From Arthrobacter sp. StoSoilB20 (GTDB lineage: Bacteria > Actinomycetota > Actinomycetes > Actinomycetales > Micrococcaceae), in the NCBI RefSeq assembly GCF_019977295.1, contig NZ_AP024651.1, positions 930,001 to 994,000 on the forward strand: a stretch of 64,000 nucleotides of DNA, written 5' to 3'. A model generated the notes under the pieces. It saw only the letters and a list, made by a program, of their open reading frames with translations, did no database searches and had not been told where the DNA came from. A program made the position numbers and the translations under genes. Positions 1 through 64,000 of the stretch are shown piece by piece; within the stretch, counting starts at the first letter, position 1; each line of letters starts with the position of its first letter.

Positions 1-3
1 CGG

Positions 4-3000
4 TTAGCCCCTCAGGCACCTCTGGTACTCCAACCAGGCGAACCCATACCTGAGCCAGCCCACGATGTCGTACCACTTGGAGGGTTTGGTGGGTGCGGTG
101 CACTGGGGCGGGTTCTGGCCGGTCGCGGCAACCTTCACGAGTGCCTTCACCACGGTCCCGCTTTCGACGGCGGTCAGCACCACGGTGCCGGTACCTGCGG
201 CCGCCGCTGTGGGCACCTTGAGGTCCACGGTGGCCGCCCCTGCTGTTACCGGCACGGATCCGAGGGCCAACGTGGCACCCTTGCTGTCAACAAAGACTGC
301 GTTCAGTGTTGCGTTGGCTGGGCTGCCGATCGAGGTGAGGTTCAGCTTGGAGACAGCCAGCGTGATGGATCCACCTGCTTTGACCTCTGCTGCGGTGGAG
401 TTCACCACGGCGACGGAACGGCGGGCGAAGTCCGGCGACACAGGCTTGTGCCCCTGCAGATACTTGATCCACGCATCACGGTCCACCAGCCCGGTGTCCT
501 TCGTGTTGTTCCCCTCCTTGAAGACCCGGAAGTTGTCACCACCGGTAGCCAGGAAGCTGAAGGTGCCGATCCTGTACTGCTTGGCGGGGTCAATCACGGC
601 GCCGTTCACCCAAATGCCCGTAATCCGGTCTCCGGCAGCGCGTGCGGCGTCGTAGGTGTAATTGACGTTCTTGGACAGACCCAACTGCTGGTAGGGGCGG
701 CTGGGTACGGTTCCGTCAGGGTTTGTCTGCCACTGCTGCTCAAGAAGGATCTTGAACTGTGCGCCCGTCAGGGAGGTGGTCCACAGGTTGTTCACGAACG
801 GCAGGACCGCATTGGCCTCGGCGTAGGTGATGGTGCCGTCGGGCGCGTAGTAGAGCTCGTTGCGCAGGCCGCCCGGGTTGACGACGCCGATCTCCGCGGT
901 TCCCAGTTCTGGCGCCTTGAGCGTATCCACCAGGGAGTCCGCCACCAGGTTGCCCAGCGTGGACTCGTTCGCGCGATCGTCGCGCTTAGGGGCCCCGCCG
1001 GCAGGATCGGGAGTGAACGCAGTGGTGATATCAGCGGTGACTGCGCCTACTGGCTGGTTGCCAATTTCCGCTGCCTGGGCCAGAGCCTTGTCCACGATCG
1101 TCTTTACCGCGGCAACCCGTGGGTAGGCAGCCACCAAGGCCTCCGCGGTTTCGGTGGTCCGGTCCACCACGGCTGCCTTGTAAGCAGTCACAGCTTTGCT
1201 TGCGGTATCCACCGTGAGCGTCACGCTGCCCACATTCTCGCCGTAGTTGCCGGTCTGAACGATGGGGCGGGTCTTGCCGGTCGGCTGGCCGTTGGAGTCC
1301 AGTACCGGGGCGTCCCAGGCGTATTCCTTATGCGTGTGGCCGGTGAAGATCGCCGCCACGTCCGGAGTGGTTTCATTGACCAGTTTGGCGAACGGACCGC
1401 CCGCTGCGACTTCCTGCTCCAACGTGGCACCCTCAGGGGTCCCGGAAGCCGCGCCGTCGTGGTTTTCCACGATGATGAGGTCAGCGAGGTTGCCGGCCTT
1501 GATCTTGGCCGCCACCCGGTTGATGGCCTCCACAGGATCGCCGAATTCGAGGTCCGCGATTCCGGCGGGTGTCACCAGCGAAGGAACTTCCTGTGTGACT
1601 GTGCCGATAACGGCCACCTTCATCCCGTTCATGTCCAGGACCTTGTACTCCGGCAGGACCGGTGTGGTGGTGCCCTTCTGGTACACGTTGGCTCCGAGGT
1701 AGGCAAACTTCGCGTTGGCGCCTCCAGCGACGACGCGGTCGCGCAGGTCCGGCCAACCGCCGTCGAACTCGTGGTTGCCCACAGCAGAGGCCTGCAGTTC
1801 CAAAGCGTTCAGGACGTCAATGGTGGGCTGGTCCTTTGCCACCGCAGAGGCGAAGAGTGAGGCTCCGATGTTGTCACCGGCCGAGATGAAGGCCGTAGCG
1901 CCGGGGGCGGCTGCGGCCCTGAGCTTTTCAACCGTTCCGGCAAAAAGCACCGTGTTGGTGTCGATGCGTCCGTGGAAGTCGTTGATCCCCAGGAACTGCA
2001 GGTCAACGCTTGCCGGTGCGTCCGTGGCCAGGTTCAGGCCCACCACCACGGGGTCGTGGTCGCTGGCCCGGAACTCGTCCGCGGCGTAGTAGTTGGTCAC
2101 ATTGTTGTTATACCTGCTGTACTCCAGTGCGACGGACTCCACGGAGTTGATATTCCAGATGTCGGTGCCGGTGACCACCTTGTGGGCGGCCGGGGAGGCG
2201 AGGATGTGGTCCAAAGAACCCACCATGCCGCCAAAGAGGTACGAGTGCTTGCCCGTGCCTGCCTCAAGGTCGGTGTACCCGGCTCCGGTGAGGACGTTGA
2301 TGGGGTCTTCCTTGGCGTAGGCATTGAAGTCGCCGATCAGGAAGACCTTATTGGTGCCCTTTGAGGCCTGGAGGTCCTTGGAGAAAGCGAGCAATGATTC
2401 GGCCTGCTTGGTGCGGGCAATGTTCGAGGCACCCTGGCCCTTGTCGGTATCGTCCGCGGTGGCGGCCGAGCCCTTGGACTTGAAGTGGTTCACGATCGCG
2501 ATGAACTTCCTGTCATCGGCTCCGCCCACCGGCTTGAAAACCTGCGCGAGGGGCTTGCGGGCGCTGGCGAATGCCACGGTGTCGTTGTGGATGACTGACT
2601 CGCCCACAGGCTCTGCCGCGGCCTTCTTGAAGATGAATGCGGTCCGGATCATGTCCTCATCGCTCAACGGCGGAGCGTTTGCGGGAGTGCGCACGTAGTC
2701 CCACACCCCAGGTGTCTTGACGTTGAGCGCGTCCACCAGCTTGGACAGGGCGTCATCACGGTTCTTGCCGAACTGAGCCGAGTTCTCGATTTCCTCAAGG
2801 GACACGACGTCGGCACCCGACTTGGTGATGGCCGCTACGATTTTGTCCTGCTGGCGCTCAAAGTTCTCTGCGTTGGCAGCGCCGCGTGCATTGCAGCCGT
2901 CCTTGACAGTGATCGGGTTGCCGTCGCGGTCAGTGTAGAAGTTGCAGCCCGTGAGCTGGTCCCCGGTGGTGGGGAAGTAGTTCAGCACGTTGAACGAAGC

Positions 3001-4545
3001 CAACTTGAGGTTGCCGCCAACATCGGACGGACCGTCGGGCCGGCTGGCGGTGAAGCCGGCCGGTTGGACGGACTCAGCATTGGCCGGGCTCAAGGCAGCA
3101 AGGGGCTGGAATTTCCAGGAGTTGTTGCCGTAGCCCAGGATGACGTCCGTGCGGAACTGCGCGGCTGAACCGACGCGTACCGGATCTGTGGTTGTCAGGT
3201 ACGGCAGGGCCTGGGCTTTGGTGGTTGCGTCCTTGAGGAAGTTGGTGGACGCGCCGTCGTCGAGCTTGATACCACGCAACGCGTTGTCCGCCACCACTGC
3301 CGCGTACTCGGCTGAGCCGTAAGCGGCCACAGCCGTGGGCTGCACCAGGGGCGACTTCCCGGCCGCGAGGCCGATTTCGCCGTACTGGTTCAAGGAGTAG
3401 TTGTCCGTGACGGTGAAGTCGCCCTGGGGTGCCACGAGCATGCCTTCGAGGCTTTCCCTGGCGGCCTCATTGGCCGGCAACGTGAACGGTGTGGACTTGA
3501 CCTCGGGGGCGGCCTCAGCGAGCTTCTTCAAACCGGCAGCTTCAACCGTGAGCTGGGTCTGGTTGGCAAATTCGCTGACCACGCCTGTGAGTTCCAGATA
3601 GTCGCCTGCCTGGACTGTGGCGGCCGTTGACGGTGAGTAGATAAATACAGCGTCCGACGCCGGCCTGGCCGCCCCGGCGGTCCCGCCGCCGGTTCCGGGA
3701 GTCTGGACGTAGTAGCCGTTGAGTCCGCCCGTGGCGTACACAGCGGTGACCTTGCCCCTGGTAGTGACCGTGCTGCCCACCAGTGGGCTGGCCGTGCCGG
3801 TTCCCTGGACCTCGGCAATGGTCTTGACACCGGGCTCCGGGTCAGGGCCCGGGTCAACGGGCGGAGTTCCGCCGCCGTTGGAGGAAGTGGGGGTGATGGT
3901 GGCGCTGAGGCTGAAATCGGCGGCGTTGGAATTGGTGTCAACGCCGTTGGCGCGGTTCAGGCTCTTGACGTCCGAGTTGCCGGTGGGCGCAGTTGCCGCA
4001 GCCGTTTCGAAAGTGTTGGAGGTGCCGTAGCCCAGAAGGTCGGCAATTGATGCGTTCTCTGTTACCGGGCCCGCAGGAAGCGGGCTAACGGCGGTGGCCT
4101 GCCGTGCCAGGACCAGCGTTCCGGTGGTTCCACTGGGGTTCAGTGTCCCGGTGGCCTGCACATCGGCCGTGGGAAGGGCCGGAGCTGTGGAGGTTCCGCT
4201 GTTGGTGGCGCCCTGGACCAGGAAATAGCCCTTGGCGGGGATGCTGCCGGTCAGCGGGGTGATCCCCGTGGGAGCAGCGGTGGCAGTGCCGGACCGGTAC
4301 TGCAGCGACCATCCCGCCAGGCTGACGGGAGAGTCGGAGGAGTTGTAGAGCTCCACGAATTTGTTCTTGTAGGCGGCACCGGCGCTCCCACCGCTGAGGT
4401 AGGCCTCGTTGATGACCACCGGCGACCCGCCGGCAGGCGCCGAGGGATCATCCGCTGCCATGGCCGGAGCGGCTGTCAGCGGGGCCGCAAGCAACCCCGC
4501 CGACAGGACCGATCCTGCCAGTACTTTCCAATGTTGTTGGTGCAT
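4..4545 (-). CDS. Secreted bifunctional ExeM/NucH-type endonuclease and 5'-nucleotidase
   Basis: A 1513-residue secreted protein that probably degrades extracellular nucleic acid and dephosphorylates the nucleotides. A Sec signal peptide occupies about residues 1-31. A lamin-tail-like domain follows (about 40-170, VVINEAYLSGG then FVELYN), then an OB-like segment (about 240-340). An endonuclease/exonuclease/phosphatase domain spans about 510-840, with SFNVLNYF, SLEEIEN, GDFNAY near 736 and a terminal SDHDPVVV. A UshA-like metallophosphatase domain starts near 850 (NDFHGR, GDNIG, GNHEFDGG near 922, TGHTHKEY), followed by a 5'-nucleotidase C-terminal domain (VNPGGLRNELYY, TGGDNF). The tail holds an Ig-like segment and no LPXTG motif. 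The ATG at 4545 is preceded by a weak purine stretch. Fusions of this length are known in actinobacteria. A phosphate-scavenging role is inferred. Confidence 0.9.
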   Translation of the reverse strand: MHQQHWKVLAGSVLSAGLLAAPLTAAPAMAADDPSAPAGGSPVVINEAYLSGGSAGAAYKNKFVELYNSSDSPVSLAGWSLQYRSGTATAAPTGITPLTGSIPAKGYFLVQGATNSGTSTAPALPTADVQATGTLNPSGTTGTLVLARQATAVSPLPAGPVTENASIADLLGYGTSNTFETAAATAPTGNSDVKSLNRANGVDTNSNAADFSLSATITPTSSNGGGTPPVDPGPDPEPGVKTIAEVQGTGTASPLVGSTVTTRGKVTAVYATGGLNGYYVQTPGTGGGTAGAARPASDAVFIYSPSTAATVQAGDYLELTGVVSEFANQTQLTVEAAGLKKLAEAAPEVKSTPFTLPANEAARESLEGMLVAPQGDFTVTDNYSLNQYGEIGLAAGKSPLVQPTAVAAYGSAEYAAVVADNALRGIKLDDGASTNFLKDATTKAQALPYLTTTDPVRVGSAAQFRTDVILGYGNNSWKFQPLAALSPANAESVQPAGFTASRPDGPSDVGGNLKLASFNVLNYFPTTGDQLTGCNFYTDRDGNPITVKDGCNARGAANAENFERQQDKIVAAITKSGADVVSLEEIENSAQFGKNRDDALSKLVDALNVKTPGVWDYVRTPANAPPLSDEDMIRTAFIFKKAAAEPVGESVIHNDTVAFASARKPLAQVFKPVGGADDRKFIAIVNHFKSKGSAATADDTDKGQGASNIARTKQAESLLAFSKDLQASKGTNKVFLIGDFNAYAKEDPINVLTGAGYTDLEAGTGKHSYLFGGMVGSLDHILASPAAHKVVTGTDIWNINSVESVALEYSRYNNNVTNYYAADEFRASDHDPVVVGLNLATDAPASVDLQFLGINDFHGRIDTNTVLFAGTVEKLRAAAAPGATAFISAGDNIGASLFASAVAKDQPTIDVLNALELQASAVGNHEFDGGWPDLRDRVVAGGANAKFAYLGANVYQKGTTTPVLPEYKVLDMNGMKVAVIGTVTQEVPSLVTPAGIADLEFGDPVEAINRVAAKIKAGNLADLIIVENHDGAASGTPEGATLEQEVAAGGPFAKLVNETTPDVAAIFTGHTHKEYAWDAPVLDSNGQPTGKTRPIVQTGNYGENVGSVTLTVDTASKAVTAYKAAVVDRTTETAEALVAAYPRVAAVKTIVDKALAQAAEIGNQPVGAVTADITTAFTPDPAGGAPKRDDRANESTLGNLVADSLVDTLKAPELGTAEIGVVNPGGLRNELYYAPDGTITYAEANAVLPFVNNLWTTSLTGAQFKILLEQQWQTNPDGTVPSRPYQQLGLSKNVNYTYDAARAAGDRITGIWVNGAVIDPAKQYRIGTFSFLATGGDNFRVFKEGNNTKDTGLVDRDAWIKYLQGHKPVSPDFARRSVAVVNSTAAEVKAGGSITLAVSKLNLTSIGSPANATLNAVFVDSKGATLALGSVPVTAGAATVDLKVPTAAAAGTGTVVLTAVESGTVVKALVKVAATGQNPPQCTAPTKPSKWYDIVGWLRYGFAWLEYQRCLRG

Positions 4546-4589
4546 CCGCTCTAACTTTCATTAGGGGGCCCTGTGGGGCCCTTTGGACG

Positions 4590-4616
4590 ACGCCCACGCT
4601 CTTGTGAAGTGGGCGT
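4590..4616. other. Hairpin in the gap before the nuclease gene
   Basis: An 8-bp inverted repeat (ACGCCCAC / GTGGGCGT, 11-nt loop) lies between the lipoprotein gene and the nuclease gene, both on the minus strand. No T-run follows, so it is either a weak terminator for the lipoprotein gene or a structure in the nuclease leader. The remainder of 4546-4726 shows nothing else I can name firmly. Confidence 0.3.
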
Positions 4617-4726
4617 TGTTCCGGAAGTTACTCCGGGGTAAACCTGTTGCTCGGGCATAGCAGAACACGGTGGAATGAATGGGAGGTGGACCGGGGGTGG
4701 CCGGACGGTTCCTTGGGTCACAAGGA

Positions 4727-5218
4727 CTATTTGGCGGCGCCCTTGAGTGACCCGGTGGTGGCGGCTCCGGACGCTCCGCCGACCAGGCAGACGATTTCGC
4801 GGTCGCCGTTTTTCCAGGAATCACTGGTGGGGTGCAGGAAGGTGACCTCCAGCTCGGATTCGTCGAACGGCAAGCCAACGAAGGTGGTGAATTGGGCACC
4901 GCAGTACTTTTCGGCCTCGGCACCGACTTCCGTGTCGCCGGGGAACGTTGAGGCGTCCATATTGGTTACCCCGTAGGCCTCAAGGTCGTGGCTCTGATCG
5001 CACGGAATGATGGTGACATCCACAACTTCCTGGCTGTCCGGATTGGCGATGCAGTCGCCAAGTTTGACCTTGAAGGCATCGGCCTTGGACGATTCCGTGG
5101 GCTTTCCTGATTCGTCCCGTTTGGCATCGCCGCTGCTTATCAACGAACAGCCCGCCAGCGCGATCGATGCCATGCCAAGTGCGGCGGCAGTCTTCAGGCC
5201 TCGTGAAAAGTGGTGCAT
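4727..5218 (-). CDS. Septum-formation-domain lipoprotein
   Basis: A secreted lipoprotein of 163 residues. The signal peptide ends in the lipobox LAGC, with Cys24 as the lipidation site. The mature part contains a small Cys-containing domain (KLGDCI, IPCDQSHDLEAYG, EKYCGAQF, REIVCLV) resembling the septum formation family of actinobacterial envelope proteins. I chose the ATG at 5218 because a GAGGA motif lies just upstream and the signal peptide then starts normally. A longer reading from 5284 would put 22 unlikely residues in front. It is transcribed with the same polarity as the nuclease gene downstream, 181 nt away. The molecular function is not evident. Confidence 0.75.
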   Translation of the reverse strand: MHHFSRGLKTAAALGMASIALAGCSLISSGDAKRDESGKPTESSKADAFKVKLGDCIANPDSQEVVDVTIIPCDQSHDLEAYGVTNMDASTFPGDTEVGAEAEKYCGAQFTTFVGLPFDESELEVTFLHPTSDSWKNGDREIVCLVGGASGAATTGSLKGAAK

Positions 5219-5379
5219 ATGGGTCCTCGTTCCCGAAATGATCACAGGCGCCAGGCCTATGGTCGGCAGTGAGGGACCAGACAAGGACCCACGCCGGCGG
5301 ATCCCCCAACGCCGACAATGAGCGGATCCGGCCGGCGCCCCTGGGTAGGAGGCAGACGGCCGGGCCCAATGGGTTAAAT

Positions 5380-6165
5380 CTAGACGGTTTGGCCCAGGTC
5401 CTGAATGACCTTGAAGACAGCGCCCGTGGGGTCCTGGAGAGTGGCCAAACGGCCAAAGGGCGTGTCCTCGGCGGGCTGTGTGATGGTTGCGCCCAAGGCT
5501 GTGGCTTGTTCCACGGCGGCGTCCGTGTCCTCAACGGCGAAATAGACGCTCCACATGGAAGGGACCTGTTCCGGGAGGAAACCGGAGGCATCCATAATGC
5601 CCGCCTTGGCCTCATCCCCGGCGCCGAGGGTGGTGTACCTGAACTCCGGGGTATCGCTCATGACATCCGTGTTCCAGCCGAAGACCTTCTGGTAGAACGT
5701 GACCGCGGCGTCGTAGTCCTTGGAAAGGAGTTCATGCCAGGCGGGAGCACCGGCCTCAGCCGCGAGCTCGTAGCCAGTCATTTCACCGAACTCCCAGGCG
5801 CCGATTGAGGCACCTGAGGCATCGCCGTACATGGCCATGCTGCCCTGTTCCGGGACCTCCATGGGTTCCAGGTACACCTGTCCGCCATTGGCAGCTGCTG
5901 CCTCGGTGGTTGCCTTGATGTCGTCTGTGCGCAGGTAAGTGGACCACACGTCCGGCATGGCTCCCATGTCAGCCTGCTTGGCCATAATGCCTGCCACCAT
6001 CCGGCCGTCTTTGAGTGCCGTGATGTAGCCGCCGTACTTTTCCTCGTCCCCGGTCTCGTACGTCCACCCGAACAGCGCGTTGTAGAACGTCTTCGCTTTC
6101 TCGGTGTCAGACGTCATCAGATCAATCCAGCAGGGTGCGCCGGGAGTGATGTCAGGCTTAGGCAT
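5380..6165 (-). CDS. VOC family protein (two glyoxalase-like domains)
   Basis: A 261-residue cytosolic protein built from two tandem vicinal-oxygen-chelate modules, about residues 8-125 and 135-258. Each has the characteristic FY..LFGW or FYQKVFGW helix (AKTFYNALFGWTYE and AVTFYQKVFGWNTD), and each ends in a DP.GA-like strand (GDASGASIGAWEF, LQDPTGAVFKVIQD). Proteins of this shape are often annotated as glyoxalase/bleomycin-resistance or hydroxylase-like, but the substrate cannot be predicted. An AGGAG ribosome-binding site precedes the ATG at 6165. It stands alone between tRNA-Ser and the septum-domain lipoprotein gene. Confidence 0.85.
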   Translation of the reverse strand: MPKPDITPGAPCWIDLMTSDTEKAKTFYNALFGWTYETGDEEKYGGYITALKDGRMVAGIMAKQADMGAMPDVWSTYLRTDDIKATTEAAAANGGQVYLEPMEVPEQGSMAMYGDASGASIGAWEFGEMTGYELAAEAGAPAWHELLSKDYDAAVTFYQKVFGWNTDVMSDTPEFRYTTLGAGDEAKAGIMDASGFLPEQVPSMWSVYFAVEDTDAAVEQATALGATITQPAEDTPFGRLATLQDPTGAVFKVIQDLGQTV

Positions 6166-6407
6166 GGGTCAGGCTCCTGTTGTCTTTCCGCGGCGGAAGC
6201 TACGGCATATGTCAGTGGTGTGGAGACAGACAGAACACTATGCGGGGGGTCAGACAGTTTCAATGATCTTCCGGGAGCCAGTTCCCGCTTCCGGGTTTCG
6301 CCGCCCTTGTAAGGGCCTTGTAAGGGCCCGCAAAGACGCCCGCAGGCGGCCCGCAAAAGGACCCGCAGACGGCTCGGACACCCGGAAGAAAAGTGCTCCG
6401 AGGGCAC

Positions 6408-6438
6408 AAAAATGCCCCGGGTCCTGGGACCCGGGGCA
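6408..6438 (-). terminator. Rho-independent terminator of tRNA-Ser
   Basis: Read on the minus strand, a near-perfect 12-bp GC-rich hairpin (TGCCCCGGGTCC / GGACCCGGGGCA) is followed immediately by five T residues. It lies just beyond the tRNA-Ser 3' end. Confidence 0.88.
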
Positions 6439-6444
6439 CCTGCT

Positions 6445-6535
6445 TGGCGGAAGGTAAGGGATTTGAACCCTTGGTGCGGGGTTACCGCACACTGGTTTTC
6501 AAGACCAGCTCCTTAGGCCGCTCGGACAACCTTCC
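6445..6535 (-). tRNA. tRNA-Ser (UGA)
   Basis: A 91-nt class II tRNA including an encoded CCA. The acceptor stem pairs GGAAGGT with ACCTTCC, discriminator G. The anticodon stem CTGGT / ACCAG encloses the loop CTTGAAA, giving anticodon TGA. The long variable arm and the T arm (AAGGG TTCAAAT CCCTT) are intact. A strong terminator follows. Confidence 0.96.
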
Positions 6536-6637
6536 TCGCCTAGTAGTGTTTCATAGGGAGTTGGCTGTTCCAAAACATCACGTCCTCCAACCCCTGCCCC
6601 GGGGGCCCGAGGACCAGCAAGAAACCGGGAGTTCGTC

Positions 6638-7621
6638 ATGAAAGCCGTCTACATCCCAGAGCCAGGCGGGCCCGAAGTCCTCGAAATCCGCGAGGTCCCT
6701 GCGCCGGTGCCGGGCACCGGCGAGGTGCTCATCGACGTCGTCGCTGCCGGCCTGAACCGTGCCGATGTCCAGCAGCGGCGCGGCTTCTATCCGCCGCCAC
6801 CGGGAGCTTCGGAGATCCCCGGCCTTGAAGTCTCCGGACGCATCGCAGCCTTTGGACCAGGAGTCACCAAGGCATTCTCCGTGGGAGACAAGGTCGTGGC
6901 GCTGCTCTCCGGCGGTGGCTACGCCCAGCAGGTGGCCGTTCCCGCTGAGCAAGTGCTGCGAATTCCCGAGGGCGTGGACCTGATTACTGCCGCTGCCCTG
7001 CCCGAAGTGGCCGCCACCGTTTACTCAAACCTCATCATGACCGCTCAGCTGCAGCCCGGGGAGACGGTACTCATCCACGGTGCCACCGGAGGCATCGGCA
7101 CCATGGCCATCCAGTTGGCCAAAGCGTACGGCGCAACAGTGGCCACCACCGCTGGAACGGACGAGAAGGTGGGAACCGCCAAGGCTTTCCTGGGTGCGGA
7201 CATCGCCATCAACTACACCGAAGAGGACTTCGCCCAAAGCCTCAAGGCACAGAACGGGGGCAAAGGCGCGGACGTGATCCTCGACGTCGTGGGTGCCAAA
7301 TACCTCCAGCAGAACATTGAGGCGCTCGCCGACTACGGCCGGCTCATCGTCATCGGCCTCCAGGGCGGGACCACGGCAGAGATCAACCTGGGACAACTCC
7401 TCAGCAAGCGTGCTGCGGTGATCGGCACAGCGCTTCGGCCGCGCCCGGTGGCGGAAAAGGGCATCATCATGTCCGCCGTCCGCGAGTCCGTGTGGCCGAT
7501 GCTCACCGATGGCAGGATCAAGCCCCTGGTAGCCAAGTCCTTCCCGCTGGACCAAGTCCGTGAAGCCCACCGGTATTTTGATTCCGGTGAGCATGTGGGC
7601 AAGGTCCTGCTGCTTCTCTGA
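6638..7621 (+). CDS. NAD(P)H:quinone oxidoreductase, zinc-independent MDR family
   Basis: A 327-residue medium-chain dehydrogenase/reductase of the quinone oxidoreductase (zeta-crystallin/PIG3) type. It is predicted to reduce quinones or activated enones with NADPH in the cytosol. Evidence: the GroES-like N-terminal half (AAGLNRADVQQRRG, PGLEVSGRI), the nucleotide-binding motif GATGGIGTMAIQ near residue 148, and a C-terminal LDQVREAHRYFDSG segment typical of the family. No zinc-ligand cysteines are present. A GGGAG motif precedes the ATG. The padR-type gene begins 31 nt downstream on the same strand, so the two are probably co-transcribed and the regulator may control this gene. Confidence 0.9.
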   Translation: MKAVYIPEPGGPEVLEIREVPAPVPGTGEVLIDVVAAGLNRADVQQRRGFYPPPPGASEIPGLEVSGRIAAFGPGVTKAFSVGDKVVALLSGGGYAQQVAVPAEQVLRIPEGVDLITAAALPEVAATVYSNLIMTAQLQPGETVLIHGATGGIGTMAIQLAKAYGATVATTAGTDEKVGTAKAFLGADIAINYTEEDFAQSLKAQNGGKGADVILDVVGAKYLQQNIEALADYGRLIVIGLQGGTTAEINLGQLLSKRAAVIGTALRPRPVAEKGIIMSAVRESVWPMLTDGRIKPLVAKSFPLDQVREAHRYFDSGEHVGKVLLLL

Positions 7622-7652
7622 CCTGTCCGTCCAATCCGCAGCGAGGAGCTTT

Positions 7653-8204
7653 ATGTCCATCCGGCACAGCCTGCTGGCCCTGCTCCAGGACCAGCCCCGG
7701 TACGGCTATGAGCTCAGGGTCGAATTCGAAGACCGGACCGGCGCCGCCTGGCCGCTGAACATCGGGCAGGTCTACACCACCCTGGACCGCCTTGAGCGCG
7801 ATGGCCTGGTCAGTAAAGACGGCGACGACGGCGGTGGCCACGTCATCTACAGCATCACTGACGCCGGGGCTGAGGAAGTGGTGGCTTGGTTTGCAGGCGC
7901 CGTGGAGCGCGGCACTCCAGTGCGAAACGAGGTGGCCATCAAGCTTGCCCTTGCAGTGACCTTGCCTGGTGTTGATACATCCGCTGTGATCCAGTCCCAG
8001 CGGGAGGTCTCCGTCAGGGCGCTGCAGGAGCATACGCAAGCGAGGAAGGCAGTGACCACCAATCAGCGCGCTGTGGATACGGCCGGACTCCTGGTCCTCG
8101 ATTCCTTGATTTTCCAGGCCGAAGCCGAAGTGCGCTGGCTGGACCTGTGCGAGGCGCGCATGGTGCAGGCCCAAGGACGTCCGGGGGAGTCCGGCGCCAG
8201 CTAA
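7653..8204 (+). CDS. PadR family transcriptional regulator
   Basis: A 183-residue regulator with an N-terminal PadR winged helix (about residues 1-85: LLALLQDQPRYGYELR, then QVYTTLDRLERDGLV). The C-terminal dimerisation part is helical (residues 95-175), as in the longer PadR subfamily. The ATG at 7653 follows GAGGAG at good spacing. PadR proteins usually repress a neighbouring efflux or detoxification gene, and here the nearest candidate is the upstream quinone oxidoreductase. The last ten codons and the stop form the first copy of a 30-bp tandem duplication. Confidence 0.88.
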   Translation: MSIRHSLLALLQDQPRYGYELRVEFEDRTGAAWPLNIGQVYTTLDRLERDGLVSKDGDDGGGHVIYSITDAGAEEVVAWFAGAVERGTPVRNEVAIKLALAVTLPGVDTSAVIQSQREVSVRALQEHTQARKAVTTNQRAVDTAGLLVLDSLIFQAEAEVRWLDLCEARMVQAQGRPGESGAS

Positions 8205-8232
8205 GGACGTCCGGGGGAGTCCGGCGCCAGCT
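8173..8232 (+). repeat. Perfect 30-bp tandem duplication at the padR stop codon
   Basis: Two identical adjacent 30-bp copies (8173-8202 and 8203-8232), starting AAGGACGTCCGG and ending GGCGCCAGCT, with a few bases of a third copy. Copy one encodes the PadR C-terminus. The TAA stop arises at the junction of the two copies. Confidence 0.97.
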
Positions 8233-8380
8233 AAGGACCGTTCATCGCACCAGGGATACCGTTCGTCGCAACAGCATCGGTGATCCGGTGGGTTTTGTCC
8301 CTCCAAGGGGTACCTCATTGCTAGCTTGCCCGTGACACGCGCCCGTGCCACGGCAGCGCAGTGGTTCTCAAGGAGGAGAT

Positions 8381-10651
8381 ATGGCCAAGGTTCCTGACAA
8401 GACCGGACCCGCGGAAGGACTGGACCCCACACTTCCTTCGCCGGCCGTTGACGACGCCGCACGGGAGGCTGAAGAGCGGAACTGGACTCCGGCCAAGATC
8501 GGGCTGTGGATAGCAATTTCGTTGCTGGGTGCGGTGGCATGGTTCATGCTTGCGCTGGTCCGGGGCGAAACCGTGAATGCGATCTGGTTCGTTTTCGCCG
8601 CGGTATGCACCTACCTGATCGGCTACCGGTTCTATTCCAAGGTTATTGAGCGCTACTTGCTCAAGCCCGATGACCGGCGCGCCACTCCTGCCGAATACAA
8701 GGCCGATGGCAAGGACTACGTCCGCACTGACCGCAACGTGCTCTTTGGTCACCACTTCGCCGCCATTGCCGGTGCAGGTCCGCTGGTGGGACCCGTCATC
8801 GCAGCCCAGATGGGGTACCTGCCAGGCACTATCTGGATCATCATCGGCGTCGTTCTTGCCGGCGCAGTCCAGGACTACCTGGTCATGTTCTTCTCCATGC
8901 GCCGCGGCGGCCGTTCCCTCGGCCAGATGGCACGTGAAGAGCTGGGCGTCATTGGCGGAACGGCGGCCCTGGTAGCCACGCTGCTGATCATGATCATCAT
9001 TGTGGCCATCCTGGCGCTTGTGGTGGTCAACGCCTTGGGAGAGAGCCCCTGGGGCGTCTTCTCCGTGGGGATGACCATCCCCATCGCGCTGTTCATGGGT
9101 GTCTACCTGCGCTTCATCCGGCCCGGCAAGGTGATGGAAGTGTCCATCATCGGCTTTGTCCTCCTCATGGCTGCCATCATTGGCGGCGGGGCAGTGGCCG
9201 GAACCGAATGGGGTGCGGCCTTCTTCCACCTGGACAAGGTCACCATCGCCTGGGGCATCATCGTTTACGGCTTCATTGCCGCCATCTTGCCGGTATGGCT
9301 GCTCCTGGCGCCGCGAGACTACCTCTCCACCTTCATGAAGATCGGCGTGATCGTGATGCTCGCCCTCGCCATCATCGTGGTGCGGCCCGAAATCAACGTC
9401 CCGGCGTTCAGCGAGTTCGCCAGCCGCGAGAACGGTCCGGTCTTCTCCGGTGCGCTCTTCCCGTTCCTGTTCGTCACCATCGCCTGTGGTGCCTTGTCAG
9501 GCTTCCACGCCCTCATTTCCTCCGGCACCACGCCCAAGCTGATCGAGAAGGAACGGCAGACCCGTTTCATTGGCTACGGCGGCATGCTGATGGAATCCTT
9601 CGTGGCCATCATGGCCCTGGTGGCTGCCATTTCGATCGACCGTGGCATCTACTTCGCCATGAACGCACCCCTTGCGCTCACCGGCGGAACGGTGGAATCC
9701 GCGGCGCAATGGGTCAACAGCCTCGGCCTGGCCAACGTGAACATCACTCCCGACGTCCTGGCCCAGACAGCCAAGGACGTGGGCGAGGAAAGCATTATCT
9801 CCCGTTCCGGCGGCGCACCCACCTTGGCGGTGGGCCTGGCGCACATCATGCAGCAGTTCATCGGGGGGCCCGGCATGATGGCCTTCTGGTACCACTTCGC
9901 CATCATGTTCGAAGCGTTGTTCATCCTCACCGCAGTGGACGCCGGCACGCGTGTTGCCCGCTTCATGCTGCAGGACTCCATCGGCAACTTTGTTCCCAAG
10001 TTCAAGGAAGCCTCCTGGCGTCCCGGTGCCTGGCTGTGCACCGCCATCATGGTGGCAGCCTGGGGTGCGGTGCTGATCATGGGCGTGACGGATCCGCTGG
10101 GCGGCATCAACACTTTGTTCCCGCTGTTCGGGATTGCCAACCAGCTCCTGGCCGCAATCGCTTTGGCCGTGTGCATGGCCATCACGGCCAAGAGGGGAGT
10201 GTTCAAGTGGTTGTGGATCGTTGCTGTGCCGCTGGCCTTTGCCGCAGTGGTGACCATCACGGCCAGCTTCCACAAGATCTTCTCGCCGGTTCCGGCAGTC
10301 GGTTACTTCGCCAACAACCAGGCGTTCTCCAAGGCCCTGGCTGATGGCAAGACGGAGTTTGGCACCGCCAAGACCGTGGCCGCCATGGAGGCGGTGGTCC
10401 GGAACACCATGATCCAGGGCGTGTTGTCGGTCATCTTCGTGACCCTGAGCATCTTCGTGATCGTGGCGGCCCTGCTGGCAACCATCAAGGCCATTCGTGC
10501 CGGTGGCGGACAGGACCATGAAGACCCCGCCGTGCCCTCCAAGGTGTATGCGCCCGCGGGCTTGATTCCCACAGCCGCGGAGAAGGCACTGCTGGCCGAG
10601 TGGAATGCCCTGCCTGCGGAGAAGCGAACGCAACCAGCCGGACACCACTGA
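8381..10651 (+). CDS. cstA: Carbon starvation protein CstA (pyruvate/peptide transporter family)
   Basis: A 756-residue polytopic membrane protein of the CstA family, whose members import pyruvate or peptides and are induced on carbon limitation. After a charged N-terminus of about 45 residues there are many hydrophobic segments. The family core is recognisable: YRFYSK, GHHFAAIAGAGPLVGPV, GVFLAGAVQDY-like GVVLAGAVQDY, the loop SSGTTPKLIEKE, and DAGTRVARFMLQD. A very strong AAGGAGGAG site precedes the ATG at 8381. The stop codon overlaps the ATG of the small ybdD-like gene by one base, implying translational coupling. Two ACCGTTC[A/G]TCGCA half-repeats lie in the 176-nt upstream gap and may be regulatory. 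Confidence 0.95.
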   Translation: MAKVPDKTGPAEGLDPTLPSPAVDDAAREAEERNWTPAKIGLWIAISLLGAVAWFMLALVRGETVNAIWFVFAAVCTYLIGYRFYSKVIERYLLKPDDRRATPAEYKADGKDYVRTDRNVLFGHHFAAIAGAGPLVGPVIAAQMGYLPGTIWIIIGVVLAGAVQDYLVMFFSMRRGGRSLGQMAREELGVIGGTAALVATLLIMIIIVAILALVVVNALGESPWGVFSVGMTIPIALFMGVYLRFIRPGKVMEVSIIGFVLLMAAIIGGGAVAGTEWGAAFFHLDKVTIAWGIIVYGFIAAILPVWLLLAPRDYLSTFMKIGVIVMLALAIIVVRPEINVPAFSEFASRENGPVFSGALFPFLFVTIACGALSGFHALISSGTTPKLIEKERQTRFIGYGGMLMESFVAIMALVAAISIDRGIYFAMNAPLALTGGTVESAAQWVNSLGLANVNITPDVLAQTAKDVGEESIISRSGGAPTLAVGLAHIMQQFIGGPGMMAFWYHFAIMFEALFILTAVDAGTRVARFMLQDSIGNFVPKFKEASWRPGAWLCTAIMVAAWGAVLIMGVTDPLGGINTLFPLFGIANQLLAAIALAVCMAITAKRGVFKWLWIVAVPLAFAAVVTITASFHKIFSPVPAVGYFANNQAFSKALADGKTEFGTAKTVAAMEAVVRNTMIQGVLSVIFVTLSIFVIVAALLATIKAIRAGGGQDHEDPAVPSKVYAPAGLIPTAAEKALLAEWNALPAEKRTQPAGHH

Positions 10652-10842
10652 TGAACGCCGTGGCCAAAGGGCTCCGCGGGTTCGCTGCGTACATGGGCTC
10701 ACTCATGGGGGCGGATGCGTACCGGAAGTACCTTGAACACTTCAACGCCAGTGGTCACGCCGGTCCCGCCATGACCGAGCGTGAGTTCTGGCGGGACCGC
10801 ATGGACCGGCAGGACAGCAACCCCCAGGGGCGGTGCTGCTGA
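10651..10842 (+). CDS. YbdD/YjiX family small protein, CstA partner
   Basis: A 63-residue protein of the YbdD/YjiX family (DUF466). The pattern GADAYRKYLEHF, then MTEREFWRDRMDRQ, and the terminal GRCC match E. coli YbdD, which ends in the same RCC. In many bacteria the gene follows cstA or btsT and the small protein is needed for transport. Here the start ATG shares one base with the cstA stop (TGATG), so translation is almost certainly coupled. The terminal cysteine pair is the notable conserved feature. Confidence 0.9.
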   Translation: MNAVAKGLRGFAAYMGSLMGADAYRKYLEHFNASGHAGPAMTEREFWRDRMDRQDSNPQGRCC

Positions 10843-10926
10843 GCGGAAACCAGGTTTCGCTACGAACGAAGTCCAAATTGAGGGACCGGACGGCGGTTCC
10901 GGGGAACCCCATGAGAGTATGAACGA

Positions 10927-11583
10927 ATGAGCGATCTGAACAACATTCAGCCCACGGATGACGCTTCGGATGACACCCCCGTGGAGGGAACCATGCTGGA
11001 AGAGGGCCTTGAGACGTCCCCTGCTCAGCAATCGGGCGGGGGAGAGTCCGGGAAGACTGCCAAGCCCAAGGGTGGGAATCTTCACGAACTTGTTGACGAG
11101 CCGGCCAAGGTCATGAGGATCGGGACCATGGTCCGCCAGCTCTTGGAGGAAGTTAAGGCCGCTCCTTTGGATGACGCTGCCCGTGGGCGCCTCGCCGAAA
11201 TCCACGAGCGCTCCATCAAGGAACTCGAGGACGGGCTCGCGCCCGAACTTATTGAGGAGCTGGAGCGCATCAGCTTGCCTTTCCCTGATGAAAAGGCGCC
11301 CTCGGATGCTGAGCTGCGTATCGCCCAGGCGCAACTGGTTGGCTGGTTGGAGGGCTTGTTCCACGGCATTCAAGCGGCGATCGCGGCCCAGCAGGCTGCC
11401 AAGGAACATGCCGCGGCACAGATGCAGCTTCGTCAGCTCCCGCCGGGGACCATGATTGCTCCGGGAATCGTCATCGGCGAGAATGGCCAGCCGCAGCGCG
11501 CCGCTGCCCCGGGAGCTCCCGGTGCTGCTTCCCAGCACGGCCGGCCGGAAGACCCCGATCACGGTCCGGGTCAGTACCTCTGA
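10927..11583 (+). CDS. Bacterial proteasome activator Bpa/PafE
   Basis: A 218-residue protein closely matching the actinobacterial ATP-independent proteasome activator (Bpa/PafE, Rv3780 family). The core AKVMRIGTMVRQLLEEV, LEDGLAPELIEELERI and SDAELRIAQAQLVGWLEG is diagnostic. The C-terminus ends in GQYL, the motif that docks into the 20S core alpha-ring pockets. Residues 1-50 are acidic and disordered, and residues 165-214 form a Pro/Ala/Gly-rich tail. The known role is opening the 20S gate for unfolded or small substrates during stress. No proteasome genes lie in this window. A second gene begins 8 nt downstream. Confidence 0.92.
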   Translation: MSDLNNIQPTDDASDDTPVEGTMLEEGLETSPAQQSGGGESGKTAKPKGGNLHELVDEPAKVMRIGTMVRQLLEEVKAAPLDDAARGRLAEIHERSIKELEDGLAPELIEELERISLPFPDEKAPSDAELRIAQAQLVGWLEGLFHGIQAAIAAQQAAKEHAAAQMQLRQLPPGTMIAPGIVIGENGQPQRAAAPGAPGAASQHGRPEDPDHGPGQYL

Positions 11584-11591
11584 GTTCCCAG

Positions 11592-12035
11592 GTGGGTTTC
11601 TTTGGGGCAGTCCGCCAAGGACGAAAAGACGATCTGGAGCTTGGCAAGGGGTTGTGGCGCCGCGCGCACGACCGTTTCCACCGTGGCCTGGATCGGTACC
11701 ACCAGGTCCTCGAGGGCGTCGATGACGACCAGCTCTACAACGAGCTGGTGCAGATCGCGAACGAGCTCGCGGAGTTGTCGCCCCGTGTCAGGACCATTTG
11801 CGTGGAGGCGCAGAGGCGCTCGCCCAGTGATGGGCTGGATGTCCCCGGGGCTCTGGCGGGAGTACACCGGGCGTTGTCGAAAGCCGGAAATTCCCTCGCC
11901 ACCACTGCCGAGGCTGCTGCCATGTTGAGGTTGGCGGTGGGGCCTGTTCCAGTGGGTGCGCTCTCCGTCCGGCGGCGTGCGGAGTCAGTTTTCGAGCAGG
12001 TTGCTGATGCGGAGCGTCTGCTCGCTACGGAGTAG
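11592..12035 (+). CDS. Hypothetical helical protein downstream of bpa
   Basis: A 147-residue protein that I do not recognise. It is predicted to be almost entirely alpha-helical and highly charged, with no signal peptide or membrane segment (for example DRYHQVLEGVDDDQLYNELVQIANELAEL). It starts with GTG eight bases after the bpa stop, with only a modest upstream purine tract (TTCCCAGG), so it is likely co-transcribed with bpa. Codon use is normal for the region. The context suggests, but does not prove, a link to protein quality control. Confidence 0.7.
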   Translation: MGFFGAVRQGRKDDLELGKGLWRRAHDRFHRGLDRYHQVLEGVDDDQLYNELVQIANELAELSPRVRTICVEAQRRSPSDGLDVPGALAGVHRALSKAGNSLATTAEAAAMLRLAVGPVPVGALSVRRRAESVFEQVADAERLLATE

Positions 12036-12105
12036 GCCGGAGAAATAAGCAGCGCGTGCGCAACTACACGCGTGCGCCGATATTCCTCAGGTGCAAGAAG
12101 TTAAG

Positions 12106-12122
12106 CGCATAGCTTATATGCG
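12106..12122. promoter_or_regulatory. Inverted repeat upstream of the aldo/keto reductase
   Basis: CGCATA and TATGCG form a 6-bp inverted repeat with a 5-nt A/T-rich spacer, 47 bp before the aldo/keto reductase ATG. It has the size of a dimeric repressor site. No regulator is assigned. Confidence 0.35.
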
Positions 12123-12168
12123 TAACAAACCGAGCTTTTGGGAGCTTCTTGCTGGCAGGATGGCAAAC

Positions 12169-13008
12169 ATGACTTCGTCACCAACACTTACTTTCAACGA
12201 CGGCAACACCATCCCCCAGCTCGGCTACGGGGTGTGGCAAGTTGAAGACGATGTAGCCGAAAAGGTAGTACGCCAAGCGTTCGACGCCGGGTTCCGCCAC
12301 ATCGATACCGCCAAGATCTACGGCAACGAGGCAGGCGTCGGCCGCGCCATTGCTTCCTCCGGCCTCTCAGCCGAGGACATCTTCATTACCACCAAGCTGT
12401 GGAACGCCGACCAAGGCTACGAATCCACCCTGGCTGCCTTCGAGGAGTCCATGGACCGCCTCGGCCTCGAGACGCTGGACCTGTACCTGATCCACTGGCA
12501 GCAGCCCAAGCAGGAAAAGTACGTTGACACCTGGAAGGCCCTCATCGAGCTCAAGAAGCGCGGCCGGGTCAAGTCCATCGGTGTCTCGAACTTCACCAAG
12601 GAAGGCCTGCAGCACATCATCGATGAAACCGGCGTTGTTCCGGCCATCAACCAGGTGGAGCTTCACCCCTTCTTCAACCAGGCCGAGCTTCGCGAATTCA
12701 ACGCGTCCAAGGGCATCCTGACCCAGGCCTGGTCCCCGCTGGGACAGGGTGGCGAGCTGCTCGAAAGCGCCACGGTTGCTGAGATTGCCGCCAAGCACCA
12801 GGCAACCCCCGCCCAGGTGGTCATCGCCTGGCACCTGGCCATCGGCAACGTGGTCATTCCCAAGTCCGTCACCGAGTCCCGCATCCAGGAGAACTTCGCG
12901 GCGCTCAATGTCACGCTGGACGCCACGGACATCGAGGCCATCAACGGTCTTGACCGCGGTGCCGAAGGACGCATTGGACCCGACCCGGCAGTCTCCGACT
13001 TCGCCTAG
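12169..13008 (+). CDS. Aldo/keto reductase (2,5-diketo-D-gluconate reductase type)
   Basis: A 279-residue cytosolic NADPH-dependent reductase of the AKR5-like group. The TIM-barrel catalytic tetrad is visible: Asp and Tyr in FRHIDTAKIYGNE, Lys in ITTKLWN, His in YLIHWQQP. Further family markers are KSIGVSNF, NQVELHPFF and the cofactor region VVIPKSVTESRIQEN. I prefer the ATG at 12169 because AGGA lies 8 nt upstream. The ATG at 12160, three codons earlier, is also possible. It probably reduces small carbonyl compounds such as methylglyoxal or keto-sugars. A hairpin terminator follows. Confidence 0.9.
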   Translation: MTSSPTLTFNDGNTIPQLGYGVWQVEDDVAEKVVRQAFDAGFRHIDTAKIYGNEAGVGRAIASSGLSAEDIFITTKLWNADQGYESTLAAFEESMDRLGLETLDLYLIHWQQPKQEKYVDTWKALIELKKRGRVKSIGVSNFTKEGLQHIIDETGVVPAINQVELHPFFNQAELREFNASKGILTQAWSPLGQGGELLESATVAEIAAKHQATPAQVVIAWHLAIGNVVIPKSVTESRIQENFAALNVTLDATDIEAINGLDRGAEGRIGPDPAVSDFA

Positions 13009-13026
13009 AGCCGAAGCCTGGTCATC

Positions 13027-13060
13027 AGTGCCCCGTCCCCCTCGCCGGGGGCGGGGCACT
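13027..13060 (+). terminator. Hairpin after the aldo/keto reductase
   Basis: A 9-bp stem (AGTGCCCCG / CGGGGCACT) is extended by a second CCCCC/GGGGG helix. It begins 18 nt after the stop codon. There is no long T-run, so termination may be imperfect. Confidence 0.65.
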
Positions 13061-13159
13061 TGCCGTTAACGCACGACGCCGGCACCCGGCGTCGTGACGC
13101 ACCGCACCAAAGTCCGTGGTGAAATTGAGCAAACCCAGCCCACGAAGGACGGAACTTGC

Positions 13160-14113
13160 ATGGTGGTCTTTGACGCCCTGGAACGGCAGATCGTTGCTGC
13201 GCTCCAACTTGATCCCCGCTGCCCCTGGCGGAAAATGGCAGCCGTCCTGGGCGAGGCGGAGCGCACCGTCGCCCGACGGGGGTCACAGCTTTTGGAGTCC
13301 GGTGCCGTCGCGGTGGTGGGTATCCGGCCCCAGCCGGCCGTGGTCCTGGTACAGATGCGCTGCCTGCCCGGTACGGTGCGGGCGGCAAGCCATGCCCTGT
13401 GCCAACGGCTGGACACCACCTTCGTGTACACCACCACCGGTGCCGGGGATTGCGTGGCGGAGATCCTCACCGAACCTTCACGCATGGGCGACGTCCTCTC
13501 TGACGGGTTGCCTGCCACCATCGGCCTGCGTGACTCCACCAGCTACCCTGTGCTCCGGTACTTCCGTACAATCCGCGGCTGGCGGCCGGAAATCCTCGGC
13601 AATGACAAGGCGGAGGCGCTCCGCTCCAGCCTCACGCCGGACTCAGGCAGCCTGGTGGCGCGGCAGGATCTCAGCCGTCAGGACCACGAGATCGTGGATG
13701 CCCTCTGCGCTGATGGCCGGATGAGTTTTGAAGCATTGGGCCGGCGGGTCGGCGTTTCGGAAGCGACAGCCCGGCGCCGCACCGACTGGCTCCTGGCCAA
13801 CAACCAGGTTCACCTGCGCGCGATCGTCGAACCGGCATCCTTTGGGCTGGACGTCGAGGCATTGCTCTGGGTCCGGGCTTCTCCCCAACATGTCGAACAA
13901 GTGGGCCGGAGCCTGGCTGAACTGCCCACCGTCCGCTATGCAGCGGCCATTGCCGGCGACTACCAGATCATGGCGGATGTGACGGTGGAGGACATGGCCG
14001 CCCTCTACCGCTTCATCACCGACTCCGAGTGGGCGCAGCATGCGGTCACGGTGGATGTCTCCATCCTGCTGGACGCAGGAAAACGCGGCGGCCGGGTTAT
14101 GCGTTCACGGTAG
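13160..14113 (+). CDS. Lrp/AsnC family regulator with duplicated domains
   Basis: A 317-residue regulator made of two AsnC-type halves. Each half has a helix-turn-helix (DALERQIVAALQLDPRCPWRK near residue 5; DHEIVDALCADGRMSFEALG near 175), followed by a ligand-binding RAM-like fold (the second ends ADVTVEDMAALYRFI). Single-domain Lrp proteins are about 150 residues, so this is the double-length form common in actinobacteria. The ATG at 13160 follows AAGGACGG. Its 3' end overlaps the convergent amidase gene by 17 nt. It very likely senses an amino acid or derivative and controls the amidase/transporter/M20 genes nearby; that is inference from position. Confidence 0.85.
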   Translation: MVVFDALERQIVAALQLDPRCPWRKMAAVLGEAERTVARRGSQLLESGAVAVVGIRPQPAVVLVQMRCLPGTVRAASHALCQRLDTTFVYTTTGAGDCVAEILTEPSRMGDVLSDGLPATIGLRDSTSYPVLRYFRTIRGWRPEILGNDKAEALRSSLTPDSGSLVARQDLSRQDHEIVDALCADGRMSFEALGRRVGVSEATARRRTDWLLANNQVHLRAIVEPASFGLDVEALLWVRASPQHVEQVGRSLAELPTVRYAAAIAGDYQIMADVTVEDMAALYRFITDSEWAQHAVTVDVSILLDAGKRGGRVMRSR

Positions 14114-15545
14114 TCAGTGGCTCCCGGGCCGGGGTAACAACGGGCGCGACGGCGGCGTAGCCGGTCTGCTGTTCGAAGGCGCGGCCATACCGGAGCAACT
14201 GCATGTCCGTGTAGTGATTGGTGGCCAGTTGCAGCCCGATGGGGAGGCCGGAAGGTCCAAAGCCTGCCGGCACGCTGAGCACAGGCAGCCCCGTTGCCGA
14301 CAACAGACAGGCCGAGCGCATCCAGTCCAGATACGTTTCGGAAGGCACCCCGGCAATGTCCGCCGGGTACCGCTGCGAGGCATCGAAGGGGAGGACCTGG
14401 GCACACGGGCTGGCGAAGAGGTGGTACTGCCCAAAGAATGACTGGACGCTTTGTTCCAACCGTGTTCGGGCCGCCGCGGTCTCAATCAGGTCCCGGACAG
14501 TGAGATCGAAGCCCTTCCGGACGTTCCAATGCACCTCGGGCTTGATGACGTCTCCGGCGCGTTCCAGGATCGGTCCCAGCCCTGCGGCGAAGTCCATGGC
14601 CCGGGTATTGCCGAACACGAGGTCTGCCTCGCTGAAATCGGGGGTGGCTTCTTCCACGATTGCGCCCAGGCCTTCGAAGACCTCCAGTTGCCGTTCGAGG
14701 TGTTCCAGAATTTCGGGATCCACGGGAACTCCGATTCCGAAGTCCCTGGACCAGCCGATCCGGACCCCGCGCATGTCCGCCTCGAGCCCTGCCCGGAAAA
14801 CGCCGGGATCCAGAACCGCAGGGTGCGGAACGCGGGAATCCTTGCCCGCAGTCACGGACATGAACAAAGCGATGTCCTCCACGCTCCGAGCCATGGGGCC
14901 AGTCCTTCCCAACCACGCGTAAGCGTTGACGTCGGACGGCATGGGGATCACCGCCGTCGAGGGCCTGAAACCCACCACGTTGCAGAAGGAGGCCGGGATG
15001 CGGAGCGAGCCGCCCATGTCGCTGCCGTCGCCAATGCTTTGGACGCGGGATGCGACGACGGCGGCCACCCCACCACTGCTTCCGCCGGCGCTGAGGGTGG
15101 GCGCGTAGGGGTTGGTGGTGGTACCGAAGAGGTCGTTGAATGTGTGGGAGCCGGCTCCGAACTCGGGAACGTTCGACTTTCCGGTACTGACCACGCCGGC
15201 CGCCTTCAACCGCGCGATGATGAGGTCATCGGCGTCGGGAACGAAGTCGCGCAAGGCGAGCGAGCCCTGCGTGGTGCGCATTCCAGCGGTGTTGTTGGTG
15301 TCCTTGTGGGTCATCGGCACACCGTGAAGCGGCGGCAGCTCTGCTCCCGTTGCGGTCATCTGGTCCGCACGATGCGCCAAGGCCTGGGCACTTTCGGCGT
15401 CCAGGGTGACCACTGCATTGACCACGGGGTTGACCGCGGCGATCCGCTCCAGGTGATCGGCCAGGGCTTCGCGTGCCGAGATCTTCTTGTTGCGGATCGC
15501 TGCGGAAAGTTCGACGGCGGACAGCTCGCCAATGGACTCGGGCAT
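14097..15545 (-). CDS. Amidase signature family hydrolase
   Basis: A 482-residue amidase. The catalytic triad of the amidase signature family is present: Lys81 in MTHKDTNN, the cis-Ser in SAGGSSGGVAA near residue 155, and the nucleophilic Ser in GSDMGGSLRIPAS near 179. There is no signal peptide, so it acts in the cytosol on a carboxamide or N-acyl substrate. No GatA-specific partner genes lie nearby. It is transcribed divergently from the DUF5058/M20 operon across a 271-bp gap that should hold both promoters, and its 3' end overlaps the Lrp-type regulator gene. A role in amide or N-acyl amino-acid catabolism is inferred from this neighbourhood. Confidence 0.88.
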   Translation of the reverse strand: MPESIGELSAVELSAAIRNKKISAREALADHLERIAAVNPVVNAVVTLDAESAQALAHRADQMTATGAELPPLHGVPMTHKDTNNTAGMRTTQGSLALRDFVPDADDLIIARLKAAGVVSTGKSNVPEFGAGSHTFNDLFGTTTNPYAPTLSAGGSSGGVAAVVASRVQSIGDGSDMGGSLRIPASFCNVVGFRPSTAVIPMPSDVNAYAWLGRTGPMARSVEDIALFMSVTAGKDSRVPHPAVLDPGVFRAGLEADMRGVRIGWSRDFGIGVPVDPEILEHLERQLEVFEGLGAIVEEATPDFSEADLVFGNTRAMDFAAGLGPILERAGDVIKPEVHWNVRKGFDLTVRDLIETAAARTRLEQSVQSFFGQYHLFASPCAQVLPFDASQRYPADIAGVPSETYLDWMRSACLLSATGLPVLSVPAGFGPSGLPIGLQLATNHYTDMQLLRYGRAFEQQTGYAAVAPVVTPAREPLTTVNA

Positions 15546-15816
15546 GGTGCTCCTTTGCTGGATGTGTACTGCTTGAAGTGTGCCGCGTCACACCGCGCTG
15601 CCGGAAGCCCATGCGAAGCGAAACAAGGGTATGACGGATTCGGCCATGATTCAGGCTGATTCCGTCAGCTATTGAAGGTGATCAGGCTCATAGTCAAAGG
15701 TGTTGGTAACCCCACGGCCGATCCGGCTGGTGGGAATGGATTTGCCCCATTGCGCCACACGCCGGACAACGTCGTCCGGAGGTGGAAGTGCTGCGGGGCA
15801 CACACCGGAGGTTTCC

Positions 15817-16572
15817 ATGCACCGACTCCTGGCCCAACAAGCGGCCCTGCAAGTGCCCACCGAATCAACCGACATCATGTCCGTCGCCAACAATCCCGTC
15901 CTGTGGATCTGCGTCGCCGGCGTCTTCGGCGTCATCATCATCCAGTCCGTCATCTTCATGAAGGCGGCCAAGCGCGCGGCACCATCCGTGGAGATGAGAC
16001 CGCAGGACATCAAGACCTCGTTCCGTTCCGGTGCGGTCTCCGCAATCGGACCTTCCTTGGCGGTGTCGCTCGTAGCCATTGCCCTGCTGGGCCTCTTTGG
16101 TGCTCCCGCAGTGCTCTCCAGGATCGGCCTCATCGGTTCAGCAGCCTATGACGTATCGGCCGCCGGCATTGCCGCAGGCTCCATGGGGGCCAAGCTCGGC
16201 GATGCCAGCTATACACAAAGCGTCTTCGCCGTGGCCTTCTTTGCCATGAGCATTGGCGGTGCCATGTGGATGCTCGCCACCCTGATCCTGACCCCACTGC
16301 TCCGCAAAGGAGACGCCAAGATCCGCTCGGTAAATCCTGCGGCCATGGCCATTGTTCCGGCCGCTGCCCTGATTGGAGCTTTCTCTTGCCTGGGCTTCAC
16401 CGAGCTCCCCAAATCCGGTGTCCATGTGTTGTCGTTCATGGTCTCGGCCGCGGTGATGGGCCTGTGCCTGCTGCTGGCCAGGAAACTCGGCAAGAGCTGG
16501 CTGCGCGAGTGGGGGCTCGGATTCTCCATCGTCATCGGGCTGGGAGCCGCCTACCTCGCCGTCGGCGCGTGA
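15817..16572 (+). CDS. DUF5058 family membrane protein
   Basis: A 251-residue integral membrane protein of the DUF5058 type with about six to seven hydrophobic segments (for example LWICVAGVFGVIIIQSVIF near the N-terminus and a C-terminal FSIVIGLGAAYLAVGA). The ATG at 15817 lies behind a good GGAGG. It is the first gene of a three-gene operon, followed by a second membrane protein and an M20 amidohydrolase. This makes a two-subunit uptake system for the substrate of the amidohydrolase plausible. The family has no established biochemical function that I know of. Its stop codon lies inside the first unit of a 14-bp tandem repeat. Confidence 0.82.
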   Translation: MHRLLAQQAALQVPTESTDIMSVANNPVLWICVAGVFGVIIIQSVIFMKAAKRAAPSVEMRPQDIKTSFRSGAVSAIGPSLAVSLVAIALLGLFGAPAVLSRIGLIGSAAYDVSAAGIAAGSMGAKLGDASYTQSVFAVAFFAMSIGGAMWMLATLILTPLLRKGDAKIRSVNPAAMAIVPAAALIGAFSCLGFTELPKSGVHVLSFMVSAAVMGLCLLLARKLGKSWLREWGLGFSIVIGLGAAYLAVGA

Positions 16573-16622
16573 TCCCGCCTGCGTGATCCCGCCTGCGTGA
16601 TCCCGTCCCCGTGATCGCGCTT
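16567..16622 (+). repeat. 14-bp tandem repeat starting in the DUF5058 stop codon
   Basis: Units GCGTGATCCCGCCT at 16567 and 16581 are identical. A third (16595) differs at the end and a fourth (16609) is degenerate. The TGA stop of the DUF5058 gene lies within unit one. The array fills most of the gap to the next operon gene. Confidence 0.9.
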
Positions 16623-16665
16623 CCGGTCAAAAGCCTTGATTCTTGAGCACGAAAGGAACACCCTC

Positions 16666-17403
16666 ATGTCCTCCATCACTTCCGCTCCTGCCAGTACCAG
16701 CAGCTCCACAATGGCTGATTTCAACCGCACCACCTCCCGCTGGGGCCAGATCACCATGATCTGCGGCCTGCTGATCTCGGTAGCCGGGCCACTGTTTCTC
16801 GTCTTCGCCAGTGGCCTGGACATAGGGCCCGCGCAACTGTGGATCGCTTTCGCCGCAGTGGCTGCAACCTTCGGCATCATCTGGATCGTTGAGCCCCTCA
16901 CCTACTACCCCATCCTTGGCCCTGCAGCGATGTACCAGGCCTTCATGATCGGGAACATCTCCAACAAACTCCTGCCCGCCGCCCTGATCGCCCAAACCAA
17001 CATCGGCGCCAAGCCAGGCAGCAAGCGCGCCGAGCTGGCCGCCGTCGTCGCCATCTGCGGGGCGGCGGCAGTACACCTGATTTCGCTCGCCATTTTCGTG
17101 GGCCTCCTGGGCAGCTGGCTGATCAGCGTCATCCCGCCGTCGGTGCTGCTGGGGACGCGTTCATACGTGCTGCCCGCCGTCCTTGGCGCGGTGCTGGTGC
17201 AGGCCATCGTGTCCCTGAAGCAGCCCCGCACTACGGTATTCGCCCTGCTGGTCTCAGCCGTGGTCGTGTTCGTGGTGTTGCCGCTGGTGCCCTCGCTCGC
17301 CATGGTCTCCACCGCCATCGCTGTCCTGGGCACCATCTTGCTGGGGTGGTTCTTCCGCGGCAAGACATCCTTCATCGAAGCGAAGCCGATCCACATGGAA
17401 TAG
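16666..17403 (+). CDS. Integral membrane protein, partner of DUF5058
   Basis: A 245-residue membrane protein with about six to seven hydrophobic segments (ICGLLISVAGPLFLVFAS, LWIAFAAVAATFGIIWIV, AVVVFVVLPLVPSLAMVS). A conserved-looking polar stretch, YPILGPAAMYQAFMIGNISNK, lies between helices and could line a substrate path. I do not recognise a named family. The ATG at 16666 is preceded by GAAAGGA. Its position between the DUF5058 gene and the M20 amidohydrolase, in one operon, suggests both membrane proteins form one transporter. The N-terminal 25 residues are Ser/Thr-rich. Confidence 0.78.
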   Translation: MSSITSAPASTSSSTMADFNRTTSRWGQITMICGLLISVAGPLFLVFASGLDIGPAQLWIAFAAVAATFGIIWIVEPLTYYPILGPAAMYQAFMIGNISNKLLPAALIAQTNIGAKPGSKRAELAAVVAICGAAAVHLISLAIFVGLLGSWLISVIPPSVLLGTRSYVLPAVLGAVLVQAIVSLKQPRTTVFALLVSAVVVFVVLPLVPSLAMVSTAIAVLGTILLGWFFRGKTSFIEAKPIHME

Positions 17404-17457
17404 CACCCTCCAGCGCCGCACGCAGCAGCCCTAGAAACCACCCAGGAAGACAGGCCA

Positions 17458-18714
17458 ATGACCCAGACAGCCACCGCCACCGCACTCGCCACCGCCACGC
17501 CACTCGATGCCGAACAGACCGCCAAACTGCACTCCCTGTACCGGCACCTGCATGCGCATCCGGAACTGTCCATGCAGGAGTTCGCCACAGCAGGATTGAT
17601 TGAAGATCAGCTGGACGAACTCGGGATCGAGCACTTCCGATGCGGTGGGACAGGGGTTGTGGGCATCCTGAGGAACGGCGACGGTCCGGTAGTGGCGTTC
17701 CGCGCCGACTCGGACGGGCTTCCCATCGAGGAAGCCACGGGGCTGGATTACGCCAGCACGGACACCGGCACCCTTCCGGACGGCACGGTGGTGCCCGTCA
17801 TGCATGGTTGCGGGCACGACACCCATGTTGCGTCTCTGCTGGGTGCCGCTGAAGTCCTCGCTGGCAACCTGGAGTCCTGGTCCGGCACGCTGGTACTCAT
17901 TTTCCAGCCCGGCGAGGAAACTGCAGCAGGAGCACTTGCCATGCTGGACGATGGCCTGTGGGACAAAGCTCCGCGTCCGGAGGTGGTGTTCGGACAGCAC
18001 GTCATGCCCCGGCCTGTGGGTACTGTCGCGATCTCCAACGGTCCGGTAGCCGCCATGGCGGATTCGCTCCGGGTGACGGTCCACGGCCAACAGTCCCATG
18101 GATCCCAGCCGCAGGACTCCATCGATCCCATCGTCATGGCCGCGCACATGGTCACGCGGCTCCAAGGGATAGTTTCCCGGGAACTTGACCCACGCAAGTC
18201 CGCCGTCGTCACGGTGGGGACCTTCCACGCAGGACTGAAAGAGAACATCATCCCCGCCTCGGCCGAGTTCACGCTCAACATCCGCACCTTCGACGACGAC
18301 GTCCGCGGACAGGTTCTCTCCGCCGTTCGCCGCATCATTGAGGCAGAGGCCGCAGCATCCGGGGCGCCGGCGCCGGTCATCGAGGAAATGTACCGCTTCC
18401 CCCAATGCTTCAACGACCCCGACGCCGTCCCTGACGTGGTTGAGGCACTGCGGCTGGCGTTGGGGACTGAGGCAGTTGAAATCACTCCGCCCATGATGGG
18501 CAGCGAAGACTTCGGGCACTTGGGCACCGCTATCGGGGTCCCGTCAGTGTTTTGGATGTTCGGCGGTACCCCTGCCTCCGGGCACGAAGGCCCCGGCCCA
18601 ATTCCCGTCAACCATTCGCCGTTCTTCGCCCCGGAGTTGGAAGGTTCGCTGGCCGGAGGAGTCGCGGCCGCCGTCGCAGTGTTGATGTCCCGGCTGGGAA
18701 TCCGGTGCCCTTGA
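17458..18714 (+). CDS. M20 family amidohydrolase (N-acyl-amino-acid/hippurate type)
   Basis: A 418-residue metallo-amidohydrolase of the M20D group, which hydrolyses N-acyl or aryl-acyl amino acids. Metal-site segments are present: GCGHDTHVA near residue 118, the Glu pair in PGEETAAGA near 150, the dimerisation-domain His in QQSHGS near 222, and the final His in PVNHSPFF near 384. The N-terminal LHSLYRHLHAHPELSMQE is typical. There is no signal peptide. It closes the operon begun by the two membrane proteins, so the predicted pathway is uptake followed by intracellular cleavage. Three 14-bp repeats start at its stop codon. Confidence 0.9.
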   Translation: MTQTATATALATATPLDAEQTAKLHSLYRHLHAHPELSMQEFATAGLIEDQLDELGIEHFRCGGTGVVGILRNGDGPVVAFRADSDGLPIEEATGLDYASTDTGTLPDGTVVPVMHGCGHDTHVASLLGAAEVLAGNLESWSGTLVLIFQPGEETAAGALAMLDDGLWDKAPRPEVVFGQHVMPRPVGTVAISNGPVAAMADSLRVTVHGQQSHGSQPQDSIDPIVMAAHMVTRLQGIVSRELDPRKSAVVTVGTFHAGLKENIIPASAEFTLNIRTFDDDVRGQVLSAVRRIIEAEAAASGAPAPVIEEMYRFPQCFNDPDAVPDVVEALRLALGTEAVEITPPMMGSEDFGHLGTAIGVPSVFWMFGGTPASGHEGPGPIPVNHSPFFAPELEGSLAGGVAAAVAVLMSRLGIRCP

Positions 18715-18749
18715 TCCGGCGCACAAGATCCGGCGCCCTTGATCCGACG
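18708..18749 (+). repeat. 14-bp tandem repeat spanning the M20 gene stop codon
   Basis: Three adjacent 14-bp units share GATCCGRCG (18708-18721, 18722-18735, 18736-18749). Units one and three are alike (CCCTTGATCCG), and unit two begins CACAAGATCCG. The M20 gene stop TGA lies within unit one. Confidence 0.85.
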
Positions 18750-18773
18750 CAGGGCCAAACCTGGGGGCTCGGC

Positions 18774-18983
18774 CTAGGATGGGCGCATGGGGGATACCGA
18801 GGATCTTTTTGACGGGCCGGCATCTGCATTGCCGGCAGCGCTTTCGAGCAAGGCTGTGCTGAATCGACGCACTGCCGGGTACTTGCCGGCGCAGGAGGAG
18901 GGAAACCCCGTGAGGCCGCTGCCGCGCCGCTCACCGATGCGCTCCCCGCGCAGGTACACGGCCAGGGTTTTACGCGGACTCAC
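18774..18983 (-). pseudogene. Truncated hipA remnant
   Basis: A 69-codon GTG-started frame whose first 20 or so residues (KTLAVYLRGERIGE) resemble the N-terminus of HipA kinases. The rest has no HipA character and stops far short of the usual 400 or more residues. The kinase domain is absent here in any frame. It overlaps the hipB-like gene by four bases (GTGA), as intact hipBA operons often do. I infer a decayed toxin gene left beside a preserved antitoxin. Confidence rests on position and a short N-terminal match. Confidence 0.55.
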
Positions 18984-19213
18984 GGCCGCACCTCCAGCTT
19001 GGAAAAGCGCGGTACCAAAGCGACGTCGCGGCCCACTGCCCTGATGGCCTGCATGGCAACGACGACGGAGACTTCTCCGCCGGCTTCGAGACGTACGATG
19101 GTTCCCCGGGTGACGCCCAGTTTCACGGCGAGATCCCGCTGCGTGATTGCGGCTTCTTTGCGCGCATCTGCGATGGACCTACCTAGGGAGGCGGCATCGA
19201 CAGCCCGGCCCAC
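18980..19213 (-). CDS. HipB-like XRE family antitoxin/regulator
   Basis: A 77-residue protein with a helix-turn-helix spanning most of its length (SIADARKEAAITQRDLAVKL, then GVTRGTIVRLEAG). Its C-terminal helix and tail (MQAIRAVGRDVALVPR) are typical of HipB proteins. It overlaps the hipA remnant by four bases. A 9-bp perfect inverted repeat lies 22-52 bp upstream of its ATG, the expected place for autoregulation. With the kinase gone it may persist as an orphan regulator. It lies directly downstream of tRNA-Thr, a usual integration spot for accessory DNA. Confidence 0.8.
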   Translation of the reverse strand: MGRAVDAASLGRSIADARKEAAITQRDLAVKLGVTRGTIVRLEAGGEVSVVVAMQAIRAVGRDVALVPRFSKLEVRP

Positions 19214-19234
19214 TTCCTGAAATGTCCTATATCT

Positions 19235-19265
19235 CGAACATTTTGCAAATTACGGTAAATGTTCG
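19235..19265. promoter_or_regulatory. Inverted-repeat operator of hipB
   Basis: CGAACATTT (19235-19243) and AAATGTTCG (19257-19265) form a perfect 9-bp inverted repeat with a 13-nt AT-rich spacer in an otherwise GC-rich genome. It is placed to overlap the hipB promoter. Confidence 0.7.
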
Positions 19266-19302
19266 ATATTTCCAACATCACCTCTGCCGCGGGCGCCAGG
19301 CT

Positions 19303-19350
19303 TAAAAAGCGAAAAGCCCCGGACTACCCAACAAGGGTTGTCCGGGGCTT
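19303..19350 (-). terminator. Rho-independent terminator of tRNA-Thr
   Basis: On the minus strand, AAGCCCCGGAC...GTCCGGGGCTT forms a long hairpin with internal near-pairing (ACCCTTGTTGGGT). It is followed by TTTCGCTTTTT. It begins seven bases past the tRNA. Confidence 0.88.
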
Positions 19351-19356
19351 GGCCCG

Positions 19357-19429
19357 AGCTTCCTATCAGAATCGAACTGATGACCTTTTCATTACGAGTG
19401 AAACGCTCTACCGACTGAGCTAAGGAAGC
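19357..19429 (-). tRNA. tRNA-Thr (CGU)
   Basis: A 73-nt tRNA without encoded CCA. The acceptor stem pairs GCTTCCT with AGGAAGC. The D arm is AGCTCAGTCGGTAGAGC. The anticodon stem TTTCA / TGAAA surrounds CTCGTAA, anticodon CGT. The T loop is TTCGATT. Confidence 0.96.
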
Positions 19430-19643
19430 ACCGCGTCCATCCCCGGTTTCCCGGCGATCACGCAAGACATAACTGTAATAGAGGCACCGCACCCGGGTCA
19501 AAACGAGGGCGGTGGCGGCAGTTGCGGGGATGTTCACTCACGCGTCGGGCCGGGTTCAGGCGGGCGTTTCCCTGCCGCCGGAAGCTGGGGAATCAACTGT
19601 GGCGGGTACACCCGCCACACAGACAAGCCAAAGGAGCCGCTCA

Positions 19644-20375
19644 ATGACCGGGGACGCATTGACCAGGGACGCCAGCCACACCACCAACCGGCTGCGGCTG
19701 GCGGTAGTGGACATGGTGGGTACCACCATCACCGATGACGGCCGCACGGAGCGGGCCATGTCGCGGGCATTGGTGGAGCACGGCGTCGAACCGGGCAGCA
19801 CCACCTTCGCGAGCATGCTGGGCTATGCCCGGGACACCATGGGCTTTTCGAAAATGACCGTGTTCGGCCACCTTTTCGAGGATGCAGCGGTGGCAGCCAG
19901 CGCCAACAAGGTCTTCGAGAAGGCCTACGACGAAATGATTGACGACGGCGGCGTCCGGGCCATTCCCGGTGCTGAGGACACCATCCTGTGGATGCGTGAG
20001 TCCGGGATGCAGGTCTGCCTGGCCACGGGCTTCGGCAGGCATACGCAGAACATGGTTTTGGAATCCCTGGGGTGGATGGGCCTGGCGGACTTGAGCCTGT
20101 GCCCGGCGGATGCGGGGCGCGGGCGGCCCTACCCGGACATGATCCTGACCGCCGTCCTCGCCCTGGACCTTGACGACGTCCGCGAGGTGGCCGTGGTGGG
20201 CGATACGAGCTCGGACATGCTCTCCGGCGTCCGTTCAGGAGCCTCCCTTGTTGCGGGCGTCCTGACAGGATCCCACTCCGAGGCGACGCTGCGCGCGGCC
20301 GGCGCCACCGCCGTCGTGGATTCCATCAAGCACCTCCCGCTGCTGGTGGAGAAGCGGGAAGCCAGCCGCCTTTAG
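19644..20375 (+). CDS. Phosphonatase-like HAD hydrolase
   Basis: A 243-residue HAD-superfamily phosphohydrolase of the phosphonatase-like (PhnX-related) group. Motif I is DMVGTT (phosphonatases typically have D.AGTT). Motif II is LATGFGR, and the motif IV region is VGDTSSDMLSG. The cap inserted after motif I is helical, as in the phosphonatase group. The ATG at 19644 follows a good AAAGGAG. No 2-aminoethylphosphonate transaminase or transporter lies beside it, so the substrate is open. Its TAG stop overlaps the TAA stop of the convergent peptidase gene by four bases. Confidence 0.85.
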   Translation: MTGDALTRDASHTTNRLRLAVVDMVGTTITDDGRTERAMSRALVEHGVEPGSTTFASMLGYARDTMGFSKMTVFGHLFEDAAVAASANKVFEKAYDEMIDDGGVRAIPGAEDTILWMRESGMQVCLATGFGRHTQNMVLESLGWMGLADLSLCPADAGRGRPYPDMILTAVLALDLDDVREVAVVGDTSSDMLSGVRSGASLVAGVLTGSHSEATLRAAGATAVVDSIKHLPLLVEKREASRL

Positions 20376-21967
20376 CAGGTGAGGCCGTCCTGCGGCAGCT
20401 TTCCGTCCACAAAGTACTCGTCGACGGCGGTGCTGACGCACGAGTTCGAGCGGCCGTAGGCGGTGTGCCCCTCGCCTTCCCACGTGACCAGTGAGGCGTT
20501 CTCCAACTGCTTCCGCAGCGACTGGGCCCACTCCAGGGGAGTGGCAGGATCGCCGGTGGTGCCTACCACCACGATCGGAGCGGAGCCCTTGTAGTCAACC
20601 GGTGCAGGGGTCCGGGTGTTTTTGTACGGCCAGTCCTTGCAGTTGACTCCGCCGTAGGCAAAGAAAGCGCCGAAGGTGGGGGAGTCCTGGATCAGTCGGG
20701 CTTCCTCTGCGCGCATGCCTGCGGTGTCAGTGACCATGGGGTAGTCCAGGCAGTTGATGGCTTGGAAGGCAAAGGCGGAGTTTGAGCTGTAGGTGCCGTT
20801 TGGCTCGCGGTCGGCGCCAAGGTCAGCGAGCCGCATCATCTGGGAGGCGTCGCCGGAGAAGGCGCTCTCCAATGCCTGGGTCAGGGCGGGCCAGCTTTGG
20901 TCGTTGTAGAGGGGGAGGATCAAGCCGTTGACGAAGTCGTTGCCCGTCACCAACCGGCCGTCCTTGGCCGTTTGTGGGTTCTGGTCCACGGCGTTGATGA
21001 GTTCACGGATTTCCTGGACCCCGTTGTCTACGGAGCCGCTGAGCGGGCACTGGTTCTGGCCCTGGCAACTGGCCACGTAGGTGCGGATGGCCCGTTCGAA
21101 GGCCCGGGCCTGCCCGGCCGTCAGTTCCTCGTTGCTGATGGAGGGATCCACGGCACCATCGAGCACCAGATGGCCGACGTTGTCCGGGAACAGTGTTGCG
21201 TAGGTGGATCCCAGAAAGGTGCCGTAGGAAAAGCCCAGGTAGTTGAGCTTGGCGTCATTAAGCACCGCACGCAGGACGTCCAGGTCCTTGGCCGCACTGA
21301 CGGTATCGATGTGCCCCAGGACATCACCGGTCTGCTCCGAGCACTGCTGCGCGAAGGACTTGTTGAAAGCCAGTGCAGCTTCCAATCCTTCGTCCGTGTT
21401 TTTCCGGAAGACCTTTTCGCGGGCAGCGTCACGTTCGGCGTCGGTCATGCAGGTGACAGGAGCGGAGCGTTTCACACCGCGGGGATCAAAGCCCACCAGA
21501 TCGAAGTTGTTCTTCAGCTTTTCGGTGAAATTGGTGTTGCCCGCATCCTTGAGGTAATCCACGCCCGAGCCACCGGGACCACCGGGATTTACCAGGATGG
21601 ACCCCTGTTTGTTGCCGGTGCTGGCCAACTTGATGACGCCGAGCGAAATTTCACCATTGCCAGGGTTGGCGTAGTCCTTGGGTACCTGGACTTTGCCGCA
21701 CTGGAAGCCGTTTTCGCAAGAGCTCCACTCCACCGGCTGGGAGTAGAACTTCTCCAGGCCCTTGGGTGCAGAAGCTGCGATGGACGGATCAACCGTGCTG
21801 GTGGACGGCTTGGCCGTAGGCGCCGGAAGGAACGGCACAGTGCACGCGCTCAGAACCAGCGCGGCCGCAACGGCAACACAGGCAGCCACGAAGCCGCGAC
21901 CGGCCCCACGCTTGGCGGACCGGTCCCTTGAGGGGGCACCGGCGAACCGGCGGGGTGCGGACGTCAT
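20372..21967 (-). CDS. Secreted alpha/beta-hydrolase, tripeptidyl aminopeptidase (TAP/SlpD-like)
   Basis: A 531-residue lipoprotein peptidase of family S33. The lipobox LSAC gives lipidated Cys42. The alpha/beta-hydrolase nucleophile is in LGFSYGTFLGS, the oxyanion region is VNPGGPGGSGVDY, and the C-terminal TAP-like part supplies the acid (GTTGDPATPLEWA) and His (GEGHTAYGRS). It likely removes short peptides from protein N-termini outside the membrane. It follows holB by nine bases and is the last gene of the tmk-holB unit, an arrangement also seen in related actinobacteria. The stop codon overlaps that of the convergent HAD gene. Confidence 0.9.
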   Translation of the reverse strand: MTSAPRRFAGAPSRDRSAKRGAGRGFVAACVAVAAALVLSACTVPFLPAPTAKPSTSTVDPSIAASAPKGLEKFYSQPVEWSSCENGFQCGKVQVPKDYANPGNGEISLGVIKLASTGNKQGSILVNPGGPGGSGVDYLKDAGNTNFTEKLKNNFDLVGFDPRGVKRSAPVTCMTDAERDAAREKVFRKNTDEGLEAALAFNKSFAQQCSEQTGDVLGHIDTVSAAKDLDVLRAVLNDAKLNYLGFSYGTFLGSTYATLFPDNVGHLVLDGAVDPSISNEELTAGQARAFERAIRTYVASCQGQNQCPLSGSVDNGVQEIRELINAVDQNPQTAKDGRLVTGNDFVNGLILPLYNDQSWPALTQALESAFSGDASQMMRLADLGADREPNGTYSSNSAFAFQAINCLDYPMVTDTAGMRAEEARLIQDSPTFGAFFAYGGVNCKDWPYKNTRTPAPVDYKGSAPIVVVGTTGDPATPLEWAQSLRKQLENASLVTWEGEGHTAYGRSNSCVSTAVDEYFVDGKLPQDGLTC

Positions 21968-21976
21968 GGGGTTCTC

Positions 21977-23128
21977 CTATTGCTGGATGAGGCTCGTGGC
22001 CATGGACTCGACCGCCAACAAGGGAGCCACGTTGGTGGTGGTGATTCGGACACGGGCTTTGTTGATGGCATCCATCCGGGCCAGCGTGGTTTCCGGGGTT
22101 GAACTGCCGGCGTAGTCTTCCAGTTCGCTCTTGAGCTCAACGTTGACCAGCTCCACGGCGTTCCCCAGCTGGATGATCAGCACGTCGCGATAGAAGGACA
22201 AAAGATCCGTCAGGGTACGGTCCAGGGAATCGGTAATGGACCGCTTGGCCCGCCGTTTCTGGTCGTCCTCAAGCTGTTTGACCTGGCTGCGCATGGAAGG
22301 GGGCAGAGTGCCCGACTCCGGAGCGCCCAGGCTTGCCAGCAGCGCAATCTTTTCCGCGGCATCGCGTTCGTCATTGGAGCTGTTGGCTTCCTCGGTGGCG
22401 ATCTTCACCAGCTTCTCGGCCATCATTACCGCTGCCGTGACGCCCCGCAAACCCAGCGGAATCCTCACCGTATCCAGCCGGCGCTGCCTGGCATCGGCGT
22501 CGCGGGCCAGCCGCCGTGCGATGCCGATGTGGCTCTGTGCAGCCCGGGCTGCGCGGTCAGCGAGTTGACGTTCGACGCCGTCGCGCCTCACCAGGAGATC
22601 GGCGACGTCGGAGGCAGGCGGGAGACGGAGGCTTACCGGGCGGCACCTGGAACGGATGGTGACCAGGACGTCGGCGGGGGAGGGAGCGCACAGCATCCAA
22701 ATGGTGCGGGGCGTCGGTTCCTCGATCGCCTTGAGTAGTACGTTGGTGGTCCGCTCGGCCATGCGGTCCGCGTCCTCCACCACGATGATGCGCCAGCGGC
22801 CAGTGGCAGGCCTGTCGCCGGCTTTGGACACCAGTTCCCGGGCCTCGTCGATGGTGATGGTGACTTTTTCGGTCCGCACGAACGTGACGTCGGAGTGGGT
22901 TTCGCCAAGGATCGTGTGGCAGGCCGCGCATTCTCCGCAGCCGCGAAGGGTTACATCATCCTGCTGGCAATTCAGGGCAGCGGCGAAGGCCTTTGCTGCG
23001 TTGGAACGGCCGGATCCGGGAGGACCGGTGAACAGCCAGGCATGGGTCAGGCCGGTTTCACCCTGAGCCGCCTGCTTCAATTGAGCCACAACCGGCGCCT
23101 GCCCCTGGAGGTCGTCCCAGACACTCAC
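21977..23128 (-). CDS. holB: DNA polymerase III subunit delta'
   Basis: A 383-residue clamp-loader subunit. The AAA+ Walker A region GPPGSGRSNAAKAFA has Arg where an ATP-binding Lys would be, fitting the non-ATPase nature of delta'. Zinc-module cysteines follow (CQQD, CGECAAC). IIVVEDADRMAERTTNVLLK is the Walker B/sensor region and SRCRPV the conserved clamp-loader strand. The C-terminal half is helical collar. Its ATG overlaps the tmk stop by four bases, so translation is coupled. It loads the beta clamp with DnaX and HolA. Confidence 0.95.
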   Translation of the reverse strand: MSVWDDLQGQAPVVAQLKQAAQGETGLTHAWLFTGPPGSGRSNAAKAFAAALNCQQDDVTLRGCGECAACHTILGETHSDVTFVRTEKVTITIDEARELVSKAGDRPATGRWRIIVVEDADRMAERTTNVLLKAIEEPTPRTIWMLCAPSPADVLVTIRSRCRPVSLRLPPASDVADLLVRRDGVERQLADRAARAAQSHIGIARRLARDADARQRRLDTVRIPLGLRGVTAAVMMAEKLVKIATEEANSSNDERDAAEKIALLASLGAPESGTLPPSMRSQVKQLEDDQKRRAKRSITDSLDRTLTDLLSFYRDVLIIQLGNAVELVNVELKSELEDYAGSSTPETTLARMDAINKARVRITTTNVAPLLAVESMATSLIQQ

Positions 23129-23829
23129 GGACGGTCGCCTGGAACAGTTTCGCCGGTGCGCAACACAGGGTTCACGGGTTCACCATTGCCGTGGCCGGCC
23201 AGGAGTGATTCCACCCGCTCCAGGATCTGCGCTGCGAGTGTTTCAATATCGGCGTTGGCGGGCAAGACAAGGTAGCTCGAGGGAGCGGCCCCGGCACGTT
23301 GCAGGAAAGCCTGGCGGATGGCGGAGTGGAACTCATCAGGTTCGGACTCCAGCCGGTCTTCCGTGGCGTCCCCCGCGGTCCGCCGTCGGCGGCCGTCGGA
23401 GGGGTCGACGTCGAGCAGTACCGTCAGGTCCGGGTGCAGGCCTTCCGTGGCCCACTGGTTCAGCGCAAGAACTCCTTCGGCACCCAGGCCGCGTCCGGCA
23501 CCCTGGTAGGCGACGGAGGAGTCAATGTAGCGGTCAGTAATGACCACAGTTCCCTCCGCGAGGGCCGGACGGATCACCTGGCTTGCATGTGCGGCGCGTG
23601 CAGCAGCAAACATGAGGGCTTCGGTGCGGGCATCGATCGTGCCGTGCCCGTGGTCCAGGACCAGGGAGCGCAACTTTTCACCGATGGGAGTGCCGCCGGG
23701 TTCGCGGGTACGCAGCACGGAAAGTCCCCGCGACTGGAGGGTCTCAGAGAGCCGGGCCGCCTGCGTGGACTTACCCGCTCCGTCCCCGCCTTCGAAGGCG
23801 ATAAATAGACCTGGGCTCTGAATACTCAC
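23125..23829 (-). CDS. tmk: Thymidylate kinase
   Basis: A 234-residue dTMP kinase catalysing dTMP + ATP to dTDP + ADP. It has the P-loop FEGGDGAGKSTQ (residues 12-23), the dTMP-contacting RTREPGGTPIGE, the DRY-type motif TDRYIDSSVAYQG, and the LVLPANADIE tail. The C-terminus is slightly longer than the E. coli enzyme. It heads the tmk-holB-peptidase operon. The upstream gap to the divergent PLP enzyme gene is only 82 bp and must hold both promoters. Confidence 0.95.
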   Translation of the reverse strand: MSIQSPGLFIAFEGGDGAGKSTQAARLSETLQSRGLSVLRTREPGGTPIGEKLRSLVLDHGHGTIDARTEALMFAAARAAHASQVIRPALAEGTVVITDRYIDSSVAYQGAGRGLGAEGVLALNQWATEGLHPDLTVLLDVDPSDGRRRRTAGDATEDRLESEPDEFHSAIRQAFLQRAGAAPSSYLVLPANADIETLAAQILERVESLLAGHGNGEPVNPVLRTGETVPGDRP

Positions 23830-23911
23830 CCGTCTAGCCTACCGAGCTTCACTGACTTCCAAGCGCGTCATGCCTTTCATCCACAGCCTGCACCCCTACT
23901 ACGCTGACACC

Positions 23912-25096
23912 ATGAGCCTTTCCGATCAGCATGCCGCCGAATTGTCGCCGGAAACCGTGGTTGTTGCAGCCGGCCGCCCGGACCGCGCCCACGATGAGCC
24001 GGTCAATCCGCCCATCGTCCTGTCCTCCACATACTTCGGAACCGGCTCCCTCAGCGACGGTGACCGTGGCTACGGACGCTACGCCAACCCCACATGGGAT
24101 CCCTTCGAGGACGCACTGGCCAAGCTGGAGGGTGCCACCCTCCCCGGCCTGCTGTACGCCTCCGGCCTGGCAGCAGTCAGTTCGGCACTGTCCCTGGTAC
24201 CGGCCGGGGGCGTCGTGGTGATGCCCTCGCATAGTTACGCCGGTTCGTTGGTGATGGCAACGGAGTTGGCAGAGAAGGGATTCCTGGAGCTGCGAACGGT
24301 GGACATCACGGACACGGATGCAGTGAAGGCCCTCATCAGCCCGGAAAACGGCAAGGCAGCCGATCTCCTCTGGCTGGAAAGCCCCACCAACCCCATGCTC
24401 GGCATCGCCGACATCCAGGCACTGGCAGATGCCGCGCACGCGGTGGGCGCAATCGTGGTGACGGACAATACCTTCTCAACGCCCTTGGTGCAGCAGCCAC
24501 TGAGCCTGGGTGCCGACGTCGTACTTCACTCGGTGACCAAGTACCTGGCCGGACATTCGGACGTCGTGCTGGGCGCCTTGGTGACCTCCAACCCGGAACT
24601 GCGCGCCACGCTCCTGCATCACCGGATCATCCACGGCGGAATTGCCGGACCGTTCGAGGCCTGGCTCGCGCTGCGCGGCCTCCGCACGCTGGCGCTGCGG
24701 ATTGAGCGCTCGCAGGCCTCGGCGGCAACCCTCGCCGAACGGCTCAGCAGCCACCCGCGCGTCGAAACAATCCGCTACCCGGGCCTGCCCGGCGATCCCG
24801 GGCACCAGCGCGCCAAAGCACAGATGAAGGGCTACGGGTCCATCCTCTGCATCCAGATTGCCGGTGATGAGCAGCGCAGCGGTGCCGACGCTGCGGACGA
24901 ACTGGTCCGCGCCCTGCAGCTCTGGCTGCCTGCAACATCCCTGGGCGGTGTCGAATCACTGATTGAACGCCGACGCCGGCACACGGCCGAGCCGCTGAGC
25001 GTCCCGGAGAATCTGGTCCGGTTGAGCGTTGGGATCGAGAACATGGAAGACCTCTGGTCCGACCTTGAGCAAGCGCTGAAGTCGCTGGACATATAG
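23912..25096 (+). CDS. Cys/Met metabolism PLP-dependent enzyme (cystathionine gamma-synthase/lyase type)
   Basis: A 394-residue PLP enzyme of the Cys/Met metabolism family. The PLP lysine lies in SVTKYLAGHSDVV near residue 209. Other conserved segments are YGRYANPT, YASGLAAVSS, WLESPTNPML and the C-terminal SLGGVESLIERR with VRLSVGIEN. The family includes MetB, MetC and cystathionine gamma-lyase, and sequence alone does not decide which. The ATG at 23912 has no Shine-Dalgarno sequence. A TACGCT hexamer ends eight bases upstream, so the mRNA may be leaderless. The DUF2516 gene follows 10 nt downstream. Confidence 0.88.
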   Translation: MSLSDQHAAELSPETVVVAAGRPDRAHDEPVNPPIVLSSTYFGTGSLSDGDRGYGRYANPTWDPFEDALAKLEGATLPGLLYASGLAAVSSALSLVPAGGVVVMPSHSYAGSLVMATELAEKGFLELRTVDITDTDAVKALISPENGKAADLLWLESPTNPMLGIADIQALADAAHAVGAIVVTDNTFSTPLVQQPLSLGADVVLHSVTKYLAGHSDVVLGALVTSNPELRATLLHHRIIHGGIAGPFEAWLALRGLRTLALRIERSQASAATLAERLSSHPRVETIRYPGLPGDPGHQRAKAQMKGYGSILCIQIAGDEQRSGADAADELVRALQLWLPATSLGGVESLIERRRRHTAEPLSVPENLVRLSVGIENMEDLWSDLEQALKSLDI

Positions 25097-25106
25097 GCTA
25101 AAGGGC

Positions 25107-25448
25107 GTGGACGGAAAACTCTTGATCAGCTTTGTCACCAGCGGGATCTACTTGATCCTTGGGCTGGTGGCCCTTGCCTTGGAAGTGTGGGCCTTCGCGG
25201 ACTGCCTGCGCCATCGTCCGACGCTCTTCGTGGCTGCTTCCAAGCGGACCAAGACGTTTTGGCTGGCCCTCACCGGGGTTGCCCTTGTGATCGGTGCACT
25301 GGCTCTGTGGGGCGTCGGTGGCAGCTTGAATCTCTTCGGCATCGCAGCCGTGACCGCGGCCTGCGTGTACCTCGCCGATGTCCGTCCCGCCCTGCGCGAG
25401 GCCGGCAGTGGCGGCAACCGCAATGTGGGCCCTTACGGTCCCTGGTAG
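25107..25448 (+). CDS. DUF2516 family membrane protein
   Basis: A 113-residue membrane protein with three hydrophobic segments (SGIYLILGLVALALEVWAFA, FWLALTGVALVIGALALWGV, LFGIAAVTAACVYLADV). The WAFADCLRHRP segment and the DVRPALRE tail match the DUF2516 family of actinobacteria, whose function is unknown. It starts with GTG at 25107, ten bases after the PLP enzyme stop, so the two are probably co-transcribed. Its 3' end is only six bases from the convergent methyltransferase gene. Confidence 0.82.
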   Translation: MDGKLLISFVTSGIYLILGLVALALEVWAFADCLRHRPTLFVAASKRTKTFWLALTGVALVIGALALWGVGGSLNLFGIAAVTAACVYLADVRPALREAGSGGNRNVGPYGPW

Positions 25449-25454
25449 AAGGCT

Positions 25455-26255
25455 CTACCTGGGCGCCACCGCGTCCCACGCCACTGTCACTTCACCGAGG
25501 CGCCACCGCGCCGGACCATCCTGAAGCGGCCACCCGGCGTCACGCAGTGAATGGCACATGGCGGTCCATCGCTGCCGGTTCCCGAACGATGCCAGCGGGG
25601 CCGCCTCCAGCCAGGCCTTGTCCATCGCCTGGAGGAACGCGTGGATGGGTTCGCCGGGAACGTTCCGGTGAATCAGGGCTTTAGGCAGCCTCTCAGCTAT
25701 CTCCGAAGGCAGCTCGAAACTGCCGAACCGCACCGAAAAACTGAGGCTCAATGGGCGCTCGGAGTCCAGGGCCACCCACGTGACGCGGCGGCCGATCTCA
25801 TCGCACGTGCCGTCAATGAACAGTCCGCCCGGCGCGAGCCGCGACTGCACCAGATGCCAGATCCCGGCGACGTCGGCTTCCTCGTATTGCCGCAGCACGT
25901 TGAAGGCGCGGACCAGCACGGGCTTTCCCGGCACCGGAATCTCGAAACCGCCCACGTGGAAGCTCAGCCCGGGCCGCTCGAGAGCCATGGCGCTCCGGAC
26001 CCGCTCCGGTTCAATCTCGATGCCGCAGAGCCGCACATCCGGACGCACGGCCTGCAGCCGTTCGAAAAGTTCAACCGCTGTGGTGGGCGAGGCGCCATAG
26101 CCCAGATCCACTACAAGGGGGTCGACGGCGGTGCGCAGCCGCCAAGACTGCGGACCGGCGAGCCATCGGTCCAAGCGGCGCATGCGGTTGGGGTTGGTGG
26201 TACCCCGGGTGATGTTGCCAACCGGCTTGCCGCCCCTGCTTCGGGGAGAGCCCAC
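25455..26255 (-). CDS. Class I SAM-dependent methyltransferase-like protein
   Basis: A protein with a Rossmann methyltransferase core: motif [21 protein letters not shown], then GIEIEPERV, and a post-motif [14 protein letters not shown]. The N-terminal [19 protein letters not shown] segment is shared with actinobacterial homologues as I remember them. The start is uncertain. I use the GTG at 26255, preceded by AAGGCGG. The frame stays open up to 26381, but that extension would translate a 51-bp inverted repeat. The substrate is unknown. It is divergent from gpmA and convergent with the DUF2516 gene. Confidence 0.8.
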
Positions 26256-26300
26256 CCGTTCCGCCTTTTGCACCACGGCCACCACTTTATCCTGCAACCC

Positions 26301-26351
26301 GGGGTCACTTATGGCCCCTTGAGGGCTTTCAAAGGGGCCATAAGTGACCCC
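26301..26351. repeat. Perfect 20-bp inverted repeat between methyltransferase and gpmA
   Basis: The arms at 26301-26320 and 26332-26351 (GGGGTCACTTATGG... and its exact complement) are separated by 11 nt. They lie in the divergent gap, 58 bp before the gpmA ATG. It could be a DNA cruciform/REP-like element, an operator or an RNA hairpin. Confidence 0.95.
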
Positions 26352-26408
26352 GCGTTGCTCTTCGTAACGCCGGGCAGGCAACGGAACCGCTCAGCTAGGA
26401 TGAAAACC

Positions 26409-27155
26409 ATGACTTACAAGCTGATTCTGCTGCGCCACGGCCACAGCGACTGGAACGCCAAGAACCTGTTCACCGGTTGGGTGGACGTTGACCTGAACGA
26501 TCAAGGCCGCAAAGAAGCAGTACGCGGTGGGGAACTGCTGGTTGAGAACAACATCCTCCCGGACGTCCTCTACACCTCGCTCCTGAAGCGGGCCATCAAC
26601 ACTGCCAACATGGCGCTGGACAAGGCCAACCGCGGTTGGATCCCCGTCAAGCGCGACTGGAGGCTCAACGAGCGCCACTACGGCGCCCTGCAGGGCAAGG
26701 ACAAGGCCCAGACCCTCGCCGAGTTCGGTGAAGAGCAATTCATGGAATGGCGCCGGAGCTACGACACCCCGCCGCCGCCCCTGTCCGACGACAGTGAATT
26801 CTCCCAGGCGCACGATCCCCGCTACGCGGATCTCGGCGACGCCCTGCCGCGCACCGAGTGCCTTAAGGACGTCCTTGTCCGCCTGCTCCCTTACTGGGAA
26901 TCGGACATCAAGGAAGACCTCAAGGCGGGCAAGACCGTCCTGGTCACCGCCCACGGTAACTCGCTGCGGGCCCTGGTCAAGCACCTGGATGGCATCAGCG
27001 ATGAAGCCATTGCAGGACTGAACATCCCCACGGGCATCCCGCTGGTGTACGAACTGGACGAGGACTTCCAGCCGGTCAACCCCGGTGGAACATACCTGGA
27101 CCCCGACGCAGCAGCGCAGGCCATCCTCGCGGTGGCGAACCAGGGCAAGAAATAA
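26409..27155 (+). CDS. gpmA: 2,3-bisphosphoglycerate-dependent phosphoglycerate mutase
   Basis: A 248-residue glycolytic enzyme interconverting 3- and 2-phosphoglycerate. The phosphohistidine motif is [10 protein letters not shown] with His10. [11 protein letters not shown], the Glu in [14 protein letters not shown] and the second catalytic His in [12 protein letters not shown] are all present. The insert [14 protein letters not shown] is typical of the dPGM family. The ATG at 26409 has AGGA eight bases upstream; the ATG at 26400 is an alternative. A strong terminator follows 85 bases downstream. Confidence 0.96.
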
Positions 27156-27240
27156 TTCCTCCGCTGCTGCCGCGGCGACTGCTCGGTCGTCCCTCCCTTG
27201 GACGCAGTTCGCCCGCGGCACCTGCTACGGAGCTGGATTG

Positions 27241-27288
27241 AACGACGGCGGCCGGTCACTTTACGTGACCGGCCGCCGTCGTTTTTTT
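27241..27288 (+). terminator. Rho-independent terminator after gpmA
   Basis: A perfect 19-bp stem (AACGACGGCGGCCGGTCAC and its complement) with a 5-nt loop is followed by a run of T residues. It lies between the convergent gpmA and phoU genes and could serve both. Confidence 0.92.
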
Positions 27289-27298
27289 GCGGGTGAGG

Positions 27299-27952
27299 CT
27301 AGAAGCCTTCAGGCTGCCATTCGCCCGTCACCAGGTAGGTGACCTTGCGGGCAACCGAGACGCCGTGATCGGCGAAGCGCTCGAAGTAGCGGCTTGCCAG
27401 GGCAACGTCCACGGTGGTTGAGGGGCTCTCGCTCCACTCTGGGGCGGCGATGGCCTTGAAAACGCTGAGGTGGAGGTCGTCCACGGCGATGTTGATCTTG
27501 AGGATGTCCCGGGCCACTTCGAGGTCCCGGGTTTCCAGGAGCTCGATGACCTTGGCGGTGATCTCGATGTCGTGCTGGGCCATGGCCTTGAAGGTCTGGG
27601 TCAGCGAAGCGGGGATCACAGTAGCGGGGTAGCGCAGGCGGGCCAGCTGGGCTACGTGGCGGGCGAGGTCGCCCATGCGCTCCAGCGAGGCACTCATGCG
27701 CAGGGAACCTACGATCATGCGGAGGTCGCTGGCCACCGGACCCTGCAGTGCAAGGATGTCGATGGCGCGTTCGTCGAGGCTGTTCTGGAGGAAGTCGATC
27801 CGTGCATCTGCCGCGATGACGTCCTGTGCCAGATCCACATCGGCACCTTCGAAGGATGTTGTGGCCTTCGTGATTGCTTCGTGAACCAGCTTGGAGATCT
27901 CGATGAGGTCGTCACCTACCTGGGTGAGTTCCTCCTGAAAAACCTTGCGCAC
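27299..27952 (-). CDS. phoU: Phosphate signalling regulator PhoU
   Basis: A 217-residue PhoU with two three-helix repeats. It begins VRKVFQEELTQVGDDLIEI and contains RIDFLQNSLDERAIDILALQ-type metal-site helices and RYFERFADHGVSVARKV near the C-terminus. The GTG at 27952 follows AAAGGAC and gives the normal family start. The frame is open for 85 more codons upstream, but those lack PhoU similarity and run across a PHO box. PhoU restrains phosphate-transporter and sensor-kinase signalling when phosphate is ample. It is divergent from senX3-regX3, as in mycobacteria. Confidence 0.93.
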   Translation of the reverse strand: MRKVFQEELTQVGDDLIEISKLVHEAITKATTSFEGADVDLAQDVIAADARIDFLQNSLDERAIDILALQGPVASDLRMIVGSLRMSASLERMGDLARHVAQLARLRYPATVIPASLTQTFKAMAQHDIEITAKVIELLETRDLEVARDILKINIAVDDLHLSVFKAIAAPEWSESPSTTVDVALASRYFERFADHGVSVARKVTYLVTGEWQPEGF

Positions 27953-28061
27953 TAAGGCGTCCTTTCCTTGGAAATCCGGTTCCCGGGGGATGGGCCGGAC
28001 TTCAAAACCATTGGCAGTCCAACCAGTAACTGTGTCAGGGCCCAGTGAACTGTTCGGCACC

Positions 28062-28083
28062 TTTAGATGAACGTTAGTTGAAC
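28062..28083 (-). promoter_or_regulatory. PHO box between phoU and senX3
   Basis: Read on the minus strand: two directly repeated 11-mers, GTTCAACTAAC then GTTCATCTAAA, both beginning GTTCA. This matches the 11-bp direct-repeat architecture of actinobacterial PhoP/RegX3 sites. It lies in the divergent phoU/senX3 gap. Confidence 0.72.
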
Positions 28084-28142
28084 CGTCCGCGTTTGGCGCC
28101 GGATCACTGCTTGCCCGTCTTTCCACAGCATAAGCTGGAGCC

Positions 28143-29456
28143 GTGGATCCATTGCTCATAGGTGTCGTCGCCGGCCTCGTTGGCTTGTCGTTGGGCGTCT
28201 TTGGCATGCTCGCGTTCAGGATCAGCGAACGTCAGCGGAGCATCGTGGACCTGGACGTTGCCGAGCCCCGCCTGCCTGAAGGTGCCGCCGAGGTGCTTGC
28301 CGTCGTCGGGCGTGCGTTTGTCGTAGTGGACGTGATCGACGGCGTCGTCCGTGCCAGTCCCGCCGCGTACGCCTACGGACTGGTCCGCGGGCACACCGTG
28401 GTGCACAAGCAACTGCTGGACATGACTGCCAAGGTACGCCGCGATGGCGTGATCCTGGAGGAGCAGTATGAGCTTCCCCGCGGTCCGCTGGGCAAGGGGA
28501 CCATTGTGGTGCAGGTGCGTGCGGCCATGCTGGGCCAGGAATACATCGTCCTCCTGGCCGATGACCGCACCGAAATTACCCGTACCGAAGAGATCCGCAA
28601 CGACTTCGTGGCCAACGTCTCCCATGAGCTTAAGACTCCCGTTGGCGCCATCTCGCTCCTTGCCGAGGCTCTTGAAGCCTCGCCGGATGACGAGGAAGCA
28701 GTGCGCCGCTTCGCCAAGCGCATGCACAAGGAATCCGGCAGGCTCGCAGCCTTGGTCCAGGACATCATTGAACTGTCCCGCCTCCAGGGTGCCAACGTTG
28801 CCCAGCAAGGTCACGCGGTGGATATCAACACTGTGATTACCGAGGCCGTGGACCGTTCGCAGCTGCCGGCAGAGAGCAAGAACATCCAGATTGTGGTGGG
28901 CGGCCACTCAGACTCGTTGGTCTTTGGCGACAGGGACCTGCTGGTCACCGCACTGCGCAACCTGATCGACAACGCCATCCGCTACTCACCCGAAAACACC
29001 CGCGTGGGGGTTGGCATCCGAACCCGGGAAGGCGTCGTCGCCATCTCCGTGACTGACCAGGGCGAGGGCCTGACCCCCGAGGACCAGGAACGGGTCTTTG
29101 AACGCTTCTACCGCGTTGACGCAGCCCGTTCCCGGCACACCGGCGGCACCGGCCTTGGCCTGAGCATCGTCAAGCATGTGGTCTCCAACCACGGCGGCGA
29201 GGTGACCGTATGGTCCCAGCCCGGCCAGGGGTCCACCTTCACCATCCGCCTTCCGGAAATGGAAGGCCAGGACGACGACGGCGGCCAGCCGGCTGCCGCT
29301 GCAACAGCGGTTTCCGCCGCGGAACTTCCGGCGCCAGGCGTCGCCGTCGAGCCCCAGCGGACCGTTCACCAAGCCAACAATGCGATTCAGCAAACCCCTA
29401 TCGCGGGTCAACAAAGGGGCGCCAGCGGCGTCCAAGAGCAAGGAGCCAGCGCTTGA
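28143..29456 (+). CDS. senX3: Phosphate-sensing histidine kinase SenX3
   Basis: A 437-residue sensor kinase. One N-terminal membrane segment (PLLIGVVAGLVGLSLGVFGML) is followed by a PAS-like region (about 45-140). The phospho-acceptor is His161 in NVSHELKTPVGA, and the HATPase domain shows NLIDNAIRYS, DQGEGL and GGTGLGLSIV. The C-terminal 65 residues are Gln/Ala-rich and disordered. It starts with GTG and its stop overlaps the regX3 TTG start by four bases. With PhoU it senses phosphate status and phosphorylates RegX3. Confidence 0.94.
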   Translation: MDPLLIGVVAGLVGLSLGVFGMLAFRISERQRSIVDLDVAEPRLPEGAAEVLAVVGRAFVVVDVIDGVVRASPAAYAYGLVRGHTVVHKQLLDMTAKVRRDGVILEEQYELPRGPLGKGTIVVQVRAAMLGQEYIVLLADDRTEITRTEEIRNDFVANVSHELKTPVGAISLLAEALEASPDDEEAVRRFAKRMHKESGRLAALVQDIIELSRLQGANVAQQGHAVDINTVITEAVDRSQLPAESKNIQIVVGGHSDSLVFGDRDLLVTALRNLIDNAIRYSPENTRVGVGIRTREGVVAISVTDQGEGLTPEDQERVFERFYRVDAARSRHTGGTGLGLSIVKHVVSNHGGEVTVWSQPGQGSTFTIRLPEMEGQDDDGGQPAAAATAVSAAELPAPGVAVEPQRTVHQANNAIQQTPIAGQQRGASGVQEQGASA

Positions 29457-30133
29457 GCCGGATTTTGATTGTGGAGGACGAAGAGTCCTTCAGCGACCCC
29501 CTGTCCTATCTCCTGGGCAAGGAAGGGTTCGACGTCGAGGTAGTGGACAACGGCAGTGATGCCTTGGTGGAGTTCGACAGGAACGGAGCAGACCTGGTCC
29601 TCCTGGATCTGCAGTTGCCCGGCACCCCGGGCACCGAAGTCTGCCGCCAGCTGCGCCAGCGTTCCAGTGTGCCTGTGATCATGTTGACTGCCAAGGACTC
29701 CGAGATCGACAAGGTCGTAGGCCTGGAACTCGGCGCCGACGACTACGTCACCAAGCCGTATTCCTCCCGGGAACTCGTGGCCCGTGTCCGCGCGGTTTTG
29801 CGACGCCAGGGTGAACCGGAGGAACTCATCACCTCCACCGTCCAGGCCGGGCCGGTCCGCATGGACATTGAGCGGCACGTGGTCAGCGTCAACGGCGAAC
29901 AGGTGTCGTTGCCGCTGAAGGAGTTCGAACTGCTGGAAATGCTGCTTCGCAATTCAGGTCGGGTGCTGACGCGTGGCCAGTTGATCGACCGCGTGTGGGG
30001 TTCGGACTACGTTGGCGACACCAAGACCCTGGATGTGCACGTGAAGCGGCTCCGCAGCAAGATTGAGCCCGATCCCTCCGCTCCACGCTACCTGGTCACG
30101 GTGCGTGGGCTGGGCTACAAGTTCGAGCCGTAA
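29453..30133 (+). CDS. regX3: Response regulator RegX3
   Basis: A 226-residue OmpR-type regulator. The receiver domain has the acidic pocket VEDEES, phospho-acceptor Asp near residue 52 in LLDLQLPG, and the conserved Lys in DYVTKPYS. The winged-helix domain begins near residue 130 (LPLKEFELLEMLLRNSGRVL, then RVWGSDYVGDTKTLDVHVKR). I place the start at the TTG at 29453: AAGGAG lies seven bases upstream and the product then begins LSRILIVEDEE as in homologues. The four-base overlap with senX3 implies coupling. Confidence 0.94.
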   Translation: MSRILIVEDEESFSDPLSYLLGKEGFDVEVVDNGSDALVEFDRNGADLVLLDLQLPGTPGTEVCRQLRQRSSVPVIMLTAKDSEIDKVVGLELGADDYVTKPYSSRELVARVRAVLRRQGEPEELITSTVQAGPVRMDIERHVVSVNGEQVSLPLKEFELLEMLLRNSGRVLTRGQLIDRVWGSDYVGDTKTLDVHVKRLRSKIEPDPSAPRYLVTVRGLGYKFEP

Positions 30134-30159
30134 AGGCCTCCTGCCAATAACAGCTGCAA

Positions 30160-30203
30160 CAACAAAGGAAGGGTCCCGCCGAGGCGGGACCCTTCCTTTG
30201 TTG
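30160..30203. terminator. Bidirectional hairpin between regX3 and the lpqE-like gene
   Basis: A perfect 21-bp inverted repeat (CAACAAAGGAAGGGTCCC... and complement) with a 2-nt gap sits between two convergent genes. Its A/T-rich ends allow termination on either strand. Confidence 0.88.
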
Positions 30204-30226
30204 TAAGGCTTGTAGCGTATTGCCTG

Positions 30227-30808
30227 CTAGTGTCCGGCTGCTGCGGACTCGGAGGGCGTCGCGGACGACGTCGACGTCGGCGTACCGGACTCCGTCGACG
30301 TAGGCGTTGCCGATGAGCTGGCCGTGGCGGGCAGGTACTTGGCGTACTCGGGCAGGGTGCCGTCTACTACCGGGACGTTGATCGTGGCGGAGTCGGATCC
30401 GCTGCGGATCGTGATCGGGGTAAGACCACCGGGGATCACGCCTGCTGTGCTCAGGATGGCGGCGTCGGCGGAGTCGTTCAGGTACGTCTCCGAGTTTGCC
30501 TTGACCGGGATCTCGGTCTGGGCGCCGTTTGCACCACTGATGGTGAGCGTCGCATCCGAGCCGGACTGGTTGAACACAGCGCCGATAACGCGGCCGGGCT
30601 CGTTCTCACCGGAGGCAACAATCAGCATGTTGCGCAACTGCAGCTTGCCGAGATCAGCTTTGACCCCGTCCGATGCCGAGTACTGGTGGGTAGTCTGCTG
30701 GGCGTTGACGAATCCGCAGCCGGTGACGGACAGAAGACCGACGCCGATTGCAGCCGCCGCAATTGCCAGCTTGCCGCGCTGGACAGGGTTCATCGCAGTA
30801 TTGCGCAC
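30227..30808 (-). CDS. LpqE-like secreted lipoprotein
   Basis: A 193-residue lipoprotein. The signal peptide ends in the lipobox SVTGC, with lipidated Cys31. A beta-rich domain follows (about 40-155: LQLRNMLIVASGENEPGRVI, GSDATLTISG), and the last 35 residues are a Ser/Thr/Pro tail. Its position immediately before carD matches lpqE in mycobacteria, and the RNMLIV...VIGAVFN pattern suggests the same family. The function is not established. Transcription is divergent from carD. It converges with regX3 at a strong bidirectional hairpin. Confidence 0.75.
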   Translation of the reverse strand: MRNTAMNPVQRGKLAIAAAAIGVGLLSVTGCGFVNAQQTTHQYSASDGVKADLGKLQLRNMLIVASGENEPGRVIGAVFNQSGSDATLTISGANGAQTEIPVKANSETYLNDSADAAILSTAGVIPGGLTPITIRSGSDSATINVPVVDGTLPEYAKYLPATASSSATPTSTESGTPTSTSSATPSESAAAGH

Positions 30809-30894
30809 GACACCTACTCCTCAAGAGTCATTGGAACACTTTTCAGCCATAGCCTATCGGCAAACAGGTCGAAATAAGGATTCGAGGAGGCATT

Positions 30895-30987
30895 ATGGCG
30901 CGGCCGGCGGGGGAGATCTTGCTCGCACATTGCTTGCTCAAAGCATCTTTAGGCCAATACGTCAAGACCTTGGAGGAAGTCGCTTAA
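30895..30987 (+). CDS. Possible 30-residue leader peptide upstream of carD
   Basis: A short frame, ATG to TAA, encoding MARPAGEILLAHCLLKASLG followed by ten further residues ending EEVA. It has one of the best ribosome-binding sites in the window (GAGGAGG, five bases before the ATG). It contains a TTA leucine codon, rare at this GC content, and ends 99 bases before carD. I do not recognise it. It could be a regulatory uORF or chance. Confidence 0.4.
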   Translation: MARPAGEILLAHCLLKASLGQYVKTLEEVA

Positions 30988-31086
30988 GGCCTTTTCCCCT
31001 GTATTGGCGCGGCAGAAGCGCCTTCCGGGTGCCAGTCGTATGCCTTAATCGTGATAGACTAATCTGCGGGAAAGGGGAAAGTCCAC

Positions 31087-31569
31087 ATGGTTTTTGAGGT
31101 CGGCGAGACAGTAGTTTACCCTCACCACGGTGCAGCAAAAATTGAGGAAATCAAGATGCGCACCATCAAGGGCGAAGAGAAGATGTATCTCAAGCTCAAG
31201 GTGGCTCAGGGTGATCTGACCATTGAAGTTCCAGCAGAGAACGTTGACCTTGTTGGGGTCCGGGACGTAGTGGGCAAAGAAGGCTTGGAGCACGTGTTTG
31301 ACGTTCTCCGCGCCGAGTTCACTGAAGAGCCTACCAACTGGTCGCGTCGTTACAAGGCGAACCTGGAGAAGCTTGCTTCAGGCGATGTCATCAAGGTGGC
31401 GGAGGTCGTTCGCGATCTTTGGCGTCGTGATCACGATCGCGGCCTTTCCGCAGGCGAGAAGCGGATGCTGGCCAAGGCGCGGCAGATTCTGATTTCAGAA
31501 CTGGCCCTGGCGGAGAAGACGGACGAAGAGAAGGCTGCAAGCGTTCTTGACGAGGTCTTGGCTTCCTAA
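31087..31569 (+). CDS. carD: CarD family transcriptional regulator
   Basis: A 160-residue RNA polymerase-binding regulator. The N-terminal RID domain (about residues 1-60) starts [20 protein letters not shown] and contacts the beta subunit. The C-terminal helical domain (about 70-160) has [17 protein letters not shown] and the [19 protein letters not shown] region involved in stabilising open complexes. A GAAAGGGGAAAG purine tract precedes the ATG. A TAGACT hexamer at 31055 is a possible -10. It is essential in mycobacteria, especially for rRNA promoters. Confidence 0.95.
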
Positions 31570-31578
31570 GAATTGAGC

Positions 31579-31613
31579 CCCGGTGGTGCGAAAGCGCCGC
31601 CGGGTTTCTTTTT
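31579..31613 (+). terminator. Terminator after carD
   Basis: An 11-bp stem with two G-U pairs is closed by a GAAA tetraloop (CCCGGTGGTGC GAAA GCGCCGCCGGG). It is followed by TTTCTTTTT. It starts ten bases after the carD stop. Confidence 0.9.
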
Positions 31614-31630
31614 GCCCAAATACGGTCGGA

Positions 31631-31708
31631 GGTACTTGATCATCAAGTATCTTCAGGCGGAAAAGTGCCCGGAGACGCATGATCATCAAGTATCTGCAGG
31701 TACTTTCC
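31631..31708. promoter_or_regulatory. Paired repeats and palindrome upstream of ispD
   Basis: The 16-mer TGATCATCAAGTATCT occurs at 31637-31652 and again at 31680-31695, 43 bp apart. The first copy sits in the palindrome ACTTGAT-C-ATCAAGT (31634-31648). The second is followed by a mirrored GTACTT. This resembles a two-site operator in the carD-ispD gap. Confidence 0.6.
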
Positions 31709-31724
31709 CAGTAACGTTGGGCGC

Positions 31725-32507
31725 ATGAGTACTCCTTCCAAGCGCGCCGTTACGGCCGTGATCCTGGTTGCCGCCGGTTCCGGTGAGCGTCTGGGCTACG
31801 GCATGCCCAAAGCCCAGGTCCCGCTCGGCGGTGAAGCCATCCTGATGCATGCCCTTCGGGGAGTAGTGGCAGCAGACGTAGCCCGGCAGATCTGCATCGC
31901 CGTCCCCAAAGGCGACACGGAGCTCCGTGAGTTGATCGCCGACTTCACCGTTGATCTGGTGGACGGCGGCCCGGAGATCTCCGTGGTCGACGGCGGATCG
32001 TCCCGCGCGGATTCCGTCCGCTCCGCTTTGGGTGCTTTGGAAGACGGCACGGAATTCGTCCTCGTGCACGATGCTGCCCGTGCCCTGGCCCCGGAGCGCG
32101 TCTTCCAGCGCGTCGCCGACGCCCTGGCTGCGGGTGCGAAGGCCGTCATTCCCGCCATGCCCGTGGTGGACACCATCAAGACAGTCTCCGGGACGTCCGA
32201 GGCTGACTCCTCCATCGCTCCGGAAGTTGTCACTGGGACGGCGCCACGCGAACAACTCAGGGCCGTACAGACTCCGCAAGGCTTCGAGTGGGCCACTCTG
32301 CGCCGTGCCCACGAGGCTGCTGCACTCTTTGACGACAAGCAAGCCGCGTCCGTCACTGATGACGCCATGCTGGTTGAGCTGTTGGGTGTCCCGGTCCATG
32401 CCGTCCGGGGAGCCAGCCAGTCCCTGAAGATCACCACGCCATTGGACCTCATCATCGCCGAAGGACTCCTGGAGGGACCTTTGGGTATTCGTTGGGTGGA
32501 GGGCTGA
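31725..32507 (+). CDS. ispD: 2-C-methyl-D-erythritol 4-phosphate cytidylyltransferase
   Basis: A 260-residue enzyme of the MEP isoprenoid pathway, joining CTP and MEP to CDP-ME. The N-terminal nucleotide-binding loop [20 protein letters not shown] is characteristic. [23 protein letters not shown] and the VQTPQGFEW segment complete the active site. The C-terminal [14 protein letters not shown] is typical. Its TGA stop overlaps the ispF ATG by one base. The order ispD-ispF-cysS after carD is conserved in related actinobacteria. Confidence 0.96.
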
Positions 32508-33064
32508 TGGCACCGGACCGCAACGTGATCCTGCCCCGCACCGGTATCGGCATTGATGTCCATGCATTTGCCCCCGCGGACGACCCCCAGCCGCTCTGGC
32601 TTGGCGGGCTCTTCTGGGAAGGTGAGCCAGGACTTTCAGGGCATTCCGACGGCGATTGCGTGGCCCATGCTGCGGCGGACGCACTCTTCTCCGCCTGCGG
32701 AATCGGCGACCTCGGCACGCACTTCGGCACGGACCGCCCCGAGTTTGCCGGGGCCTCGGGAGTGAAGTTGCTCGGGGAAGCGGCGCGCATTGTGCGCGAG
32801 GCCGGATTCGCGATTGGCAACGTCGCAGTGCAATTTGTGGCCAACCGTCCCAAATTCGGGCCGCGGCGCGAAGAGTCCCAACGCGTCCTCAGCGAAGCAG
32901 CCGGCGCTCCTGTCAGCGTCACCGCCACCACCAGCGACGGACTGGGTTTCACCGGCCGTGGGGACGGGATCTCCGCTGTTGCGACAGCCCTGGTGTATCC
33001 GGTTTCCGGACACGAGGCCACCGTAGCGGAGCCGGGACCGGCGAAAGGTGCGCCGCATGGATAA
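32507..33064 (+). CDS. ispF: 2-C-methyl-D-erythritol 2,4-cyclodiphosphate synthase
   Basis: A 185-residue trimeric enzyme converting CDP-ME 2-phosphate to MEcPP. The metal ligands lie in GIDVHAF (Asp, His) and [11 protein letters not shown] (His). The family segments DLGTHF, the cytidine-binding [10 protein letters not shown] and [15 protein letters not shown] follow. The last 20 residues are longer than in E. coli IspF. Its start overlaps the ispD stop by one base, and its stop overlaps the following lipoprotein gene by eight. Confidence 0.96.
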
Positions 33065-33413
33065 GCCGCGTGCCGGCGTCGTGCGTTCGGCGGTGGTGCT
33101 TTCCGCCGGCCTTGCGGCCGCGCTCTTGCTGGGCGGTTGTGCGGGTTCCTCCACCATGGACGTGGCGGCCAGTTGCGAATTCCTGAACAACGACACCTTC
33201 AAGCCCGACGGCAACCAGCAACAGCAGTCCAAACAGATCGCAGCGCACTACCACGAGATCGCGGGCAAGCTTGCTCCGGAGATCGGAAACCCCATCAAGG
33301 AGATGGCGGCGATCATGGATGACGCTGCGGCTTCATCGCTCGGTGCGGCCACCAAGGACCAGCAGGAAAAGCTCAAGGTTCAGTTCAATAAGATCGGCGA
33401 ATACTGCAAGTAG
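33057..33413 (+). CDS. Small lipoprotein between ispF and cysS
   Basis: A 118-residue predicted lipoprotein with a signal peptide ending in LLGGC (lipidated Cys28). The mature part is helical, beginning [14 protein letters not shown] and ending FNKIGEYCK, so two cysteines near the ends could form a disulfide. I do not recognise a family. The ATG at 33057 lies inside the ispF 3' end, suggesting coupling. A GTG three codons earlier is possible. cysS follows after 35 bases. Confidence 0.72.
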
Positions 33414-33448
33414 GCAGGTCACGCCGCGTCATCGGCTAATCTGGAGCG

Positions 33449-34903
33449 GTGACCCTGCGCTTCTATGACACCGCCTCCGCCGAAGTCCGTGACTTCGTTC
33501 CCCTCGAAGACGGCAAGGCCAGCGTGTACTACTGCGGGGCAACTGTTCAGGGAATGCCGCACGTGGGCCACGTCCGGTCCGCCATCGCCTTTGACCAACT
33601 GACCCGGTGGCTTGAATTCCGCGGCCTCCGCGTCACAGTGGTGCGCAATGTCACTGACATTGACGACAAGATCCTCGCCAAGTCCGCCCAGTCGTTCGGG
33701 CCGGACTGGGACGCCGAGCCCAGCGCGCGCCAGGCTGAAGAGTGGTGGGCCCTGGCCTACCGCTACGAGCAGGAATTCCAGAACGCCTACGACTCCCTTG
33801 GTGTTCAACGGCCAACCTACGAACCCCGGGCCACGGGCCACATCCCCGAAATGCACGCGCTCATCCAGCGCCTCATCGACCGCGGCCACGCCTACCCCGC
33901 ACTGGACGATTCCGGCGACGTCTACTTCGATGTCCGCTCCTGGAGCAAGTACGGCTCGTTGACGCGGCAGAATATTGATGACATGCAGGGAGCCGCCGAC
34001 GCGGACCCCCGCGGTAAGCGGGATCCCCGCGACTTCGCGCTGTGGAAGGGTTTCAAGGACGGTGAACCCGTCACCGCCAAGTGGGAGTCCCCTTGGGGTG
34101 CCGGACGTCCCGGCTGGCACCTCGAGTGCTCTGCGATGGTCACTAAATACCTCGGGTCCCGGTTCGATATCCACGGTGGGGGATTGGATCTGCGCTTCCC
34201 GCACCACGAGAACGAGATGGCCCAGTCCCAGGCGGCCGGCGACGACTTCGCCAACTTCTGGATGCACAACGGCATGGTCACCTACGAGGGTGAAAAGATG
34301 TCCAAGTCCATCGGCAATACGGTGAGCCCGGCCGAAATGCTGGAGCTCGCATCGCCCCGCGTGGTCCGCTACTACCTGGGCCAGGCGCACTACCGCTCCA
34401 TCCTGGATTACCGGCCGACGTCGTTGCAGGAGGCTGCGGCCGCCGTCGAACGCATTGACGGGTTCATCCACAAGGCGTCGGCGAAAGTCGGGGCAGCCGT
34501 CTCGGACGTTTCCCCGCAGGCCAACATGCCCGCTGCTTTCATTGCGGCCATGGACGACGATCTCAACGTGCCCCAGGCCCTCGGCGTACTTCACGAAACG
34601 GTGCGGGCAGGCAACACGGCGTTGGCTTCGGGCGATCTCGACGCTGCCAAAGTTGCCCTGTACAGCGTGCTCTCCATGACCGAAGTGCTTGGCCTGGATG
34701 CGGTCAAGCGCCCCGAAGCTGTTCAAGGACGCGAGCACGCCGCATTGGAAGTGCTGATCGATGCCCAACTCGGCGCCCGGGCTGCTGCCAGGGCCGCCAA
34801 GGACTGGGCTGCCTCGGACGCGATCCGGGACACCCTGGCTGCCGCGGGCGTCGTGGTCGAAGATGGTGCGGACGGGGCAACCTGGAGCCTCAAACGCGAC
34901 TGA
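33449..34903 (+). CDS. cysS: Cysteinyl-tRNA synthetase
   Basis: A 484-residue class I synthetase. The HIGH motif appears as MPHVGHVRS near residue 32, the zinc-ligand Cys in YYCGATVQG, and the KMSKS motif in [11 protein letters not shown] near 290. [21 protein letters not shown] and [17 protein letters not shown] are characteristic. The full C-terminal DALR/anticodon region is present, so it is CysS and not the shorter mycothiol ligase MshC. It starts with GTG at 33449 behind GGAG. Confidence 0.95.
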
Positions 34904-34983
34904 CAAAAGGCCGCGGCGGCCGAATTGCATCGGGTCAGTAGACTTGATTCCAGACTTACTCACAAAATCAAGGATGGAATCTC

Positions 34984-35976
34984 ATGGCCAACAACGGTCG
35001 CCGGTCGGTCAAGCAGAAGAAGGGCCCCTCCACCGGAACCGGTGGCCACGGCCGCAAGGCCCTGGAGGGCAAGGGTCCCACGCCCAAGGCGGAGGACCGC
35101 ACCTACCACAAGGCATACAAGAACAAGCAGCTGGCTGAGCGCTCAGCTGCCAAGCGCGGCACAGGTCCCCGTCAGGGTGGCGCCGGTGCGCGCTCGGGCC
35201 CCAAGGGCCGTGCAACCGAAGAACTGGTCACCGGCCGCAACTCGGTGGTCGAAGCCCTCCGCGCCGGCATCCCGGCCAAGGCACTGCACGTGGCCATCCG
35301 CATTGAGATGGACGACCGCGTCAAGGAATCCCTCAAGCTTGCGGCCGAGCGTGGCATCCCCTTGCTCGAAACCGGCAAGGTTGAACTGGACCGCATGACC
35401 GAGGACGCCGTCCACCAGGGCCTGGTCCTGCAGATCCCGCCGTACGAGTACGAGGACGCCTACGACCTCGCCGAGACGACGCTGGCCAAGTGGAAGAAGG
35501 GGCACATCTCCAACGCACCCATCTTCGTGGCACTGGATGGCATTACGGACCCTCGCAACCTCGGTGCGATCATCCGCTCCGTGTCCGCGTTCAGCGGCCA
35601 CGGCGTCATCGTGCCCGAACGTCGCTCCGTCGGCGTCACTGCGTCCGCTTGGAAGACCAGCGCCGGTGCCGCTGTCCGCGTGCCGGTGGCCCGCGCGTCG
35701 AACCTGAACAACGCCCTCAAGCAGTTCAAGAACATGGGCATTTACGTGCTTGGCCTCGATGGCGACGGCGACGTTTCGTTGCCCGACCTCACCGTTGCAA
35801 CCGAGCCCGTGTGCATCGTGGTGGGCTCCGAAGGCAAGGGCCTGAGCCGGCTGGTCCGCGAAAACTGCGACCAGATCGTCTCCATCCCGATCGACTCCGC
35901 CATGGAATCGCTCAACGCGTCCATGGCCGTTGGTATCTCGCTGTACGAAGTGTCGAGGCAGCGCGCCGCCAAGTAG
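34984..35976 (+). CDS. rlmB: 23S rRNA (guanosine-2'-O)-methyltransferase RlmB (TrmH/SpoU family)
   Basis: A 330-residue SPOUT methyltransferase, predicted to methylate G2251 of 23S rRNA. The first 75 residues are a basic, disordered extension typical of actinobacterial members. A substrate-binding domain follows (TGRNSVVEALRAGIPAKALH). The SpoU knot has motif 1 DPRNLGAIIRSVSAFSGHG, motif 2 VVGSEGKGLSRLVRENCD, and motif 3 SIPIDSAMESLNASMAVGI. AAGGATGG precedes the ATG. A structured repeat element and a 32-bp array begin a few bases after the stop. Confidence 0.94.
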   Translation: MANNGRRSVKQKKGPSTGTGGHGRKALEGKGPTPKAEDRTYHKAYKNKQLAERSAAKRGTGPRQGGAGARSGPKGRATEELVTGRNSVVEALRAGIPAKALHVAIRIEMDDRVKESLKLAAERGIPLLETGKVELDRMTEDAVHQGLVLQIPPYEYEDAYDLAETTLAKWKKGHISNAPIFVALDGITDPRNLGAIIRSVSAFSGHGVIVPERRSVGVTASAWKTSAGAAVRVPVARASNLNNALKQFKNMGIYVLGLDGDGDVSLPDLTVATEPVCIVVGSEGKGLSRLVRENCDQIVSIPIDSAMESLNASMAVGISLYEVSRQRAAK

Positions 35977-35981
35977 TCTTC

Positions 35982-36034
35982 GCTAAGGCGCCGCAAGCGC
36001 CATCCACCTGGCTAAGGCGCCGCAAGCGCCATCC
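35982..36034 (+). repeat. Direct duplication of a 24-bp segment after rlmB
   Basis: GCTAAGGCGCCGCAAGCGCC followed by ATCC occurs at 35982-36005 and again at 36011-36034. The period is 29 bp. The second copy forms the left arm of the hairpin described next. Confidence 0.95.
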
Positions 36035-36095
36035 TCCGCATGCTCGCTCGTACCTCGCTTAGACGCATGCTTCCGGATGGCCCTTGCGGCGCCTT
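36014..36095 (+). other. Structured repeat element, copy A
   Basis: Outer arms of 21 nt (36014-36034 and 36075-36095) pair with one mismatch. Inside come 3 unpaired nt, a 6-bp GCATGC stem, a 21-nt loop (36044-36064) ending CTTAGAC, the closing GCATGC, and 4 unpaired nt. Copy B at 63064-63125 has the same geometry with other stem sequences. The outer stem ends in CCTTTT, so copy A may also act as terminator for rlmB. Confidence 0.8.
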
Positions 36096-36106
36096 TTCCG
36101 TGCCCA

Positions 36107-36298
36107 ACGCTCTCGCACATCCCCCGGGTGTGGGCTGGACGCTCTCGCACATCCCCTGGGTGTGGGGCGGATGCTCTCGCACATCCCCTGGGTTTGGGCC
36201 GGACGCTCTATCAGTTCCCCTGGGTGTGGGCTGGACGCTCTATCAGTTCCCCTGGGGTTGGGGCGGACGCTCTCGCACATCCCCTGGTTGTGGCCGGA
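36107..36298 (+). repeat. Tandem array of six 32-bp units
   Basis: Six contiguous units of exactly 32 bp start at 36107, 36139, 36171, 36203, 36235 and 36267. Consensus: ACGCTCTCGCACATCCCC then TGGGTGTGGGCTGG. Units 4 and 5 carry TATCAGTT in place of TCGCACAT. There are no unique spacers. The array lies in the convergent gap between rlmB and the nitrilase gene. Confidence 0.95.
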
Positions 36299-36307
36299 AG
36301 GGTGGGT

Positions 36308-36385
36308 GATGTGGGAGAGCGTTCCGGTGAAGGGTGGGGGATGTGGGAGAGCGTTCCGGTGAAGGGTGGGGGGATGTGGAAGAGG
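36308..36385 (-). repeat. Inverted-orientation units of the 32-bp repeat
   Basis: Starting at 36308, 36340 and 36373, the complement of the unit head appears (GATGTGGGAGAGCGTTCC), followed by GGTGAAGGGTGGGG. The period is 32-33 bp. The third unit is degenerate and abuts the nitrilase stop codon. Forward and inverted heads could pair into a long hairpin. Confidence 0.88.
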
Positions 36386-36386
36386 G

Positions 36387-37196
36387 CTAGAAGTGGTGGC
36401 GGTTGGCCAGCACCGGGAGCTTCGCACGCGCTTCTTCCACCGCTGCGGAGTCGAGGTCGTGGAAGATGAGGCCGGGTTCGCCCTCGAGGGATTCCAGCAC
36501 TTGGCCGAACGGGGACACGACGGCGGAGTACCCCACTCCTGTGGGCGCGGAACCCTTGACCTCAACACCTTGCGTTGCCGGATCACCCTGGCCGCAGGCG
36601 AGCACGAATGTGGTGGTGTCCACGGCGCGTGCACGAGCCAGGAGTTGCCATTGCTCTGCTTTGCCAGGCCCGGATCCCCAGGAGGCCGAGACTATGTTGA
36701 CCACTGCTCCGTGGTCGGCGTTGGCTGTGAACAAGGCAGGGAAACGGATGTCGTAGCAGGTGGCCAAGCCGAAGGTGAGGCCACCGGCGTCGAACGTCAC
36801 AGGTTCGGTACCCGCCTCAACGGTGTCCGACTCCGCAAAGCCGAACGCGTCGAAGAGGTGGATCTTGTCGTAACTCGCTTCTACTCCGGGTCCAGTGGCC
36901 AGAAGCGTGTTCCGCACACGGCGCGACCCTGAGGATGAGGGAGCACCGGGAGTGAACATGCCTGCCACGATCACCAGTTGCAGTTCTTGGGCGAGATCAC
37001 GGACCCGGCTGGCCCACGGTCCATCCAGTGGTTCGGCGATATCCAGCAGCGAGTTCCCGAACGCGCGCATCATGGCCTCAGGGAAGACCACCAGCCCGGC
37101 TCCACCCTCTTTTGCCAGGCGGGCGTACTCCTCCAGGAGCCGCAGGTTGCCGGCAACGTCCCTGCCGGTGATGACTTGGGCGAGTGCCACACGCAC
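36387..37196 (-). CDS. Carbon-nitrogen hydrolase (nitrilase superfamily)
   Basis: A 269-residue amidase of the nitrilase superfamily. The catalytic triad is visible: Glu40 in VFPEAMM, Lys in SYDKIHLFDAFGF near residue 111, and Cys in LATCYDIRFP near 147. The length and the C-terminal FHDLDSAAVEEAR strand fit the Nit/omega-amidase-like branches, and the exact substrate (for example omega-amide or deaminated glutathione) is unclear. No signal peptide. It is divergent from glgX across about 240 bp, and its 3' end abuts the 32-bp repeat array. Confidence 0.88.
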   Translation of the reverse strand: MRVALAQVITGRDVAGNLRLLEEYARLAKEGGAGLVVFPEAMMRAFGNSLLDIAEPLDGPWASRVRDLAQELQLVIVAGMFTPGAPSSSGSRRVRNTLLATGPGVEASYDKIHLFDAFGFAESDTVEAGTEPVTFDAGGLTFGLATCYDIRFPALFTANADHGAVVNIVSASWGSGPGKAEQWQLLARARAVDTTTFVLACGQGDPATQGVEVKGSAPTGVGYSAVVSPFGQVLESLEGEPGLIFHDLDSAAVEEARAKLPVLANRHHF

Positions 37197-37435
37197 GATA
37201 GAACCTCCAGTTGTCTCCGTCCCAGTATGCCAAGTGCTCGCGCCGAAAGACTGAGCCTCCGACTTATTCGCGCAACTGCAAAGGTATGCATGCGCAGGCT
37301 GAAACCGCGTTGCAGCACGTGAACGGCCCGAGGAATCCGGCCCTCCCCAGGCAAGTAATCAAATCGCGATGAGGAACGTCGTCACATGCGGGGTCGGCGC
37401 GGCACTTACTCTGCGTGGAACTAAACTTGCAAGCA

Positions 37436-39550
37436 ATGGTTATGCCTATTTTTGACACAGCAGCTGCCGTCGACGCCTCCCGGCCACGGCCCCTCGGACT
37501 GAGCGTGCCCCAGCCCGGCCTTGACGATGCCGAAAAAATGCAGGACCACCAGGTGAACGTGGCGGTTTTCGCACCCGACTTGGAAGCGGTTGAAATCGCC
37601 TTCCAAGCCCCCGGAGAACCTTGGCGGGCCCACATCCTTCCGAACGTTGAGGACGGCGTGCACTTCGGAGTGGTCAGCGGTATGCCGCCGGGTACCCGCT
37701 ATGGTTTCCGCGCGGCCCCCTCGGAGGGCACCTTCCCCATGTCCCTGCCGGCGGTGGACCTGGACGACGACGGCGAACACCGCCTGCTGCTGGACCCTTA
37801 CGGCCGCGCTGTGGACCAGCGGGGCGAGTTCCTCACCAGTGTGCATGTGGAAACAGGTTTTGACTGGGGCGATGACCAGCCGCCCCGCGTCCCTTTGCGG
37901 ACCTCCGTCATTTACGAAGCGCACGTGCGCGGCCAGACCATGTTGCACCCGGACATCCCGGAGCACCTCCGGGGTACGTACGCAGGCATGGCCCACCCGG
38001 TGATGATCCAGCACCTCACGGAACTTGGCATCACGGCTGTCCAGCTCCTGCCCATCCATTTCCACTTGGACGAGTCCCACTTGCAGGACCTGGGCATGAC
38101 CAATTACTGGGGCTACAACACGGCGGCCTTCTTCGCCCCTCATGCGGATTACGCCACGGAGGCTGCCCGCAACGCCGGCCCCCACGCGGTACAGGATGAA
38201 CTCAAGGGCATGATCAAGTTGCTCCATGCGGCGGGAATCGAGGTCATCCTCGATGTTGTGTACAACCACACCGCCGAGGCAGGTCCCGATGGGCCGGCCT
38301 TGAGCTTCCGTGGGCTGGCGGAAAAACGCTACTACCGGCACGATGCCCACGGGCGCTACCTGGATACCACCGGCTGCGGCAACACCTTGGACTTCAGTGA
38401 TCCTGTAGTGGTGGACCTGGCCCTCGATTCCCTGCGGTACTGGGTGAACGACTTCCACGTCGATGGCTTCCGCTTTGACCTGGCCGTGACGCTCTGCAGG
38501 GACGCCGGCAACACCTTTGACCCCCGGCACCCCTTCCTCCAGGCGATTGCGGAGGACCCGGTGTTGTCCGAGGTCAAGCTGATCGCCGAGCCGTGGGACG
38601 TTGGCTATGGGGGCTGGCAGACGGGGCGTTTCCCGCAGGGCTGGTCGGATTGGAACGATCACTTCCGTGACGGCGTCCGCAGCTTCTGGCTGTCCGACCG
38701 CGCTGCGATTGAGGCCGGTGGCCAAGGTGGTTCCGTGGCCTCGTTGGCTGAACTCATGGCAGGCTCCGCAAATCTCTTCGCATCATCAGGGCGTACACGG
38801 CTGGCCAGCGTCAACTTCATCACGGCGCACGACGGCTTCACGCTCAAGGACCTGGTGAGCTACGACCGTAAGCACAACGAGGCCAACGGTGAGCAGAACC
38901 GCGACGGCCACGGCGATAACCGCAGCTACAACCACGGCGTGGAGGGCCGGAGCGAGAACGAGGCCATTGTGGCTGCCCGCGCCCTGTCCGTCCGGAACCT
39001 GATGGCTACCCTGTTGCTGTCCTTCGGCGTCCCGATGATCACGGCCGGCGACGAAATCGGCAGGACCCAGCAGGGCAACAACAACGCCTACTGCCAGGAC
39101 AATCCCACGGCATGGCTGGATTGGAGCCGCACGCAGGAAGCCAACGCCATGTTCAAGACCACACGGGAGTTGGTCCGGCTCCGCCGCTGGTTCCTGCGTC
39201 ACCAGCCCGAGAGTTTCCCTGGCAACGCAAACAATTCCAGCCTCCAGTGGTTTGACGACAAAGGCCAGCAGATGACTCCAGCACGCTGGAATGATCCCAA
39301 TGTGCGTTCCGTCCAGCTCCTGATGGGGCATGAGGACAGCGAAATCCGTGGCTTGATCTCGGTAAACGGCAGCAACCAGGACGTCAAGATGGTCCTGCCG
39401 GAGATCCTCAGCGAAACCGGAATCGGCAAGCGCATGTTCGAGCTCCGCTTCACTACATCGGTGCTGCACGAGCGCCGGAAGGGCGCGTTGGTGGCCTCCG
39501 GCGAGCGGGATATCCTGCAAGCCAACACCATCAACATTTACCGCACGTAG
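37436..39550 (+). CDS. glgX: Glycogen debranching enzyme GlgX
   Basis: A GH13 isoamylase-type enzyme of about 704 residues that hydrolyses alpha-1,6 branches. An N-terminal CBM48-like domain (VNVAVFAPDLEAVEIAF) precedes the barrel: VVYNHTAEAGPDG, nucleophile Asp in GFRFDLAVTL near 346, general acid Glu in LIAEPWDVGYGGWQ near 385, and AHDGFTLKDLVSY. The start is uncertain. ATG 37436 has a TAAACT hexamer ending eight bases before it (possible leaderless start); GTG 37415 and ATG 37442 remain open. The RNase gene follows after 24 bases. Confidence 0.92.
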   Translation: MVMPIFDTAAAVDASRPRPLGLSVPQPGLDDAEKMQDHQVNVAVFAPDLEAVEIAFQAPGEPWRAHILPNVEDGVHFGVVSGMPPGTRYGFRAAPSEGTFPMSLPAVDLDDDGEHRLLLDPYGRAVDQRGEFLTSVHVETGFDWGDDQPPRVPLRTSVIYEAHVRGQTMLHPDIPEHLRGTYAGMAHPVMIQHLTELGITAVQLLPIHFHLDESHLQDLGMTNYWGYNTAAFFAPHADYATEAARNAGPHAVQDELKGMIKLLHAAGIEVILDVVYNHTAEAGPDGPALSFRGLAEKRYYRHDAHGRYLDTTGCGNTLDFSDPVVVDLALDSLRYWVNDFHVDGFRFDLAVTLCRDAGNTFDPRHPFLQAIAEDPVLSEVKLIAEPWDVGYGGWQTGRFPQGWSDWNDHFRDGVRSFWLSDRAAIEAGGQGGSVASLAELMAGSANLFASSGRTRLASVNFITAHDGFTLKDLVSYDRKHNEANGEQNRDGHGDNRSYNHGVEGRSENEAIVAARALSVRNLMATLLLSFGVPMITAGDEIGRTQQGNNNAYCQDNPTAWLDWSRTQEANAMFKTTRELVRLRRWFLRHQPESFPGNANNSSLQWFDDKGQQMTPARWNDPNVRSVQLLMGHEDSEIRGLISVNGSNQDVKMVLPEILSETGIGKRMFELRFTTSVLHERRKGALVASGERDILQANTINIYRT

Positions 39551-39574
39551 GCACTTACCCCAGGAGCACTTCAG

Positions 39575-40063
39575 ATGAACCGCAGCCGCAGCAAACTGGT
39601 GGCATTCGCGGGGTTGGTGATCGCCGTCGTCGTGCTGGTTGTCGCCATGGTGGGCGGAGGCTCGCTGACGGCGCCAAGCAGTGCGCCGCCTTCCGGCGGA
39701 GAAACAACAGCGCAAAGCACGACGCCGGCACCTGGCCCTGCGTTGTCGTCGTCGGCTGCCGCCGTGGCAAACCCCTCAACACTGCCTGCCATCAACGCCT
39801 CGCAGCTGCCCAGGGAAGCCCGTCAAACCCTGGCCCTGATCGCCAAGGGCGGCCCTTACCCATACGACCGTGACGGCGTGAACTTCGGCAACTTTGAAGG
39901 CCTGCTGCCCAAGAAGTCCGGTGGGTTCTACAAGGAATACACGGTGACCACACCAGGAGAGTTCGACCGTGGACCCCGCCGCATCATCGTGGGCAAGGAC
40001 TCAGCAAAGTACTACACCCCGGACCATTACGAGTCGTTCAAGTTCATCGTCGAAGACAAGTAG
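39575..40063 (+). CDS. Secreted/anchored guanyl-specific ribonuclease (RNase Sa/N1 family)
   Basis: A 162-residue exported ribonuclease. An uncleaved-looking N-terminal helix (LVAFAGLVIAVVVLVVAMVG) is followed by a Ser/Ala/Pro linker (about 30-70) and a microbial ribonuclease domain (about 75-162). Catalytic residues can be placed: Glu in NFEGLLPKKSGGFYKEYTV, Arg in GPRRIIVG and His in TPDHYESF. A CAGGAG site precedes the ATG. The cognate barstar-type inhibitor gene begins six bases after the stop, the classic arrangement for barnase/barstar-like pairs. It may act in competition or RNA scavenging. Confidence 0.9.
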   Translation: MNRSRSKLVAFAGLVIAVVVLVVAMVGGGSLTAPSSAPPSGGETTAQSTTPAPGPALSSSAAAVANPSTLPAINASQLPREARQTLALIAKGGPYPYDRDGVNFGNFEGLLPKKSGGFYKEYTVTTPGEFDRGPRRIIVGKDSAKYYTPDHYESFKFIVEDK

Positions 40064-40069
40064 GAGCCC

Positions 40070-40429
40070 ATGAAGATCTATTCCGCAGACACCTGGACCT
40101 TGGAAGAACTGCAGGAACAAATTTCCGACGCCGGCCGCAGGACAGTGATGGTCCCGCCGGCAAACACCAAGCAGGCCGTGCTGGAAGTCTTCGCCCAGGT
40201 ACTGGACTTCCCTGAGTACTACGGCGTGAACCTCGACGCCCTGAACGACTCCCTGCACGACTACGCAGACGCCCTTTCAGAGGACGACGGCAGCCCGGTC
40301 ACCATGATCTGGCAGGTCCCGGCCGCCTACCGCACAGACCGGTCCTTCGGGGTAGTTTGCGAAGTACTCCAGGACGCCGAGCGCTACGCCGGCCGAGACC
40401 TCGCAGTGATCGCCGTTTTCGAAAACTAG
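40070..40429 (+). CDS. Barstar family ribonuclease inhibitor
   Basis: A 119-residue cytosolic protein of the barstar family. Family markers are the loop-helix YYGVNLDALNDSLHDY, whose Asp residues normally plug the RNase active site, and the terminal strand DLAVIAVFEN. It follows the ribonuclease gene by six bases and should be co-translated, protecting the cell before the enzyme is exported. The overall length exceeds barstar (about 90 residues) by a modest N-terminal extension. Confidence 0.92.
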   Translation: MKIYSADTWTLEELQEQISDAGRRTVMVPPANTKQAVLEVFAQVLDFPEYYGVNLDALNDSLHDYADALSEDDGSPVTMIWQVPAAYRTDRSFGVVCEVLQDAERYAGRDLAVIAVFEN

Positions 40430-40576
40430 TCGCGCCAACGGGCCCTATGGATCCCAACCGTAGCGGCCCGCCAAACAACAAGCCGGATGCCAGTTATCCG
40501 GAAGCGTGCGTCAAAGCGACGAAGGAGCAGCACGCGGAGGATGACTGACATCCGGCGGATGTCGTCTGGTTAGGGC

Positions 40577-43210
40577 TTACGCGTTCGCGATCAATCCCAG
40601 TTCAGCCTTCGATGCCAGCGCCGAGTGCTTCGGGAATACCCGGACGGTGTAGCCGAAGGAGCCGGACCGGTTGATGACCAGGGAGCCGTGGAAGAGGTGG
40701 CGTCCGCCGCCGAGGTCTTCCAGGGAGTCCAGTTCTGCAACCACTACGTCTTCGAGCTCGTCGGAGTCCTCGGCGCGTCCAAAAGCTACCTCGACTGACA
40801 CGTCGTCCGGGGTGAGGCTGTTGAGGGCCACGTAGGCGTTGACTTGAAGGCTGTCGCCCACTTGGGGTTCCTCGGAGACGCCCACGGAGTCAACGTGTTC
40901 CACCACAACCTGGGGCCAGGCGTTCCGGACCTTGGTGGTCCAGGCGGCGAGTTCCTTGGCTTCCTTGAAGGCTTCGGCAACAGCCCTGCGCCCGGAAACA
41001 GCAGCGGGGCAGTAGAGGTTGTTGACGTAATCGTGGAGCATGCGTTCAGCGGAAACGGCCGGGCCGAGGTTCGCCAGGGTGTGCTTGATCATGGACACCC
41101 AGTGCGTGGGCACTGTTTCGCGGCTGGACTCGGACGGTCCTGCAGCTCCGGCGCCTTGGGCCACCGTGGTGCCGTAGAAGCGCGGGGCTACCTGGTTTTC
41201 GAGGAGTTCGTAGAGCGCGGACGCTTCGATGTCGTCGCGTTCGTCGGCTGAGGCACCGTTGTTGGCGGTGGGGATTGCCCACCCGTTTTCGCCGTCGAAC
41301 ATTTCGTCCCACCAGCCGTCCAGGACGGAGAGGTTGAGCGAGCCGTTGATGGCGGCTTTCATGCCGGAAGTGCCGCAGGCTTCGAGCGGGCGGAGGGGGT
41401 TGTTGAGCCACACGTCGCAGCCGGGGAACAGGGTCCTTGCCATGGCGATGTCGTAGTTGGGCAGGAACACAATCCTGTGCCGGACTTCGGGATCGTCGGT
41501 GAAGCGGACCAGGTCCTGGATCATTTTCTTGCCGGCGTCGTCTGCGGGATGCGACTTGCCTGCGATGACCAGTTGGATGGGGTGTTTGGGATCCAGCAGG
41601 AGGGCCTTCAGGCGGGCGGGATCGCGGAGCATGAGGGTGAGGCGCTTGTAGGTGGGTACGCGGCGTGCGAAGCCAATGGTGAGCACGTCCGGGTCCAGTA
41701 CGGAGCCGGTCCAGCCGAGTTCGGCGTCGGCGGCGCCGCGCTTTTTCCAGGAAGCCCGGAGCCGGCGTCGGACGTCCTCGATGAGCTGGGCGCGCAGTTC
41801 CCGGCGCAATGCCCAGACGTCTTCGTCGCTGACGTTGTAGGCAAGGTCCCAGCGGCCCAACGCCTCGGCTTCGGCACCGAACTGGGTGCGGGCCAGGGTG
41901 GAGATGCGGGGGTCCACCCAGGTGGGGACGTGGACGCCGTTGGTGACGGAGGTGATGGGGATTTCCGAGTGGTCGAATCCTGGCCACAGGCCGGCAAACA
42001 TTTCACGGGAGACCACGCCGTGAAGCTTGGCCACGCCGTTGGCACGCTGCGCCAGGCGCAAACCCATCACTGCCATGTTGAAGACCGAAGGGTTGCCGCC
42101 GTCGAAGTTTTCACGGCCGAGTTCCAGGATGCGGTCCGTGGGCACGGCCGGAGCCAGGCCGGCTTCGAAGAAGTGCTTGATCTGGACGGTCTCGAAACGG
42201 TCAATGCCGGCGGGGACGGGCGTGTGCGTCGTGAAGACGGTGGATGCGCGTCCGGCGGCCAGGGCCTCGTCCCAGCTGAGGGGCTCAGCGGGATCGGACA
42301 TCGCTTCCTGGATCCGTTCGATGCCCAGGAACCCGGCGTGGCCTTCGTTGGTGTGGAAAACTTCAGGCGCGGGGGTGCCGGTGAGTTCCTGGTAGACGCG
42401 GAGGGCCTTGACGCCGCCCATGCCCAGGAGCAGTTCCTGCTGCAGCCGGTGGTCGCCTCCGCCGCCGTACAGGCGGTCCGTGATGCCGCGGGCGGCCTCG
42501 TCGTTGGAGGGAACGTTGGAGTCCAGCAGCAGCAGCGGAACGCGCCCGACGTCGGCACGCCAGACGTGCGCGTGCAGCTCGCGGCCGTTGGGCAAGGGAA
42601 GGGAGATGTGGACGGGTTTGCCGGGCATGCCGTCCTTGCCGGGGTGGCGGAGGAGGGTCAGCGGCAATCCGTCGGGGTCCAGTACCGGGTATGTTTCCTG
42701 CTGCCAGGCGTCGCGGGACAGGGACTGCTTGAAGTAGCCGGCCTGGTAGAGGAGCCCGACGCCGATCAGCGGCACGCCGAGGTCCGAGGCGGCTTTGAGG
42801 TGGTCGCCGGCGAGGATGCCAAGGCCGCCGGAGTACTGGGGCAGAACCTCAGTGATGCCGAACTCGGGGGAGAAGTACGCAATGCAGGCCGGTGCATCTT
42901 CACCGAGGCCCTGGTACCAGCGGGGCTCGCTGAGGTAACGGTCCAGGTCGGAGGCGGCGTCCTGGACGCGGCCCACCAGTTCGCCGTCGTTTGCGAGGTC
43001 CTGCAGTTGTTCGCGGCTGATGGACCCCAGGAGCGCTATGGGGTCGTGCTGCGAGGCCTCCCAGAGAGCCGGGTTGAGGCTCGCGAAAAGTTCCCGTGTG
43101 GGCCGGTGCCAGGACCAGCGCAGATTGGTCGCCAATCGGGCCAGGGGCCGGATGGGCTCGGGGAGGACGGTACGGACTGTAAACCTTCGAATAGCCTTCA
43201 CGAGCGCCAC
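40577..43210 (-). CDS. glgP: Alpha-glucan (glycogen) phosphorylase
   Basis: An 877-residue phosphorylase releasing glucose-1-phosphate from alpha-1,4-glucan. It is the actinobacterial/archaeal-type enzyme with an N-terminal DUF3417-like segment (LATNLRWSWHRPTRELFASL). Markers are YFSPEFGITEVLPQYSGGLG, HTNEGHAGF, FTTHTPVPAGIDRF, and the PLP-lysine region EACGTSGMKAAINGSLN with Lys near 618. The start may be GTG 43210 or GTG 43201; neither has a good ribosome-binding site. It is divergent from glgE with a 95-bp shared promoter gap. Confidence 0.93.
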   Translation of the reverse strand: MALVKAIRRFTVRTVLPEPIRPLARLATNLRWSWHRPTRELFASLNPALWEASQHDPIALLGSISREQLQDLANDGELVGRVQDAASDLDRYLSEPRWYQGLGEDAPACIAYFSPEFGITEVLPQYSGGLGILAGDHLKAASDLGVPLIGVGLLYQAGYFKQSLSRDAWQQETYPVLDPDGLPLTLLRHPGKDGMPGKPVHISLPLPNGRELHAHVWRADVGRVPLLLLDSNVPSNDEAARGITDRLYGGGGDHRLQQELLLGMGGVKALRVYQELTGTPAPEVFHTNEGHAGFLGIERIQEAMSDPAEPLSWDEALAAGRASTVFTTHTPVPAGIDRFETVQIKHFFEAGLAPAVPTDRILELGRENFDGGNPSVFNMAVMGLRLAQRANGVAKLHGVVSREMFAGLWPGFDHSEIPITSVTNGVHVPTWVDPRISTLARTQFGAEAEALGRWDLAYNVSDEDVWALRRELRAQLIEDVRRRLRASWKKRGAADAELGWTGSVLDPDVLTIGFARRVPTYKRLTLMLRDPARLKALLLDPKHPIQLVIAGKSHPADDAGKKMIQDLVRFTDDPEVRHRIVFLPNYDIAMARTLFPGCDVWLNNPLRPLEACGTSGMKAAINGSLNLSVLDGWWDEMFDGENGWAIPTANNGASADERDDIEASALYELLENQVAPRFYGTTVAQGAGAAGPSESSRETVPTHWVSMIKHTLANLGPAVSAERMLHDYVNNLYCPAAVSGRRAVAEAFKEAKELAAWTTKVRNAWPQVVVEHVDSVGVSEEPQVGDSLQVNAYVALNSLTPDDVSVEVAFGRAEDSDELEDVVVAELDSLEDLGGGRHLFHGSLVINRSGSFGYTVRVFPKHSALASKAELGLIANA

Positions 43211-43305
43211 ACTAACGGACTCACATGGCAGCCGGAACTGGATTGGGTTTCTTTTAGGTAAAAGTCATCTTGCGTCGGGTAGATAGGTCGTGTGCTTAGC
43301 ATTCT

Positions 43306-45414
43306 GTGATTTTTCTCGCTAACGTCGTGGTTGTGACGAAAACCGCGCGAACCATCACCGCTCTGAAATCCAAGACGACTACGGACATCACCCAGGGACT
43401 CCGCTTCGGCCGGTTCCCCATCACTGCCGTGCAGCCGGTGGTTGAGGGTGGCCGTTTCCCGGCGAAGGCATTGCCGGGAGAGGACCTTGTTGTCGGCGCC
43501 ACGGTCTTCCGGGAAGGCCATGACCAGCTCGGCGTGTCCGCTGTGCTGCTCGATCCCAGGGGCAAGGAGCGCCAGCGCGTCCGCCTGTCCCCGGCCGAGG
43601 GCGAGCAGTGGAAGGGCCTGGACCGCTGGGAGGGCCTGATCACGCCCACCGGCACCGGAGCCTGGTCCTTCGTCATTGAAGCCTGGCATGACCGCTACGG
43701 CACCTGGCACCACAATGCCGAAGTCAAGGTCGGAGCCGGCATCGACGTCGAGTTGATGCTCGCCGAGGGCGCTGCCCTCCTGGCCGAAGCAGCCGATGAC
43801 GACGCCGGACGCAGCGCTGCGGAAAAGCGCACCTTGCGTGCCGCTTCCGTTGTGCTTGGCGACACCACCAAGACCGCCGAGGAGCGCCTTGGCGCCGGTT
43901 TCAGCCCTGAGGTGCAGGCCGCCGTCGGACGCGTTCCGATCCGCGAACTGGTGACCGTGTCCGAGCGCTTCCCGCTGCAGGTGGAGCGCGACCTCGCTGG
44001 ACGTGGCTCCTGGTACGAGTTCTTCCCCCGCTCCGAGGGTGCCGTGCTGGATCACTCCACCGGAGTGTGGACGTCAGGCAATTTCCGTACGGCGGCCAGG
44101 AGGCTCGACGCCGTTGCGGACATGGGCTTCGACATCATCTACCTGCCGCCCATCCACCCGATCGGTTTCCAACACCGCAAGGGACGCAACAACACGCTCA
44201 CGCCGGGACCGCAGGATCCGGGTTCGCCCTGGGCCATCGGTTCCAAGGACGGCGGCCATGACGCCATCCACCCGGAGCTGGGGACGTTTGAGGACTTTGA
44301 TGCGTTCGTGGCACGCGCCAATGAGCTTGGACTCGAAGTCGCCCTGGACCTTGCCTTGCAGGCAGCGCCCGACCACCCATGGGTGACGTCCAACCCTGAG
44401 TGGTTCACTACGCGCGTGGATGGTTCCATCGCCTACGCAGAGAACCCGCCGAAGAAGTACCAGGACATCTATCCGCTGAACTTCGACAACGATCCGGCCG
44501 GCCTTTCCAAGGAAATCCTGCGGATCGTCCAGCTGTGGATCAGCCACGGCGTCAAGGTTTTCCGTGTGGACAACCCGCACACCAAGCCCGTGTGGTTCTG
44601 GGAATGGCTGATCGGCAAGATCAACAAAAAGAACCCCGAGGTTGTCTTCCTTGCGGAGGCCTTTACCCGTCCGCCCATGATGCACGCCCTGGGCCGTGCC
44701 GGATTCCAGCAGTCCTACACCTACTTCACGTGGCGGAACACCAAGACTGAGCTGGAGCAGTACTTCCACGAAGTCAGCCGCGAGACTGCGGCGTTCTTCC
44801 GGCCGAACTTCTTCGTGAACACCCCGGACATCCTCACTGAGTACCTGCAGTATGGCGGTCCGGCAGCCTTCCGCATCCGGGCTGCACTTGCTGCAACGGC
44901 CAGCCCCCTCTGGGGCGTCTACGCAGGGTACGAGCTCTACGAGCACGTGGCCCGCCCGGGCGCCGAGGAGTACATCGACAACGAAAAGTACGAGTACAAG
45001 GCCAGGGACTGGGAAGGCGCAGCGGAATCCGGGCGCACCCTGGCGCCGTACATCACCAGGCTCAACACCATCCGCAAGGATCACGTAGCCCTGGGTGACC
45101 TGCAGAACCTGACCCTGCACAGCAGCACCGATGACGCCACGATCGTGTACTCCAAGCACAAGACGTTGCCGGACGGCACCAAGGACACCTTGATCATGGT
45201 GGTCAACGTGGATCCGCACAGCGCCCGCGAAAGCACGGTTTCGCTGAATCTTGCCGCCCTGCAACTGGACCCGGGCGACCTCAACGAGGACGGCCGGTTC
45301 TGGGTGGATGACCTGATCACCGGCCAGAGCTGGGAGTGGGGCGAGCACAACTACGTCCGGCTGGATGCCCATGGTGAACCCGCGCACATCCTGAGCATCC
45401 GGAGGCAGCCTTAG
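43306..45414 (+). CDS. glgE: Alpha-1,4-glucan:maltose-1-phosphate maltosyltransferase GlgE
   Basis: A GH13_3 enzyme of about 700 residues that extends alpha-1,4-glucan from maltose-1-phosphate. The N-terminal domain (RFGRFPITAVQPVVEGG) and helical insert precede the catalytic barrel: IYLPPIHPIGFQHRKGRNN, nucleophile Asp in VKVFRVDNPHTKPVWFWEW, Glu in VVFLAEAFTRP, and the transition-state Asp in FFVNTPDILTEYL. GTG codons at 43306, 43327 and 43333 are all possible starts and none has a clear ribosome-binding site. The stop shares one base with the treS GTG. Confidence 0.94.
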   Translation: MIFLANVVVVTKTARTITALKSKTTTDITQGLRFGRFPITAVQPVVEGGRFPAKALPGEDLVVGATVFREGHDQLGVSAVLLDPRGKERQRVRLSPAEGEQWKGLDRWEGLITPTGTGAWSFVIEAWHDRYGTWHHNAEVKVGAGIDVELMLAEGAALLAEAADDDAGRSAAEKRTLRAASVVLGDTTKTAEERLGAGFSPEVQAAVGRVPIRELVTVSERFPLQVERDLAGRGSWYEFFPRSEGAVLDHSTGVWTSGNFRTAARRLDAVADMGFDIIYLPPIHPIGFQHRKGRNNTLTPGPQDPGSPWAIGSKDGGHDAIHPELGTFEDFDAFVARANELGLEVALDLALQAAPDHPWVTSNPEWFTTRVDGSIAYAENPPKKYQDIYPLNFDNDPAGLSKEILRIVQLWISHGVKVFRVDNPHTKPVWFWEWLIGKINKKNPEVVFLAEAFTRPPMMHALGRAGFQQSYTYFTWRNTKTELEQYFHEVSRETAAFFRPNFFVNTPDILTEYLQYGGPAAFRIRAALAATASPLWGVYAGYELYEHVARPGAEEYIDNEKYEYKARDWEGAAESGRTLAPYITRLNTIRKDHVALGDLQNLTLHSSTDDATIVYSKHKTLPDGTKDTLIMVVNVDPHSARESTVSLNLAALQLDPGDLNEDGRFWVDDLITGQSWEWGEHNYVRLDAHGEPAHILSIRRQP

Positions 45415-47210
45415 TGAGTTTTTCTCCGCAGAACCCGAGCCAGTACTTCACTCCGAAGAACACCTTCGAGTTGAACGCCCCCGGTCTCCAGCATGATCCA
45501 CACTGGTACCGGAAGGCAGTCTTCTACGAGGTACTGGTGCGGGCCTTTGCGGATGCCAACGGGGATGGTTCCGGTGATTTCCATGGCTTGATCGAGAAAC
45601 TGGACTACCTGCAGTGGCTGGGCGTCGACTGCCTGTGGTTGCCGCCGTTCTTCCACTCCCCGTTGCGCGATGGCGGCTATGACATTGCGGACTACACCTC
45701 GGTCCTGGACGAGTTCGGCACCATCAGCGACTTCAAGCGGCTGGTGGCCGAGGCCCACGCCAGGGGCGTTCGGGTCATCATCGACCTTCCGCTGAACCAC
45801 ACCTCGGACCAGCATCCCTGGTTCCAGGAATCCCGCAAGGACCCCACGGGCCCCTATGGAGATTTCTACGTATGGAGCGATACGGACGAGAAGTACCAGG
45901 ACGCCCGCATCATCTTCGTTGACACCGAGGAATCCAACTGGACGTTCGATCCCATCCGGCGCCAGTTCTTCTGGCACCGTTTCTTCTCCCACCAGCCGGA
46001 CCTGAACTTCGAGAACCCCAAAGTCATTGAGGCCCTCTATGACGTGATCCGGTTCTGGCTGGACCAGGGGATCGATGGCTTCCGTGCGGATGCCATTCCG
46101 TACCTGTTCGAGGAAGACGGCACCAACTGCGAGAACCTGCCGGCAACACACACTTTTCTGCAGGATCTTCGCCGCATGGTGGACGCGAATTATCCCGGCC
46201 GGGTGATCATTGCCGAGGCCAACCAGCCGCCGCATGAAGTGGTGGAGTACTTCGGCACGGAGGAAGCGCCTGAGTGCCATATGGCGTTCCATTTCCCCAT
46301 CATGCCCAGGCTGTACTACGCCCTCCGGGACCAGAAAGCCGCTCCGATCATCGAGACCTTGCGGGACACTCCGGAAATTCCCAAGGGTGCCCAGTGGGGG
46401 ACGTTCCTTCGCAACCACGATGAACTCACGCTGGAGATGGTGCCGGCCGAGGAACGGGCCGCCATGCTGGGATGGTATGCCCCTGATCCCCGGATGCGGG
46501 CAAACATCGGCATCCGGCGGAGACTGGCGCCGTTGCTGGACAACTCCCGTTCCGAGATCGAACTCATCAATGCCCTGCTTCTTTCCCTTCCGGGCAGTCC
46601 CTTCCTGTACTACGGGGACGAGATCGGCATGGGGGACAACATCTGGCTCGATGACCGCGATGCCGTCAGGACTCCGATGCAATGGAACCCGGATCGCAAT
46701 GCGGGGTTCTCCGGAGCTGATCCGGGCAAGCTGTACCTTCCGGTCATCCAGTCCCTGGTTTACAACTACAGCATGGCCAACGTTGAGGCCGAGGCCGCGC
46801 ACTCCGGTTCACTGCTGCGCTGGACCCGGCAGATCCTCAGTGTCCGCAAGAACCATCCGGTGTTCGGCCTGGGCGGCTTCCGGCACATCGAGGCCGACCA
46901 TGAAGTGGTGCTGGCCTACGTACGGGAATTGCCGGCGGGCAACCCCGAGGGCGAGGACGCAGAGACCATTTTGTGCGTCTTCAACCTCTCCCAGCACCCA
47001 GTCGCGGCAACGTTGGACATCCCCGAATTCGCGGGCCGCGGCCTGCGCGATATTTTCGGCGGCCAGCCCTTCCCGGCCGTCGGAGACAACGGTCACCTGA
47101 CCGTGATGCTGGGCAGCCACAGCTTCTATTGGCTGCGGGTGCGCTCGGCCTTTTCCAATCCATCGTCGCCTTTTACCCAGGCGATTCCCGTGGTGACCTC
47201 CAAAGGATGA
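45414..47210 (+). CDS. treS: Trehalose synthase (maltose alpha-D-glucosyltransferase)
   Basis: A 598-residue GH13_16 enzyme interconverting trehalose and maltose. Characteristic parts are WYRKAVFYEVLVRAFADANG, the nucleophile region GFRADAIPYLFEEDGTNCEN, the acid Glu in VIIAEANQPPHEVVEYFG, and FLRNHDELTLEMV. The end DIFGGQPFPAVG...MLGSHSFYWLR is the usual beta-sandwich. In many actinobacteria treS is fused to or followed by maltokinase. Here the maltokinase is the next gene, one base away, fused to glgB. GTG start at 45414 overlaps the glgE stop. Confidence 0.95.
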   Translation: MSFSPQNPSQYFTPKNTFELNAPGLQHDPHWYRKAVFYEVLVRAFADANGDGSGDFHGLIEKLDYLQWLGVDCLWLPPFFHSPLRDGGYDIADYTSVLDEFGTISDFKRLVAEAHARGVRVIIDLPLNHTSDQHPWFQESRKDPTGPYGDFYVWSDTDEKYQDARIIFVDTEESNWTFDPIRRQFFWHRFFSHQPDLNFENPKVIEALYDVIRFWLDQGIDGFRADAIPYLFEEDGTNCENLPATHTFLQDLRRMVDANYPGRVIIAEANQPPHEVVEYFGTEEAPECHMAFHFPIMPRLYYALRDQKAAPIIETLRDTPEIPKGAQWGTFLRNHDELTLEMVPAEERAAMLGWYAPDPRMRANIGIRRRLAPLLDNSRSEIELINALLLSLPGSPFLYYGDEIGMGDNIWLDDRDAVRTPMQWNPDRNAGFSGADPGKLYLPVIQSLVYNYSMANVEAEAAHSGSLLRWTRQILSVRKNHPVFGLGGFRHIEADHEVVLAYVRELPAGNPEGEDAETILCVFNLSQHPVAATLDIPEFAGRGLRDIFGGQPFPAVGDNGHLTVMLGSHSFYWLRVRSAFSNPSSPFTQAIPVVTSKG

Positions 47211-47211
47211 G

Positions 47212-50200
47212 ATGAGCAAGGACAACTTGAACCCCTCCATTGAAGGACTTCTCCTGACCTGGCTGCCAGGCAAGCGCTGGTTCCCCGTCAAGAGCCCCGA
47301 CTTTGCCCTGAAGCAGGTGGGCGGCTTCAGGCTGCCCGGTGCCGACGGCGATACCGCGTTTGAGGTGGTGTTGCTGGCGGTCACCTACCGGACGGCCGAC
47401 GGCGGTCCCCGGACTGACGTGGTGCAGGTTCCGCTGAGTTACAGGAAACAACCACTGGTGGATGCTCCGGCAGCATTGTTGGGCGAGTTTACTGACGATT
47501 CCGGCCTGCGCCTGGTGTACGACGCCGTCTACGATTCGGAATTCATCACCGCGTGGCTGAAGCTCATGCGGAGCGAAGGAACTGTTCCGGGCCAAGGCAC
47601 GGCCGGCACCCAGGGGCACCTGACCCGTGGCCGCGTGTCGCTGCCGGGAGACCCCACCTCCGTCCGCGTCCTGTCCGGTGAGCAGTCCAACACCTCAGTC
47701 ATCATCGACGACGGTGACTCTGCTGCCATCCTGAAGATCTTCCGCGTGCTGGCGGCCGGAAAAAACCCTGAGGTTGAACTTGGCGCTGCCCTGACCGCAG
47801 CCGGGACCAGTGAGGTTCCCGCCACGCTGGGTTGGATCACCGGTTCCTGGGACGGGCCGGGAACGAGCGGCTCCACGGTGGCCACCGGCGAGCTGACCGT
47901 GGCGCACGAATTCCTGCTCGGTGGGCTGGATGCCTGGCGGTTGGCGGTGGAAGCGGCCGCTGCAGGCAAGGATTTCACTGCAGAGGCCCGGGGTCTCGGA
48001 GCCGCCACGGCGACCGTTCATGCCAGGCTTGCAGAAACTTTCGGCACCCAGGACGGGCAGGAACAGGGCTCGGACATCATTGCCACTGTAGCCCGGCGCG
48101 TCCGCCAGTCGTGGGCGGAGGCCGCGTCCGCCGTCGGGCCTTATGACGGGAACCTTGAGGAACTGCTGGCGGCTCTGGATCCCCGGGACGTAGGGCAGTT
48201 GCAGCGCGTCCATGGTGATCTCCACCTGGGCCAGATTCTGCTGGTTCCCGGCGAAGGGTCCCTGTCCGGCAGCGATGGGCAGGCCGGCCGCTGGGCCATC
48301 CTCGACTTCGAGGGTGAGCCGCTCCGGACCATCGACGAGCGCAACAGCCCGGATCTTCCCCTGCGCGACGTGACGGGCATGCTGCGGTCATTCGACTACG
48401 CCGCCGGTGCTGCCGAACGCGAAAACGAAGAAACCGCAGCCAAGGTGCCCGAAACCTGGGTGGATGACTGTGCTGCAGCGTTCCTTGAGGGGTACAGCGA
48501 TGTCACCCCGGGAACCATAGACCGCCGCTCGCCGCTCTTTGTGGCATTGTGGCTGGACAAGGCCTTATACGAGGTGGTGTACGAGCTGCGGAACCGGCCG
48601 GATTGGCTGGCCATCCCGGTGAATGCATCGCGACGAATCCTCGACAACACAAACCGCGGAAAGCACGCGGCAGCTATAGCGGAAGGTAATGACATGACTG
48701 GCTCTGCACGCACCGAACGGCCCCGAGTTCCCCTGCACGTGGACTCCGAGACCTTGGAACGCGTGGCAGCCGGCGCCTACCACGCGCCGCATTCGGTCCT
48801 CGGCGCCCACTTGGACGACCACGGACACGTCACCATCCGTACTGTGAAGCACCTCGCCAAGTCCGTGGCAGTAGTGACCGAAGCGGGCCGTATCGAGGCC
48901 ACGCACGAGTCCCACGGCGTCTGGACTGCCGTCCTTGAACCGCTGCAGGCGGGCCACGTGCCGGACTACCGTCTGGAAGTGGTGTACGACGTCGAACCCG
49001 TCACCATCGATGACCCGTACCACTACTTGCCTACCGTGGGTGAGGTGGACCTGCACCTGATCGGCGAAGGACGCCACGAGCGCCTCTGGGATGTGCTTGG
49101 TGCGCACGTCCAGCATTATCGATCCGCGCTCAGCGAGGTGGACGGTGTCTCCTTCGCCGTCTGGGCTCCCAATGCCCAAGCCGTCCGGGTGAAGGGCGAT
49201 TTCAACGGGTGGGACGGTCGATCCCACGGCATGCGGTCCCTGGGCTCGTCCGGGGTGTGGGAAATCTTCATTCCGGGCGTTGTAGCAGGGGCGTGCTACA
49301 AATACGAGATCCTGACCAAGTCCGGTCACTGGATAGAGAAGGCCGACCCCTTGGCCTTCGGTACCGAGGTCCCGCCGTTGACGGCATCGCGCGTGGTTGA
49401 ACCCGGCTACCGCTTCAAGGATGCGGAATGGATGGCGGCCCGGGCCCAAAAGGACCCGCACAATTCGCCGATGAGCGTCTACGAAGTCCACTTGGGCTCA
49501 TGGCGGCTGGGCCTTGGCTACAAAGAGCTCGCCAAAGAGCTGGTTGACTACGTCAAATGGCTTGGCTTCTCGCACGTCGAGTTCATGCCGGTGGCCGAGC
49601 ACCCCTTCGGCGGTTCGTGGGGTTACCAGGTGACGTCCTACTTTGCGCCGACGTCACGCTTCGGCCACCCGGATGAGTTCCGGTTCCTGGTGGACTCCCT
49701 CCACCAGGCCGGAATTGGTGTGCTCTTGGACTGGGTCCCGGCCCATTTCCCCAAGGATTCCTGGGCCTTGGCGCAGTTCGACGGCCAGCCGCTTTATGAG
49801 CACTCCGATCCCGCGCTGGGGGAGCACCCGGACTGGGGAACCTTGATCTTCGACTTTGGACGCAGCGAGGTCCGGAACTTCCTGGTGGCCAACGCGCTGT
49901 ACTGGCTGGAGGAATTCCACATCGACGGCCTGCGGGTAGACGCCGTGGCTTCCATGATTTATCTGGACTACTCCCGCGAGGAAGGCCAGTGGAGGCCCAA
50001 CAAGTTTGGCGGCCGCGAAAACCTTGAAGCGATTTCCTTCATGCAGGAAGTCAACGCCACGGTCTACAAGTCGCACCCGGGGGCCATCATCATTGCCGAG
50101 GAATCCACGGCATTCCCCGGCGTCACCGCTCCCACCAACCACGGCGGGCTGGGCTTCGGACTCAAATGGAACATGGGGTGGATGCACGATTCCCTCAAGT

Positions 50201-50904
50201 ACATTTCAGAGGACCCCATCAACCGCAAGTGGCACCACGGCACCATCACGTTCTCCCTGGTTTACGCTTTCACCGAGAACTTCCTGCTGCCCATCAGCCA
50301 CGATGAAGTAGTTCACGGCAAGGGCTCCATGCTGCGGAAGATGCCAGGGGACCGTTGGCAGCAGCTGGCAAACCTGCGTGCGTTCTTCGCCTACCAGTGG
50401 GCGCACCCGGGCAAGCAGCTGATCTTCATGGGTACCGAGTTCGGCCAGGAAGCAGAGTGGTCCGAACAGTACGGACTGGATTGGTTCCTCGCTGACATTC
50501 CCGCACACCGTGGACTGCAACTCCTGATCAAGGATTTGAACGGGCTTTACACCTCCACGCCTTCCTTGTACCAGCGGGACAACGAGGCCGGCGGTTTCCA
50601 GTGGATCAACGGCGCGGACGCTGACCACAACGTCCTCACTTTCATCCGTTGGGACCACGAGGGCAAACCCTTGGTGTGCGCAGTGAACTTCTCCGGTGCT
50701 CCGCACAAGGACTACATCCTTGGTGTGCCTGCTGCCGGGGAATGGACCGAAGTCCTCAATACCGACTCCGAAACCTACGGCGGCTCCGGAGTCCTGAATG
50801 CAGGATCCCTGACGGCATCGACTCCCGGAGCAGATGGGCAGCCCGCAGCGTTGACAGTCACCCTGCCACCGCTCGGCGCTTCGTGGTTCACCCTGGCGGA
50901 CTGA
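47212..50904 (+). CDS. Maltokinase-glycogen branching enzyme fusion
   Basis: A single 1230-residue frame. The N-terminal part (about 1-480) is maltokinase (Mak/Pep2): WLPGKRWFPVK, GEQSNTSVI, catalytic HGDLH near 334 and ILDFEGEP near 365. It phosphorylates maltose for GlgE. The C-terminal part (about 500-1230) is GH13_9 branching enzyme: CBM48 FAVWAPNAQAVRVKGDFNGW, LDWVPAHFP, nucleophile in GLRVDAVASMIYLDYSR near 906, AEESTAFPGV near 963 and ISHDEVVHGKG near 1029. AAAGGATGAG precedes the ATG. An internal ATG at 48694 with its own strong ribosome-binding site could yield free GlgB. Last gene of the glgE-treS operon. Confidence 0.93.
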   Translation: MSKDNLNPSIEGLLLTWLPGKRWFPVKSPDFALKQVGGFRLPGADGDTAFEVVLLAVTYRTADGGPRTDVVQVPLSYRKQPLVDAPAALLGEFTDDSGLRLVYDAVYDSEFITAWLKLMRSEGTVPGQGTAGTQGHLTRGRVSLPGDPTSVRVLSGEQSNTSVIIDDGDSAAILKIFRVLAAGKNPEVELGAALTAAGTSEVPATLGWITGSWDGPGTSGSTVATGELTVAHEFLLGGLDAWRLAVEAAAAGKDFTAEARGLGAATATVHARLAETFGTQDGQEQGSDIIATVARRVRQSWAEAASAVGPYDGNLEELLAALDPRDVGQLQRVHGDLHLGQILLVPGEGSLSGSDGQAGRWAILDFEGEPLRTIDERNSPDLPLRDVTGMLRSFDYAAGAAERENEETAAKVPETWVDDCAAAFLEGYSDVTPGTIDRRSPLFVALWLDKALYEVVYELRNRPDWLAIPVNASRRILDNTNRGKHAAAIAEGNDMTGSARTERPRVPLHVDSETLERVAAGAYHAPHSVLGAHLDDHGHVTIRTVKHLAKSVAVVTEAGRIEATHESHGVWTAVLEPLQAGHVPDYRLEVVYDVEPVTIDDPYHYLPTVGEVDLHLIGEGRHERLWDVLGAHVQHYRSALSEVDGVSFAVWAPNAQAVRVKGDFNGWDGRSHGMRSLGSSGVWEIFIPGVVAGACYKYEILTKSGHWIEKADPLAFGTEVPPLTASRVVEPGYRFKDAEWMAARAQKDPHNSPMSVYEVHLGSWRLGLGYKELAKELVDYVKWLGFSHVEFMPVAEHPFGGSWGYQVTSYFAPTSRFGHPDEFRFLVDSLHQAGIGVLLDWVPAHFPKDSWALAQFDGQPLYEHSDPALGEHPDWGTLIFDFGRSEVRNFLVANALYWLEEFHIDGLRVDAVASMIYLDYSREEGQWRPNKFGGRENLEAISFMQEVNATVYKSHPGAIIIAEESTAFPGVTAPTNHGGLGFGLKWNMGWMHDSLKYISEDPINRKWHHGTITFSLVYAFTENFLLPISHDEVVHGKGSMLRKMPGDRWQQLANLRAFFAYQWAHPGKQLIFMGTEFGQEAEWSEQYGLDWFLADIPAHRGLQLLIKDLNGLYTSTPSLYQRDNEAGGFQWINGADADHNVLTFIRWDHEGKPLVCAVNFSGAPHKDYILGVPAAGEWTEVLNTDSETYGGSGVLNAGSLTASTPGADGQPAALTVTLPPLGASWFTLAD
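48681..48696 (+). promoter_or_regulatory. Internal ribosome-binding site and start in the fusion gene
   Basis: GGAAGG at 48681 lies seven bases before an in-frame ATG at 48694. The ATG falls at residue 495, exactly in the linker between the maltokinase and branching-enzyme parts. Confidence 0.5.
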
Positions 50905-50963
50905 CCCTCTCCCGCATCAACGCCCTTTTCCAGCGTCCCTCTCTCACATAACAGCCGCTTTCG

Positions 50964-50999
50964 AGCAACGCTCCCTCACTCAGGTGGGGGAGCGTTGCT
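50964..50999 (+). terminator. Hairpin after the glgE-treS-mak/glgB operon
   Basis: A perfect 12-bp stem (AGCAACGCTCCC / GGGAGCGTTGCT) with a 12-nt loop lies 60 bases past the stop. The T-run is weak. The stem sequence resembles the head of the 32-bp repeat family found at 36107 and 63133. Confidence 0.7.
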
Positions 51000-51074
51000 G
51001 GTTCCGCCCGGCTTTGGTTTGCGGCCCGGTTCAGGGGCAAACGTCCGACGACGGCGGCCCTCACCAAGGTGGCT

Positions 51075-51104
51075 TTGCCAACGGGGGCAAAGTGTGGGTA
51101 TAGT
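51075..51104 (+). promoter_or_regulatory. Probable rRNA operon promoter
   Basis: TTGCCA (-35) and TATAGT (-10) are separated by 18 bp. This is the best sigma-70-like promoter in the gap, 360 bp before 16S. Confidence 0.6.
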
Positions 51105-51273
51105 TAGTACCCGCGCTGATCCACTGGTTGAGACCGCAAACTGACAAGAAACCGCAAGGAAAAATCAAGTCAGTCTTGCCGATTTGACTCAGGTGAAGCT
51201 AGCCGGTAAGTTTGAAAAGTTGCTCCGGAGCGACCAGCCAAGGCTGGTGGTGACGTTTTGGATTAGTGACCTG

Positions 51274-51297
51274 TTGTTTGAGAACTCAATAGTGTGC
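51274..51297 (+). promoter_or_regulatory. rRNA boxA antitermination element upstream of 16S
   Basis: GTTGTTTGAGAACTCAATAG plus TGTG matches the boxA-type Nus-factor site of actinobacterial rRNA leaders. The same core recurs before 23S. Confidence 0.75.
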
Positions 51298-51464
51298 CAA
51301 GTTTGTTGATGCCGATTGTTTTATTGATTGGTTGAAATTATGGCCGGATTGCTGCGCACCCCCGTGTGTGGTGGTCTGGTTTTCAGCTGGTTTCGAATTT
51401 TGTGCAGCCGCGTCCTGTCGTTATTTCCGGTGGGTGTGGTTGTGTCTGTTTGATTTGTTTTACT

Positions 51465-56716
<5,252 letters not shown>

Positions 56717-56733
56717 ACACAAACACACTGCAC

Positions 56734-56764
56734 GCGTCCACTATGTGGTTCCCGAACAACAACC
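56734..56764 (+). other. 3' strand of the 23S processing stem
   Basis: GCGTCCACTATGTGGTT followed by CCCGAACAACAACC is complementary to the boxA-containing segment at about 53388-53416 upstream of 23S. Confidence 0.75.
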
Positions 56765-56887
56765 GTTCACAGGAACCAAGCAACTGAATAACAACCAAGC
56801 ACCACAGTTGTAACCAATAAACTTCCCACCCAGGACAACCACACCCCCAACACAGGGTGTCCGGTCAGTCCGGGACGGGTAAAAAGG

Positions 56888-57004
56888 TTACGGCGGTCAT
56901 AGCGTGGGGGAAACGCCCGGTCCCATTCCGAACCCGGAAGCTAAGACCCACAGCGCCGATGGTACTGCACCCGGGAGGGTGTGGGAGAGTAGGACACCGC
57001 CGGA
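56888..57004 (+). rRNA. 5S ribosomal RNA
   Basis: About 117 nt. It begins TTACGGCGGTCATAGCG and contains the loop A/B segment CCCATTCCGAACCCGGAAG and the 3' strand AGTAGGACACCGCCGGAC, which pairs with the 5' end. Confidence 0.96.
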
Positions 57005-57016
57005 CACACATTAGGC

Positions 57017-57050
57017 AAGAGCCCCGACCACAGGTCGGGGCTCTTCCCCT
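57017..57050 (+). terminator. rRNA operon terminator
   Basis: A perfect 13-bp stem (AAGAGCCCCGACC and complement) with a 3-nt loop is followed by CCCCTTT. It begins 12 bases after 5S. Confidence 0.9.
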
Positions 57051-57121
57051 TTAACCACCACAACACGGCACAAAAACCCCAGCCAGACAGCATTTTCCCG
57101 GCACCGGTAGAGTTGGTGGTC

Positions 57122-57616
57122 ATGGAAAACCTCTTCAGCCACCCAGCCTCTGAGTCCGAGCCGTCACAGCCAGTGGGCGATGCACTGGAGCCTCTCATCT
57201 TCAGCGTTGTAGTGCCCACCAACATTTCGCACGCTTTCCAAGGATTCACCGATCATCCGCACCTGTGGTGGCCGCTGGAGCAAGAGAGTGTCTACGGCGT
57301 TGGGTCCCATGTGGAGTTCGAAGAGAACCTGATTCTTGAGACGGCCGAGGACGGGCGTACCTCGGTCTGGGGCACCATCGACGACTGGCAGCCCCCACTG
57401 TCTTTCCATGCCAGCTGGTATCCGGCCGGCACTCCGCTGTGGTCCACTGAGATCCGCGTGGTCTTTGGCGCTGTGGAGGACGGGACCGAAGTACGTCTGA
57501 TCCACGACGGGTGGGAAGGCGCCGAGGATCCCGCGGCTTCGCGTGCGTCCTACGCCGAAGGTTGGCCGCGTGTTCTGGATCGCTACGCCAGGTTCATGGG
57601 CGGAGCCATTGCCTAG
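57122..57616 (+). CDS. SRPBCC family protein
   Basis: A 164-residue START/AHSA1-like protein. Residues 30-160 show the family pattern: FSVVVPTNISHAFQGFTDHP, LWWPLEQESVYG, VWGTIDDWQPPLSFHASWYP, then TEVRLIHDGWE and a C-terminal helix YAEGWPRVLDRYARF. No ligand is known. The ATG at 57122 lacks a good ribosome-binding site, and TAGAGT ends eight bases upstream, so a leaderless mRNA is possible; a TTG three codons earlier is an alternative. It overlaps the following GNAT gene. Confidence 0.85.
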   Translation: MENLFSHPASESEPSQPVGDALEPLIFSVVVPTNISHAFQGFTDHPHLWWPLEQESVYGVGSHVEFEENLILETAEDGRTSVWGTIDDWQPPLSFHASWYPAGTPLWSTEIRVVFGAVEDGTEVRLIHDGWEGAEDPAASRASYAEGWPRVLDRYARFMGGAIA

Positions 57617-58169
57617 GATCCGCAGGCTTCATTCGAGTGACTGGCAGTTGCTGCGTGAGGTTCGGCTGGAAATGCTCGCGGACACCCCCATGGCCTACAT
57701 TGAGAGCCTTGAGTCAGCACGTCGGCAGACCGACACGCAGTGGCGGGAACGTGCCGCGGCCATGTCCGGGGACAACAGCTTGACCTTGGTGGCCGATGCC
57801 GGTCATGAGGGCAGCAATTTCTGCGCGTTGATGCGTGTGGTCCTCAAGCACCCCCAAAGCCCGGAGAAGCCGCTGCAGGCCATGCTCATCAGCGTTTACG
57901 TGGCTCCGCGGCTCCGGGGCTTGGGTCTGGCCGATGAGCTCCTCAACGAGGCCTGCAAAGCGGCCGGGGAAGAACTCGGGGCGCAGACTATCGAGCTCGG
58001 GGTCCACGAGGACAATGCACGGGCTCTGGCGTTTTACCGGCGTCATGGCTTTGAGGCAACAGGCGCCAGCCGGGCTTATCCGCAAGACACGTCCAAACGC
58101 GAGCTCACCATGGAACGGCGGCTTGCTGACGGAGCCACCGGCATATCCCGGCAAGGACTGAACGCCTAG
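57609..58169 (+). CDS. GNAT family N-acetyltransferase
   Basis: A 186-residue acetyltransferase. The acetyl-CoA pyrophosphate loop lies in the RGLGLADELL segment, preceded by the beta-4 strand AMLISVYVAP. It ends with the usual NARALAFYRRHGFEATG. The substrate is unknown. I place the start at TTG 57609, behind GGAG and overlapping the SRPBCC stop by eight bases. No ATG or GTG start covers the N-terminal RIRRLHSSDWQLLREVRL that belongs to the fold. The stop forms CTAG with the convergent LacI gene stop. Confidence 0.85.
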   Translation: MPRIRRLHSSDWQLLREVRLEMLADTPMAYIESLESARRQTDTQWRERAAAMSGDNSLTLVADAGHEGSNFCALMRVVLKHPQSPEKPLQAMLISVYVAPRLRGLGLADELLNEACKAAGEELGAQTIELGVHEDNARALAFYRRHGFEATGASRAYPQDTSKRELTMERRLADGATGISRQGLNA

Positions 58170-59188
58170 GAGGTCCCTGCCCTGGGAACAGCGGTGCTTG
58201 AGCGGACCACCAACTTAGTGGGATGTTCGGTGTCAGCTGGTTCCAGGACCATTCCCTGCGCGATCGCACCCAGAAGTGTACGGACAGCCAATGCTCCCTG
58301 GCCTTTGGCATCCTGGTCAATGGTGGTCAGGCCAAGGACGTTGCCAAGGTCGTGTCCGTCGATTCCCATGACGGAAAGGTCATCCGGAATTCGGAGCCCG
58401 AAGTCCCGGGCAGCCAGGATAGTGCCGATGGCCATCTCGTCGGAAGCGGCAAAAACAGCTGTGGGCCTGTCAGGGGCGCTGGCAAGCAGCTGTCTGGCTG
58501 CGGCGTAGGCGCCTTCAATGGTGAAGTCAGCAGAAACGATCCATTCGGGACTGACGGGACATCCGGCGTCGTTCATTGCGTCTTCGAATCCGCTCCGGCG
58601 GGTTCCCGGAAGATGGAAGTCCTGGTCGTAGGCCTCGTTGCCGGTAATGTGCGCGATCTTGGTGTGACCCAGGCCGAGCAAGTGGTTGGTGGCCTTTCGC
58701 GCGATAGCGGAGTCGTCGATCCTGATGGTAGAGGCTCCGGGCAAAGGACCTCCGATGCCGACGATTGGCCGGTGCATCGCGTGGAGCTGCTGAAGTTCGG
58801 CTTCGCTCAGTTCCAGTGACACGGCGATCACCGCGTCAACCCGTTTGCGCAGGAGGAAGTCGTTGAAGACGCTGTGCCGGTGCTCGGTGTTTTCTCCGAT
58901 GTTGTAAAGGGTGAGGTCGTAGCCGGCTTCGAGAAGCGCGGCCGAGACGCCCTCGATCACCGCTGAGAAGAACCAGCGGTGGACCGAGGGCACCACCAAG
59001 CCGACGTTGTGCGTGCGCCCGGAGGCCAGGCTTGAAGCATGGTAGGACAGGACAAAGCCCAGCTCGGCGGCGGCTGCGCGTGCGCGCTCACGGCTTGCGG
59101 GCGATACGTTGCCCTTGCCGCTGAGCGCCCGTGAAACTGTGGCAACGGACAGCCCTGCGCGCTCGGCTACGTCCTTGATGCCCGTCAT
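58166..59188 (-). CDS. LacI family transcriptional regulator
   Basis: A 340-residue LacI/GalR regulator. The N-terminal helix-turn-helix and hinge are clear (IKDVAERAGLSVATVSRALS, then SPASRERARAAAAELGF). The periplasmic-binding-protein-like effector domain spans 60-330 (VGLVVPSVHRWFFSAVIEGV, FAASDEMAIGTILAARDFG, LTTIDQDAKGQGALAV). It lies 19 bases downstream of the GH13 gene on the same strand. Two TGNAANCGNTTNCA sites are upstream of that gene, so it very likely represses the operon and itself in response to a glucoside. Confidence 0.92.
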   Translation of the reverse strand: MTGIKDVAERAGLSVATVSRALSGKGNVSPASRERARAAAAELGFVLSYHASSLASGRTHNVGLVVPSVHRWFFSAVIEGVSAALLEAGYDLTLYNIGENTEHRHSVFNDFLLRKRVDAVIAVSLELSEAELQQLHAMHRPIVGIGGPLPGASTIRIDDSAIARKATNHLLGLGHTKIAHITGNEAYDQDFHLPGTRRSGFEDAMNDAGCPVSPEWIVSADFTIEGAYAAARQLLASAPDRPTAVFAASDEMAIGTILAARDFGLRIPDDLSVMGIDGHDLGNVLGLTTIDQDAKGQGALAVRTLLGAIAQGMVLEPADTEHPTKLVVRSSTAVPRAGTS

Positions 59189-59207
59189 GCCGCTCCTTGG
59201 TGAAAAA

Positions 59208-60950
59208 TCAGCTGACTGTCAGCCAGATTGTCTCCCCTGAGCCTAGTTGATCCGGGCCTGCTTGATCTGAACCCAGTGCCTCAGCACTGCGCAGGATGGT
59301 CGCACCATCCGGGAGTGGCAGCGGATCGGCACCGACGTTCATGACCACCAGCGTGTTCCCGTTCAGGTAGGCCAGTGAGGACTCCGTGCAGTAGTCCTCC
59401 ACCCAGGCGAGGGAGCCCTCGCCGAGCCGGTGCGTGGTGCGTTCGGCGAGCATGGCACGGTACAGGTTAAGGTGCGACGCCGGATCGGACTCCTGCTTGT
59501 CCCTTGCCAGTGCGGGCCACGACTCGGGCTGGGGCAGCCAGGGATCACTGCCGCTGCCGAACCCCGAGTGGGGTTCGGACGCACGCCAGGGCAGCGGCAC
59601 CCGGCAGCCGTCGCGGCCAATGCGGGCTCCGCCCGTGCGGGCGAAGGTTGGGTCCTGGCGCATGCTGCCTGGAATGCTGGAGGAATCGGGGAGGCCCAAT
59701 TCTTCGCCTTGGTAGAGGTAGGCACCACCCGGGAGTCCGAGCATGAACAAGGTTGCTGCGGCAGCCCGGCGTCGTCCGAGTTCTTCGTTGGGCTGCGCGT
59801 CGTCCGGGCCGATGCCGTCGCCGTCGCGGGGCCCCGGTCCGTCGTACCCGAACCGTGAGACGTGTCGGACAACATCGTGGTTGGACAGCACCCATGTGCT
59901 GGGAGCGCCCACGGCGTCGAGGGACACCAGGGAATCGGTGATGATGTGGCGCAGGCGGTTAACGTCCAGCCCGGCATGCAGGTAGGGGAAATTGAACGCC
60001 TGGTGCATTTCATCGGGACGTACCCACTGGGCAAGCCGGGGGAGCGGATCCACATTAGCTTCGGCGCAGAGGATGCGGTCAGGACCGTATTCTTCCAGGA
60101 TGGAACGCCAGCGGCGGTATATGTCATGGAGGGCGGGCTGGCCGAACATCGGGGCATCCTGGCCGGGGAAGCCATCGGAGCTGTTGCCGTCGGCGCGTCC
60201 GCCCCAGTTGGGCAGTCCGGCTGCCTTGACCAGCGCGTGGGCGACGTCGACGCGGAACCCGGAAATTCCGCGGTCCAGCCAGAAGCGGAGGACGCGTTCG
60301 AACTCAGCGTGCACCGCCGGGTTGTCCCAGTTGAAGTCAGGCTGCGAGGAATCGAAGAGGTGGAGGAACCATTGCCCCGGCCGGCCGTTTGGCTCCGTGA
60401 TGCGTGTCCACGCCGGGCCGCCAAAATGGGACTGCCAGTTGTTCGGTGGCTCGCTGCCGTCAGGTCCCTGGCCGTCGCGGAAAATGAACATGTCCCGCTC
60501 GGCGCTGTGGGCGCCCGCAGTGAGTGCTGCCTGGAAGGCCACGTGCTGGTCGGAGCAGTGGTTGGGAACGAGGTCCGCGATGACGCGCAGGTTGAGCCTG
60601 TTGGCCTCGGCGATCAGGGCATCGAAGTCGGCCAGGGTGCCGAACAGGGGATCGACGTCGCAGTAGTCGCTGACGTCGTAGCCTGCGTCCCGTTGGGGTG
60701 AGCGGTAGAACGGCGACAACCACACGGCGTCGACGCCCAATCCGGCCAACTGGGAGAGCTCTGCGGTAATCCCTGCCAGATCGCCGATGCCGTCGCCGTT
60801 GAGGTCGCGGAACGAGCGCGGGTAGATCTGGTAAATCACAGCCGAACGCCACCATCCGTGCGCCTTGGAGGCGTCGTGGACCGGGGTCAGCTGGGTGAAA
60901 GCTGCAGTGGGCTCGTGGGCCGCAACCGAGAGCATTGAATCAACGGACAT
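59208..60950 (-). CDS. GH13 alpha-glucosidase (oligo-1,6-glucosidase-like)
   Basis: A 580-residue alpha-glucosidase of GH13. It has WWRSAVIYQIYPRSFRDLNG, the calcium-site-like LNGDGIGDL, DLVPNHCSDQH, the nucleophile Asp in GFRVDVAHAL, the acid Glu in ILCAEANVDPLP and the transition-state Asp in LSNHDVVRH. No signal peptide, so it acts inside the cell on maltose, isomaltose or similar oligosaccharides. I chose ATG 60950; the frame stays open to 61049 but that part crosses an operator. It is co-transcribed with the LacI gene. Confidence 0.92.
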   Translation of the reverse strand: MSVDSMLSVAAHEPTAAFTQLTPVHDASKAHGWWRSAVIYQIYPRSFRDLNGDGIGDLAGITAELSQLAGLGVDAVWLSPFYRSPQRDAGYDVSDYCDVDPLFGTLADFDALIAEANRLNLRVIADLVPNHCSDQHVAFQAALTAGAHSAERDMFIFRDGQGPDGSEPPNNWQSHFGGPAWTRITEPNGRPGQWFLHLFDSSQPDFNWDNPAVHAEFERVLRFWLDRGISGFRVDVAHALVKAAGLPNWGGRADGNSSDGFPGQDAPMFGQPALHDIYRRWRSILEEYGPDRILCAEANVDPLPRLAQWVRPDEMHQAFNFPYLHAGLDVNRLRHIITDSLVSLDAVGAPSTWVLSNHDVVRHVSRFGYDGPGPRDGDGIGPDDAQPNEELGRRRAAAATLFMLGLPGGAYLYQGEELGLPDSSSIPGSMRQDPTFARTGGARIGRDGCRVPLPWRASEPHSGFGSGSDPWLPQPESWPALARDKQESDPASHLNLYRAMLAERTTHRLGEGSLAWVEDYCTESSLAYLNGNTLVVMNVGADPLPLPDGATILRSAEALGSDQAGPDQLGSGETIWLTVS

Positions 60951-60980
60951 GAACACATCGTAAAAGAGATTTCGGAAAAT

Positions 60981-60994
60981 TGTAAACGCTTCCA
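60981..60994. promoter_or_regulatory. LacI-type operator 1
   Basis: TGTAAACGCTTCCA fits the LacI/GalR consensus TGNAANCGNTTNCA at every defined position. It lies 31 bp upstream of the GH13 gene start, within the leader or promoter. Confidence 0.85.
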
Positions 60995-61067
60995 GTCCTA
61001 AGGGTGCTGTCTTTTCGACCGCTCCGCAGGGTGGGGTTTTCATATCCACATGATGGGCTGTAGTCTG

Positions 61068-61081
61068 TGGAAGCGCTTGCA
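61068..61081. promoter_or_regulatory. LacI-type operator 2
   Basis: TGGAAGCGCTTGCA fits the same consensus. It lies 87 bp from operator 1 (centre to centre), about eight helical turns, so a looped repression complex is possible. Confidence 0.85.
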
Positions 61082-61230
61082 GTTGTGAGCCATATCACCA
61101 GCGTTGGAGTGGCCTTGGAGCCCTTCCCGACGCCATGCTCAATATTGCCCAGCGAAAGGCATTGCTTGCCGCCCCACAGTACGGGACCGGAAAGGTGACC
61201 TCGGCACCTGCCGGGCCATCCGGCGTCGAC

Positions 61231-61284
61231 GGTGTTTTCCTGCGCGACGGTGTTTGCCTGCGCGACAGTGTTTGCCTGCGCGCC
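61231..61284 (+). repeat. 18-bp tandem repeat, three units
   Basis: Units at 61231, 61249 and 61267, consensus GGTGTTTGCCTGCGCGAC, with one to two differences per unit. Confidence 0.93.
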
Positions 61285-61374
61285 GGTGGTATCTCCGCGG
61301 GATTCTGGGCGATGCCGGGGACAACGATTCCCACCCCCCTGAGCCGGACCACAGCAAAGGCCCGCCTGTTTATC

Positions 61375-61430
61375 CCTGCCTGGTGACCCCTGCCTGGTGA
61401 CCCCTGCTTGGTGACACCTGCCTGGTGACA
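61375..61430 (+). repeat. 14-bp tandem repeat, four units
   Basis: Units at 61375, 61389, 61403 and 61417, consensus CCTGCCTGGTGACC. Units one and two are identical; units three and four end in A. Confidence 0.95.
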
Positions 61431-61541
61431 CTGAAGTCCGCGGCATCGACCCCATGCCGCTCTGGCTAGACTGTGAGCACTGAAAACGCTGCGAAGACTG
61501 CCGGTTTGGCGTGTCCGCGGCACCCATGTGGAGGTAGTGCT

Positions 61542-63005
61542 TTGTCGGACGAAACGGCTGTAGCCGGTACATCAGAGGAACGCATCAAGGACCGCACGGT
61601 CGGGCATGCTGAACAGACCCGGCCGACAACCGGGCAACGGGCTTTCCTTCAGGAGTTGGCAGCCGGGCTTCGGGCCGGGCAAATGGCCGATGATGAAGAA
61701 ACCCTCACCATCTACTCCATCGACCAAGGCCCGATGCTGGAAAGGCATCTGCCCCTGACCGTCGTCTGGGCCGAATCGGTGGAAGACGTCCAACACATCG
61801 TCCGCACCTGTGCCGCACATCAGGTACCGATCGTCGCGCGGGGCGCGGGAACCGGCGTTTCCGGAGGTGCGCACGCCACCAAAGGATGCATCGTGCTGGG
61901 CCTTGAACGGATGAACCGCATCCTTGAGCTCAATCCCGACGACGAAACCGCCGTCGTCGAACCCGGTGTCATCAACGCTGACCTCAACGCCGCAGCAGCC
62001 AAGCACGGCCTGATGTACGCGCCCGATCCGGCCAGCTACAAAATGTCCACCATCGGCGGCAACGTGGCCACCAACGCAGGCGGATTGCGCTGCGCCAAAT
62101 ACGGAGTAACCCGCGATTCCGTGCTGGCCCTGGACGTTGTCATGGCCGACGGCTCCCTCATGCACACCGGCCATCAAACCTTCAAAGGGGTTGCCGGGTA
62201 CGACCTCACCGCGCTGCTGGTAGGTTCCGAAGGGACCCTGGGAATCGTGGTGGGCGTGACCGTCCGCCTGAAATACCTGCCCCGCGAAGTGCACACCATT
62301 GCCGCGTTCTACCAAGACTTCCGCAGCGCCGCCGCCGGCGTGCTCGCGGTGGGCCGGGCCCGTGTCCAGCCCGCCATCATGGAACTCCTGGACAACGGGA
62401 CCCTGGTCCAGCTCGACGAACTCCACGGCGGCGACCTCCAAAAGCGCGGCAAATCCCTCCTGCTCATCCAGACAGACGGCTTCGGGGCGGCGGCAGAAGC
62501 CGACGTCGTCCGGCAAGTACTCGCCGACGGCGGCGCCACCGTGACCACCGAAGCCAGTGCCGAAGCCGAAATGCTCGTGGAACTCAGGCGCAACAGCCGC
62601 GGCGTAGAGGTGGACGACGAATTCAGGGTGGGCGAAGACATCGCAGTCCCGCGCTCCCGTCTGGTGGACTTCGTCGCCGAACTCGAAGCCATGGCCGCGC
62701 GGTTCCAGGTACGCCTCAAGGTGGTGGCCCACGCAGGCGACGGCAACCTGCACCCCACGTTCTGGATGGACCGCGTAGATCCAGCCACCGATGCCGACGC
62801 CTTGGTGCGCCTCAACGCTGCCCTTGATGAATCCATCCGGGTGGGCCTGGATATGGGCGGGACCATCACAGGGGAGCACGGTGTGGGCCAATACAAACTC
62901 CGCTGGCTCGGGCTGGAGCAGCCGGAGCCTGTGCGGGAGCTGCAACGGCGGATCAAGGAGTTGTTCGATCCTCAGGGGATTCTGAACCCGGGGAAGGCTA
63001 TCTAG
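61542..63005 (+). CDS. FAD-linked oxidase (glycolate oxidase GlcD / D-lactate dehydrogenase family)
   Basis: A 487-residue flavoenzyme of the GlcD/D-2-hydroxyacid dehydrogenase group. The FAD-binding PCMH domain shows PIVARGAGTGVSGGAH, YAPDPASYKMSTIGGNVATN and GSEGTLGIV. The C-terminal catalytic domain has VVAHAGDGNLHPTFW and TGEHGVGQYK. It probably oxidises D-lactate or glycolate. The start is TTG 61542, with GGAGG seven bases upstream. The GTG at 61473 would add 23 residues and has no such site. Four 13-bp repeats and a structured element begin a few bases after the stop. Confidence 0.9.
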   Translation: MSDETAVAGTSEERIKDRTVGHAEQTRPTTGQRAFLQELAAGLRAGQMADDEETLTIYSIDQGPMLERHLPLTVVWAESVEDVQHIVRTCAAHQVPIVARGAGTGVSGGAHATKGCIVLGLERMNRILELNPDDETAVVEPGVINADLNAAAAKHGLMYAPDPASYKMSTIGGNVATNAGGLRCAKYGVTRDSVLALDVVMADGSLMHTGHQTFKGVAGYDLTALLVGSEGTLGIVVGVTVRLKYLPREVHTIAAFYQDFRSAAAGVLAVGRARVQPAIMELLDNGTLVQLDELHGGDLQKRGKSLLLIQTDGFGAAAEADVVRQVLADGGATVTTEASAEAEMLVELRRNSRGVEVDDEFRVGEDIAVPRSRLVDFVAELEAMAARFQVRLKVVAHAGDGNLHPTFWMDRVDPATDADALVRLNAALDESIRVGLDMGGTITGEHGVGQYKLRWLGLEQPEPVRELQRRIKELFDPQGILNPGKAI

Positions 63006-63010
63006 GGATA

Positions 63011-63063
63011 GGCCCGTCCCGCAGGCCCGTCCCGCAGGGCCGTCCCGCATGGCCGTCCCGCAT
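63011..63063 (+). repeat. 13-bp tandem repeat after the FAD-linked oxidase gene
   Basis: GGCCCGTCCCGCA occurs at 63011 and 63024, and GGCCGTCCCGCAT at 63038 and 63051. It starts five bases past the stop codon. Confidence 0.92.
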
Positions 63064-63125
63064 GGCCGGAACGCTCGGCGCGCTCGGTCGTTCCTCCCTT
63101 AGACGCGCGCTGCCGCGTTCCGGCC
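63064..63125 (+). other. Structured repeat element, copy B
   Basis: Perfect 11-bp outer arms (GGCCGGAACGC / GCGTTCCGGCC) enclose 3 nt, a 6-bp GCGCGC stem, a 21-nt loop (63084-63104) ending CTTAGAC, the closing GCGCGC, and 4 nt. The loop is identical to copy A at 18 of 21 positions while both stems differ. Confidence 0.8.
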
Positions 63126-63132
63126 CTGCAGG

Positions 63133-63330
63133 ACGCTGTCTCACATCCTGGGGTGGTTTGGTCGGACGCTCTCTCACATCCTGGGGTGGTTTGGGGGACG
63201 CTCTATCACTTCCCGGGGTGGTTTGGTCGGACGCTCTATTACATCCCGGGGTGGTTTATTACATCCCGGGGTGGTTTGGTCGGACGCTCTTTCAGGTCCC
63301 CTTGGGTTTTGTGGGACGCTCCCTCCTGCC
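63133..63330 (+). repeat. Tandem array of 32-33 bp units related to the 36107 array
   Basis: Units start at 63133, 63166, 63198, 63231, 63284 and 63316 (degenerate). Consensus head ACGCTCTNTCACATCC, tail GGGGTGGTTTGGTCGG. The fourth unit carries an internal 20-bp duplication (63258-63277). The head is shared with the array after rlmB. Confidence 0.92.
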
Positions 63331-63342
63331 CTCAAGGTTTTC

Positions 63343-63354
63343 TTGGTATTCCAA
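63343..63354. promoter_or_regulatory. GntR-type operator-like site 1
   Basis: TTGGTATTCCAA, a palindrome with one central mismatch, lies 127 bp before the MFS gene start. It sits in an 18-bp repeat CTTGGTATTCCAAAGTTG. Confidence 0.6.
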
Positions 63355-63436
63355 AGTTGTTGAGCGTGGATCGCTGTTGTTTCTTGTTGCCGTGTTTGAC
63401 TGTATTTACTTTCTTCTGTTCTCCTCTTAGGCTTAC

Positions 63437-63448
63437 TTGGTATACCAA
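63437..63448. promoter_or_regulatory. GntR-type operator-like site 2
   Basis: TTGGTATACCAA is a perfect 12-bp palindrome lying 21 bp before the MFS gene start. The flanks repeat site 1 (CTTGGTATACCAAAGTTG). The two sites are exactly 94 bp apart. Confidence 0.7.
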
Positions 63449-63469
63449 AGTTGCTATGAGGGGAATGAC

Positions 63470-64000
63470 GTGCGCGAGAAGCGGCAGGGCGGTGCTGGAC
63501 TGGGTCCGAGGCTGACAACGGGGTTGGTTTTGCTTGCGCTGGTGATGGTGTCGGTTAACCTTCGACCCGCAATCACCACCGTTGCCGGAGTCATGAACCA
63601 GGTGCCGGTGGTCTTCGGGCTCGACGCCGCTTTGCTGCCCCTGCTGGGAACTCTGCCTGTGCTGGCCTTTGGGGTTTCGGGTCCCATTGGGCCGTGGCTG
63701 GCCAGGCGCCTGGGTACCGGACGGGCCGTTGCCCTTGCATTGGTGGTCCTGGCCTTGGCGCTGATTGTCCGTGTGCTGGTCCCGGCCCTTCTCCTGCCGG
63801 GAACCTTCCTGGCCGGCATGGCCATCATGAGTGCCAGCGTATTGGTACCGCAGATCGTCAAAGCAAACCGGGGCACGGGATGGTGGACAGGACTGTGCAC
63901 CATGGGATTCGGGTTGGGTGCAGCCCTTGGTGCCGGACTGGTCCAGCCACTGCAGCACCTCCTCGGTGGCAGCTTGCCCTGGGCTTTGGCCGTATGGGCG
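63470..64000 (+). CDS. MFS transporter, CynX/NimT-like (partial, runs off the window)
   Basis: The first 177 residues of a major facilitator protein. Several membrane segments are visible (LTTGLVLLALVMVSVNLRPA, LPVLAFGVSGPIGPWLARRL, ALALVVLALALIVRVLVPAL). VSVNLRPAITTVAGVM and the A-motif-like GPWLARRLGTGRAVA point to the CynX/NimT (cyanate permease-like) group. It begins with GTG 63470 behind GAGGGG. Two palindromic operator-like sites precede it, and no divergent regulator is visible, so a GntR gene may lie further downstream. Confidence 0.8.
   Translation, partial: MREKRQGGAGLGPRLTTGLVLLALVMVSVNLRPAITTVAGVMNQVPVVFGLDAALLPLLGTLPVLAFGVSGPIGPWLARRLGTGRAVALALVVLALALIVRVLVPALLLPGTFLAGMAIMSASVLVPQIVKANRGTGWWTGLCTMGFGLGAALGAGLVQPLQHLLGGSLPWALAVWA

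Follow-up and report, generated by a model that had tools for sequence, protein, structure and literature searches.

What does a hairpin do whose loop is kept nearly intact while its stems change freely, and which of its two strands is the one that folds? The question is raised by a stretch of 64,000 nucleotides from Arthrobacter sp. StoSoilB20 (hereafter the window), in which an earlier note had described two such elements, each with an outer stem, 3 nt, a 6-bp stem, a 21-nt loop, the 6-bp stem again, 4 nt and the outer stem, and had proposed that selection acts on the structure. The reading preferred here, given a probability of about one half, is that the hairpin is strand-specific and recognised by a putative host factor, and that the copies in the window belong to a family of structured palindromic elements that is old and specific to one clade, Arthrobacter in the wide sense.

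Both described copies have exactly the geometry reported for them, and their loops do share 18 of 21 bases (Table 1); the list of two was correct for those copies and incomplete for the window, which holds four. Copy 1 starts 37 nt past the stop codon of a SpoU-type methyltransferase gene (rlmB-like), its other neighbour being a convergent nitrilase-type gene, and copy 2 starts 48 nt past an FAD-linked oxidase gene, with an MFS gene next. Folding z-scores against shuffled sequences are -8.5 for copy 1 and -3.7 for copy 2. When up to three mismatches are allowed, the loop pattern matches three times in the 64-kb window, against 0.01 expected, and at 14 places across the whole genome, of which 13 were kept and one (L020), whose flanks are without the inner stem, was excluded by eye. 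All 13 kept copies form the hairpin, three of them with one unpaired inner position. Two further repeats touch the copies of the window: a 27-nt direct repeat with a spacing of 29 (35982-36037) spans the 5' arm of copy 1 and the stretch preceding it, and a 13-bp repeat of about 4.5 copies (63010-63068) lies directly before copy 2 and runs into it.

Table 1. Hairpin copies and adjoining tandem arrays in the window (positions count from its first letter).
Feature	Position	Strand	Remarks
Copy 1, outer stem, 5' arm	36014-36034	+	21 nt
Copy 1, internal-loop side	36035-36037	+	3 nt
Copy 1, inner stem, 5' arm	36038-36043	+	GCATGC
Copy 1, head (loop)	36044-36064	+	21 nt; pairs 3-15, 4-14 and 7-11, leaving a triloop; tandem G.A on the complement
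Copy 1, inner stem, 3' arm	36065-36070	+	
Copy 1, internal-loop side	36071-36074	+	4 nt
Copy 1, outer stem, 3' arm	36075-36095	+	21 nt
Tandem array beside copy 1	36107-36298	+	32-bp unit
Copy 2, outer stem, 5' arm	63054-63074	+	
Copy 2, inner stem, both arms	63078-63083 / 63105-63110	+	GCGCGC/GCGCGC
Copy 2, head	63084-63104	+	21 nt; G4-C14 version
Copy 2, outer stem, 3' arm	63115-63135	+	
Tandem array beside copy 2	63131-63257	+	32/33-bp unit
Copy 3	27154-27233	+	Between a histidine phosphatase gene and a PhoU gene; covariance model match
Copy 4	40480-40559	-	Variant head, 7-11 pair switched; covariance model match

Considered as a family, the elements share a layout that, on the strand read here, consists of a variable outer stem, an internal loop of 3 nt and 4 nt (mostly TCN and TKCC), a 6-bp inner stem and a head. 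The outer stems have no sequence relation between loci. The common head of 21 nt, TCGSTCGTNCCTCSCTTRGAC, is itself folded by the pairs 3-15, 4-14 and 7-11, which leave a TNC triloop and two opposed T.C / C.T mismatches. Written on the complement, the same head becomes GSGAG-GNA-CGASC, in which a G-C pair and an S-S pair are followed by the tandem G.A/A.G, then by a closing pair and finally by the GNA loop. Another head, 46 nt long, has an additional hairpin on the same base, with the tandem G.A retained, and the other heads found (L117, L118 and L119) sit on the same platform.

Coupled changes affect the outer stem, the inner stem, two head pairs and one position of the internal loop. Among the 13 copies of this genome, which were found by their loop and supplied the structure against which they were scored, double changes occur in 23 of 28 pairs, and none of 500 shuffles scored as high on any of five measures; structures slid along the same copies reach a covariation of at most 0.171, against 0.542, and up to 21 double-change pairs, against 23. 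A larger sample came from a head-pattern scan of the genome collection (at least 117 loci, with five matches outside Arthrobacter-type records), where 131 regex matches, less six at locus ends, left 120 of Arthrobacter type, all distinct, and the five from elsewhere. In this loop-found sample a mean of 8.3 of 10 outer positions pair when the best offset is taken, compared with a shuffled mean of 6.3 and a highest shuffle mean of 6.6, and at least eight of ten outer positions pair in 100 of the 120 distinct matches listed. Within the head, the pair 4-14, whose S positions were left free in the search pattern, is C-G in 65, G-C in 54 and C-C in one of the 120, and the pair 7-11 is G-C in 119, C-G in 24 and something else in four of the 147 heads that fit the scheme, which 11 of 158 short elements do not. 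Coupling extends to the internal loop: in the 88 of 120 matches that have the 3/4 offset, a third 5' base T or G goes with G in 53, C with T in 30 and C with G in one, with other forms in four. These counts come from sequences related by descent and are not independent events. At a distance of some 6 bp from the internal loop mismatches are frequent, and the position there is paired in 36% of 55 short elements and 52% of 33 long ones.

Which strand folds can be approached through the mismatches that each strand tolerates. Raw wobble counts conflict between this genome and its relatives, where one pair supplies about a third of the A.C cells, and observed/expected counts were used instead. With one element taken per locus, these ratios are 0.74 for A.C against 0.29 for G.T, 0.36 for C.C against 0.17 for G.G, and 0.31 for C.T against 0.22 for G.A; the asymmetry runs in the same direction in 94 intergenic and 26 in-gene matches, and the excess mismatches, when read on the complement, are tolerated G.U, G.G and G.A. 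In this genome alone the asymmetry is weak (A.C 0.63 against G.T 0.53), and the raw counts point the opposite way (44 G.T against 28 A.C). Unconstrained folds of the complement form a 2x2 GA/GA internal loop in two of four elements (a long head and L118), and the unconstrained or minimum-energy complement folds of L119 and of window copies 1, 2 and 4 contain no tandem G.A head. Taken together, the mismatch tolerance suggests that the selected fold more likely lies on the complement of the strand read here.

The earlier note had proposed a covariance-model search of this and other Arthrobacter genomes. A model built from the 13 loop-pattern copies finds 43 matches in this genome at E of at most 1 and 41 at E of at most 0.001, four of them in the window, and, at the latter threshold in one draw, 247 matches in 36 of 37 genomes of the genus; the remaining one (G019) has zero. 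With covariation extending well beyond two copies, and with 100 of 120 matches pairing, neither a family limited to two members nor one of unpaired stems was found, and the claim of selection on structure is thus supported. Outside the genus, one of 22 other genomes in the first draw is positive, with one weak match in another family (G040; E of at most 0.001). A family-wide draw of 245 genomes, with 18 candidates scored per genome, gave 20 positives at E of at most 1e-4, namely 16 of the same genus and four of one other genus (2 of 32 genera), and at least two genomes of the genus (G163 and G194) are without a match. Among named records, the model matches Arthrobacter, Pseudarthrobacter, Paenarthrobacter and a single Micrococcaceae MAG. 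The five regex matches beyond the Arthrobacter-type records (Clostridia, a proteobacterium, a Xanthobacteraceae MAG, an Uhrbacteria MAG and Pseudomonas extremorientalis) were rejected, as they are without a model match or an inner stem and their outer arms pair at chance. Carriage by phages or viruses was likewise rejected, a search of viral contigs by head pattern and of phage records having returned zero matches; in a plasmid collection, matches came from two large replicons, both belonging to one Arthrobacter strain.

For the study of genomic sites, 219 distinct elements were collected, 42 of them from this genome, with genes predicted by a codon-usage caller: 148 are intergenic with both neighbours seen, 34 lie at locus edges and 37 overlap predicted genes. 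The intergenic elements comprise 68 in tandem contexts that have, on the strand read here, the end of a gene facing the 5' side, 38 in the opposite tandem arrangement, 39 between convergent genes and only three in divergent spacers, which make up 98 of 335 background spacers of at least 120 nt. In tandem contexts the complement is antisense to both genes in 68 cases and sense in 38. The position just after the stop codon of a plus-strand gene, and the consistent 3'-UTR location expected from it, thus hold in so far as intergenic copies adjoin gene ends and avoid divergent spacers, and fail for the in-gene copies and in view of the variable orientation. Copies turn up at corresponding sites of different species: grouping by shared neighbours yields 36 site groups, of which 22 comprise several loci. 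Each group is defined by one shared neighbour family and, as in the gcv case, may combine two sites that lie close together. Within these groups the arm sequences differ and the pairing is kept. Compensatory change goes beyond shuffles in six (gcv, CopA, gatC, P1 peptidase, topA and group 9) of the eight groups tested, each with at least four distinct 81-nt rows, at most four of 300 shuffles matching the double-change count; it is weak in the DUF4194 group (shuffles as high in 14 of 300 for cells and 103 of 300 for pairs) and not significant at the rlmB site (137 of 300). Orientation relative to the transcribed strand differs at the same sites, with 43 against 24 at gcv (12 more lying at edges), 5 against 6 at gatC and 7 against 3 at P1 peptidase, so that elements have been either inverted in place or acquired independently. 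Tandem duplication on a local scale, both orientations at one site, and decay were all observed. Tandem hairpin arrays at G000:C1 183341-184287, 1842102-1842824 and 4344891-4345521, mostly with 150-220-nt spacing, hold copies that appear degenerate, with many C-to-T changes. A role as a polar replication signal was rejected, since the 19 against 7 elements of this genome are followed in 17 other genomes by 42 co-oriented and 33 opposite (p 0.36), counts that cover elements among the matches listed, assume a terminus opposite dnaA and use several rounded genome lengths.

The 32-bp array that follows each of the two described copies is enriched near the element and is a minority companion, not a regular one. 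In this genome 7 of 39 intergenic elements have a unit in the 150 nt downstream of them, and in others 8 of 132 do, compared with 2 of 223 element-free gene ends, and on these counts the array was rejected as a defining feature. Units resembling GACGCTCTNTCACNTCCCC number 178 in this genome at up to two mismatches, against one for the reversed pattern, and in some relatives inverted 32-bp units between convergent genes look terminator-like by eye. Downstream of rlmB, two loci (L284 and L293) carry a different long palindrome, CCGGAGTTTTGC...GCAAAACTCCG-like, with the CGCTTAG motif placed elsewhere, which is possibly a second palindrome family.

Copies inside protein genes keep the nucleic-acid pair at the cost of amino acids. 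Three proteins carry the element in frame repeatedly: a CopA-like P-type ATPase, in the linker that follows its metal-binding domain; a DUF4194 (MksE-like) protein, in its C-terminal tail; and a P1/S58 peptidase, in a loop. Among the isolated cases is an FAD-binding protein resembling L-aspartate oxidase. The encoded frame and peptide are the same throughout CopA and throughout DUF4194, where the complement is the sense strand in 24 of 25 copies, and another frame or strand is used in the P1 peptidase. The pair 4-14 switches within a single gene site, being C-G in seven and G-C in six rows of CopA, and seven and three, respectively, in P1 peptidase. Of the 13 CopA rows, six with the G-C pair encode KGGTT and five with the C-G pair encode KRGTS, and of the other two rows L097 has diverged and the last is an additional copy from L232; the peptides are never mixed, and two non-synonymous changes (R..S or G..T) are therefore tied together by the fold. 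At DUF4194, loci from 30 relatives comprise seven with the element in the tail, one with a remnant (G033) and 22 with neither, among which G023 illustrates absence; the comparison shows absence and decay, and no clean empty site. The DUF4194 tails of L244, L251, L253, L255, L262 and L269, from species without the hairpin, hold other repeated peptide inserts (GVASGLSEPAASS...GEGAG-like), and the tail is perhaps a hot spot for repeat inserts.

The elements with the long head (100-110 nt) occupy a narrow range of sites: 52 of 53 distinct ones adjoin gcvT, gcvH or glyA (gene families checked by Pfam, one example each), the remaining one being at a contig end, and all nine of this genome lie within two gcv/glyA loci. 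In the gcv site group, short and long heads combined, no fixed orientation to the mRNA was found, as given above. Shared descent and local duplication alone could yield this association without regulation. Among the clustered copies near 4.60 Mb a partner gene was sought and rejected, the genes there being gcvT, gcvH, glyA and a serine dehydratase, with no transposase.

When compared with known systems, the family shares features with several. REP/BIME elements are palindromes that occur in many copies between genes, close to gene ends and at times as inverted pairs, and are associated with RAYT transposases, the RAYT-type REP having a conserved stem with a GTAG-type foot. The Arthrobacter elements are likewise multi-copy, palindromic and near gene ends; in contrast, their stem sequence is free and their head conserved, with no conserved GTAG-type stem. 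A RAYT-type Y1_Tnp transposase is encoded in one of 61 genomes of the genus and not in this one, and the outer stems are unrelated between loci; a RAYT partner and membership in the RAYT-type REP were rejected. MITE-like repeats (ERIC, BOX, RUP) are also short, dispersed and folded, whereas the outer stem of the Arthrobacter family is not conserved in sequence and no transposase was identified for it. Intrinsic terminators share the GC-rich hairpin near gene ends, but a T-tract at the 3' end of the stem is present in only four of 178 elements on the strand read here and seven of 178 on the complement, no terminator-like site was found at the copy 1 or copy 2 locus, and this identity was rejected. 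Like the structured RNAs of Rfam, the family combines a conserved fold with covariation; membership in Rfam 15 was rejected, since the five gathering-score matches in the whole window are all rRNAs and tRNAs and the three matches in 11 element loci fall below the gathering score, none of either set being the element. Rickettsia palindromic elements (Ogata 2000, 2002, as described in PMC10969869) are palindromic families with many copies in frame inside unrelated protein genes, and the Arthrobacter family is like them in having copies both in spacers and in frame in unrelated genes (37 of 219 overlapping genes). It differs from them in belonging to another phylum, in a conserved head with its own coupled pairs, in a head class bound to gcv/glyA and in compensatory change at orthologous sites, a comparison made by description. 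In the accessible part of a 2025 palindrome survey, Arthrobacter is present once, as a table row of counts (PMC12306157), and in the accessible literature, including that survey, PMC10969869 and PMC2864571, no description of the element was found, subscription journals being mostly outside this coverage. The closest kind is that of the Rickettsia palindromic elements and the REP/MITE repeats.

That the palindrome might be selfish DNA, spread by some machinery and tolerated without host function, like the Rickettsia palindromic elements, would suit the many dispersed copies in both orientations, the in-frame positions in a linker, a loop and a C-terminal tail, and the remnant and absence at the DUF4194 site; it seems unlikely, however, since copies at orthologous sites keep their fold by compensatory change, Y1_Tnp is nearly lacking, and neither the viral contigs (by head pattern) nor the phage records gave a match. 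Very improbable is an explanation without any selection, whereby template switching (quasi-palindrome correction) keeps the arms paired: it predicts complementary arms and in-place inversion, and opposite orientations are seen at some sites, yet two isolated head pairs and a non-Watson-Crick internal-loop couple also covary, the common mismatch about 6 bp from the internal loop goes uncorrected, and the mismatch types are asymmetric between strands.

A further reading, possible if still doubtful, is that of a structured RNA element; tandem G.A pairs and a GNA loop, as read on the complement of the head, are typical RNA features. The hairpin would then be part of a transcript (an mRNA 3' UTR, an intercistronic spacer, coding RNA or a small RNA) and serve as a binding or processing site, with the long heads tuning gcv/glyA/sdaA. 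The proximity to gene ends, the avoidance of divergent spacers, the 52 of 53 long heads at gcvT, gcvH or glyA and the sense orientation of the complement in CopA and DUF4194 agree with this, but the orientation varies at the same sites (gcv, gatC and P1 peptidase), and in tandem contexts the complement is more often antisense to both genes than sense. Since the orientation with respect to transcription is not constant among orthologous sites, the evidence leans slightly towards DNA rather than mRNA, and recognition in extruded or single-stranded DNA, or in a transcript produced independently, has a somewhat higher likelihood than a classic cis element of the mRNA strand. Under the preferred reading of a strand-specific hairpin recognised by a host factor, the selected molecule would be the single-stranded hairpin of the complement strand, in which the head mismatches would be read as tandem G.A pairs (G-S-GA-G-GNA-C-GA-S-C), and the putative factor would read the head and the internal loop, with the outer stem needing only to pair. 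Against this reading stand the weak asymmetry and contrary raw counts of this genome, the complement folds of copies 1, 2 and 4, the sense orientation of the complement in CopA and DUF4194, the weak or insignificant compensation at DUF4194 and rlmB, and the missing replication-strand bias in 17 other genomes.

Carried further, and held tentatively, this would make the family a nucleic-acid docking hairpin used throughout the genus, in which different heads can be exchanged on one constant platform, read as a folded single strand by the putative host factor at several dozen sites, some of them within genes where it would force coupled amino-acid changes, and with one head type devoted to glycine/serine one-carbon genes. 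If this is true, it would be a bacterial case in which protein sequence visibly yields to selection on a nucleic-acid fold, and the long-standing question of a host role for palindromic repeats would become testable, natural variants in copies, orientations, head types and element-free sites being present across dozens of sequenced Arthrobacter-type species.
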